From: Actinomycetota bacterium
GTDB lineage: Bacteria; Actinomycetota; Actinomycetes; Actinomycetales; Microbacteriaceae
Direction: 5' to 3'
DNA length: 44,639 bases
Assembly: GCA_009702455.1 (NCBI GenBank)
Contig: WLIA01000008.1
Location: 1-44,639 of the forward strand
Made by a program: the position numbers and the translations under genes. The notes below the pieces were generated by a model. It was not told where the DNA came from, made no database searches, and saw nothing but the letters and a program-made list of their open reading frames with translations. Shown here piece by piece: positions 1-44,639 of this stretch. How positions within the stretch are numbered: position 1 is the stretch's first letter; each line of letters opens with the position of its first letter.

Positions 1-164
1 AGCGCTGCGGTGCCGCCCATACCTTTTTCGGAGATGGTCTGACCGGCTAGGTCTTGAAGCTCGTGCTCTGGCTTTGGCGAATCTAGGGGAGCGGGAGAGT
101 AGCTGAGTCTGGTTCTGGCGTATTCAAAAACCGCTTCACGAAGGTCTCCGGTGACCTCGTGCAT
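1..164 (-). CDS. N-terminal fragment of a probable PLP-dependent (group II-like) decarboxylase/aminotransferase, runs off the window start
   Basis: Open minus-strand frame from ATG at 164: MHEVTGDLREAVFEYARTRLSYSPAPLDSPKPEHELQDLAGQTISEKGMGGTAAL...; the N-terminus resembles PLP decarboxylases. Not in the ORF track because it is partial. Confidence 0.45.
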   Translation of the reverse strand, partial: MHEVTGDLREAVFEYARTRLSYSPAPLDSPKPEHELQDLAGQTISEKGMGGTAA

Positions 165-236
165 CTTGGCGCTCTCTGGCGTGGGCAAGGCGGTTTCCTT
201 CGCTACTCTGCTGTTTTTAAGAGCCTAGCCCACGAC

Positions 237-470
237 TTACCGGTCTTTTTTCTTCACCCGTCTGGCGATAGAAACGCCGAACCCGAAGGCGCTAACTGCC
301 AAAAGGCCCCAGAAGAGAAAGCCCTGTTGCTCAGAGATTGCTGAGCAGGATGTCCATCCTTCGGCCTGTGCTGCGACGCAGTTCTTCGAATTGAAGAAGC
401 CAATCATCGAGGCCAGTGCGCCGACCAGGGCCACCGTTGCGATCATGGCCCAACTGTTGTTCTTAATCAT
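237..470 (-). CDS. small membrane protein, two predicted TM segments
   Basis: Start taken at MIKNNSWAM (ATG at 470), overlapping the thioredoxin stop; hydrophobic segments and an RRVKKKDR tail. Confidence 0.6.
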   Translation of the reverse strand: MIKNNSWAMIATVALVGALASMIGFFNSKNCVAAQAEGWTSCSAISEQQGFLFWGLLAVSAFGFGVSIARRVKKKDR

Positions 471-834
471 TTTTCTCCTGACTAGCTGCAATCTGTGCGC
501 GAATGTCATCCATGTCGGCATTTTTAATTGCCTGGATAAGTTCGTCGAGGGCCGGTGCAGGAAGTGCGCCAGCCCGGTTGAAAAGCAAAATTCCCTCGCG
601 GAAAACCATCAACGTTGGAATCGATGAGATTTCGAGAGCACCCGCCAAATCGCTGTACGCCTCGGTGTCAACTTTTGCAAAGACCATGTCTTTGTGGGTT
701 TCGCTGGCCGCTTCGAAGATTGGGCCAAACTGTCTGCACGGTCCGCACCATTCGGCCCAGAAATCGATCAAGACGATTCCAGGCGAAGCCACGTTCTCCT
801 TAAACGAAGCAAAATCTAGCTCTATGGTTGCCAC
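463..834 (-). CDS. trxA: thioredoxin
   Basis: WAEWCGPCRQFGPIFE active site and thioredoxin fold; GTG start overlapping the upstream DMT gene. Confidence 0.9.
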   Translation of the reverse strand: MATIELDFASFKENVASPGIVLIDFWAEWCGPCRQFGPIFEAASETHKDMVFAKVDTEAYSDLAGALEISSIPTLMVFREGILLFNRAGALPAPALDELIQAIKNADMDDIRAQIAASQEKND

Positions 835-1757
835 TGTTTACTCCTCGCCGTTTGGGCCACAACAATTCCAACAATTACAAGTGCACCACCGATAGCCTGC
901 GCAAAGTCAACCATTTGAGCTAACCACAGGTAACCGAAGACAAAAGCGAAAACAGTTTCAGAGGTGCTTGCTATTCCCACCTTGCTGGCGGTTAGGTGAC
1001 GCATTGCTAAGAAAGTCAGCAACATCGGCACAAACGAGCCAAATAGCATCACGAATAGCAGCAATCCCCAGGTTGGCAAGTTGATTGCGCTTAGGTTTTG
1101 CGTGAGATTCAAAATCCGTGAGAAATCGATGGTCTTGACCTGCTGAAAGCTCAGCATGATTGCCCAGAAGATGCTCGCCACCGAGAATGCATAGAACATA
1201 GTCGAAAGTGCATCTCGAGTGCGCTGAATTCGCTCACCCATAATGAAGTAAGCGCTCAAGAAAACAGCTGCCATGAAGCCGTATGTCACACCTTCGGGAT
1301 TCAGTCCGGTCGACCAGGGTCTTGCAACGATAGCCAAACCGCCGAGCACCAGCGCAACCGCAATCCAGATTCGACCGCGCACCTTTTCTTTGAAGAGCAC
1401 GTATGTGGCAATCGGAACAATCACGATGGCTGTGTACTCAATTAGCAGGGCCACGCCAACCTGCAGATTTGCCACCGCGTTGCTGTAAGCCCACTGCATC
1501 AAACCGACGCCCACGACACCGAATGCGATGAAAAACGGCACCTCGCGCCAACTGATCTTGAACGCTTTCGGCTTGGTTGCGGCCAGAAAGAGACCGGCAA
1601 GCACCGCCACAGCGCCCGAGCGCATGAGGGTTAGTTGCTCGGCTGTGATGCCGCTATCGATTAGCACTTTGGTGGTGCTTGCATTCAAGCCAAACAGCAG
1701 CGAGCTCGAAATGGCCAAAAATGCGCCCAGAGTGGGGTGCTTTTGATTTTGGCTCAT
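822..1757 (-). CDS. EamA/DMT superfamily transporter
   Basis: 311 aa, about 10 TM, two EamA-like repeats (GLNASTTKVLID..., FVFGYLWLAQ...). Confidence 0.85.
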   Translation of the reverse strand: MSQNQKHPTLGAFLAISSSLLFGLNASTTKVLIDSGITAEQLTLMRSGAVAVLAGLFLAATKPKAFKISWREVPFFIAFGVVGVGLMQWAYSNAVANLQVGVALLIEYTAIVIVPIATYVLFKEKVRGRIWIAVALVLGGLAIVARPWSTGLNPEGVTYGFMAAVFLSAYFIMGERIQRTRDALSTMFYAFSVASIFWAIMLSFQQVKTIDFSRILNLTQNLSAINLPTWGLLLFVMLFGSFVPMLLTFLAMRHLTASKVGIASTSETVFAFVFGYLWLAQMVDFAQAIGGALVIVGIVVAQTARSKQWQP

Positions 1758-1779
1758 TGCAAAAGCCTAGGCTAGAGAA
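1758..1779. promoter_or_regulatory. overlapping divergent -10 elements for DMT (-) and msrA (+)
   Basis: AGCCTAGGCT palindrome (1764-1773): TAGGCT 6 nt before the msrA ATG on + and TAGGCT 6 nt before the DMT ATG on -. Confidence 0.5.
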
Positions 1780-2301
1780 ATGAATAGTTTTGTTTTGGGT
1801 GGCGGTTGCTTCTGGTGTCTCGACAGCACATACATGCAGTTCAAAGGTGTTAGCGATGTCGAGGTTGGTTATATGGGCGGTGCGGTAGCGAATCCCAGTT
1901 ATGAACAGGTTTGCGATGGAAACACCGGTCACGTCGAAGTGGCCAAGGTAATTTTTGACGAAGCGATCGTTCCTGCAGAAGTGATTCTCGACATGTTTTT
2001 CACACTTCACGATCCGACCCAACTAAACCGTCAGGGCAACGACGTCGGAACCCAGTATCGCTCGGCGATGTTCTATGAGAATGACGAGCAACGCGTGATG
2101 TTCCAAGCCGCACGCGATCGCGCAATCGATTTGTGGGGTCCGTCGATTGTTACCGAAATTCTTCCTGTCGAAACTTTCTGGATGGGCGAGGAGTATCACC
2201 AAGACTTCTTCGCGAAGAATCCGAATCAGGGTTATTGCAACGCGGTCGTCGCACCAAAAATGGCAAAGGTGCGCGCCAAGTTCACCGAGTACCTGCGCTA
2301 A
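1780..2301 (+). CDS. msrA: peptide-methionine (S)-S-oxide reductase MsrA
   Basis: GGGCFWCLDSTY active site; family features throughout. Confidence 0.95.
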   Translation: MNSFVLGGGCFWCLDSTYMQFKGVSDVEVGYMGGAVANPSYEQVCDGNTGHVEVAKVIFDEAIVPAEVILDMFFTLHDPTQLNRQGNDVGTQYRSAMFYENDEQRVMFQAARDRAIDLWGPSIVTEILPVETFWMGEEYHQDFFAKNPNQGYCNAVVAPKMAKVRAKFTEYLR

Positions 2302-2337
2302 CTAACAGCTTTTTCAAACGTGGCAAATTCCGAAGAC

Positions 2338-2346
2338 TTATCCACA
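2338..2346 (+). promoter_or_regulatory. isolated consensus DnaA box TTATCCACA
   Basis: Exact match to the TTATNCACA consensus in the msrA-ssb intergenic region. Confidence 0.4.
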
Positions 2347-2430
2347 GATTTCGTTTTCATTCACCACACATAACTTCTCTCAGCCAATCTCTTATTAGCG
2401 ATCGAGTGATCGCATAGAGAGAGGTAGAAG

Positions 2431-2862
2431 TTGTCAGAGATTGTCACTGTTTCAGGGCTCGTAGCCACCACCCCGCGTCACCTGGTAACCCAAGATGGTT
2501 TGCCAATCACATCTTTTCGCATGGCGGCTTCGCACCGCAGATTCGACCGCACCGCAAATAAGTGGGTCGACGGCGAAACCAACTGGTTCACGGTCACCGC
2601 ATTTCGCCAGCTAGCGATCAATTCGGCCGGCTCTATTTCAAAGGGCGAACGCGTCTTGGTTACAGGCAAGTTGAGAGTTCGCGACTGGGATAACGGCGAA
2701 CGTGCAGGCACATCGGTTGAAGTCGAAGCCGAAGCCCTCGGTCACGACCTCACCTGGGGCACGGCTATCTTCACCAGAACCGTCTTGGTGCGCGAGCCAG
2801 ACCCTGCCGACGATAGCGAGAGCGAAGACGAGAGCGAAGAAGAGCTCGTCGCAGCCAAGTAG
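2431..2862 (+). CDS. ssb: single-stranded DNA-binding protein (paralog lacking a DDIPF-type tip)
   Basis: OB-fold SSB sequence (GLVATTPRHLVTQDGLPITSFRMA...NWFTVTAFRQLA...); TTG start preceded by GAGAGAGG; acidic C-terminus ends EEELVAAK. Confidence 0.85.
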   Translation: MSEIVTVSGLVATTPRHLVTQDGLPITSFRMAASHRRFDRTANKWVDGETNWFTVTAFRQLAINSAGSISKGERVLVTGKLRVRDWDNGERAGTSVEVEAEALGHDLTWGTAIFTRTVLVREPDPADDSESEDESEEELVAAK

Positions 2863-2872
2863 CCCATAGACT

Positions 2873-2912
2873 GCTGGGCCGGCAGGCGACCCCCTCTGCC
2901 TGCCGGCTCAGC
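2873..2912 (+). terminator. strong 15-bp hairpin after ssb (no U-tract)
   Basis: GCTGGGCCGGCAGGC-GACCCCCTCT-GCCTGCCGGCTCAGC; one G.U pair. Confidence 0.5.
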
Positions 2913-2916
2913 GCCA

Positions 2917-3049
2917 AACCTCTGTTCGAGACTCGACTCGAAACAGGGGTTGGTGCTCTCTCGCAATGCATGCATTCTCAGTGCTCAAGATGCAGCCAAA
3001 ATTGGTCGGATAAACTCTTTCCGACAGCATGCGGCGCGAGAGAGCGCCA
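2917..3049 (+). ncRNA. candidate structured leader or small RNA upstream of ettA
   Basis: Second hairpin at 2917-2951 (14 bp, one bulge), then a 14-bp stem 2951-2964/3036-3049 enclosing GCATGC/GCATGC and GTCGGA/TCCGAC helices. Confidence 0.4.
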
Positions 3050-3071
3050 TCTATTGAAAGCGACAACTACT

Positions 3072-4754
3072 TTGGCTGAATTCATCTATCAGATGATCAA
3101 GGCGCGCAAAGCGCATGGCGACAAGGTCATTCTTGATGACGTAACTCTGGCATTTTTCCCCGGAGCCAAAATCGGCGTTGTCGGGCCAAATGGTGCGGGT
3201 AAGTCCACCGTGCTCAAGATCATGGCCGGAATCGACACGCCAAGCAACGGTGAAGCACGTCTCGCCACCGATGCCACCGTTGGAATCTTGCTGCAGGAGC
3301 CGCCGCTTGACGAGAGTCTTACTGTTCTCGGAAACGTCGAGCTCGCGGTTAAGGAAACCAAGGCCATGCTCAACCGATTCAACGAGATTTCTGCGCAGAT
3401 GGCCGAGCCCGATGCAGACTTCGACACCCTGCTGGCTGAGATGGGTGTCTTGCAAGAGCAGATCGATCACCTGGATGCTTGGGATCTCGACAGTCAACTC
3501 GAGCAAGCCATGGATGCGCTTCGCTGCCCACCGGGTGACACCCCGGTAACCCAACTCTCTGGTGGAGAGCGCAGAAGAGTTGCGCTCTGCAAGTTGCTTC
3601 TCGAGAAGCCAGACCTTCTTTTGCTCGACGAACCAACCAACCACCTAGACGCCGAGTCGGTTTTGTGGCTTGAGCAGCACCTGGCAAAGTATCCGGGTGC
3701 CGTGCTCGCCGTAACTCACGACCGTTACTTTCTCGACAATGTTGCCGAGTGGATTCTCGAACTCGACCGCGGTCGCGCTTACCCATACGAGGGCAACTAC
3801 TCGACCTACCTAGAAAAGAAACGCGAGCGACTAGAAGTAGCTGGCAAGAAAGACGCCAAGCTTGCTAAACGTCTTTCTGAAGAACTCGAGTGGGTGCGCT
3901 CAAATTCAAAGGCACGTCAGACTAAGTCGAAGGCACGTTTGGCCAAGTATGAAGAAATGGCAGCTGCTGCCGATCGCGATAGAAAACTCGATTTCGAAGA
4001 GATTCAGATTCCCGTTGGTCCGCGACTCGGAAACATCGTTCTCGAAGCCAAGAACATCAAAAAGGGTTTCGGCGATCGCGTTCTGGTCGACGGCCTGAGC
4101 TTCTCACTGCCAAGAAACGGAATCGTTGGAGTAATCGGGCCAAACGGTGTTGGAAAGTCAACTCTTTTCAAGAGCATCGTTGGCCTAGAGAAGCTCGACG
4201 GCGGTGAGTTGAAAATCGGTGAGACCGTAAAGATCTCATACGTCGACCAGTCACGTGCGGGCATAGACCCAAACAAGACCCTTTTCGAAGTAGTTTCTGA
4301 CGGGCTCGACTTCATGATGGTCGGCAACACAGAAATTCCCTCGCGCGCCTATGTTGCAGCCTTCGGGTTCAAGGGTGCAGATCAGCAAAAGCCTGCAGGC
4401 GTTCTTTCGGGTGGTGAGAGAAACCGACTAAACCTCGCACTCACCTTGAAGCAGGGTGGAAACCTACTGCTACTCGATGAGCCAACAAACGACCTCGATG
4501 TCGAAACCCTGTCTAGCCTCGAGAACGCTCTGCTGGAGTTTCCGGGTTGTGCGGTGGTCATCACTCACGATCGCTGGTTCCTCGACAGAGTTGCCACGCA
4601 CATCTTGGCTTACGAAGGCACCGACGACGACCCTGCCAACTGGTACTGGTTCGAAGGAAACTTCGACTCATACGAAGAGAACAAAATTGAACGTTTGGGC
4701 GCAGAAGCAGCAAAGCCGCATCGTTCGACCTACCGCCGCTTGACTCGCGACTAG
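3072..4754 (+). CDS. ettA: energy-dependent translational throttle protein EttA (ABC-F ATPase)
   Basis: Two ABC domains (GPNGAGKST, LSGGERRRVALCKLL; GPNGVGKST, LSGGERNRLNLALTL). Start taken as TTG (LAEFIYQMIKARKAHGDKVILDDVTL), matching the usual family N-terminus; the ORF track start is 2970. Confidence 0.9.
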   Translation: MAEFIYQMIKARKAHGDKVILDDVTLAFFPGAKIGVVGPNGAGKSTVLKIMAGIDTPSNGEARLATDATVGILLQEPPLDESLTVLGNVELAVKETKAMLNRFNEISAQMAEPDADFDTLLAEMGVLQEQIDHLDAWDLDSQLEQAMDALRCPPGDTPVTQLSGGERRRVALCKLLLEKPDLLLLDEPTNHLDAESVLWLEQHLAKYPGAVLAVTHDRYFLDNVAEWILELDRGRAYPYEGNYSTYLEKKRERLEVAGKKDAKLAKRLSEELEWVRSNSKARQTKSKARLAKYEEMAAAADRDRKLDFEEIQIPVGPRLGNIVLEAKNIKKGFGDRVLVDGLSFSLPRNGIVGVIGPNGVGKSTLFKSIVGLEKLDGGELKIGETVKISYVDQSRAGIDPNKTLFEVVSDGLDFMMVGNTEIPSRAYVAAFGFKGADQQKPAGVLSGGERNRLNLALTLKQGGNLLLLDEPTNDLDVETLSSLENALLEFPGCAVVITHDRWFLDRVATHILAYEGTDDDPANWYWFEGNFDSYEENKIERLGAEAAKPHRSTYRRLTRD

Positions 4755-4766
4755 TTAATCGAGCTG

Positions 4767-5666
4767 CTACTCGCCGAACTCGGGCACACGAACCATGCCC
4801 TCTTGGGCAACGGTTGCCAGCAGCACACCCTTGCGATTGAAGATTCGGCCAAGCGACAAGCCCCTGCCGCCTTGCGCGCTCGGTGATTCTTGAACGTAGA
4901 GCATCCACTCGTCGGCGCGACCATCGCGGTGAAACCACATGGCGTGATCGAGGCTTGCAGACTTTAGCCCGCGGTGAGCCCAAGCAATTCCGTGCCTACG
5001 GTAAATGCTCTCGAGAATCGTGTAGTCGCTGGCATAGGCCATCGCGGCTCTGTGAATCTGCATGTCGTCTGGCAAATCACCGAGTGACTTAATCCACACG
5101 GCTTGATGCGCGACCTGTTCGCCCTCGACCTTAAAGAAAATCGGTGCGGTCACGTGACGCATGTCGAAAGGTCTTGCCTTTGCCCAATACTGAACCACCG
5201 GATGTTCGCTCTCGCCAAGCAGCGAAGCTGCGGTCGGCAGTGACTCGGGGTCTGGAATGCCTTGAGGAAACTCATCCTGGTGATCGAGGCCAGGGTCGGC
5301 ATCTTGAAAAGATGCGATCATCGAAAAAATTGGCAGGTCATTTTGAAATGCCTGCACTCGACGAGTGCTGAAACTTCTTCCGTCGCGAAGTCGATCTACC
5401 GAAAACTTAATAGGCAGGTCGATGTCGCCTGGTCGCAGAAAGTATCCGTGCAGAGAGTGCACGTTTCTTATGCCGTCGGTCTCAACAGTTTGTGTCGCAG
5501 CAACCAGGCTCTGCGCTAAAACCTGTCCGCCGTAAACACGGCCGTGTGGCATCCACTGAGATGGGCCCTCAAAAATGTCTTCGCCATTCGGCGCTGAAGA
5601 AAGCTTGGTTAGATTCAGCGTTCTTAGCAGGTCGTCCAGAGGGTTTTCTGGAATTGGAACTGACAT
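4767..5666 (-). CDS. tesB: acyl-CoA thioesterase II
   Basis: TesB double hot-dog features (GGQVLAQSLVAA..., LDHAMWFHR...WMLYVQESPSAQGGRGL). Confidence 0.9.
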   Translation of the reverse strand: MSVPIPENPLDDLLRTLNLTKLSSAPNGEDIFEGPSQWMPHGRVYGGQVLAQSLVAATQTVETDGIRNVHSLHGYFLRPGDIDLPIKFSVDRLRDGRSFSTRRVQAFQNDLPIFSMIASFQDADPGLDHQDEFPQGIPDPESLPTAASLLGESEHPVVQYWAKARPFDMRHVTAPIFFKVEGEQVAHQAVWIKSLGDLPDDMQIHRAAMAYASDYTILESIYRRHGIAWAHRGLKSASLDHAMWFHRDGRADEWMLYVQESPSAQGGRGLSLGRIFNRKGVLLATVAQEGMVRVPEFGE

Positions 5667-5718
5667 GATTCTCCGAACTGGCGCTGAAAGATGGGCGCAA
5701 AAGGTAGTTTAGATAACG

Positions 5719-6384
5719 ATGAATAAAGACTTCGTGCTAATTGATGAACAGTCGGCAAAAGATTTGCAGTCGTATCTCTCGAGAGCTAAGCGACTTGACC
5801 CAGACGGCTTGGTTCGACTGCGCGCCTATGGCAATGTGCTGGCTGCTTATGTCGCTCCGCTGTTTTCTGGTTCGCTCTTGGATGGCGGCCTGACAGTCAT
5901 CGGTTTGCGCACCACCGAACTTGCTGCCGAGGCCGAGGTTGATCGACTCGTTGCGATTAGCGCCGTGCTCGACCGTCTGGCTCGAGTGCTCGAAAGTGGC
6001 ACAAGTGACTTTCGCATCGATGTTCCAGAGGCCGGCCAGCGCGCGGCCTGGGCCGGAATCTCGCCACCGCGATCTGGCTGGGTAACCGGGGGAGTTATCG
6101 AAGAGAAAGAGCTAACCGCGCTAGCTAGGGCTGGAATTCAAGAGGTCGCAGACACCCTGCCAACCTCGGTGGGTGGGCCAATCGCGGCACGCATCCGTGG
6201 AGAGATCTGGGGTAGGGGAATCGAGAGCGACACTCGCATTCCTACTGGCGCTGCATTCGTGGCCGCCGGGCTCGGCTTCATGACTGAGAACGAGCAAGTC
6301 TCGATTTACTTCGCAGAGAACTGGGTTCGTCTAAGCACCGAGTTCGGTCACGTTATTGCGCGTGAGGCTGCGCGAGTCGCCTAG
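5719..6384 (+). CDS. hypothetical protein, 221 aa
   Basis: Long coherent ORF with start at a divergent junction; no domain recognised. Confidence 0.8.
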   Translation: MNKDFVLIDEQSAKDLQSYLSRAKRLDPDGLVRLRAYGNVLAAYVAPLFSGSLLDGGLTVIGLRTTELAAEAEVDRLVAISAVLDRLARVLESGTSDFRIDVPEAGQRAAWAGISPPRSGWVTGGVIEEKELTALARAGIQEVADTLPTSVGGPIAARIRGEIWGRGIESDTRIPTGAAFVAAGLGFMTENEQVSIYFAENWVRLSTEFGHVIAREAARVA

Positions 6385-6400
6385 CAGAGCTAACGCGAAC

Positions 6401-6859
6401 TCACTCTTCGAAGGTGTTGAGCATGGCGGTCGCCGCACGATCTAGGTAACCCCAGAGTTCGGCCTCAAGCAGCTGCGGCAATTCAATTGAGTCGACAGCG
6501 GCACGCATGTGTAAAAGCCAGCGTTCGCGAGCAAGCGGGTTGATCTTGAATGGTGCGTGTCGAAGCTTTAGACGTGGGTGGCCGCGCTGCTCTTGATAGG
6601 TCGTCGGCCCACCCCAGTACTGCTCGAGAAACATGCGCAGTCTTTCGGCGGCCGGCCCAAGGTCTTCTTCTGGATACATTGGGCGCAAAATGTCATCTTG
6701 CGCAACACCTTCATAGAACTTCGCAACAAGTCGCTCGAAAGTTTTGCTGCCGCCGACTCGCTCATAGAAGTTTCCCGAAATGTCGAGTTCGCCGCCGAGT
6801 CCTTTTATGCGAACTGTTTCAACGCGTTCGGCGTCTTCAAATTCGTTCTCGCGTGACAA
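6401..6859 (-). CDS. glbO: group II truncated haemoglobin (trHbO-like)
   Basis: YERVGGSKTFERLVAKFYEGVAQDDILRPMYPEEDLGPAAERLRMFLEQYWGGP...RHAPF; TTG start directly after the mscS stop (TAATTG). Confidence 0.85.
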   Translation of the reverse strand: MSRENEFEDAERVETVRIKGLGGELDISGNFYERVGGSKTFERLVAKFYEGVAQDDILRPMYPEEDLGPAAERLRMFLEQYWGGPTTYQEQRGHPRLKLRHAPFKINPLARERWLLHMRAAVDSIELPQLLEAELWGYLDRAATAMLNTFEE

Positions 6860-7786
6860 TTATCTTTTTGCTTTTTCTGGCTTTTTTGCACTGTCAGGCA
6901 CATCAACGAAAATTGAATTCTTATCTGACGCCAAAGTGATCTTTGCGGCGTCGAGTTTCTTTTTGACGCGCAATCTGAGTTCGCGAGCAACGTCGTCTGC
7001 GTCTTGCGGGCCAACCTGCTGAACCAAACGCATCACCACCTGATCTGCGGTAATCGACTCGATGCCCCAGATTTCTGGTTGACCGAGCATACGTTTTGCG
7101 AAGTTGGAGTCTTTTACCAATTCTTTTGCCGCTTCGAGAATTACCTCGCGGGCCTTCTCGATGTTGACCTTGTAGCTAAGCGGAATGTCGAGAATGACAC
7201 GCGACCATCCTTGCGAGTGATTGCCAACGCGAATGATTTCACCGTTGCGCACATACCAGAGCACACCGTTGACATCGCGAACCTGGGTAACTCGCAATCC
7301 AACGTTTTCGATTACGCCCCTTGCTTCGCCAAGATCAACGCTGTCTCCGACTCCGAACTGATCTTCGAAGATAATGAAGAGACCATTGATGAGGTCTTTC
7401 ACCAAACTCTGCGCACCGAAGCCAAGTGCGGCTCCCAAAATTCCAGCGCTGGCCACAAGAGCACCGACCGCGACACCCAATTCGCTAAGCACCGCACCGA
7501 CCGCGAACAGTAGCAGCGACCAGGTAATTAGGTTCGATAGCACCGAAGCCAGCGTGCGCGAGCGCTGAATAACTCGAGCCTTGGCGATTGGCGATTGACT
7601 CGCCTGCTTGGCATCGGGGTGGTTTAGTTTGCCGTTGGTGCCGTTCTCAACCTGATTGAGAACTCTGCGCACCGAAGCGAGAAGAATCCACCTAGCGATC
7701 AGCGTGCCGAGCAGAATCGCAAGAATTCGAATCGGCGTCTGCCACTGTTGCCAGAATTCAGGCCACCAGTTCGCTAGGTCTTGCAT
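6860..7786 (-). CDS. MscS family mechanosensitive channel
   Basis: TM3/beta domain GILGAALGFGAQSLVKDLINGLFIIFEDQFGVGDSV. Confidence 0.92.
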   Translation of the reverse strand: MQDLANWWPEFWQQWQTPIRILAILLGTLIARWILLASVRRVLNQVENGTNGKLNHPDAKQASQSPIAKARVIQRSRTLASVLSNLITWSLLLFAVGAVLSELGVAVGALVASAGILGAALGFGAQSLVKDLINGLFIIFEDQFGVGDSVDLGEARGVIENVGLRVTQVRDVNGVLWYVRNGEIIRVGNHSQGWSRVILDIPLSYKVNIEKAREVILEAAKELVKDSNFAKRMLGQPEIWGIESITADQVVMRLVQQVGPQDADDVARELRLRVKKKLDAAKITLASDKNSIFVDVPDSAKKPEKAKR

Positions 7787-7788
7787 CT

Positions 7789-10344
7789 TTAGCTCAACTC
7801 GTCGCGCTTCTGGGCCGCAAGCGCACGGTCAACCGCAGCCAAGTTCTCAATCATGATTCGACGCAGCGCAGGAATCTCTTTGATTTCTGGCTTGGCTATC
7901 CACTCGCGAGTCTTTGTGGCAAGCGCTTCGTTTGCGAGATATACCGGATACAGGTTAATCATCAGGTATTCGGCAATCTTGAAGGTGTGCATCTTCCAAA
8001 CGTGAAGAGCGTTCTCGAAGTAGCGGTTTATGAATGGCTCTAGCAGTGAGAGGTCGTGAACGCGACCAAAGCCGAGGCTTGCCGAGTTGACCAGTGCGTT
8101 TGACAGGTCTTTGCTCTCAACAAGAGTTGCCCATGCCTGCTGCTTCGCTGCTGCCGTCGGAATCGCGGCTCTTGCGCCAGCAGCAGCCTTCTGACCATTA
8201 GCTGTGTTGTCGCGCTCAAGTTCAGCATCAATTTCTGCTGCACCAGCACGACCGGCAACAACGAGACCGGTGAGCAGATCCCAACGCAGGTCAGCATCAA
8301 CTTCGAGACCGCCAAGTTTCTCGGCTCCCGATAGCAAAGCTTCGAGTGCGTCGAGCTGCTCTTTTGTGCGAGCAAACTGCGGGTAGAACTTGATTAGTTG
8401 CAACTGGATGTCGCTACCGGCCTCTGCTGCTCGCGCAATCGAAAGTAGTCCGTCGCCAATCTCGGCAAGAACTTCTTGGCGGTGCGACTCGGCGACATAC
8501 ATGTTTCCGGTGGTGACCAGTTGGCGCAACAGTGTGAGAATCGTTGTCGATTCGGTTTCGGTTGCGATGTTGTTCAAGACCAGCTTCACAAATTCACGAG
8601 GGCTGGTTTCGGCATCGCGGGTTGCATCCCAGGCAGCGCTCCACACGATTGTGCGAGCCAGTGAGTCATCGAACTTGCTTAGGTGATCGACAGCGGTCTT
8701 TAGTGAGCGCTCGTCGAGACGAATTTTGGCGTAGGCAAGGTCTTCGTCGTTCAAGAGAATCAGGTCTGGTTGAGTCAGGCCAACTAAAGCCTCGACCTCG
8801 GTGCGATCGCCATCTACGTCAAGCTCGAGTCTGTGCACTCGAACTAGCGAGCCACCCTCGAGGTTGTAGAAACCAATCACCATGCGGTGCGGGCGAATGG
8901 TCGGGTGCTCTGCAATTGCGGTCTGCGAAACGGCAAAGCTGGTGATTACACCGGCTGCGTCGGTTGTGAACTCAGGGCGAAGGGTGTTCACGCCTGCGGT
9001 CTCTAGCCAGTTCTTCGACCAGCTCTGCAGGTCGCGACCAGACTGGGCCTCGAGCTCGCGCAACAGGTCAACCAATTCGGTGTTCTGGTATGCGTGCTTC
9101 TTGAAGTAAGCGCTAACGCCGGCCATGAACTTGTCTTGACCAACCCAGGCAACGAGCTGCTTAAGAACCGAAGCTCCCTTTGCATATGTGATTCCGTCGA
9201 AGTTCACCTGAACGTCTTCGAGGTCGTTGATTTCGGCAACAATCGGGTGAGTCGAAGGCAACTGGTCTTGGCGGTAGGCCCATGACTTCTCAAGAGCAGC
9301 GAAGGTAGTCCACGCACCGTGCCATTCGGTTGCCTCTGCGGTAGCAAGAGTCGAAGCATATTCTGCAAAAGACTCGTTCAACCAAAGGTCGTTCCACCAC
9401 TTCATGGTGACTAGGTCGCCGAACCACATGTGCGCTAGTTCGTGCAAGATCGTGACAACGCGACGCTCTTTGGTTGCGTCTGAAACCTTTGACCTAAAGA
9501 CGTAAGTCTCGGTGAAGGTAACCGCTCCTGCGTTTTCCATTGCGCCAGCGTTGAACTCCGGCACGAAAAGTTGGTCGTACTTCTCGAACGGGTATGGCAC
9601 GTCAAACTGCTTCTCGAAGAATGTGAATCCCTCGCGAGTCTTGTCAAAGATGTAGTCGGCATCCATGAATGGTGCGAGTGAAGCGCGGCAGTAGACACCG
9701 AGCGGAATTGTGCGGCCATCAGACGAGGTCAGTTGCGAACGGCTCTCAACATACGGGCCTGCAATTAGCGCTGTGATGTAGCTCGAAATTTTTGGCGTTG
9801 GCGCAAAGTGCCACTTGGCCTTGCCTGCACCCAGTGACACCGGTGTTGGGCTCGGCTGGTTCGAAACAACCTTCCAGTTTTCTGGAGCGGTCACGATGAA
9901 AGTAAAGAGTGCTTTGAGATCAGGCTGCTCGAACACGGCAAACATGCGCCTAGAGTCTGGAACTTCAAACTGTGAGTAGAGGTAAACCTCGTTGTCGACC
10001 GGGTCGACAAATCGGTGCAGGCCTTCACCGGTGTTCATGTAGAACGCGTCGGCATCAATCACGAGTTCGTTCTCGCTCTGCAGGTTGGTCAATTCGATGC
10101 GAATGCCATCGGAGTGCTTGGCGACGTCGAGTGACTGGCCGTTTAGCGTGATGCTGCGAACCTTGGCCGTGATGGCATCAATAAAGGTGCTCGCACCAAC
10201 CTCGTGGGCCGCAAACAACACCGTGGTCTTCGAAGCAAAGGTTTCGTCGCCCTGAGTTAGGTCGAGTTCGACGTCATAACTGTGAACCTTGAGCAGTTTG
10301 GCGCGGTCTGACGCTTCGAGGCGAGTGAGGTTTTCTCCTGGCAA
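7789..10344 (-). CDS. pepN: aminopeptidase N (M1 family)
   Basis: GAMENAGAVTF and HELAHMWFGDLVTMKWWNDLWLNESFAEY. TTG at 10344 (LPGENLTRLEA) is preferred because GGAG lies just upstream; the ORF track start is 10377. Confidence 0.93.
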   Translation of the reverse strand: MPGENLTRLEASDRAKLLKVHSYDVELDLTQGDETFASKTTVLFAAHEVGASTFIDAITAKVRSITLNGQSLDVAKHSDGIRIELTNLQSENELVIDADAFYMNTGEGLHRFVDPVDNEVYLYSQFEVPDSRRMFAVFEQPDLKALFTFIVTAPENWKVVSNQPSPTPVSLGAGKAKWHFAPTPKISSYITALIAGPYVESRSQLTSSDGRTIPLGVYCRASLAPFMDADYIFDKTREGFTFFEKQFDVPYPFEKYDQLFVPEFNAGAMENAGAVTFTETYVFRSKVSDATKERRVVTILHELAHMWFGDLVTMKWWNDLWLNESFAEYASTLATAEATEWHGAWTTFAALEKSWAYRQDQLPSTHPIVAEINDLEDVQVNFDGITYAKGASVLKQLVAWVGQDKFMAGVSAYFKKHAYQNTELVDLLRELEAQSGRDLQSWSKNWLETAGVNTLRPEFTTDAAGVITSFAVSQTAIAEHPTIRPHRMVIGFYNLEGGSLVRVHRLELDVDGDRTEVEALVGLTQPDLILLNDEDLAYAKIRLDERSLKTAVDHLSKFDDSLARTIVWSAAWDATRDAETSPREFVKLVLNNIATETESTTILTLLRQLVTTGNMYVAESHRQEVLAEIGDGLLSIARAAEAGSDIQLQLIKFYPQFARTKEQLDALEALLSGAEKLGGLEVDADLRWDLLTGLVVAGRAGAAEIDAELERDNTANGQKAAAGARAAIPTAAAKQQAWATLVESKDLSNALVNSASLGFGRVHDLSLLEPFINRYFENALHVWKMHTFKIAEYLMINLYPVYLANEALATKTREWIAKPEIKEIPALRRIMIENLAAVDRALAAQKRDELS

Positions 10345-10391
10345 TTTGACTCCTGTGTTGTTTGGCGATTTCGTCAATTAGCCTAGTCTTT

Positions 10392-10814
10392 ATGAACTTG
10401 AAGCCATCCCCGCTAACCGAGGCCTCGGCCGTGCTAGCCGTTGCAATTTTGGGCATTCTGCTGACCTTCGCGCTCTCGACCATGAGCATCGAAACCGGCT
10501 TCACCATGCTCTCTAACTCAGCCCTCACCTTCTTGTTGCCTGCCTTTACTTTTTGGGCCGTAATCGGGCTCTTTGTGCGCGGCAAATCGAAGGCATTTCG
10601 TATGCTCACGAACATCGCAATTTCGGCTCTGGTAACAAGCCTTTTGAGCAGCCTGTTCATTAGTTCGGTGGGCGACTCGACCACGGGCACTCTTCAAGAT
10701 CGTCAAAACGCTCAAGCGGTAGTTGCCGGCATGTCTCTCGTGACTTTCTTCTCTTGCCTGGCTGGCGCTTTGGTTACTTATCTATGGTTGTTGCGAGCAG
10801 AGCGAGCGAAGTAG
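10392..10814 (+). CDS. hypothetical integral membrane protein
   Basis: About four TM segments; likely start MNLKPSP, the ORF track extends to 10362. Confidence 0.7.
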   Translation: MNLKPSPLTEASAVLAVAILGILLTFALSTMSIETGFTMLSNSALTFLLPAFTFWAVIGLFVRGKSKAFRMLTNIAISALVTSLLSSLFISSVGDSTTGTLQDRQNAQAVVAGMSLVTFFSCLAGALVTYLWLLRAERAK

Positions 10815-10819
10815 GAAAT

Positions 10820-11290
10820 ATGCGAATTCACATTGCCACCGATCACGCGGGTCTCGAGCTAAGTCACTTTTTGATCGAACAGCTGCGCAATCAAGGTCAC
10901 GAAGTGTTCGATCACGGGCCAGCAGAATACGATCCGCTAGACGACTATCCGGCTTTCTGCATCAACGCTGCACTTGCTGTTGTGCGCGACGAGCAGGCAT
11001 CAATCGAAGCACTTGGAATTGTTCTCGGTGGCTCAGGCAATGGTGAGCAGATAGCTGCAAACAAAGTGCAGGGAATTCGCGCCGCCTTGGTTTGGAACGA
11101 GTCGACAGCAAAACTTGCTCGAGAGCACAACAACGCGAACGTAGTTGCTGTCGGAGCAAGACAGCACAGTCGCGAAGAAGTGCTAAAGCTAGTCGAGATT
11201 TTTATCGCCGAGCAGTTTAGCTTTGACGAGCGCCACTCTCGCAGAATTGCGAAGATTGCTAACTTCGAGCAAAGCGGAGAAGTCTCGTAA
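10820..11290 (+). CDS. rpiB: ribose-5-phosphate isomerase B
   Basis: MRIHIATDHAGLELSHFLIEQL...VLGGSGNGEQIAANKVQGIRAAL. Confidence 0.93.
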   Translation: MRIHIATDHAGLELSHFLIEQLRNQGHEVFDHGPAEYDPLDDYPAFCINAALAVVRDEQASIEALGIVLGGSGNGEQIAANKVQGIRAALVWNESTAKLAREHNNANVVAVGARQHSREEVLKLVEIFIAEQFSFDERHSRRIAKIANFEQSGEVS

Positions 11291-12085
11291 TTGCCCGAGG
11301 GTCATACCGTTCATAGAAACGCGAACGACTTCACTCGGCTTTTTGTTGGCGAGGCAGTTTTCGTTGATTCTCCGCAGGGCAGATTTAGCCAAGACGCAAA
11401 ACTAATTTCGGGTCGAACCATGACCCGTGCCCGTGCAATCGGTAAACAGCTGTTTCTCGAGTTCGACAACGACCTCACCCTGCGAATTCACCTTGGCATC
11501 TATGGCAAGTGGCGCATGCATTCACCCGATGGCTTTCCCGAGGTCACGGGTGAGGTGCGAGCCCGCTTTCGCTCGACCAAGGCAATCTTTGAACTGCGCG
11601 GCCCAACGGTCTGCGAGGTGGTCGATAGCAGCGAGGTGGCAAAGGTCGAAAAGCGGCTCGGGCCTGATCCGCTGAACGCAGACCCCAGAGGCAAGCAAAA
11701 GCTGCGATTCGTAGAGAAGGTGCTCGGTTCGAAAATCGCGATCGGCCAATTGCTCATGAACCAGGATGTCGTTGCCGGCATCGGCAACGTCTATCGCGCC
11801 GAATTGCTCTTTCGCGCAGGCATTGAGCCACACACCCCTGGCAATCAACTAAATCGAGAGCTGGTTGAAGCGCTCTGGGATGATTCGGTGAAGCTCATGA
11901 AAGTAGGAGTAAAGACCTCTTTTATGATCACCCGCGACGAGTTGTTCACAAAGAGACCTAGCAAGGCAGATAGAAACTTCGTTTACAAGCGAAACGGCGA
12001 ACCCTGCCGTGTTTGTGGGCGCAAAATCAATCTCGAGATGATGGTTGGGCGAAAGCTTTACTGGTGCCCGAAGTGTCAGCGTTAA
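11291..12085 (+). CDS. nei: Fpg/Nei family DNA glycosylase (endonuclease VIII-like)
   Basis: PEGHTVHR N-terminus, zinc finger CRVCGRKINLEMMVGRKLYWCPKCQR; TTG start. Confidence 0.88.
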   Translation: MPEGHTVHRNANDFTRLFVGEAVFVDSPQGRFSQDAKLISGRTMTRARAIGKQLFLEFDNDLTLRIHLGIYGKWRMHSPDGFPEVTGEVRARFRSTKAIFELRGPTVCEVVDSSEVAKVEKRLGPDPLNADPRGKQKLRFVEKVLGSKIAIGQLLMNQDVVAGIGNVYRAELLFRAGIEPHTPGNQLNRELVEALWDDSVKLMKVGVKTSFMITRDELFTKRPSKADRNFVYKRNGEPCRVCGRKINLEMMVGRKLYWCPKCQR

Positions 12086-12090
12086 AGCAG

Positions 12091-12115
12091 AAAAGCGGCC
12101 TCAAGGACCGCTTTT
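12091..12115. terminator. bidirectional hairpin between nei (+) and tRNA-Gly (-)
   Basis: AAAAGCGG ... CCGCTTTT. Confidence 0.6.
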
Positions 12116-12118
12116 GAA

Positions 12119-12192
12119 TGGAGCGGATGACGGGAATCGAACCCGCGTCATCGGTTTGGAAGACCGAGGCTCTACCATTAAGCTACATCCGC
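12119..12192 (-). tRNA. tRNA-Gly (anticodon TCC), CCA encoded
   Basis: GCGGATG...CATCCGC acceptor stem, CGGTC TTCCAAA-type anticodon arm, GGTTCGATTCC T-arm. Confidence 0.93.
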
Positions 12193-12276
12193 GAAGTCAG
12201 CCGAGAAAAACTCGGCAACCCGACCATTCTATGGGATAAGATAACAAAGTTGTCTGCTCGATGTAGAGCGAACCTC

Positions 12277-12353
12277 CGGGATGTGGCTCAACTTGGTAGA
12301 GCACCTGTTTTGGGTACAGGGGGTTGCAGGTTCAAATCCTGTCATCCCGACCA
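12277..12353 (+). tRNA. tRNA-Pro (anticodon TGG), CCA encoded
   Basis: CGGGATG...CATCCCG acceptor, CCTGT-TTTGGGT-ACAGG anticodon arm, GCAGGTTCAAATCCTGT T-arm. Confidence 0.95.
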
Positions 12354-12422
12354 CTGTTGTTTAAGTGATTCGAATAAAACCCAGCTTGCGATGCGTCGCG
12401 GGCCTTTTTCAGGAGAAGGTTC

Positions 12423-13736
12423 ATGAAAACCACCGTTGAACGCATCAAACCGACCCGAGTAAAGCTCGTCATCGAAGCAAGCCCGGTCGACATGAAGCCG
12501 AGCCTCGACCACGCCTACGAGCACATCGCCCAAGAGGTCAACATTCCTGGTTTCCGCAAGGGCAAGGTGCCGCCAGCCATCCTTGAAAAGCGCGTTGGCA
12601 AGCCTGCAATCATGGCACACGCAATCAACGACGGACTCGACCGCATCTACCGTGAGGCAGTCGAGCAAAACAATCTTCGCGTTCTCGGTCAGCCTAAGGC
12701 AGACATCAAGAAGACTCCAGATGAGAACACCTGGGATGGCGACCTCGTGATCGAGATCGAGGTTGAGGTTCGTCCAGAGATCAAGCTCATCGACTACAAA
12801 AACCTCAAGGTAAAAGTTGCCGACATCAAGGTCGAGGCCAAAGAGGTCGATGCTGAGCTAGACACTCTTCGCTCACGTTTTGGAACTCTAAAGACTGTCG
12901 ATCGCCCTGCTAAGAAGGGTGACTTCACCACTATCGACCTCGCAGCATCTATTGACGGAAAAGTAATCGACGAGGCTCAGGGCATTTCTTACGAGGTCGG
13001 TTCGGGCAACTTGCTTGACGGAATCGACGAAGCGCTCGACACGCTAACCGCTGGCGAGAGCACAACTTTCAAGTCGAAGCTCGTCGGTGGCGACAAGGCC
13101 GGCGAAGAGTCAGAGATTTCGGTTACCTTGACTGCCGTAAAGGAGCGCGAGCTTCCGAAGGCCGATGACGCTTTTGCGCAGATGGCTTCTGAGTTCGACA
13201 GTCTGAAAGAACTTAAAGACGACATCGAGAAGCAGCTCAAAGAATCAAAGGTTTACAACCAGGGCCTAGAGGCACGCGACAAGCTAACCGATTTGCTAGT
13301 CGAGAAGATTGCCGTGGCAGTCTCTGACGAATTGGTTGAGGCCGATGTGAACCGTCACCTTGAGGGCGAAGGCCGTCTAGAAGACAAAGAACACCGCGCC
13401 GAAGTGACAGGCCAGAGTGAGAAGTCGTTCAAGGTTCAGATGATTCTTGACGAGATTGCTCTTGCCGAGAACGTGAAGGTCAACGAGCAGGAACTCATGC
13501 AGTACCTGGTTCAGGCTTCGCAGTCTTACGGCATGGACCCAAACGAATTCATCAAGATCATCGACCAGAACGGCCAGATTCCGTCGTTCGTGGCCGAGGT
13601 GGCTCGCCGCAAGGCTCTGTCGCTTGTGCTTGAGACCACAGATGTAAGCGACAGCAAGGGCAAGGTCGACATCTCGACCTTCACCAAGTCTGACGCACCG
13701 ATGGCCGACGACCACGCGGGTCACGACCACAAGTAA
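12423..13736 (+). CDS. tig: trigger factor
   Basis: Ribosome-binding signature NIPGFRKGKVPP and PPIase/C domains; GGAG SD. Confidence 0.95.
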   Translation: MKTTVERIKPTRVKLVIEASPVDMKPSLDHAYEHIAQEVNIPGFRKGKVPPAILEKRVGKPAIMAHAINDGLDRIYREAVEQNNLRVLGQPKADIKKTPDENTWDGDLVIEIEVEVRPEIKLIDYKNLKVKVADIKVEAKEVDAELDTLRSRFGTLKTVDRPAKKGDFTTIDLAASIDGKVIDEAQGISYEVGSGNLLDGIDEALDTLTAGESTTFKSKLVGGDKAGEESEISVTLTAVKERELPKADDAFAQMASEFDSLKELKDDIEKQLKESKVYNQGLEARDKLTDLLVEKIAVAVSDELVEADVNRHLEGEGRLEDKEHRAEVTGQSEKSFKVQMILDEIALAENVKVNEQELMQYLVQASQSYGMDPNEFIKIIDQNGQIPSFVAEVARRKALSLVLETTDVSDSKGKVDISTFTKSDAPMADDHAGHDHK

Positions 13737-13771
13737 TAGCTCTATTTCGTCGGGATAAGCCGATGGCGAAC

Positions 13772-13799
13772 ACTGCCAAGCATTTTGATGCTTGGCAGT
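13772..13799. terminator. perfect 12-bp hairpin between tig and clpP1 (no U-tract)
   Basis: ACTGCCAAGCAT-TTTG-ATGCTTGGCAGT. Confidence 0.5.
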
Positions 13800-13856
13800 T
13801 AGCCTTATGGGGCACCTCGACAGATAGCAGTCTGAGTGCATTGAAATGAGGAAGAA

Positions 13857-14450
13857 ATGGCTGATCACCTAACCCCAGGAATGTTCGAGCGTCACAGCAC
13901 ATTCGAGCGCCTTCAGCGCGAGCGCATCATTTGGCTCGGCAGCGAAGTTCGCGACGACATGGCAAACGAGATTTGCGCAAAGATTCTGTTGCTCGCGGCC
14001 GAAGACTCAACCAAAGACATCTTTTTGTACATCAACTCACCGGGTGGTTCGATAACAGCCGGCATGGCGATCTACGACACCATGCAGTATGTGCCTAACG
14101 ACATCGTTACAGTCGGCATCGGCATGTGCGCATCGATGGGTCAGTTCTTGCTTTCATCTGGAACCAAGGGCAAGCGCTACGCGACCCCTAACACACGCGT
14201 TCTCTTGCACCAGCCACACGGTGGTTTCGGTGGAACAACTTCAGACGTTCAAACTCAGGCCGAGCTCATCATGTCGATGAAGCGTCAGCTCGCTTCGCTA
14301 ACCGCAGCGCAGACCGGCAAGACCGTCGAGCAGATTGAGCGCGACGGAGATCGCGACCGCTGGTTCACCGCTCAGGAAGCTCTCGAGTATGGCTTCATCG
14401 ATCACATCCGTGAATTTGCTGGTTCGGCAACCGGCATCGGAACCAACTAG
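13857..14450 (+). CDS. clpP1: ATP-dependent Clp protease proteolytic subunit 1
   Basis: [35 protein letters not shown]. Confidence 0.95.
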
Positions 14451-14458
14451 GAGAGACC

Positions 14459-15082
14459 ATGCAAGACAAATTCATCTCACCAGAGTCTCGTTACATTCTT
14501 CCGAGCTTCACCGAGCGCACCTCATACGGCTACCGTGAACAGAACCCTTACAACAAGTTGTTCGAAGACCGCATCATCTTCTTGGGTGTTCAGGTTGACG
14601 ACGCTTCTGCCGACGACATCATGGCGCAGCTCTTGGTGCTTGAGTCGCAAGACCCAGACCGCGACATCACCATGTACATCAACTCACCCGGTGGTTCGTT
14701 CTCGGCGATGACCGCGATTTACGACACCATGCAGTACATTCGCCCGCAGGTTTCGACAGTTTGCTTGGGGCAGGCCGCATCTGCAGCCGCCGTGTTGCTA
14801 GCCGCCGGTGCTCCCGGAAAGCGTTTGGCTCTGCCGAACGCCAGCATCATGATTCACCAGCCTTCTTCTGGCGGTGGCCCGGGTCAGGCATCTGACATCG
14901 AGATCATGGCCAAAGAGATGCTGCGTTTGCGCACCTGGCTAGAAGAGACACTTTCTAAGCACTCAAAGAAGTCCGTTGCCGAGGTTAACCGCGACATCGA
15001 CCGCGACAAGATTTTGACCGCGCCCGAAGCACTCGAATACGGTCTGATTGATCAGGTTCTGGGTTCGCGCAAAAACGCGTAA
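14459..15082 (+). CDS. clpP2: ATP-dependent Clp protease proteolytic subunit 2
   Basis: [35 protein letters not shown]. Confidence 0.95.
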
Positions 15083-15101
15083 TAAGAGGCAAACAAGCGA
15101 G

Positions 15102-15127
15102 AAAGCGGGGCTAACTTGCCCCGCTTT
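15102..15127 (+). terminator. rho-independent terminator after clpP2
   Basis: AAAGCGGGGC-TAACTT-GCCCCGCTTT followed by ATTGCTTT. Confidence 0.8.
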
Positions 15128-15142
15128 ATTGCTTTGCGCGGT

Positions 15143-15154
15143 TAGAGTTTTCTC
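15143..15154 (+). promoter_or_regulatory. putative leaderless promoter -10 for clpX
   Basis: TAGAGT-N6-ATG directly after a terminator; no SD. Confidence 0.45.
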
Positions 15155-16429
15155 ATGACCAAACTGGGCGAATCGAGCGACCTGCTCAAGTGCTCTTTCT
15201 GCGGAAAGATGCAGAAGCAGGTTCGCAAGCTCATTGCTGGCCCAGGCGTATTCATTTGTGACGAGTGCATCGCCCTCTGTGTCGAGATAGTCGAAGAAGA
15301 ACTCGGCCAAGGCCCAAAACAGGTCGACGAGATTGACCTTCCAAAACCACGCGAAATCAAGGGTTTTCTCGACGAGTACGTGATCGGCCAAGACCAGGCC
15401 AAGAAGGCCCTATCGGTTGCCGTCTACAACCACTACAAGCGAATTCGCTCTCGTGGCACCCTAACCAGCGCCGGCAAAGCGCACGACGAAATTGAAATTG
15501 CCAAGTCGAACATTCTGATGATCGGCCCGACCGGTTGCGGCAAGACCTATCTGGCTCAGACCCTGGCCAAGCGCTTAAACGTTCCTTTTGCGGTTGCAGA
15601 CGCAACAGCGCTCACCGAAGCCGGTTATGTCGGCGAAGATGTTGAGAACATTTTGCTCAAGTTGCTTCAGGCAGCCGATGGCGATGTAAAGCGCGCCGAG
15701 AACGGCATCATCTACATCGATGAAATCGACAAGATTTCTCGCAAGGCAGAAAACCCTTCGATAACTCGAGACGTTTCTGGCGAGGGTGTTCAGCAAGCGC
15801 TGCTAAAGATTCTCGAAGGCACTGTTGCCTCGATTCCTCCGCAGGGTGGCCGCAAGCACCCGCAGCAAGAGTTCATTCAGCTCGACACCACCAACGTTTT
15901 GTTCATCGTTGCTGGGGCATTTGCCGGTCTTGAGGAAATCATTTCTGCTCGCGCGGGCAAGAAGGGAATCGGTTTCGGCTCGCCGATATTCGCAAAGGGC
16001 GACGCCGCCGAGATTTTCTCAGAGGTGCAGCCAGAAGATTTGCGCAAGTTCGGTTTGATTCCAGAGTTCATCGGTCGTTTGCCTGTCATCGCAACCGTTA
16101 AGGAACTTGACCGCAGCGCGCTGATGGATATCTTGACCGTTCCGAAGAACGCGCTAACCAAGCAGTACCAGCGCATGTTTGAGCTCGATGGCTTCGAGCT
16201 CGATTTTGATAAAGACGCGCTAGAAGCAATTTCTGACATGGCTGTTCTTCGCGAAACCGGCGCTCGTGGCCTGCGTGCGATCATGGAAGAAATTCTTGGC
16301 CCAATCATGTACGAGATTCCCGGCAGCGCGGTTCAGGGCGTTGTTCGCATCACTCGAGAAGTGGTCGAAACCAAGTCGGCTCCCGCGATTCTCCCTTTCA
16401 AGAGCAGCCGCCAAGAAAAATCAGCCTAG
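15155..16429 (+). CDS. clpX: Clp protease ATP-binding subunit ClpX
   Basis: N-terminal zinc finger [11 protein letters not shown]...CDECIALC, Walker [16 protein letters not shown]. Confidence 0.97.
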
Positions 16430-16438
16430 GCAACCCAA

Positions 16439-17614
16439 ATGCCAGCTAGCGGGCTTCGACTCAGAGCACCGATTCTTGCAGGAACCGTGGCTTCGATCAC
16501 AGGTCAGGCGGCCAGCACCGGCGTTGTTCTAGCGGCATTATCGGCACTCGGAGCCACCCAATCACAGATTGTCTCTGTCGTTTTCGTAATGCTCTTGCTC
16601 TACGGCACCCTTTCAATCGTTCTCAGTTGGCGTTACAAGATGCCGATCAGCATCGTCTGGAGCACCCCTGGAGCTGCCCTTCTGGTTTCGGCCGGCGGTC
16701 TTGGCTTCGGTTTCGAAACTGCGGTTGGTGCATTCATTGTCGCTTCGCTCTTGATTGCCTTGACCGGACTTTGGCCTGCGCTCGGAAAACTTGTTTCCTC
16801 GATACCGAAGCCAATCGCCAGTGCGATGCTCGCGGGTGTCATCTTTAGCTTCTGCATCGCACCTTTCAGTGCTGCAGGTCAGTATCCGTTGGTCGTTTTC
16901 CCGGCGATTTTGGTTTGGTTGGTGCTCTACAAACTCGCGCAGGTGTGGGCAACGCCTATTGCAATGATCGTGTTGTTTGGGCTGACGGCAATCGAGCTGA
17001 ACATCACGATTCCGATCGAAGACATTTTGCCTGCAGCACAACTCGTTGCTCCACAGTTTTCAATTGTCGCAATTATCTCGATCGGTATACCGCTTTACCT
17101 GGTGACCATGGCAAGCCAGAACATTCCTGGCATGGCAATTATGAAGAGTTTCGGCTACGAGGTTCCGTTTAGACCGGTAATGCTGGCAACCGGTATAGGT
17201 TCTTTGGTTGCCAATTTCTTTGGCGGCTTCGTAACGAACCTCGCCGCAATTACCGCAGCGCTCAATGCCAACGAGCAAGCTCACAGGGATGCCGGTAAGC
17301 GCTGGATTGCATCGGTAAGCGGGGGAGTCGTCTACCTGCTGCTCGCTCTAACCGCAGGAGCATCGATTTCGTTCGTCATTCAGGCACCGAGAGAAATAAT
17401 TTTGGCGGGTGCCGGTCTCGCACTGTTTGCAACAATGATTGGCGCGCTTTCATCGATTGTCGAAGAGCCAGAACTCAGGCTGCCAGCCGTAATCGCATTT
17501 CTGGTGGCATCGTCAGGCTTCACGGCATACTCGATTGGCCCTGCATTCTGGGCGCTTGTGGCCGGTGTGATCGTTTGGCTGTGGTTGGCTAAACGCAAGA
17601 AAACCGCCGCCTAA
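16439..17614 (+). CDS. benE: BenE family benzoate/H+ symporter-like transporter
   Basis: About 12 TM; SIVWSTPGAALLVSAGG and QNIPGMAIMKSFGYEVPFRPVMLATG, typical of BenE. Confidence 0.85.
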   Translation: MPASGLRLRAPILAGTVASITGQAASTGVVLAALSALGATQSQIVSVVFVMLLLYGTLSIVLSWRYKMPISIVWSTPGAALLVSAGGLGFGFETAVGAFIVASLLIALTGLWPALGKLVSSIPKPIASAMLAGVIFSFCIAPFSAAGQYPLVVFPAILVWLVLYKLAQVWATPIAMIVLFGLTAIELNITIPIEDILPAAQLVAPQFSIVAIISIGIPLYLVTMASQNIPGMAIMKSFGYEVPFRPVMLATGIGSLVANFFGGFVTNLAAITAALNANEQAHRDAGKRWIASVSGGVVYLLLALTAGASISFVIQAPREIILAGAGLALFATMIGALSSIVEEPELRLPAVIAFLVASSGFTAYSIGPAFWALVAGVIVWLWLAKRKKTAA

Positions 17615-17631
17615 AAAAGGCGACGGTTTTC
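17599..17631. terminator. bidirectional terminator between benE and the M3 peptidase
   Basis: GAAAACCGCCGCC-TAAAAAA-GGCGACGGTTTTC; the loop contains the benE stop codon. Confidence 0.75.
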
Positions 17632-17641
17632 TCTTTCGAAT

Positions 17642-19687
17642 CTAGAGAAGGCCGCGACGCTTGAGCAGTGGCTCAATCGATGCGTCTTTGCCTCTGAAGT
17701 TTCTGAACAGTTGCAATGCGTCTTGGGTTCCGCCGCGTGACAACAATTCGTTTCTAAAGTGGTCACCGTTTTCGCGAGTCAGACCGCCGTTGTTCTTGAA
17801 CCAGTCGACGGTGTCGGCGTCGAGAACCTCAGACCAGATGTAGCCGTAGTAACCCGCCGAGTAGCCGCCCGCAAAGATGTGCGAGAAGTATGTGCTGCGA
17901 TAGCGGGTAGGCACGAGGTCGAAATCGAGTCCGTAGTTCGCAAGTGCCTTGGCTTCGAAGGCCTCGACGTCGGTTGGAATCTCGTCTGGTCCAAGTTCGT
18001 GCCAGGCGAGGTCGATAACAGAAGCTGCCAAGTAGGCAACGGTTGCGTGACCCTGGTTGAAGGTCTCTGCGCGCTTTAGGTTGTCGATCCACTCTTGCGG
18101 AAGCGGCTCGCCTGTCTCGTAATGCTTGGCAAAGTTCTCGACCACTTCTGGCCAGAGCATCCACATCTCGTTTACCTGTGACGGAAACTCGACGAAGTCA
18201 CGAGGGGTGCTTGTGCCCGAGAATCTCGGGTACTTCACGTTCGACAGCATGCCGTGCAGCGCGTGCCCGAACTCGTGGAACAGTGTGGTGGTGAAGTCAA
18301 AGCTCAGCAGCGCTGGCTGACCGGCCGGTGGCTTGACCACGTTTGAGTTGTTGAGCACGACCGGTAGTTGACCGAGCAGGTGACTCTGGTCAACGAAGCT
18401 GTTCATCCATGCGCCACCGCGCTTCGATGGGCGGGTGAAGAAGTCAGCAATAAACAGCGCCATCTTGCTGCCGTCGGCATCGAAAACTTCGAAAGCGCGG
18501 GCTTCAGGGTGATAGGTGACGAGGTCTTTGCGTTCTTTAAATGTGATTCCAAAGAGCTTGGTTGCGGCGAAGAAAATGCCGTCAAACAACACGCGCTCGA
18601 GCTCGAAGTAAGGCTTGAACAACTCGGTGTCGATGTTGTATTTCTCGGCGCGAACCTGCTCGGTGTAGAGATCCCAGTCCCACGACTGCATGTCAAAGTC
18701 GGCACCAGACGCCTTTATCGCGGCTTGGATGTCTTTGGCTTCGAGTTCGGCATTGCGTCTCGCAGCCGGGGCAATCTTGCGAAGCATTTCGTGCACATTT
18801 GCCGGGTTCTTGGCGGTGCGGTCGGTTAGCACGTAGTGCGCGTGTGAATCAAAGCCGAATAGCTTTGCCTTCTCTGCGCGAAGTTTCGCCATCTCGAGCA
18901 ATATCGGTCGGTTGTCGTTGGCTCCGTTGCGGCCACCCTTGACCATCGAGTTCTTCATGATCTTCTCGCGAAGTGTGCGGTTGGTTAGCGAAGCGAGCAT
19001 CGGGTTTCCGGTGAAGTTCACCATCGCCAAGAAATACTTGCCCTCTTGACCCTTGTCTTTTGCAAGGGCTGCAGCGGCTGCGATTTCGTTCTCGCTAAGG
19101 CCATCGAGTTCTGCGGCTGTGTCAACGAAGACACCGAGATCGTTGGTGTCGGCAAGAAGCTGCTGGCTGAACTTGGTGTCGAGTTCGGCGAGGCGCTGAT
19201 TGATTTGCATCGCCTTGCTTCGCTCGGCTTCGCTTAGGTGCGCGCCGGCTTTTCTGAAGTCATCGTAGTAGCGAACCAACAGCCAATCACTCTCGGCATC
19301 GAGGCCGAGTGATTCGCGCTTGTTGTAGAGTTTTTCGACTCTCGCGTATAGAACTGGGTTTAACTGAATCGCGTCTTGATGCGCGGCTAGCTTTGGCGCG
19401 ATCTCTTCTTCGATCTTGTCGATTTCGTCATCGGTGTCGCTCGAAGACTTGGTGTAGAAAACCACAAGCACGCGCTCGAGCAGTTTTCCGGCGCGCTCAA
19501 GCGCAACGAGGGTGTTCTCGAAAGTCGGTTCACCCGATTCAAGAATTGCGTCTACCTCGGCGAGGTGCTGCTCGCAGCCGGCATAGAACGCAGGCAGGTA
19601 ATGCTCGGTGCGAATCCTCGTGAAATCAGGAAGTTCGTATTCGAGAGTCGAACGGTTGGCAAATGGGTTCTCAGAGGTAAAAGTCAT
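17642..19687 (-). CDS. dcp: M3 family oligopeptidase / peptidyl-dipeptidase Dcp
   Basis: LFHEFGHALHGMLSNVKYPRFSGTSTPRDFVEFPSQ zinc site; start taken as MTFTSENPF. Confidence 0.9.
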   Translation of the reverse strand: MTFTSENPFANRSTLEYELPDFTRIRTEHYLPAFYAGCEQHLAEVDAILESGEPTFENTLVALERAGKLLERVLVVFYTKSSSDTDDEIDKIEEEIAPKLAAHQDAIQLNPVLYARVEKLYNKRESLGLDAESDWLLVRYYDDFRKAGAHLSEAERSKAMQINQRLAELDTKFSQQLLADTNDLGVFVDTAAELDGLSENEIAAAAALAKDKGQEGKYFLAMVNFTGNPMLASLTNRTLREKIMKNSMVKGGRNGANDNRPILLEMAKLRAEKAKLFGFDSHAHYVLTDRTAKNPANVHEMLRKIAPAARRNAELEAKDIQAAIKASGADFDMQSWDWDLYTEQVRAEKYNIDTELFKPYFELERVLFDGIFFAATKLFGITFKERKDLVTYHPEARAFEVFDADGSKMALFIADFFTRPSKRGGAWMNSFVDQSHLLGQLPVVLNNSNVVKPPAGQPALLSFDFTTTLFHEFGHALHGMLSNVKYPRFSGTSTPRDFVEFPSQVNEMWMLWPEVVENFAKHYETGEPLPQEWIDNLKRAETFNQGHATVAYLAASVIDLAWHELGPDEIPTDVEAFEAKALANYGLDFDLVPTRYRSTYFSHIFAGGYSAGYYGYIWSEVLDADTVDWFKNNGGLTRENGDHFRNELLSRGGTQDALQLFRNFRGKDASIEPLLKRRGLL

Positions 19688-19708
19688 AGGCAATAGCCTA
19701 CGACTGAC

Positions 19709-22339
19709 TTACGCCTCTTCGACCGGCTTCAGAACGACGTCGACGACCGCAACGTCTTCGGCCTCGGCGTAGGCGAGATCTTCGATGCGCCCAACACCCT
19801 TGAGGTCTCTTTCGAAGACACGGATGCTGGTTAGCACTGCCGCCGGAGCTTGCATGGTTGCCGAGAGCACCTCGGCCTTCATCGATGCCTTGGCGTCTGA
19901 CTTGGCCTTGCGAATGCCAACCAGGGCGGTCGAGGCAAGCTCGAGTAGCCCGTGGTTGCTGGCATCGAGGCCAACGGTTAGTTCTTCTACGGTCGGCCAG
20001 GTTGAGCGGTGAATCGAGCCAGCTTCGGTCTGCCACCAGCCCCAAACCTCTTCGGTTGCGAAAGGCAAGAACGGTGCGAACAGGCGCAACATCGTGTGTA
20101 GCGCTTGGCGAAGTGCGATGGCCGCAGAGGCCTGAGCAGCCGGGGTTGCTTCGGCCTGGCCGTAGGCGCGCTCTTTGACCAGTTCGAGGTAATCGTCGGT
20201 GAAGTTCCAGAAGAACTTCTCGGTTAGTTCGAGCGACTTGGTGTGGTCGTAGTTTTCGAATGCGCGGGTTGCCTCGCGAACCACGTCGGCGAGCGAAAGC
20301 AGCATGGCCTGATCGATTGCTTCGGTAACTTCGGTGTGACCTGAAGGAACCTCAAAAGAGAGGGCAAACTTGGCGGCGTTCAACAGTTTGATTGCAAGTC
20401 TGCGACCGATCTTCATCTGTCCGGTGTCGAAAGCCGCGTCGGTTCCGAGTCGAGCAGAAGCCGCCCAGTAGCGAACCGCGTCGCTGCCGTGTTCTTCGAG
20501 CATGTCGCTCGGTGTAACCACGTTGCCCTTTGACTTCGACATCTTCTTGCGATCCGGGTCGAGAATCCAGCCTGAGATCGCCGCGTTGCTCCATGGCAAC
20601 TTGCCGTGCTCTTGTTCGCTGCGCAAGACGCTAGAAAACAGCCAGGTGCGAATGATGTCTTGTCCCTGCGGGCGAAGGTCGTAAGGGAATACCTTGGCAA
20701 AAAGTTCAGGGTCGGCAATCCAGCCGCCGGCTAGTTGTGGCGTGAGCGACGATGTCGCCCAGGTATCCATGATGTCTAATTCGCCAACGAAACCGTTCGG
20801 CTGGTTGCGCTGCGACTCGGTGTAACCGGCAGGCACATCGCTCGAAGGGTCAACAGGCAAGATCGAGTGGTCAGGAACCAGCGGTGAATCGAAAAGCGTT
20901 TCACCGTTTGCATCGATTGCATACCAAACCGGAATCGGCACACCGAAGAAACGTTGACGCGATATCAGCCAGTCGCCGGTTAGGCCGTTGACCCAGTTCT
21001 CGTAGCGAACGCGCATGAAGTCGGGGTGAAAGTTGAGCTCTTTGCCGAGAGCAATCAAACGTTCGCGCAGGTCGGCATCGCGGCCACCGTTGCGCACATA
21101 CCACTGGCGGGTCGACACGATCTCGAGCGGCTTATCGCCCTTCTCGAAGAACTTCACCGGGTGAGTTATCGGCTTCGGCTCGCCAACCATGTCGCCAGAT
21201 TCCTGCAGTAGCTCAACGATTCGCTGCTTTGCCGAGAACACGGTCTTGCCGGCAAGTTCGGCATAGACCTCTTGGCCGCGAGCGCCTGTGATTGCCTCGG
21301 GTGCTTCTGCAAGGATGCGCCCATCCCAGCCAATGATTGCGCGGTTTGGCAGGTCGAGCTCGCGCCACCAGATCACGTCGGTGACGTCACCGAATGTGCA
21401 AATCATGGCGATGCCAGAACCCTTGTCGATCTGAGCCAGGCGGTGCGCGACAACCGGAACCTCGACACCGAACAGCGGGGTCTTCACGGTTTTACCGAAC
21501 AGATGCTTGTAGCGGTCGTCATCTGGGTGCGCAACCAGCGCAACACAAGCGGGCAACATCTCGGGGCGGGTGGTTTCGACGAAAAGCTTTCCGCCATCCC
21601 AGAGTGAAGCATCAACGTCGAAGCCGACGCGGTGATAAGCGCCAGGCTGGTCGCGATCTTCGAGTTCGGCCTGAGCCACAGCCGTTCTAAAGGTGATGTC
21701 CCAGAGGGTAGGTGCCATCGACTGGTATGCCTCGCCGCGGGCAAGGTTGTTCAAGAACGCCTTTTGCGAAACGGCCTGAGCAGAAGGTGCGATGGTCTGG
21801 TAGGTCTGCTTCCAGTCGACAGAGAGCCCGAGTTGACGCCAGAGCGCTTCGAAAACCTTCTCGTCTTCAACTGTCAACTTCTCGCAGAGCTCAATAAAGT
21901 TGCGTCGCGAAATAGCAATCTGGTCGGCAGCCTTGCTGCTCTTGTTGTCGCCACCCTCGAACGGAGGAGTGAAGCCGGCAACGTATGGCAGGTTGGGGTC
22001 GCAACGAACCCCGTAGTAGTTCTGAACGCGACGCTCGGTCGGCAGCCCGTTGTCATCCCAGCCCATCGGGTAGTAAACCTCGAAACCGCTCATGCGCTTG
22101 AAGCGGGCAACCACGTCGGTGTGGGTGTAACTAAAGACGTGACCTACGTGCAGTGAGCCAGAAGCTGTCGGCGGCGGGGTGTCAATTGAGTAAACCTGGC
22201 TGCGGTCGACATCGCGGCGAAAGCGGTAAACGCCGTCGTTCTCCCAGACAAGACCCCACTTCTGCTCGAGCCCTTCGACTCCCACCTTCTCGGGGGTAGT
22301 GGCAGCGGCTAGCAGATCGGTCTTGGCAGGCAGGTTCAC
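19709..22339 (-). CDS. valS: valine--tRNA ligase
   Basis: TASGSLHVGH (HIGH), KKMSKSKGN (KMSKS); GTG start with GGAG upstream. Confidence 0.95.
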   Translation of the reverse strand: MNLPAKTDLLAAATTPEKVGVEGLEQKWGLVWENDGVYRFRRDVDRSQVYSIDTPPPTASGSLHVGHVFSYTHTDVVARFKRMSGFEVYYPMGWDDNGLPTERRVQNYYGVRCDPNLPYVAGFTPPFEGGDNKSSKAADQIAISRRNFIELCEKLTVEDEKVFEALWRQLGLSVDWKQTYQTIAPSAQAVSQKAFLNNLARGEAYQSMAPTLWDITFRTAVAQAELEDRDQPGAYHRVGFDVDASLWDGGKLFVETTRPEMLPACVALVAHPDDDRYKHLFGKTVKTPLFGVEVPVVAHRLAQIDKGSGIAMICTFGDVTDVIWWRELDLPNRAIIGWDGRILAEAPEAITGARGQEVYAELAGKTVFSAKQRIVELLQESGDMVGEPKPITHPVKFFEKGDKPLEIVSTRQWYVRNGGRDADLRERLIALGKELNFHPDFMRVRYENWVNGLTGDWLISRQRFFGVPIPVWYAIDANGETLFDSPLVPDHSILPVDPSSDVPAGYTESQRNQPNGFVGELDIMDTWATSSLTPQLAGGWIADPELFAKVFPYDLRPQGQDIIRTWLFSSVLRSEQEHGKLPWSNAAISGWILDPDRKKMSKSKGNVVTPSDMLEEHGSDAVRYWAASARLGTDAAFDTGQMKIGRRLAIKLLNAAKFALSFEVPSGHTEVTEAIDQAMLLSLADVVREATRAFENYDHTKSLELTEKFFWNFTDDYLELVKERAYGQAEATPAAQASAAIALRQALHTMLRLFAPFLPFATEEVWGWWQTEAGSIHRSTWPTVEELTVGLDASNHGLLELASTALVGIRKAKSDAKASMKAEVLSATMQAPAAVLTSIRVFERDLKGVGRIEDLAYAEAEDVAVVDVVLKPVEEA

Positions 22340-22416
22340 TCGAAAGTCTCCATAAAACGGGTTTGTAACAGGTTAACATTGATGCAGACTTCCCGTGCTG
22401 AGCCAGAAAGCCATTC

Positions 22417-25400
22417 ATGTATCCAAAGGTGAACGCCGATTTGACCCGTGAGGGCGTAAACCCGAGCCCGAGCTTTCCGAAGCTCGAAGAGCAGGTGCTT
22501 GCCTATTGGCAGGAAGATGGCACATTTCAGGCCAGCATTGACCAGCGCAAGGCCGAAAACGCCGAAGAATTCGTCTTTTACGACGGCCCGCCCTTCGCTA
22601 ACGGTCTTCCGCACTACGGACACCTTCTTACCGGGTACACCAAAGACATGGTTCCCCGCTTCAAGACAATGCAGGGATACCGCGTCGAACGCCGTTTCGG
22701 CTGGGACACCCACGGCCTACCCGCCGAGGTAGAGGCAGAGCGTCAGCTCAAGATCTCGGGTCGCCCCGAAATCGAGAAGTTTGGCATCGACAAGTTCAAC
22801 GAGTACTGCCGCACATCGGTGCTCAAGTACACAGAAGACTGGCGCACCTATGTAACCCGCCAGGCACGCTGGGTTGACTTCGACAACGACTACAAGACTC
22901 TCGACAAGACCTATACCGAGAGCGTGCTCTGGGCCTTCAAGCAGCTGCACAACAAGGGCCTTATCTACGAAGGCTTCAAGGTGCTCGCGTACTGCTGGCG
23001 CTGCGAGACCCCGCTGTCAAACCACGAACTGCGCATGGACGACGAGGTCTACAAGACTCGCCAAGACCAAACCGTAACCGTAACTTTCAAAATCACCAAT
23101 GGCGCGCTCGCGGGAGTCAAGCTGCTCGCCTGGACAACCACCCCGTGGACCCTGCCGACGAACTTCGCGCTCGCGGTTGGCCCAGAGATTGAATACGCGG
23201 TAGTTGTCGCCGGGCCAAACGGCGCTGGCGATGGTTCGCCTGCCGGTTCGAAGTTCATGCTGGCAAAGTCGCAGGTTAGCGCCTATGCAAAAGACCTCGG
23301 CTACGAAAACGCAGAAGACGTTGTGCTTGAGAGCACTCAACTCGGCAAGACGCTTGCCGGAATTCGCTACGAGCGACTATTCGATTACTACGCCGATTCC
23401 GAGAAATTCGAAATCGCAAACGCCTGGCAGGTTTTGGTTGGCGACTACGTTGCCGACAACGAAGGCACCGGCATCGTGCACCAGGCGCCGGCCTACGGTG
23501 AAGACGACCAGAATCTTTGCAACGCCGCAGACATTCCGACCTACGTTTCGATTAACGAGCGCGGTCAGTTCAATTCGCTGATCACCGACTTCGAGGGTCA
23601 GCACGTTTTCGACGCCAACAAGCCGATCACCCAGCGACTAAAGGCCGACGGGCGCTTGCTGCGTCAGGCTTCTTATGACCACCCATACCCGCACTGCTAC
23701 CGCTGCAAGAACCCCCTTATCTACAAGGCTGTGTCTTCGTGGTTCGTTGAAACCACAAAGTTGCGCGACCGCATGCTCGAGCTAAACCAGCAGATCGACT
23801 GGACTCCCGAACACACCAAGGATGGCTCTTTCGGCAAGTGGCTCGAGAACGTGCGCGACTGGGCGATTTCGCGCAACCGTTTCTGGGGCGCACCGATTCC
23901 GGTGTGGAAGTCTGACGACCCGAACTATCCGCGCATTGATGTTTACGGCTCGCTCGAAGAACTCGAGCGCGACTTCGGCGTTCAGCCGAGTGACTTTCAC
24001 CGACCGGTAATCGACGAACTAACTCGACCAAACCCAGACGACCCAACTGGCAAGTCAACAATGCGTCGCGTGCCAGAGGTGCTCGACTGCTGGTTCGAAT
24101 CTGGTTCGATGCCGTTCGCGCAAGCGCACTATCCGTTTGAGAACCAAGAGTGGTTCGACAGCCACAGCCCAGGTGACTTCATCGTTGAATACATCGGTCA
24201 AACTCGCGGTTGGTTCTACACCCTGCACGTTCTTTCAACCGCGCTGTTCGATCGACCAGCATTCAAGTCGGTTGTTTCGCACGGAATCATTCTTGGTGAC
24301 GACGGTCAGAAGATGTCGAAGTCGCTGCGCAACTATCCAGACGTCAACGAAGTTTTCAACCGCGACGGCGCAGATGCAATGCGCTGGTTCTTGCTCTCGT
24401 CGCCGATTCTTCGCGGCGGCAACCTGAGCGTTACCGAGCAGGGCATCCGTGAGGGAATGCGTCAGTTTGTTCTGCCGCTTTGGAACACCTATTACTTCTT
24501 CAGTCTCTACGCGAATGCCAGCGACTACGAAGCAAAGACCTCTTTCGGCAGCACCGACGTTCTCGATCGCTACCTGCTCGCCAAGACTCGCGTGTTGATC
24601 GAAGAGGTAGAAGCCGACTTCAACCGCTACGACTCCTATGCCGCGGCTGGGCGACTTCGCGACTTCGCCGATGCTCTAACCAACTGGTATGTGCGCCGCT
24701 CGCGCGACCGTTTCTGGAACGGCGACAGCCAGGCCTTCGACACTCTCTATACGGTGCTCGAGATTCTCTGCCGCCTAGCGGCCCCGCTTGCCCCAATGGT
24801 TACCGAGCAAATCTGGCGCGGCCTAACCGGCGGTCGCAGCGTGCACCTGCAGTCTTGGCCAGATGCCGGCCAGGTGCCTGCAGACCGCAAGCTGGTCGAG
24901 GCTATGGACGAAGTTCGATCAATCAGCTCGGTTGCTCAGAGCCTTCGCAAACTAAACGGCTTGCGCGTGCGCTTGCCACTGGCAACCTTGAACGTCGTCA
25001 CCAAGAACGTCTCGGCCCTAGAAGACTTTGCAGATCTGATTGCCGACGAGCTAAACGTGAAGCAGGTTCGACTCGTCGAACTGTCACTCGAATCAACCTC
25101 GGAGTTCGGTGTCGTCAAACGGCTAACCGTTAACTCACGCGCCGCCGGCCCACGCATCGGCAAGAGCGTGCAAGCAGTTATTCAGGCGGCAAAGTCTGGC
25201 GACTGGAGCGAGAAAGACGGCACCGTTGTTGCCGGCGGTGTAGCGCTCGAAGTCGGCGAATATGAAATCGATCTAGTTGCCGACATGACAGACGCGCTCG
25301 ATGGTGTTGAAAAAACCGAGTTCATCGGAATTCTTTCGAGCGGTGGTTTCGTAATTCTCGACGGCAAGGTAACTCCGGCACTCGCCGCAGAAGGTTTGGC

Positions 25401-25638
25401 GCGAGATGTCATCCGTGCGGTTCAGCAGGCGAGAAAAGATGCCGACTTCGATGTCAGCGATCGCATCAAGCTCAGTGTTGTTGCTGACGCAGAAGTTATT
25501 GCCGCCGTGCAAAATCACGTTGAACTCATCAAAGGTGAAACCCTCGCGCTCGAATTCGAAACCGTCGTTGGCGATGCGCAGAACGCAGTCGAGGTAGGCG
25601 AGGGGCAGCAAATTCAAATCTCGGTGTCGAAGGTTTAG
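22417..25638 (+). CDS. ileS: isoleucine--tRNA ligase (long form, 1073 aa)
   Basis: [13 protein letters not shown] (HIGH), [14 protein letters not shown] (KMSKS), IleRS features. Confidence 0.96.
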
Positions 25639-25647
25639 CGAGCACGA

Positions 25648-27012
25648 TTGTCTACCGAGAGCTACTGGGCAACTAAAGCTGATGAAGTCATGGATGCGCT
25701 GCTCACGCGTATTCCCGAGAACAAGCTGCGCCCACGGCTAGAACCAACCCGTCGCGCCGTCGAGTTGCTCGGTGACCCGCAGAAGTCTTATCGTGTGATT
25801 CACATCACCGGAACCAATGGCAAGACAACAACGACGAGAATCATCGAGCGCATTTTGCGCGAACTTGGGCTTCGCACCGGGCGCTTCACCAGCCCGCACC
25901 TGGTTCGGCTAAATGAGCGCATGGCTGTCGACGGAGAGCCGGTCGGCGACCAGCAAATGGCTGAGGTCTGGGCCGACATCGAGCCAATCTTGGCTATGGT
26001 CGATGCCGAACTAGAGGCCGCCGGCGACACCAAGCTCACCTTCTTTGAGGCCCTGGCCGTGCTGGGTTTTGCCGTTTTTGCCGACGCCCCGGTTGACGTT
26101 CTGGTGCTCGAAGTAGGCATGGGCGGCGAATGGGATAGCACCAATGTGGCCGATGGCGATGTTGCTGTCTTTACACCGATTTCTATCGATCACGCTGAGC
26201 GTCTTGGCAACACCGTGGCCGAGATCGCGCACACCAAATCGGGAATCATCAAGCCCGGCGCAATAGTTGTTTCGAGCGCTCAACCTGCCGAAGCGCTCAC
26301 GGTTATCGAAGCCAAGTCGAGCGCTATCGCAGAGCGCATCGCAGTTTACGGTCTCGACTTTGAAGTGCTCGATGTGGTTGCCGAAATGACCGGGCAGCGT
26401 TTTTCGGTGAAGACCTTGACCAGCGAATACAACGACCTTTTCTTGCCACTGCATGGCGAGTATCAGGCCGAGAACGCCGCCTTGGCGATCAGCGCGGTTG
26501 AAGCTTTCTTCGGCGCGAGCAATCGTTTGTTCGACGACGTTCTTCGCGTTGCCCTAGCAGATTCAACGTCACCCGGTCGTTTGCAGGTTGTCTCTCGCAA
26601 ACCGCTAACCATTCTTGACGCAGCGCACAATCCGGGTGGGGCAGAGGTTCTCGCGCGTGCCATGCAAAAATCTTTCGGCTCACCCGAAACCGTTGCGATC
26701 ATTTCGATTCTCGCCGACAAAGATGCAAGCGCACTGCTGTCAGCACTAGCCGGCACCGCAAAGACCTTCATCATCACCCAGTCGTCTTCACCGAGAGCGA
26801 TTGCGGTCGATGAGTTGGCGACTCTGGCAAAGACTGTTTTTGGCGAGGCGCGAGTTAAGACCGCAAGCAACGCGCTAACCGCGATGACCCTAGCTCGTCA
26901 GCTCGTTGCAGACGACGGTGCAATTTTGGTCACCGGTTCGATCACACTCGTCGGTGACGTTTTGAAGAACATTCAACTCAATGAAACAGATAGCGAAGGC
27001 AATGAAGAGTAA
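25648..27012 (+). CDS. folC: bifunctional folylpolyglutamate synthase/dihydrofolate synthase
   Basis: ITGTNGKTTTTRIIERIL, LDAAHNPGGAEVLA; TTG start. Confidence 0.93.
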   Translation: MSTESYWATKADEVMDALLTRIPENKLRPRLEPTRRAVELLGDPQKSYRVIHITGTNGKTTTTRIIERILRELGLRTGRFTSPHLVRLNERMAVDGEPVGDQQMAEVWADIEPILAMVDAELEAAGDTKLTFFEALAVLGFAVFADAPVDVLVLEVGMGGEWDSTNVADGDVAVFTPISIDHAERLGNTVAEIAHTKSGIIKPGAIVVSSAQPAEALTVIEAKSSAIAERIAVYGLDFEVLDVVAEMTGQRFSVKTLTSEYNDLFLPLHGEYQAENAALAISAVEAFFGASNRLFDDVLRVALADSTSPGRLQVVSRKPLTILDAAHNPGGAEVLARAMQKSFGSPETVAIISILADKDASALLSALAGTAKTFIITQSSSPRAIAVDELATLAKTVFGEARVKTASNALTAMTLARQLVADDGAILVTGSITLVGDVLKNIQLNETDSEGNEE

Positions 27013-27409
27013 ATCAATCAAGAGGCTGTTGGCGTCGATCCTGTTGGCGTTCGAGTCGTTCATAGTTTTCTTTGCGACTCTTGCCGGTTTTGGCCTCAAG
27101 GTGGCAGACGGGCCAGTGGTCTGGGCCGTTGGGCTCAGCCTCTCGTTCTTGCTCATCGCCACCCCCGCCGTTCTTGGGCGCAAGGGCAGCTATGCATTCG
27201 GTTGGATCTTGCAGGCCCTCATTATTTCGATTGGCTTCTGGCTGACCCCGATGTTCTACATTGGCGGAATATTTGCATGCATGTGGGCCTGGGCCATGAT
27301 TGCCGGTTCGACAATTGACAAAGCCAAAAGTGCCTACGAGCGCGAGAAGGCTTCGTTCGGGCAGACTGGGAACATCGAAGTTTTTGAAATCGAAATCGAC
27401 AAGAAGTAG
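27002..27409 (+). CDS. DUF4233 family membrane protein
   Basis: KSIKRLLASILLAFESFIVFFATLAGFGL; the conserved folC-DUF4233-ndk order. Start may be 26981 or 27002. Confidence 0.85.
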   Translation: MKSKSIKRLLASILLAFESFIVFFATLAGFGLKVADGPVVWAVGLSLSFLLIATPAVLGRKGSYAFGWILQALIISIGFWLTPMFYIGGIFACMWAWAMIAGSTIDKAKSAYEREKASFGQTGNIEVFEIEIDKK

Positions 27410-27418
27410 GAGCTCAGA

Positions 27419-27829
27419 ATGACTCAGCAGACATTGGTGCTAATCAAGCCAGACGGCGTTAGACGCAACCTGATTGGTGAGATCATCGGCCGAATCGAAG
27501 CCAAGGGCTACATCGTTGTCGCAATGAAGAAGTTCACACCTACTCGCGAGCTGCTTGCCGAGCACTACGCCGAGCACGAGGGCAAAGCTTTCTACGAGCC
27601 GCTAGTTGAGTTCATGATGAGCGGCGATGTCGTTGCGCTCTGCGTCGAGGGCAACCGCGTTATCGAGGGTTTCCGCGCGCTTGCCGGCGCAACCGATCCA
27701 ACAGTTGCCGCGCCTGGCACCATCCGTGGAGATTTGGGTCGCGATTGGGCAACCAAAGTTCAGCAGAACCTCGTGCACGGTTCAGATTCTGAAGAGTCTG
27801 CTTCACGCGAAATTGCGCTCTGGTTCTAG
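27419..27829 (+). CDS. ndk: nucleoside-diphosphate kinase
   Basis: [25 protein letters not shown]...[18 protein letters not shown]. Confidence 0.97.
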
Positions 27830-27831
27830 AC

Positions 27832-28461
27832 CTAAATCAGGTTGAAGAAAGCCAACCAGAGGTTCCAGAATTCGATCGCAATAATCGTTGCGAGAACCAG
27901 CGCAAACACTAGCGAAACCAGCCAGGCCCAATCGTAGGCCTTAAAGAAGAAGTTAATCGATTTCGCTGGCACCGGCAGATAGCCTTCGCGTGCACCGTGA
28001 GTTAGCAATTGCCAAAACAGCGGGATGACCGCCGCCCACGCAACCATGCAGTAGGGGCAAAGTGATCCGATTTCGAAAACCGCGGCATTGAACAACCAGA
28101 GCACAAACACCAACGCGAGTGCGTGGCCAACAAAGAACAGCTGCCAGAACCAGTTGGCGAACCTAGCGCCTGCCAAGATCGCAAAGCCAACAACAATCGG
28201 AGCCATAAACGTGGCGATTCCGATCAGCGGGTTTGGAAAGCCGAATAGTGCGGCTTGCTCGCTTAGCATCACAGACTTGCAAGAGATAAAGGTGGCTACG
28301 TCGCACGACAACTTCTCGTCTGGGCTCGAGGCAACCCGAAAGCGGTCGAGCGTGAGCAGAAATGAGGCCAACCAGCCCATCATGCCTGCCGCAATTAGCA
28401 GCAGGGCAAAACCCCTAGACGCCTCTGTTGTTGGCATTTTTGCTGCTTTTTCGCTGGTCAT
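27832..28461 (-). CDS. vitamin K epoxide reductase (VKOR) family protein
   Basis: CDVATFISCKSVMLSEQAALFGFPNPLIG and CPYC motif; start at MTSEKAAK with TAGACT-N7-ATG upstream. Confidence 0.88.
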   Translation of the reverse strand: MTSEKAAKMPTTEASRGFALLLIAAGMMGWLASFLLTLDRFRVASSPDEKLSCDVATFISCKSVMLSEQAALFGFPNPLIGIATFMAPIVVGFAILAGARFANWFWQLFFVGHALALVFVLWLFNAAVFEIGSLCPYCMVAWAAVIPLFWQLLTHGAREGYLPVPAKSINFFFKAYDWAWLVSLVFALVLATIIAIEFWNLWLAFFNLI

Positions 28462-28720
28462 GGGCTCAAGTCTAGCCCTGTGCCTACTGACTTTTCGGGT
28501 GGCGGGTGCCATACTAGAAGCAGTCGCTAAGGCCACACCCAAGGCGACGAAGATTTCTCGAGCATCCGTGAGATTGCCGTATAAGACCCATCGGGCAGCT
28601 GGCGCCACATCAAATGACTCGAAAAAAGGTTTGGTCAGTCACAAAAGTGGTTGACAGAGTTTTTAGGTTTGCAATCGGTGAGTGTGGCCCGATAGGCAAA
28701 CAGCTTGGAGTGCACCAGAA

Positions 28721-30970
28721 ATGGTGAAGAAAGAATCATCAGAATCATCGGCGAAAGAGCCGGTAGTCAAAAAGCCTGCCGCGAAGAAGCCGGCAGCAAA
28801 CAAGGCTGACGCCAAGGCGACTGAAAAGAAGCCGGCTGCCAAATCGACTAAGAAGCCAACAAGCGCAGAGCCGACCGATCAGTCGGCCGAAGTCAAGCCA
28901 AAGTCTGCGGCTAAGGCACCAGCCAAAGCTCCGGGCAAAGCCTCTGGCAAAAAGAAAACTGCTACAGACGCCGCCGCTAAGCCCGATGCAAAAGCAAAAG
29001 TGCCCAAAACTGCAGGCAAGGTTGATGCACCACCTGTTGCGGTAACAGCAACCTCGATGATCTTCATGGCACCAGATCTGCCGACACCTGTTATCGACAA
29101 GAAGCGCGGCAGGCCGGTCGAAGACAAAAAGGGCAGCGATCAGCCAGAAAGCAACGTTCGCAGACGTTCGCGTCGACGCGAAGGCGAAATTGCCGAAGGC
29201 GAGCAGCTTCCACCAAACACGGTCGTAAAGGTTAGAACACCTCGCGAGCCGAAAGAATTCAGCAACGAGCCAACTCGAGTCAAGGGTTCAACCCGACTTG
29301 AGGCAAAGAAGCAACGTCGTCGCGATGGGCGCGATGCGGGTCGCAGACGCACAACCATCACCGAGTCAGAATTCTTGGCTCGTCGCGAGGCCGTTGAGCG
29401 CACGATGATTGTTCGTTCGAAAGACGAAAAGATTCAGCTCGGCGTTCTAGAAGACAAAGTTTTGGTCGAGCACTATGTTGCAAAAGCCTCTGAGGCTTCA
29501 CTAATCGGCAACGTCTATCTGGGTAAGGTTCAGAACGTTTTGCCATCTATGGAAGCTGCTTTCGTTGACATCGGCCGCGGCCGCAACGCAGTGCTTTACT
29601 CGGGTGAGGTCGACTGGGAGCTTGCCGAGACTGGCAATCAGCCTCGACGCATTGAACTCGCGCTCAAGAGCGGCGACACCGTCTTGGTTCAGGTAACCAA
29701 GGATCCGGTTGGTCAAAAGGGTGCACGCCTTACTTCGCAGATCTCGCTACCGGGTCGCTACCTTGTCTATGTGCCAAACGGTTCGATGAACGGCATCTCT
29801 CGAAAGCTGCCAGAATCTGAGCGCGCGAGACTTAAGAAGATTCTCAAAGAAGTTTTGCCAGAAGAAGCCGGTGTAATTGTTCGCACGGCATCTGAGGGTG
29901 CCACAGAAGAGCAACTGACTCTTGATGTTCAGCGCTTGCAAGAGCAGTGGGCTGACATCGAAAAGAAAGTGAAGAAGGGCAACGCTCCGGTATTGCTTCA
30001 CAGCGAGCCAGACTTGCTCGTCAAAATTGTTCGCGACGTTTTCAACGAAGACTTTCAGAAGATGGTCATTTCTGGTGGCGACTCGCACCAGGTCATCACC
30101 GAGTATTTGCAGGGCGTTGCACCTGATCTGCTCGAGCGCATCGAAATCTACAAGGGCGAAAAAGACATCTTCGACGAGTATCGAATCGGCGAGCAAATCG
30201 CAAAAGCTCTTGATCGCAAGGTCTATCTTCCGAGCGGTGGCTCTCTAGTTATCGATAGAACCGAAGCCATGACGGTAGTCGATGTGAACACCGGAAAGTT
30301 TGTTGGCTCTGGAGGAAACCTCGAAGAGACGGTCACCAAAAACAACCTCGAGGCCGCAGAAGAACTCGTTCGCCAACTCAGATTGCGTGATATCGGTGGA
30401 ATCGTGGTCGTTGACTTCATCGACATGGTTCTCGAATCAAACCGCGATTTGGTTTTGAGGCGTTTGATGGAGTGCTTGAGCCGTGACAGAACCAAACACC
30501 AGGTAGCCGAAGTTACATCTCTAGGTCTAGTTCAGATGACGAGAAAGAAACTCGGTATCGGTCTTCTCGAAGCTTTCAGCGAACCTTGTGAAGCTTGTGC
30601 TTCGCGTGGCGTGATCGTGCACCACGAGCCAATCATGCGTTCAAAGCATGTTGGCGAGGATGCCCGCCCGCCGAAGCAAAACGGCAAGTCGAAGAATCGC
30701 GAAAAGAAGCAAGAAGTTCCGAAGGTCGTCACGGGGGAGCGCGCTGCTGAGGTTGGCAACGCGTTGACCAAGATTGCCGCCTCGACTCTGGCCGCTAGCG
30801 AAGCCGCTGGCGAGACCAGCCCAATTGTGGCCGCGGTTGCCGCGACCGATAAGCCTGATGCTGCCGAATCGAGCGAACTGCTTGAGTCGGTTCTAGACGC
30901 ACTGCCTGAGCCGAAGGCTCACGGTCAGGGTCGCAGAAGGCCGAGAAGTCGCAGAGGGTCGTCTAAATAG
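28721..30970 (+). CDS. rne: ribonuclease E/G family protein
   Basis: S1 and catalytic domain (NVYLGKVQNVLPSMEAAFVDIGRGRNAVLY..., DVNTGKFVGSG..., CEACASRG); start taken at MVKKESSESS, ORF track 28682. Confidence 0.92.
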   Translation: MVKKESSESSAKEPVVKKPAAKKPAANKADAKATEKKPAAKSTKKPTSAEPTDQSAEVKPKSAAKAPAKAPGKASGKKKTATDAAAKPDAKAKVPKTAGKVDAPPVAVTATSMIFMAPDLPTPVIDKKRGRPVEDKKGSDQPESNVRRRSRRREGEIAEGEQLPPNTVVKVRTPREPKEFSNEPTRVKGSTRLEAKKQRRRDGRDAGRRRTTITESEFLARREAVERTMIVRSKDEKIQLGVLEDKVLVEHYVAKASEASLIGNVYLGKVQNVLPSMEAAFVDIGRGRNAVLYSGEVDWELAETGNQPRRIELALKSGDTVLVQVTKDPVGQKGARLTSQISLPGRYLVYVPNGSMNGISRKLPESERARLKKILKEVLPEEAGVIVRTASEGATEEQLTLDVQRLQEQWADIEKKVKKGNAPVLLHSEPDLLVKIVRDVFNEDFQKMVISGGDSHQVITEYLQGVAPDLLERIEIYKGEKDIFDEYRIGEQIAKALDRKVYLPSGGSLVIDRTEAMTVVDVNTGKFVGSGGNLEETVTKNNLEAAEELVRQLRLRDIGGIVVVDFIDMVLESNRDLVLRRLMECLSRDRTKHQVAEVTSLGLVQMTRKKLGIGLLEAFSEPCEACASRGVIVHHEPIMRSKHVGEDARPPKQNGKSKNREKKQEVPKVVTGERAAEVGNALTKIAASTLAASEAAGETSPIVAAVAATDKPDAAESSELLESVLDALPEPKAHGQGRRRPRSRRGSSK

Positions 30971-30991
30971 GCGATTTCTGGGCAAATAGGT

Positions 30992-31020
30992 TTGACCAAG
31001 CTGCTTTTGGTGGCTAAACT
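30992..31020 (+). promoter_or_regulatory. sigma70-type promoter upstream of rplU
   Basis: TTGACC-N17-TAAACT. Confidence 0.65.
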
Positions 31021-31086
31021 TGAAGCTCGTTGCCTGCTGAGTTTCGCAAATGCAACAAATTCAACTTTTGAACAAAGGGTAGATCT

Positions 31087-31395
31087 GTGGTTTACGCAGT
31101 AGTCCGCGCAGGCGGACGTCAAGAGAAGGTGTCAGTAGGCACCATCGTTACGCTTGACCGCATCAAGGCAGTTGCCGGCGGCAAGATCGAACTTCCTGCA
31201 CTATTGCTGGTTGACGGCGACAAGGTCACTTCAGACGCCGCTGCATTGGCAAAGGTAAAAGTAACCGCAGAGGTTATCGGTGACCTACGCGGTCCGAAGA
31301 TCATCATCCAGCACTACAAGAACAAGACCGGCTTTAAGCGCCGCATGGGTTTCCGCGCAGAGTTGACCCGTGTTCAGGTCACCGAGATCAAGTAA
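31087..31395 (+). CDS. rplU: 50S ribosomal protein L21
   Basis: [17 protein letters not shown]...[23 protein letters not shown] start. Confidence 0.97.
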
Positions 31396-31409
31396 AGGAC
31401 TGAGCAAAA

Positions 31410-31664
31410 ATGGCTTCCAAAAAAGGTGTTAGCTCGACCCGAAACGGTCGCGATTCAAACGCACAGCGTCTTGGCGTAAAGCGTTACGCAGGTCAAGAAG
31501 TAAACGCGGGCGAAATCATCGTTCGTCAGCGCGGAACTCACTTTCACCCTGGTGTAAACGTGGGTCGCGGCAAAGACGACACACTTTTCGCACTTGCTGC
31601 AGGCGCAGTTCAGTTCGGCACCAAGGGTGGCCGCCGAGTAGTAAACATTGTTGCTGCTGCTTAA
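31410..31664 (+). CDS. rpmA: 50S ribosomal protein L27
   Basis: [47 protein letters not shown]. Confidence 0.98.
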
Positions 31665-31683
31665 CTAGCAAAACTTTCAGCGA

Positions 31684-31702
31684 GGCGAGCCTTTGGCTCG
31701 CC
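31684..31702 (+). terminator. hairpin between rpmA and obg
   Basis: GGCGAGCC-TTT-GGCTCGCC then TTTGCTGTTT. Confidence 0.6.
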
Positions 31703-31740
31703 TTTGCTGTTTCTCAAGCAAAGAACTCAGGGAGGGAATC

Positions 31741-33318
31741 ATGGTTTCATTTGTAGATCAAGTGACCCTTCACCTGCGCGCCGGAAACGGCGGCGACGGC
31801 TGCGTTTCAGTTCACCGCGAAAAATTTAAGCCTCTAGCCGGCCCGGATGGCGCCGATGGAGGCAACGGCGGTACCATCTCGCTAATCGCCGATCCAAATA
31901 CCACGACCTTGCTCGAGTATCACTTTCACCCGCACCGCAGCGGTGGAGACGGTGGCGATGGCGCGGGTGACTTCAGAAACGGAGCCACGGGCGCAGACAT
32001 TAAGCTTCCGGTGCCAATCGGCACGGTTGTGAAATCTGCCAGTGGCGACTTCATCGCCGACCTGCTCGAACCTGGCATGGAGCTCGTTGTTGCCGAAGGC
32101 GGCATGGGCGGCAAGGGCAACGCAGCACTTGCCAACTCAAAGCGCAAAGCTCCAGGCTTTGCTCTTCTCGGCGTTCCTGGTTGGCAGGGCGATGTCATTC
32201 TCGAGCTCAAGACCGTTGCAGACGTTGCGCTCGTCGGGTATCCCAGCGCCGGAAAATCTAGCCTTATTGCTGCCATGTCGGCCGCACGTCCGAAGATTGC
32301 AGACTACCCGTTCACAACTTTGCACCCGAATCTCGGCGTGGTTCAGGCCGAGCAAACCCGTTACGTCATCGCCGATGTGCCAGGCCTTATCGAAGGTGCC
32401 AGTGAGGGCAAGGGCCTCGGGCTTCAGTTCTTGCGACACGTTGAGCGCTGCTCGGCACTGCTGCACGTAATCGATTGTGCGACCATCGAGCCAATGCGCG
32501 ACCCGATTACCGATCTCGACAAGATTTTGGTCGAGCTCAATGCCTATCAGGTGCCAGAAGGTGAGTTGCCGCTAACCGAGCGTCCGCAGCTAATCGCCTT
32601 GAACAAGGCCGATGTTCCTGACGCGCGCGAATTGGCAGAGTTCGTAAAACCAGAACTCGAAGCCCGAGGCTATCGAGTGTTCATCGTTTCGGCAGCAAGC
32701 CGCGAGGGTTTGCGCGAGTTGAACTTTGCGCTTGCGCAACTGGTTGAGCAAGAGCGCAAGACCAAGTCAACAATCGCACCTGTCTTGCCTCGAATTACTC
32801 TTATGCAGCAGCGTCGCGACGAGAGCAAGTTCACGGTTACCAAAGAGAACTCGCACGACGGAGAGTTCTTCAGAATTCTCGGCGTCAAGCCAGAACGCTG
32901 GGTTGCACAAACTCAGTTTGGCAACGATGAAGCGGTGGGTTACCTCGGTGATCGTCTTTTCAAGATCGGTGTCGAAGAAGCGTTGTTCAAGGCCGGCGCA
33001 TCAGCTGGCTCGACGGTAGTGATTGGCCCTGGCCAAGGTGTGCTGTTCGACTGGGAGCCATCGATTGCAAGTGCCGGTGAACTCATCGGAGGTCGTCGCG
33101 GCGAGGACATTCGCATCGACCAGAATCCACGCAGAACCACAAACGATCGACGCGCCAGCTACAAGGAACGCATGGATCTCAAGGCCGAAATCCGAGCAGA
33201 GATGGATCGCGAACGTAAGGCCGGTGTCTGGTCTAAGCCAGAAGACTTTAAGCCGAGTTCGAAAGATATCGACCCGCAACTCGAAGAGAGTTTGGGCGAA
33301 AGCGAGCGCGAGAGCTAA
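31741..33318 (+). CDS. obg: GTPase ObgE/CgtA
   Basis: Obg fold FVDQVTLHLRAGNGGDGCVSVHREKFKP and G1 GYPSAGKSSLIAAMS; ATG at 31741 after GGAGGG, ORF track 31693. Confidence 0.96.
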   Translation: MVSFVDQVTLHLRAGNGGDGCVSVHREKFKPLAGPDGADGGNGGTISLIADPNTTTLLEYHFHPHRSGGDGGDGAGDFRNGATGADIKLPVPIGTVVKSASGDFIADLLEPGMELVVAEGGMGGKGNAALANSKRKAPGFALLGVPGWQGDVILELKTVADVALVGYPSAGKSSLIAAMSAARPKIADYPFTTLHPNLGVVQAEQTRYVIADVPGLIEGASEGKGLGLQFLRHVERCSALLHVIDCATIEPMRDPITDLDKILVELNAYQVPEGELPLTERPQLIALNKADVPDARELAEFVKPELEARGYRVFIVSAASREGLRELNFALAQLVEQERKTKSTIAPVLPRITLMQQRRDESKFTVTKENSHDGEFFRILGVKPERWVAQTQFGNDEAVGYLGDRLFKIGVEEALFKAGASAGSTVVIGPGQGVLFDWEPSIASAGELIGGRRGEDIRIDQNPRRTTNDRRASYKERMDLKAEIRAEMDRERKAGVWSKPEDFKPSSKDIDPQLEESLGESERES

Positions 33319-34097
33319 TGGTTCTGCAAAATCGTTCAGAAATTGCCACCGCCAACAGAGTGGTCGTCAAGGTTGGCTCATCTTCAATTAGCGGCAAGAA
33401 CGCCGCAAAAATTGCGAATCTCGTTGCCGCGCTTGCGACAGCTCACAAATCTGGTCAAGAAGTCATTCTCGTCACATCCGGTGCTATCGCAACTGCTATT
33501 CCACTTTTCGGCCTAGAGACCCGACCAGACGATCTGGCAACATCTCAGGCGCTGGCTTCTATCGGTCAGGGCAGGCTTATCGCGCGCTACCAAGAGAGCC
33601 TCGAGCGATACGACATCATCGCGGGTCAGGTTTTGCTAACGGCCCAGGATCTCGAGGGCGAAGAAACCAGCACGAATGCCAAGAGCGCCATGCAGCGCTT
33701 GCTCGAATTGCGTGCGATTCCGATCGTCAACGAGAACGACACCGTGGCGACCGCTGAAATTAGGTTTGGAGACAACGACAGGCTCGCGGCTTTGGTTGCG
33801 GTTTTGGTTGAAGCCGATGCGCTCATTTTGCTCAGCGATGTCGACGCCCTTTATAACAAGCCACCAAGCGAGCCAGGAGCCGTTCGGCTCGATGAGGTGC
33901 GTTTTGGTGAAGACCTATCGCAGTTTGACATTGCCGGCTCGGGCAGCAGCGTTGGCACCGGGGGAGCTATCACAAAGGTTGCCGCCGCAGAGATTGCCAC
34001 TGCGGCCGGAGTTTCTGTTCTGCTAACCTCGGCAGACTTGGTTGCCGAGGCACTCAGCGGTGCTGCGGTTGGCACCTGGTTCGAGGCGAAAGGGTAG
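33318..34097 (+). CDS. proB: glutamate 5-kinase (no C-terminal PUA domain evident)
   Basis: VVVKVGSSSISG...VILVTSGAIATAI...PIVNENDTVATAEIRFGDND; 259 aa; overlaps the obg stop (TAATG). Confidence 0.93.
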   Translation: MVLQNRSEIATANRVVVKVGSSSISGKNAAKIANLVAALATAHKSGQEVILVTSGAIATAIPLFGLETRPDDLATSQALASIGQGRLIARYQESLERYDIIAGQVLLTAQDLEGEETSTNAKSAMQRLLELRAIPIVNENDTVATAEIRFGDNDRLAALVAVLVEADALILLSDVDALYNKPPSEPGAVRLDEVRFGEDLSQFDIAGSGSSVGTGGAITKVAAAEIATAAGVSVLLTSADLVAEALSGAAVGTWFEAKG

Positions 34098-34099
34098 CC

Positions 34100-35347
34100 A
34101 TGCTTACTGCTCAAGACAAAATGGCGCTGGTCAAGGGCGCTTCGTTTTCGCTCGCAAATGCCACCTCGGCCAAAAGAACTCTCGCCCTAGAGAACGTCGC
34201 GAAGCTCTTGCTAGAGCGCACCGATGAGATCATCGCGGCAAACCAACTCGATCTCGATCGCGGTGCCAAAGCCGACATGACCAAGAGCACCATAGATCGC
34301 ATTCGACTCGATGCCAAGCGCATTTCATCAATTTCTGATTCTGTACTCAAGGTGAGCGCTTTGCCTGATGTGCTCGGCAACGTGATTCGCGGCATGACTC
34401 TGCCAAACGCTCTGCAAATCAGCCAGGTGCGCGTTCCGCTGGGTGTAATCGGCGTTATCTACGAAGCGCGACCAAACGTGACAATCGATATCGCAGTCTT
34501 GGCAATCAAGAGCGGCAATGCCGTTGTCTTGCGCGGCGGTCGCGACGCTCAGAGCAGCAACGAGGTTTTGGTAAAGCTGTTGCAAGACGCGCTAAGTCTT
34601 GCCGAACTAAACGCCGACTCCATTCACACCCTTGATGAGTTTGGCCGCGAAGGTGCCCAAGAAATGATGAACGCCGTTGGTCTAATCGATGTATTGATTC
34701 CTCGCGGCGGAGCAGGTTTGATTCAGACCGTGGTTCAAGAATCAAAGGTTCCTGTAATTCAGACCGGCGACGGAGTCGTGCACATTTTCATCGACGAAAC
34801 AGCCCGACTTGACTGGTCTGTTGAGATTCTGCACAATGCCAAGGTTCAGCGGCCGAGCGTGTGCAACGCCGTTGAGACCCTTCTTGTTCACGAAAAAGCG
34901 GTTGACCGAATTCTGCCTGCAATTCTGCAGCGTTTGACAGCCGATGGAGTTGTCATTCACGGCGATGAAAAGACCCGCGAAATTTATGCGGCCGCCGAGG
35001 TGGCAACCGAGGATGATTGGCACGCCGAGTATCACGACCTAGATCTCGCGGTGCGGGTTGTCGCAGATATTGACGAGGCTCTAGAGCACATCGCCAAGTA
35101 TTCGACAAAGCACACCGAATCGATAATCACAGAGAACATCGAGAACGCCGAGCGCTTTCTGGCCGAAGTTGACGCCTCTACCGTGATGGTTAACGCCTCG
35201 ACCAGGTTCACCGACGGTGGTGAATTCGGCTTTGGGGCCGAGGTCGGAATATCCACACAAAAGCTGCACGCGCGCGGGCCGATGGGCATCCTTGAGCTAA
35301 CCAGCACCAAATGGCTGGTTCGTGGAGCCGGTCAAACCCGCGCCTAG
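34100..35347 (+). CDS. proA: glutamate-5-semialdehyde dehydrogenase
   Basis: PLGVIGVIYEARPNVTIDIAVLAIKSGNAVVLRGG. Confidence 0.96.
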   Translation: MLTAQDKMALVKGASFSLANATSAKRTLALENVAKLLLERTDEIIAANQLDLDRGAKADMTKSTIDRIRLDAKRISSISDSVLKVSALPDVLGNVIRGMTLPNALQISQVRVPLGVIGVIYEARPNVTIDIAVLAIKSGNAVVLRGGRDAQSSNEVLVKLLQDALSLAELNADSIHTLDEFGREGAQEMMNAVGLIDVLIPRGGAGLIQTVVQESKVPVIQTGDGVVHIFIDETARLDWSVEILHNAKVQRPSVCNAVETLLVHEKAVDRILPAILQRLTADGVVIHGDEKTREIYAAAEVATEDDWHAEYHDLDLAVRVVADIDEALEHIAKYSTKHTESIITENIENAERFLAEVDASTVMVNASTRFTDGGEFGFGAEVGISTQKLHARGPMGILELTSTKWLVRGAGQTRA

Positions 35348-35379
35348 GGTAGTCTTGAAGACAGGTAATAAGGAGAAAA

Positions 35380-35556
35380 ATGACTACATTCCTAGCTAAG
35401 GCTTCGGAGCACGCAGTTGAGCTGCCGTTTCCGGCCTTCTTCTTCGGTGTCATTGCCATGGCAGTCTTTCTGCTACTTGGCTGGGTTACCTGGAGCTACC
35501 GCGACGTAGCCAACCGCCACGACCACAAGAGCAACAACTCAAAGGCTCATCACTAA
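35380..35556 (+). CDS. 58-aa single-TM small membrane protein (missed by the ORF track)
   Basis: MTTFLAKASEHAVELPFPAFFFGVIAMAVFLLLGWVTWSYRDVANRHDHKSNNSKAHH*; AGGAG SD 5 nt upstream; between proA and nadD. Confidence 0.8.
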   Translation: MTTFLAKASEHAVELPFPAFFFGVIAMAVFLLLGWVTWSYRDVANRHDHKSNNSKAHH

Positions 35557-35580
35557 GCCCTTTCGGCGATAAAGGTTTTT

Positions 35581-36174
35581 ATGACCAAACTTCGACTCGG
35601 TGTAATGGGTGGCACTTTTGACCCAATTCACCACGGGCACTTGGTTGCGGCCAGCGAGGTTGCGGCTGCTTTGAATCTGGACCAAGTTATTTTTGTTCCC
35701 ACGGGCGAACCTCCTCAGAAGCCGGATGTGACTAACTCCGAAGATCGTTACCTGATGACGGTGATTGCAACAGCATCGAATCCTAGATTTAATGTGAGTC
35801 GCGTTGACATCGATCGCGACGGTCCAACCTACACGGTAGACACCCTTCGAGACATTCAGGCTGAGCATCCAGACGCAGAACTGTTTTTCATCTCTGGTGC
35901 CGATGCCATCACGCAGATTCTCGAGTGGAAAGATTTTGACGAACTCTGGCAAGCGGCCAAGTTTGTTGCGGTCACTCGCCCAGGTCACGCCATGCGATTG
36001 CCTGAGAGCGCTCCTGAGGGCGCAATTGAGGTTCTAGAGGTTCCAGCTCTTTCGATTTCTTCAACTGACGTGCGTCACCGAGCAGCTAACGGCGACCCGG
36101 TTTGGTATCTGGTGCCAGATGGTGTTGTTCAGTACATCAACAAGCACAACCTCTACCGAGGTGGCAATGTCTAG
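35581..36174 (+). CDS. nadD: nicotinate-nucleotide adenylyltransferase
   Basis: [24 protein letters not shown]...[11 protein letters not shown]. Confidence 0.95.
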
Positions 36175-37120
36175 CGCGTTTTTCGACCCAGACGATTTTG
36201 AACTACCTCAGAGCGCACCCACTCCCATGGCCGCTCCGAAGGTTAGCGAGCCTGTGCTGACGACAACCGAAGAGAAGCCGAAGTTTTTTGAACTCAAGCC
36301 GGTTAGCGCTGTTTCAACGCCGACCTTTGCACAGCCTGCGCAGCAAGTTGCAGCCCCGGTGGCACCTGTCGAGCCGATTCGCATGCCAGAACCGCTCGAA
36401 CTACCGAGCGACTTTCCGCAGTTTGTGGCCCCAGAAGGACTGCACGTTGACCTGAGTGACCTCGGAATCGGCAGTGACGAGCCTCGAACCAGACGTCAGC
36501 TCCGCGAGTTGCAGCGATTGACCGGTAGCGATGTCGTGAACCAACCGGTCGAAGATGATTTGGCGATTGAGTCGGAGTTTGAGCTGCAGCCAGACCTTGC
36601 CGAGCAGGTAGTTGCACTCGATGTCGACACAACCCCTACGAGCTTTGAAGTCAAGCCCGCTACTGCCAATGACTTTTCTTACATGAACAACCAGAACGAG
36701 CCTCTTTTCGATGTCTCGCCCGGACTCGTCATCGAGCCGACCACGAACTCGATCATCATCGACCAGGTTCAGGATCTAACCAACTACACCGCCACCGTGA
36801 GCGAAACCGGCGAAATTTTAACCACCGGAGCGATTCAACTTCCGATTGAGCTCACAGACAACGCGACTGGGGAGATTCAAATCATTCAAGAGGCCGCTGC
36901 TCTTGACTCGGCGATCCAGTTAGATAACGCCACCGGATTCATCAACACAATCGCACCAATGAGAGTAACCGGTGTTGTGAATTCGGCCTCTAAATTCAAG
37001 GTAATTCCAACAAATCTCAGACGCGGCGGTAGCCACCCATACATGGTGTTGGCTGCAGCAGTAGGCATGGCGGCATTCGGCAGTCTTGTTATCGCGGCCC
37101 TCCTGCTTCAAATAATTTAG
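36167..37120 (+). CDS. hypothetical protein, acidic soluble region plus C-terminal TM
   Basis: Start [15 protein letters not shown] overlaps the nadD stop by 8 nt; C-terminal [25 protein letters not shown]. Confidence 0.8.
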
Positions 37121-37126
37121 GAAAAT

Positions 37127-37492
37127 GTGACCGCTACCTCAAACGCAATTAAACAAGCAAACATCGCCGGCAATGCAGCGGCAGACAAAATCGCAGAGAA
37201 CATCGTGGCGCTTGATGTGTCTGCACTCATGCCTCTGACCGACATCTTCTTGCTAGCGTCTGGTCGCAACGAACGCCAGGTTTCGTCGATCGCAGACGAG
37301 ATCGAAGACAAAATGCTCGAGTCTGGTTTCAAGACACTTAGGCGCGAGGGCAAAGAACTTGGGCGCTGGATTCTGCTCGACTTTGGTGACATCGTCTGTC
37401 ACGTCATGCACGAAGAAGATCGCATGTACTACTCGCTCGAGCGCCTCTGGAAAGATTCTCCAGTGGTGAAACTCGAGGTTTCGGCTGCTTAG
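37127..37492 (+). CDS. rsfS: ribosome silencing factor RsfS
   Basis: ALDVSALMPLTDIFLLASGRNERQVSSIADEIE...WILLDFGDIVCHVMHEEDRMYYSLERLW; GTG start. Confidence 0.95.
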   Translation: MTATSNAIKQANIAGNAAADKIAENIVALDVSALMPLTDIFLLASGRNERQVSSIADEIEDKMLESGFKTLRREGKELGRWILLDFGDIVCHVMHEEDRMYYSLERLWKDSPVVKLEVSAA

Positions 37493-37523
37493 TTTTGTTG
37501 TAAACTGACTGAGCAATAACAAC

Positions 37524-37596
37524 GGGCCTATGGCGCAGCTGGTAGCGCACCTGCATGGCATGCAGGGGGTCAGGGGTTCAAATCCCCTTAGGTCCA
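37524..37596 (+). tRNA. tRNA-Ala (anticodon GGC), CCA not encoded
   Basis: GGGCCTA...TAGGTCC acceptor, CCTGC-ATGGCAT-GCAGG anticodon arm, GGGGTTCAAATCCCC T-arm. Confidence 0.95.
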
Positions 37597-37598
37597 CA

Positions 37599-37626
37599 AA
37601 AAGCCCCCGATTTTTCGGGGGCTTTT
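37599..37626 (+). terminator. rho-independent terminator after tRNA-Ala
   Basis: AAAAGCCCCCGA-TTTT-TCGGGGGCTTTTCTTTT. Confidence 0.9.
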
Positions 37627-37658
37627 CTTTTGCCTGCCGCTCTTGGTGCGTCGCAACT

Positions 37659-37670
37659 TAGACTGAAACC
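37659..37670 (+). promoter_or_regulatory. putative leaderless promoter -10 for deoC
   Basis: TAGACT-N6-ATG; no SD. Confidence 0.45.
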
Positions 37671-38366
37671 ATGACAGCAACCTACCGCGGCTTCACCTTC
37701 GAGCAAATTGCCAAGACCCTTGATCATTCGGTTCTGAAGCCCGAGGTCACTCGGGCAGACATTGCAGTTGGTGCCGCGATTGCCTTGAAATACAACACCG
37801 CAAGCTACTGCGTTCAGGGCGTCAACATCGCTCAGGCTGCCGAATTGCTCGCCGGTTCAAGCGTGCCGGTCTGTGCAACCGTCGGTTTTCCGCACGGAGC
37901 CATAACTTCGGCGGCAAAGGCCTTCGAGGCCACCGAGGCAACGCGAAACGGCGCCACCGAGGTTGACATGGTTGTCAACATCGGAGCGCTCATTAGCGGC
38001 AACGACGAGCTGGTGCTCGCAGACATCCGTGCGGTTGCAGAAGCCGCTCACGCAGGCGGAGCACACCTCAAGGTGATTCTCGAGACCGCGCTGCTGACCG
38101 CAGATCAGATTGTTCGCGGTTGCCAATTGTCAGAGCAGGCTGGCGCAGATTTTGTGAAGACTTCGACCGGCTTCTCAAGTGCCGGCGCAACACTAGAGAA
38201 CATTCGCCTAATGAAAGCCACTGTCGGCGATCGACTGAGGGTTAAGGCATCTGGCGGCGTGCGTTCTGTCGATCAGGTAATCGACTTCATCGAGGCTGGC
38301 GTCAGTCGATGCGGCACCTCGAACGCAGAAGCAATTCTTCTCGAATTCAACTCGCTGGCGTCTTAG
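37671..38366 (+). CDS. deoC: deoxyribose-phosphate aldolase
   Basis: LDHSVLKPEVTRADI...VDMVVNIGAL...FVKTSTGFSSAGAT...VKASGGVRS. Confidence 0.96.
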   Translation: MTATYRGFTFEQIAKTLDHSVLKPEVTRADIAVGAAIALKYNTASYCVQGVNIAQAAELLAGSSVPVCATVGFPHGAITSAAKAFEATEATRNGATEVDMVVNIGALISGNDELVLADIRAVAEAAHAGGAHLKVILETALLTADQIVRGCQLSEQAGADFVKTSTGFSSAGATLENIRLMKATVGDRLRVKASGGVRSVDQVIDFIEAGVSRCGTSNAEAILLEFNSLAS

Positions 38367-41300
38367 CCCGCTTTCTTTTGCAGCCACTGCTGCCAAAGGT
38401 CGCGAAGATCCCAGGCGTTCTCGGCCATAATCGACACTCCGCGCACTCCGGTGCGTCTGGTCTTTCCGGATATCAATAGCAGTCTGGTGTTGAACAGAAT
38501 GTGACTGCAGCGCTTCTGCGCTTCATCGAAGAACGTGCTGTCACTACAACCGCTGCCGTCGTCGAGGCTCACGAAAACCACGCGCTTGCCCGAGCGCATC
38601 GGGGGAGTCTGAGTTGCCACACGGATGCCGGCTACCAAGACATCGGTCTTGCTGCGCAGACCAACCAGCTCATCGCTTCGCATGACACCCATCTCGTCTA
38701 GCATCGGTCGATATTGCTCGAGTGCGTGCTCGGTGAAGTCGAGATTGAGAATCTGCAACTCGGCCTCGACCTTTTCGGTGTTGCTCGGCTCGGGAAGACC
38801 GGTTGGCAGGTCTTTGAAGTCGAAATCGAATGTCGGCTGGTTTGGGTCGAGATATTTGCGGTTCTTGCTGGCGTTGAGTTGCCGCACGCGAGCCAAAACG
38901 TCGCCGCGGGTGTGCATCGGGCCAAAGTCGCCGAGCCTGAGCTCATCGAGCCCGCCAACCTGAGCGATGCGCTCGAAGGTTCTGCGGCTGGGCTTGGCTC
39001 GCATGTAAAAATCGCCGATGTCGCTGTATGGCCGCCCGCTGAGAATGCGAGCCACCTCGGCTTCGCTGATTCCGGCAATCTCGTGAATTGCGAGCCGAAC
39101 GGCAAGGCCATCGGGGGTCTTCTCAACCAGGTATTCGTCTGACGACTTGTTGACGTCGATCGGTAAGACGCGAACCCCGAGCCGCCTGGCCTCTGCCATC
39201 AGCAGCCGTTTGGGGTACATGCCCGGATCGTGAGTGAATAGGCCGGCCATGAATTCGACGGGATAGTGCGTCTTCAGCCAAGCGCTTTGGTAGGTGGGCA
39301 GGGCGAAGGCGGCGCCGTGAGCCTTGCAGAAGCCGAAACTGCTGAAGCCCTCGAGAATTTGCCAGACTCGCTCAATGACAGCGTGCGAGTAGCCGCGCTC
39401 TTTTGCCTTGGTGCGAAAGAAGGTTTCGATGGTCGACTTCGCCCGCGGGTCTTCTAGAGACCTGCGCAGTTCGTCGGCCTTTGCCAGGGTGCATCCGGTC
39501 ATCACGTTCAAAATGCGCAGCACGTGTTCGTGAAAAATTACGACGCCAAAGCTCTCTCGCAGAATCGGTTCAAGGTCTTTGTGAATGAAGTCTGGGTTGG
39601 CGAATCCGTGCCGACCATCGAGGTAGGGAGCAATCATGTTGCCCTTCATCGGCCCTGGTCGAAACAGCGATATTTGAATGGTGAGGTCGTTGAATTCGGT
39701 CGGTTGATGTTTGCCGGTGAGTTCGCGTTGCCCCGGGCTTTCGATCTGAAAGATGCCAAGGGTGTTTGTCGTTCGAATGGTTTTGAAAGTTTCGTCGTCT
39801 GCGCGGTCGATATCGTCGAGTTCGAGTTTCTTGCCGCTAACCCTAGAAATTTCTCGCACCGCATAGGCCATCGCGCTCTGCATGCGCACGCCGAGAACAT
39901 CGAGCTTCAGCATTCCCATCGGGTCCATGTCGTCTTTGTCGAACTGACTCATCGGCAGCCCCATGCCGCTTTGCTCAACGGGTGTCATGCGCAGCAGATT
40001 AGAGTCGCCGAGAATAACACCGCACGGATGCATCGAGATGTGACGAGGTAATCGATTCAGACGTTCGGTTATATCGACCAAAAGGTTCATCTTGCGATCA
40101 CTCTCGAGCGCGGCGGCAATCGCTCCGAGCTCTGGTTTGCTTCCGACTGCGTTGCGAAAACTGCCGGCGCTCAGTCGCCATACGCTCTTGGCAATCTGAT
40201 CGATTTCGTCATCTTCTATTCCGAGCGCGAGCCCGCTGTCTCGCACAGCTCCGCGACCGCGGTAGGTGCTCTGCATCGACAACAGCGTCACGCGGTTGCT
40301 GCCGTAGCGCTTAAAAATGCTTCGGTAGATGTCGTGGCGGCGCGCAGACTCGACGTCGATGTCGATGTCTGGAAGGCTCGAGCGTTCGGTGCTCAGAAAG
40401 CGCTCAAAGAGTAGTTCGTGCTCAATCGGATCAACCCCGCTGATGCCGAGCAGGTAGTTCACGAGCGAACCTGCGCCAGAGCCGCGGGCTGCGATTCGAA
40501 TGTTCATGTCGCGAATCATCTGCGCCACATCGGCAACGGTCAAAAAGTAGGTAGAGAATTCGAGCTTGTTTATGGTGATCAGTTCTTGGCCGAGCCTGTG
40601 CTTTACCTTGCCGAGCATGGCCTCGCTAGCGCCCGGATAGCGCCAGTGCATGCCCGCTTCTGCCTTCTGCCAGAGCACCTCGAAGGGGTTTCCGTCGATT
40701 CCCAGTGCCGACTTCTCGGGGGTCTTGGGCTTCATCCAGCCGCAGTCGCTAACCGGGTCGAGTCGGCAGCGATTGGCCAGTTTCTCGGTGTCTTGCAAGA
40801 GCTTGGCGGCGCGATCTCGGTCTTCGCAGATCTCTTCGGCGAGAGCACGCATCAGGGTGGCTGGCTTTAGCCAGGCCTGGGCGTTCGGTTGCACCTGAAA
40901 GAATCCGAGCGGTTCTAGAAATCTTGCGGCATCGAGCACGTCTGCTGTCAGCGCATCGTCTGGGTTTAGGTAGCGAACCGAATTGGTTAGCACCGCCGGC
41001 AGATTGCTGGCATCTGCAAGTTGCAGCATGCGGTTGGCCTGCAACACTGAAGACTCTGTGCCCGGCTCGGTTAGCAAACTGCAAACCTCGATGGCGAGTG
41101 AGTTTGGAATTGAGAACAGCTCACGCCACGGTTCGAGAAGCTCGATGGCTTGTTCGCGTGAACCGCTCAAAACCGATCTGCCAACATCGCTGTCGTTGCC
41201 GAGCAAAACCGTGCAGGATCCCATGCTCTCGCCAATGAGTTTTGCGAGCTCACCGCGTCTGATTGCGATGCTCTCGCTTTTTCTGGCGCGCTGAAGTTTC

Positions 41301-41653
41301 TTCGAGTTCTCGCTGAGCGCTTCGCCGATGTTGTATCCGTGCGCTGCAGAAACAATTGCGCAGAGCGCAGACCAACCAACCCCGCGGTCATGACCGTGTG
41401 CCAGTATTGCGGCCTTGGCTAGCGGTTGGTATTCGTCGTCGACAATCGACAGCTCGACACCGACGATGGGGGAGATGCCGAGAGTTAGGCACGCACCGAT
41501 GTGTTTCACCGCTCCGTATAACCCGTCACGATCTGTAATCGCTAGCGCCGTCATCTTCTGCGCGGCTGCGGCTTCTGCCAGTAGCTCCGGTCTGGTCACT
41601 CCGTAGTGCGACGAGAACGCAGACGCAACGTGCAGGTGAGTGAATTCAGACAT
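38363..41653 (-). CDS. dnaE2: error-prone DNA polymerase DnaE2-like (DNA pol III alpha family)
   Basis: PHP domain at N-terminus, SLPDIDIDVESARRHDIY, LKLDVLGVRMQSAM, GFCKAHGAAFALPTYQSAWLKTHYP, C-terminal OB domain; 1096 aa; downstream of DUF6504. Confidence 0.88.
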   Translation of the reverse strand: MSEFTHLHVASAFSSHYGVTRPELLAEAAAAQKMTALAITDRDGLYGAVKHIGACLTLGISPIVGVELSIVDDEYQPLAKAAILAHGHDRGVGWSALCAIVSAAHGYNIGEALSENSKKLQRARKSESIAIRRGELAKLIGESMGSCTVLLGNDSDVGRSVLSGSREQAIELLEPWRELFSIPNSLAIEVCSLLTEPGTESSVLQANRMLQLADASNLPAVLTNSVRYLNPDDALTADVLDAARFLEPLGFFQVQPNAQAWLKPATLMRALAEEICEDRDRAAKLLQDTEKLANRCRLDPVSDCGWMKPKTPEKSALGIDGNPFEVLWQKAEAGMHWRYPGASEAMLGKVKHRLGQELITINKLEFSTYFLTVADVAQMIRDMNIRIAARGSGAGSLVNYLLGISGVDPIEHELLFERFLSTERSSLPDIDIDVESARRHDIYRSIFKRYGSNRVTLLSMQSTYRGRGAVRDSGLALGIEDDEIDQIAKSVWRLSAGSFRNAVGSKPELGAIAAALESDRKMNLLVDITERLNRLPRHISMHPCGVILGDSNLLRMTPVEQSGMGLPMSQFDKDDMDPMGMLKLDVLGVRMQSAMAYAVREISRVSGKKLELDDIDRADDETFKTIRTTNTLGIFQIESPGQRELTGKHQPTEFNDLTIQISLFRPGPMKGNMIAPYLDGRHGFANPDFIHKDLEPILRESFGVVIFHEHVLRILNVMTGCTLAKADELRRSLEDPRAKSTIETFFRTKAKERGYSHAVIERVWQILEGFSSFGFCKAHGAAFALPTYQSAWLKTHYPVEFMAGLFTHDPGMYPKRLLMAEARRLGVRVLPIDVNKSSDEYLVEKTPDGLAVRLAIHEIAGISEAEVARILSGRPYSDIGDFYMRAKPSRRTFERIAQVGGLDELRLGDFGPMHTRGDVLARVRQLNASKNRKYLDPNQPTFDFDFKDLPTGLPEPSNTEKVEAELQILNLDFTEHALEQYRPMLDEMGVMRSDELVGLRSKTDVLVAGIRVATQTPPMRSGKRVVFVSLDDGSGCSDSTFFDEAQKRCSHILFNTRLLLISGKTRRTGVRGVSIMAENAWDLRDLWQQWLQKKAG

Positions 41654-41659
41654 GTCTAG

Positions 41660-41956
41660 TTACTTGCTGAAGACGCGGTTCAGTCGCCAAACGTTCTTGT
41701 TGTCGATCAGTGAGTGCACCAGTTCGAACTGCTGCTTCTCTTCGTTGCAACTGGCCACCAAACGCCACATTTCGACCTCGAGAACCCCGGCTCCGATGCC
41801 GCGTTGAACTCTCGCCGCTTCGACCCACCACTCTCGCCTGGCAAACCAGCGCACCGGCTTGTTGAGCACCAGATAGGCGCCACCTCGCCAGCCGAAGCCG
41901 ATCGGCTCACCCTTTGGGTTGACCGATACGGTCACCATTTCGTCTACTCGAACCAT
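41660..41956 (-). CDS. DUF6504 family protein
   Basis: VNPKGEPIGFGWRGGAYLVLNKPVRWFARREWWVEAARVQRG; AGGAGG SD; adjacent to dnaE2. Confidence 0.8.
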   Translation of the reverse strand: MVRVDEMVTVSVNPKGEPIGFGWRGGAYLVLNKPVRWFARREWWVEAARVQRGIGAGVLEVEMWRLVASCNEEKQQFELVHSLIDNKNVWRLNRVFSK

Positions 41957-41991
41957 TTCGAGCCCCTCCTAAACCTCTGCACAAACAGAAA

Positions 41992-42017
41992 AACGTTCGA
42001 ACAAATGTTCGAACGTT
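41992..42017. promoter_or_regulatory. LexA/SOS box upstream of DUF6504-dnaE2
   Basis: AACGTTCGAAC-AAAT-GTTCGAACGTT: perfect 26-bp palindrome containing TCGAAC-N4-GTTCGA. Confidence 0.9.
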
Positions 42018-42101
42018 AAGAATGTATGCAGACCCACCGACAAAGCAAATCGTCGCGGCGTGGCAAGCTCAACCCTTGGTTGAAGGTTTAGAAAAAGCGC
42101 T

Positions 42102-42839
42102 CTAGAGCGGGCGAATCAGGTCGCTTGAGTTGTTTCGAACTGCGCCAACTGCCGAATCGACAGCATAGAACTCGACCTCGGCAGCCACCAGATCGCTCTC
42201 GGCTGCAACGGCGTCGAGCAGCTCTTGGTCACCCACGATGTTTGGGTCGAGCCAGGCATCCAGGGTTTCGGGGGTGAGCAGAACTGGGTTGCGGTCGTGA
42301 ATGTGGGCCAGCTCGACGGCCGAGTCTTTTGTGAGTGTGGTTGCCGAAAGCAGCCACCGGCTCTGATCGGTTTCGGCCTTGCTCGGATCGCGCCACCATT
42401 CGTAGAGCCCGGCGAGTGCAAGCATGCCGTCTGATCCGGCGCTGATATAGAAAGGTTGCTTTGTGCCATCTGCTGCAACGTGCCATTCGTAATAACCGCT
42501 CGCGGCAATAACGCAGCGGCGGCGAACCACAGATTCTTTGAAAGATGGCTTCTCAAGAATGGTTTCGATGCGGCCGTTGATAAGCGGTGAAGAATTTGCT
42601 GGCCCATCCTTGCTCCAGCGCGGCACCAAACCCCAGCGCGCCGAGTGAATTTCGCGGTGCAGGTCGCCGAGCGGTGAACCGTCAGCCGCTTTCTCATCGG
42701 CTCGTTCAACGATTATTGAAATCTGATGGGTTGGTGCAACGTTGTAACTCAGACCGGGTTGCTCGCCAACAATTTCATCGACTTCGAAAATTGATAAAAC
42801 CTCGGATGCCGTCTTGGCGACCACGAAGCGCCCGCACAT
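42102..42839 (-). CDS. SOS response-associated peptidase (SRAP/YedK/HMCES family)
   Basis: MCGRFVVAK with Cys2, YNVAPTHQI, WGLVPRW, INGRIET, CVIAASGYYEW, HDRNPVLL. Confidence 0.93.
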   Translation of the reverse strand: MCGRFVVAKTASEVLSIFEVDEIVGEQPGLSYNVAPTHQISIIVERADEKAADGSPLGDLHREIHSARWGLVPRWSKDGPANSSPLINGRIETILEKPSFKESVVRRRCVIAASGYYEWHVAADGTKQPFYISAGSDGMLALAGLYEWWRDPSKAETDQSRWLLSATTLTKDSAVELAHIHDRNPVLLTPETLDAWLDPNIVGDQELLDAVAAESDLVAAEVEFYAVDSAVGAVRNNSSDLIRPL

Positions 42840-42933
42840 TAGCGAGCCTCGCTTGCGTTCGAAAAGCCGACATAAGAAATCACCAGATAATCTTCACACG
42901 CCGCGGCTTTTTTCATGAGTTGTGCACAGTCGG

Positions 42934-43716
42934 CTAGCGAATTGGTGAGCTGAGCATTCGCAGCCTCTTACTAAAAGCCTCCACGTGACTAGCCGGGGCA
43001 AGCGGGCCACCCAAGTCGATCCATGAATCAACCTGCCGAATTGCCTGCAGGCTGCTCAGCATCCAAACCTCTGTCTCGACCAGGTCGGCGGGTTTTGCTT
43101 TTTCGATGCGAGTTTGCAGGCCCATCTGTTCTGCGATGGCAAAAACCTCGCGCCTGGTGATGCTGTCTAGCCAAGTGGTGTCATCTGATGGTGCGCATAG
43201 AACTTCGCCGCGCCACCAAACGATTGCGCTCAGGGCACCTTCTGCGATGTGACCAGACTCGCTTAGCAAAACCGCTTCGTCTGCGCCGAGCATGTTGGCA
43301 CGACGGCGAAGCTGCAAACCGAGGCTGAGGTCTGGCCCCTTGACCAGCGGGTTCACGCGCGGGTCTTCATCGGGATAAGTCCAAAGCACAGCGTTGCCGA
43401 GCGCTTCTGGTGCTTCTCGAATTCGCAGGTGCAGCCGGCGACCCTCAGGCTGGTCGGTGTGCAGTTCGATGCGAGGAAACCAGCGACCTTCAAGTGGCAA
43501 AGACTTCACGACGGTTGCGAAGAACTCCTCGAGCGCATCCTGAGTCTCGGGTGAGGTTTTCTCGACCCAGCGGCTAAAGCGCTCGAAGTGCATACCTAGG
43601 TTGCGAACCCGGCCATCCTCGAGCAAAAAACTGTCGGCTACGGCAAGTTGGGTCGTTAGGCTGATCGGCACTTCGTGCAAAGCTGAAGATTCGTATTGCA
43701 ACAGTTCGCTGGTCAT
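42934..43716 (-). CDS. pabC: class IV aminotransferase, probable aminodeoxychorismate lyase
   Basis: Class IV fold (HFERF, ADEAVLLSESGHIAEGALSAIVWW, ITRREVFAIAEQMG); head-to-head with pabB. Confidence 0.8.
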   Translation of the reverse strand: MTSELLQYESSALHEVPISLTTQLAVADSFLLEDGRVRNLGMHFERFSRWVEKTSPETQDALEEFFATVVKSLPLEGRWFPRIELHTDQPEGRRLHLRIREAPEALGNAVLWTYPDEDPRVNPLVKGPDLSLGLQLRRRANMLGADEAVLLSESGHIAEGALSAIVWWRGEVLCAPSDDTTWLDSITRREVFAIAEQMGLQTRIEKAKPADLVETEVWMLSSLQAIRQVDSWIDLGGPLAPASHVEAFSKRLRMLSSPIR

Positions 43717-43749
43717 GACCCTCCTTTCGCCTGTTCTAATCTAATAGGC

Positions 43750-44639
43750 ATGCCTATCTTCGTTTCAGACCTCAATGGATGGGTGCCACCTGCCGATGTG
43801 TTCATCGCATTGCACTTGAACGATGAAAACGCATTCTGGCTCGACCGAGAGATTCACGCCACCGACAGATTCAGCGTGATCGGTGCCTCTGCTCAGGCGC
43901 ACAAAAAGAGCTCTGCGGTGTTTGAATTCTTAAAGAGTCATTCGGGCGACAACAACGCTGCGCAGCATGAACTTCCGTTCGGGTTTCGACCCGGCTTGGT
44001 TGGTTTCTTGGCCTACGACGGCGAATCAATCTTCTTGCAAATCGACAGGGCAATGGTCTTCGACCACGACGCCAAGGTCATGTATTTCATCGGTGAGTTT
44101 GACGAGCAGAAAGATTTTGACGCTTGGCATCATGCCGCGCTTTTGCGTCTGGCGCTGTGCGGGGGAGAGCAGGCGGCCTATCGGCTCGCGAACGAACCCT
44201 TGACGGCTCAGCAAGCAAGAGTTCGCCACTCAAGCGACGAATACCTGGGCCTAATTGAAAGCGCGCAAGCGCACATCGCGGCCGGTGATGTTTACCAACT
44301 CTGCCTGACCAATCAGATTGAACTCGAGGTAACTGGCGACCCGCTGCTAACTTTCATAAATCTGCGTTCAAGCAACCCCGCCCCCTACGCCGCATATTTG
44401 AAGTTTGGCGCGCAAGCAATTCTTTGCAGTTCACCCGAGCAGTTCTTGAAGGTCGATGCGAAAGGCACGATTTCTTCTAAACCGATTAAAGGAACCCGAC
44501 GCAGAGACTCTGATCCGGTTGTTGACAGCGCTCTCGCGCAGGAGCTCGCAGAAGACGAGAAAGAGCGAGCAGAAAACCTCATGATTGTCGATCTGATGCG
44601 CAACGACATCGGCCGGGTGGCAGAGATTAACTCTGTTCA
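43750..44639 (+). CDS. pabB: aminodeoxychorismate synthase component I, truncated at window end
   Basis: Open frame from ATG 43750 to the end: GDVYQLCLTNQIE...CSSPEQFLKVD...SKPIKGTRRR...AENLMIVDLMRNDIGRV (chorismate-binding enzyme). Confidence 0.88.
   Translation, partial: MPIFVSDLNGWVPPADVFIALHLNDENAFWLDREIHATDRFSVIGASAQAHKKSSAVFEFLKSHSGDNNAAQHELPFGFRPGLVGFLAYDGESIFLQIDRAMVFDHDAKVMYFIGEFDEQKDFDAWHHAALLRLALCGGEQAAYRLANEPLTAQQARVRHSSDEYLGLIESAQAHIAAGDVYQLCLTNQIELEVTGDPLLTFINLRSSNPAPYAAYLKFGAQAILCSSPEQFLKVDAKGTISSKPIKGTRRRDSDPVVDSALAQELAEDEKERAENLMIVDLMRNDIGRVAEINSV

Follow-up and report, generated by a model that had tools for sequence, protein, structure and literature searches.

Attenuation is known to control ABC-F resistance genes, among them msrD and vmlR. 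6C RNA consists of a pair of hairpins whose loops both hold about six consecutive C, and TAnnnT constitutes a known class of actinobacterial -10 promoter elements. In the window, i.e., the whole stretch of 44,639 nucleotides analyzed here, the initial annotation had drawn attention to three long helices between ssb and ettA and proposed a regulatory leader of ettA or, alternatively, a plain ssb terminator. We report that this region is best read as a terminator of ssb in whose loop the promoter of ettA is probably nested.

The GTDB genus to which the window belongs includes Rhodoluna limnophila (Microbacteriaceae). The upstream gene (2431-2862, plus strand) is an ssb paralogue encoding an SSB-like protein of 143 amino acids, whose best match by hmmscan to the ssb families (PRK07772, E = 1.4e-29) remains below the curated cut-off. 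The downstream gene, ettA (3072-4754, plus strand), encodes an ABC-F translation factor recognized above cut-off by NCBIfam PRK11819/TIGR03719; it begins with TTG, and its start (TTG/ATG) agrees with that of relatives. Regions upstream of ettA were taken from 52 other members of the genus, among which the gene order ssb-ettA is kept. Their intergenic length ranges from 99 to 268 nt and, close relatives excepted, their sequence is strongly divergent. A literature search retrieved no Rhodoluna paper on promoters or terminators, and mycobacterial locus tags led to nothing on the ssb-ettA pair. Upstream of ssb, a hairpin in its 5' UTR (2386-2424) holds the ssb ribosome-binding site within its 3' arm and has a counterpart with different arms in most genus members (e.g., CTCGAAAC/GTTTCGAG and CTTTCTGAA/TTCAGAAAG), which suggests translational control of ssb. 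Further upstream, between msrA and ssb, lies a consensus DnaA box (TTATCCACA, 2338-2346), a word present in 20 copies in the complete genome G006, 16 of them in the ~5% of that genome outside our ad hoc gene calls.

The three helices are real and all their arms read as first described. H1 (2873-2887/2898-2912), located directly 3' of ssb, is a 15-bp stem with one G.U pair and a C-rich loop (GACCCCCTCT, 2888-2897). H2 (2917-2930/2937-2951) is a 14-bp hairpin with a bulged A and the loop ACTCGA. The long stem H3, also called P1, pairs 2951-2964 with 3036-3049 and shares T2951 with H2, as had already been noticed. It encloses inner helices, including P2, which joins GCATGC (2968-2973) to GCATGC (3027-3032), and P4 (GTCGGA 3005-3010/TCCGAC 3020-3025), a small hairpin found in most relatives. 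All are given on the plus strand. H1, H2, and H3 taken singly each outscore 200 of 200 mononucleotide shuffles, and for the whole 212-nt region, the folding energy is -105.8 kcal/mol, dinucleotide shuffles reaching -66.2 ± 4.5 (z -8.76, 0/200). The genus as a whole keeps H1 and H3, but H2 is specific to its lineage, the window carrying a 14-nt insertion compared to its nearest relatives (region 2931-2944).

When each relative was folded separately with RNAfold, most shared the same plan, i.e., a hairpin directly after the ssb stop codon followed by a long stem closing a domain of 55-130 nt. In a structure-blind MAFFT alignment of 33 sequences (A2), P1 is paired in 92.9% of cells, and double changes affect 11 of its 12 pairs as well as four of the six pairs of P2. 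Over the whole structure, double-change cells number 101 vs 30 in shuffles, counts that are inflated by kinship among relatives and overstate events; the covariation score is 0.487, compared to 0.214 in shuffles and 0.09-0.14 in slid controls, which keep the relatedness yet stay low. RNAalifold recovers the same long stem unprompted. The initial annotation had made its proposal depend on compensatory change among relatives, and such change is abundant. On the basis of this comparison, P1 is a genuine RNA helix.

The mismatches found within the stems by a strand-neutral search further indicate on which molecule the structure acts. G.U exceeds A.C by 28:1 in H1 and by 19:7 in P1, which places the activity of the structure in plus-strand RNA, i.e., in ssb transcripts or read-through. 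This excess, together with arms that change sequence freely, unlike an operator, makes it very improbable that the inverted repeats are DNA-level operator or cruciform sites surrounding the ettA promoter, although the palindrome of P4 is centered near the -10 and its own strand bias is weak (9 G.U vs 5 A.C).

A covariance model of the long stem detected the locus in 39 of 67 genomes of the genus, one per genome, and always at the ssb-ettA junction wherever the position was compared; in one genome, the model matched the same place on both strands. A shorter class of the same arrangement (55-66 nt), mostly missed by the model, is seen in the folds. The sister genus g13 has one long-stem locus, also between ssb and ettA, and the other genomes drawn from the family gave no match under stricter filters, which weak homologues may escape. 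A mobile or repeated element was rejected, since the structure is single-copy in its own genome and occupies one locus per genome elsewhere. Within the window, RNA model R1 matches 2949-3060 with 78.7 bits, the window sequence being part of its training set. Rfam reports nothing in the window at gathering threshold and nothing at E ≤ 1 in 20 homologous loci. Sequence comparison thus provides good support for a structured RNA element that is missing from Rfam. The likeness to 6C RNA pointed out by the initial annotation does not amount to membership: only H1 has a C-rich loop, those of H2 and H3 being different, and 6C RNA (RF01066) matches neither the window, nor the 20 homologous loci at E ≤ 1, nor the window's own genome. 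Three further genomes of the genus have weak sub-threshold 6C-like matches, at other places. By analogy, a 6C-style working, in which the C-rich loop would pair with a G-rich RNA, is possible.

The most conserved sequence of the intergenic region is a hexamer enclosed by P4 (TAAACT, 3011-3016, plus strand), the very word that the initial annotation had given as an example of an ettA start that would speak against its leader. All 53 genus regions carry TA[AT]A[ACG]T at 33-115 nt upstream of the ettA start, in the form of TAAACT (41 regions), TATACT (8), TAAAAT (3), or TAAAGT (1), and the invariant positions T1, A2, A4, and T6 include those expected of an actinobacterial -10 of the TAnnnT type. 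In G006, whose gene calls are a simple longest-ORF set, adequate for enrichment and no annotation, upstream sequences of genes show their strongest enrichment for five hexamers, TAGACT, TAAACT, TAGGAT, TAGGCT, and TAGAAT. TAAACT is observed there 31 times vs 3.8 expected, with some copies 0-8 nt ahead of the start codon, as in leaderless genes. The hexamer, conserved here and of a class enriched upstream of genes, hence belongs with the TANNNT elements. Moreover, the register of P4 slides relative to the hexamer between clades, which indicates that a DNA word, rather than an RNA loop, is under selection. We infer that TAAACT is the -10 of ettA and that transcription would start near 3023. No convincing -35 element was seen, and a search for sigma-70-type sites found none.

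In 50 of the 53 regions, the hexamer is enclosed by a stem that outscores ten shuffles. The exceptions (L053, L056, and L065) form one clade that lost the long stem; their near-identical regions, ~100 nt in length, retain H1 and TAAACT. Across the first 800 kb of G006, no other gene has its TAAACT in a comparably perfect stem, and a promoter within a terminator as a general layout was rejected on this count. In the genus Agromyces (L118), a stem 3' of ssb (CCGCCCGAGCC/GGCTCGGGCGG) surrounds TAGAAT and possibly represents the same layout of a promoter within a terminator. Just after the ssb stop codon of the window, TAGACT (2867-2872), the hexamer with the strongest upstream enrichment in G006, could form an alternative -10; as a conserved promoter it was discarded, its first T missing in nearly all relatives inspected. 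AGAC precedes H1 in 16 of 46 relatives (2.6 expected) and in some loci of Demequina.

With a -10 located within the loop of H3, transcription of ettA would begin downstream of H1, H2, and the 5' half of H3, and most of the structure is probably not an ettA leader. What stands of the regulatory-leader reading is a conserved structured RNA; its assignment to ettA has become doubtful in view of the TAAACT conserved inside the loop. The same hexamer weighs against a regulated attenuator, in which ettA would be transcribed largely by read-through from ssb and the H3 terminator would be opened or closed by a ligand, a protein, or the state of the ribosome. Such a device would fit the strong covariation, the nearly constant span of P1 (~99 nt) with its three-way inner fold, the T-run that follows P1 in relatives, and the attenuation known from msrD and vmlR. 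However, EttA is no resistance ABC-F, the loop-side sequence of the long stem varies freely beyond the hexamer, no conserved alternative antiterminator pairing was seen, and no upstream or leader-peptide ORF is conserved in position or sequence among the 53 relatives. We thus regard an attenuator as unlikely.

As in an intrinsic terminator, stable GC-rich stems (H1 and P1) come right after ssb. The lack of a U-tract mentioned by the initial annotation is strictly correct for the window, where H3 is followed by the degenerate ATCTATT (3049-3055, plus strand), but relatives carry T-runs at this position: at least 5 T occur within the 8 nt after P1 in 28 of 45 relatives vs 11% of random control windows from the same regions. 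This tract is also degenerate in the clade L044-L049. The ssb mRNA would most likely end within the element.

According to the reading that we favor, a polymerase coming from ssb would transcribe H1 and then the entire long stem (P1 with the inner helices P2-P4). P1 and the U-rich stretch would act as an intrinsic terminator, and the ssb message would end near 3050-3056. The ettA promoter would lie within the terminator loop, and an RNA begun near 3023 would hold the 3' arm alone; lacking the 5' arm, it could not form P1 and would escape termination. The most likely role of the inner helices is to bring the two arms of this ~99-nt hairpin effectively closer together. Some observations count against this nested arrangement: the ~99-nt span and the three-way inner fold exceed the needs of a terminator, P1 is absent from three genomes, a convincing -35 is missing, and the window has a degenerate U-tract. 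In some compact relatives (L047, L050, L071, L078, and L085), GAGGG or GGAGG is found in the 3' arm, 7-9 nt before ATG, and read-through RNA would there also hide the ribosome site.

The plain ssb terminator put forward as an alternative by the initial annotation comes closer than the leader, yet conservation of the nesting, together with the C-loop hairpin, makes the element more than plain. Hairpin terminators are common, and in such small genomes (0.8-1.6 Mb), where intergenic bases are few, the nested promoter could be a by-product of genome compaction and the hairpins ordinary terminators of no further meaning. We hold this to be improbable, given that the nesting is kept in 50 of 53 genomes despite sequence turnover and that H1, with its CCCC(C)U loop, stands apart from the other G006 hairpins.

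Indeed, 38 of 53 genus members carry CCCC or CCCT in the loop of their best post-ssb hairpin, the stems of which are unrelated between clades, and the sister genus g13 also has an H1-type hairpin (loops CCCCCAAG and CCCCCCCAAG). Among the 181 post-stop hairpins of G006, a CCCC loop occurs in just 3, one of which is H1, and a general C-loop type of terminator in the genus was rejected on this count. Other Microbacteriaceae lack an H1-type C-loop hairpin, and most of them have ssb and ettA at least 500 nt apart. In Demequina, which belongs to another family, the first post-ssb hairpin has a CCCC(C)UC loop in 10 of 30 loci (GGGG in 1 of 30). That this loop recurs after ssb in two families argues strongly, at the sequence level, for its importance. 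H1 is a separate hairpin of the ssb 3' end, and its CCCC(C)U loop probably serves as the binding site of a protein or of a G-rich RNA. Near 472488-472525 of G006, another C-rich-loop hairpin (GTCCCCAACCAGCT[CTTCCCCCT]AGCTGGTTGGGGAC TTTT) is followed by TAAACT just ahead of a start codon.

Candidate partners of the loop were compared by eye. Pairing with the 3' arm of P1 as an antiterminator fits some clades (GAGGG arm), not those of the window and of L074, and pairing with the Shine-Dalgarno sequence of ssb or ettA is not kept across clades; both were abandoned. The same comparison bears on a small RNA derived from the ssb 3' UTR, i.e., H1 and H3 released from the mRNA and acting in trans, either with the CCCC(C)UC loop targeting G-rich sites or with the 5' arm of P1 targeting the ettA leader, to which it is complementary. 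The persistence of the loop while stems turn over completely, its rarity among other G006 hairpins, and its return after ssb in Demequina would suit such an RNA, as would the existence of C-rich-loop sRNAs (6C) in actinobacteria, a group without an Hfq homologue recognized by sequence (PMC6789036). As this element is not 6C by Rfam and the complementarity of its loop to the P1 3' arm or Shine-Dalgarno sequences is not kept, we consider a trans-acting RNA of this kind quite improbable. Fragments of the ssb 3' UTR would be perfectly complementary to the ettA leader. More speculatively, and with rather low confidence, H1 and the long stem may form a new riboregulator tying the expression of SSB to that of EttA, in which the CCCC(C)UC loop would be a protein or RNA receptor and the nested promoter and terminator would let ssb transcription or 3'-UTR fragments control ettA.

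If the ssb terminator does hold the ettA promoter, a promoter kept inside the terminator loop of the upstream gene through almost complete sequence turnover would represent a simple separation of neighboring transcripts, occurring in freshwater bacteria with very small genomes. Likewise, a CCCC(C)UC loop located 3' of ssb in two families offers a concrete lead on the recognition of C-rich loops in actinobacteria.

Compared to known systems, the element shares with 6C RNA (RF01066) a C-rich-loop hairpin in an actinobacterium, but it has one such loop, of 4-5 C, fixed at the 3' end of ssb. Similarly to the leaders of msrD and vmlR, it is a structured RNA located 5' of an ABC-F gene and includes a terminator-like stem, whereas the gene is here ettA, a -10-like hexamer lies in the terminator loop, and the region is devoid of a conserved upstream ORF. 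It resembles an intrinsic (Rho-independent) terminator in that a GC-rich stem comes after a stop codon and, in relatives, precedes T-rich DNA, and differs from it by a U-tract that is degenerate in the window and by a loop of 30-75 nt with covarying helices of its own and, as predicted, a promoter.
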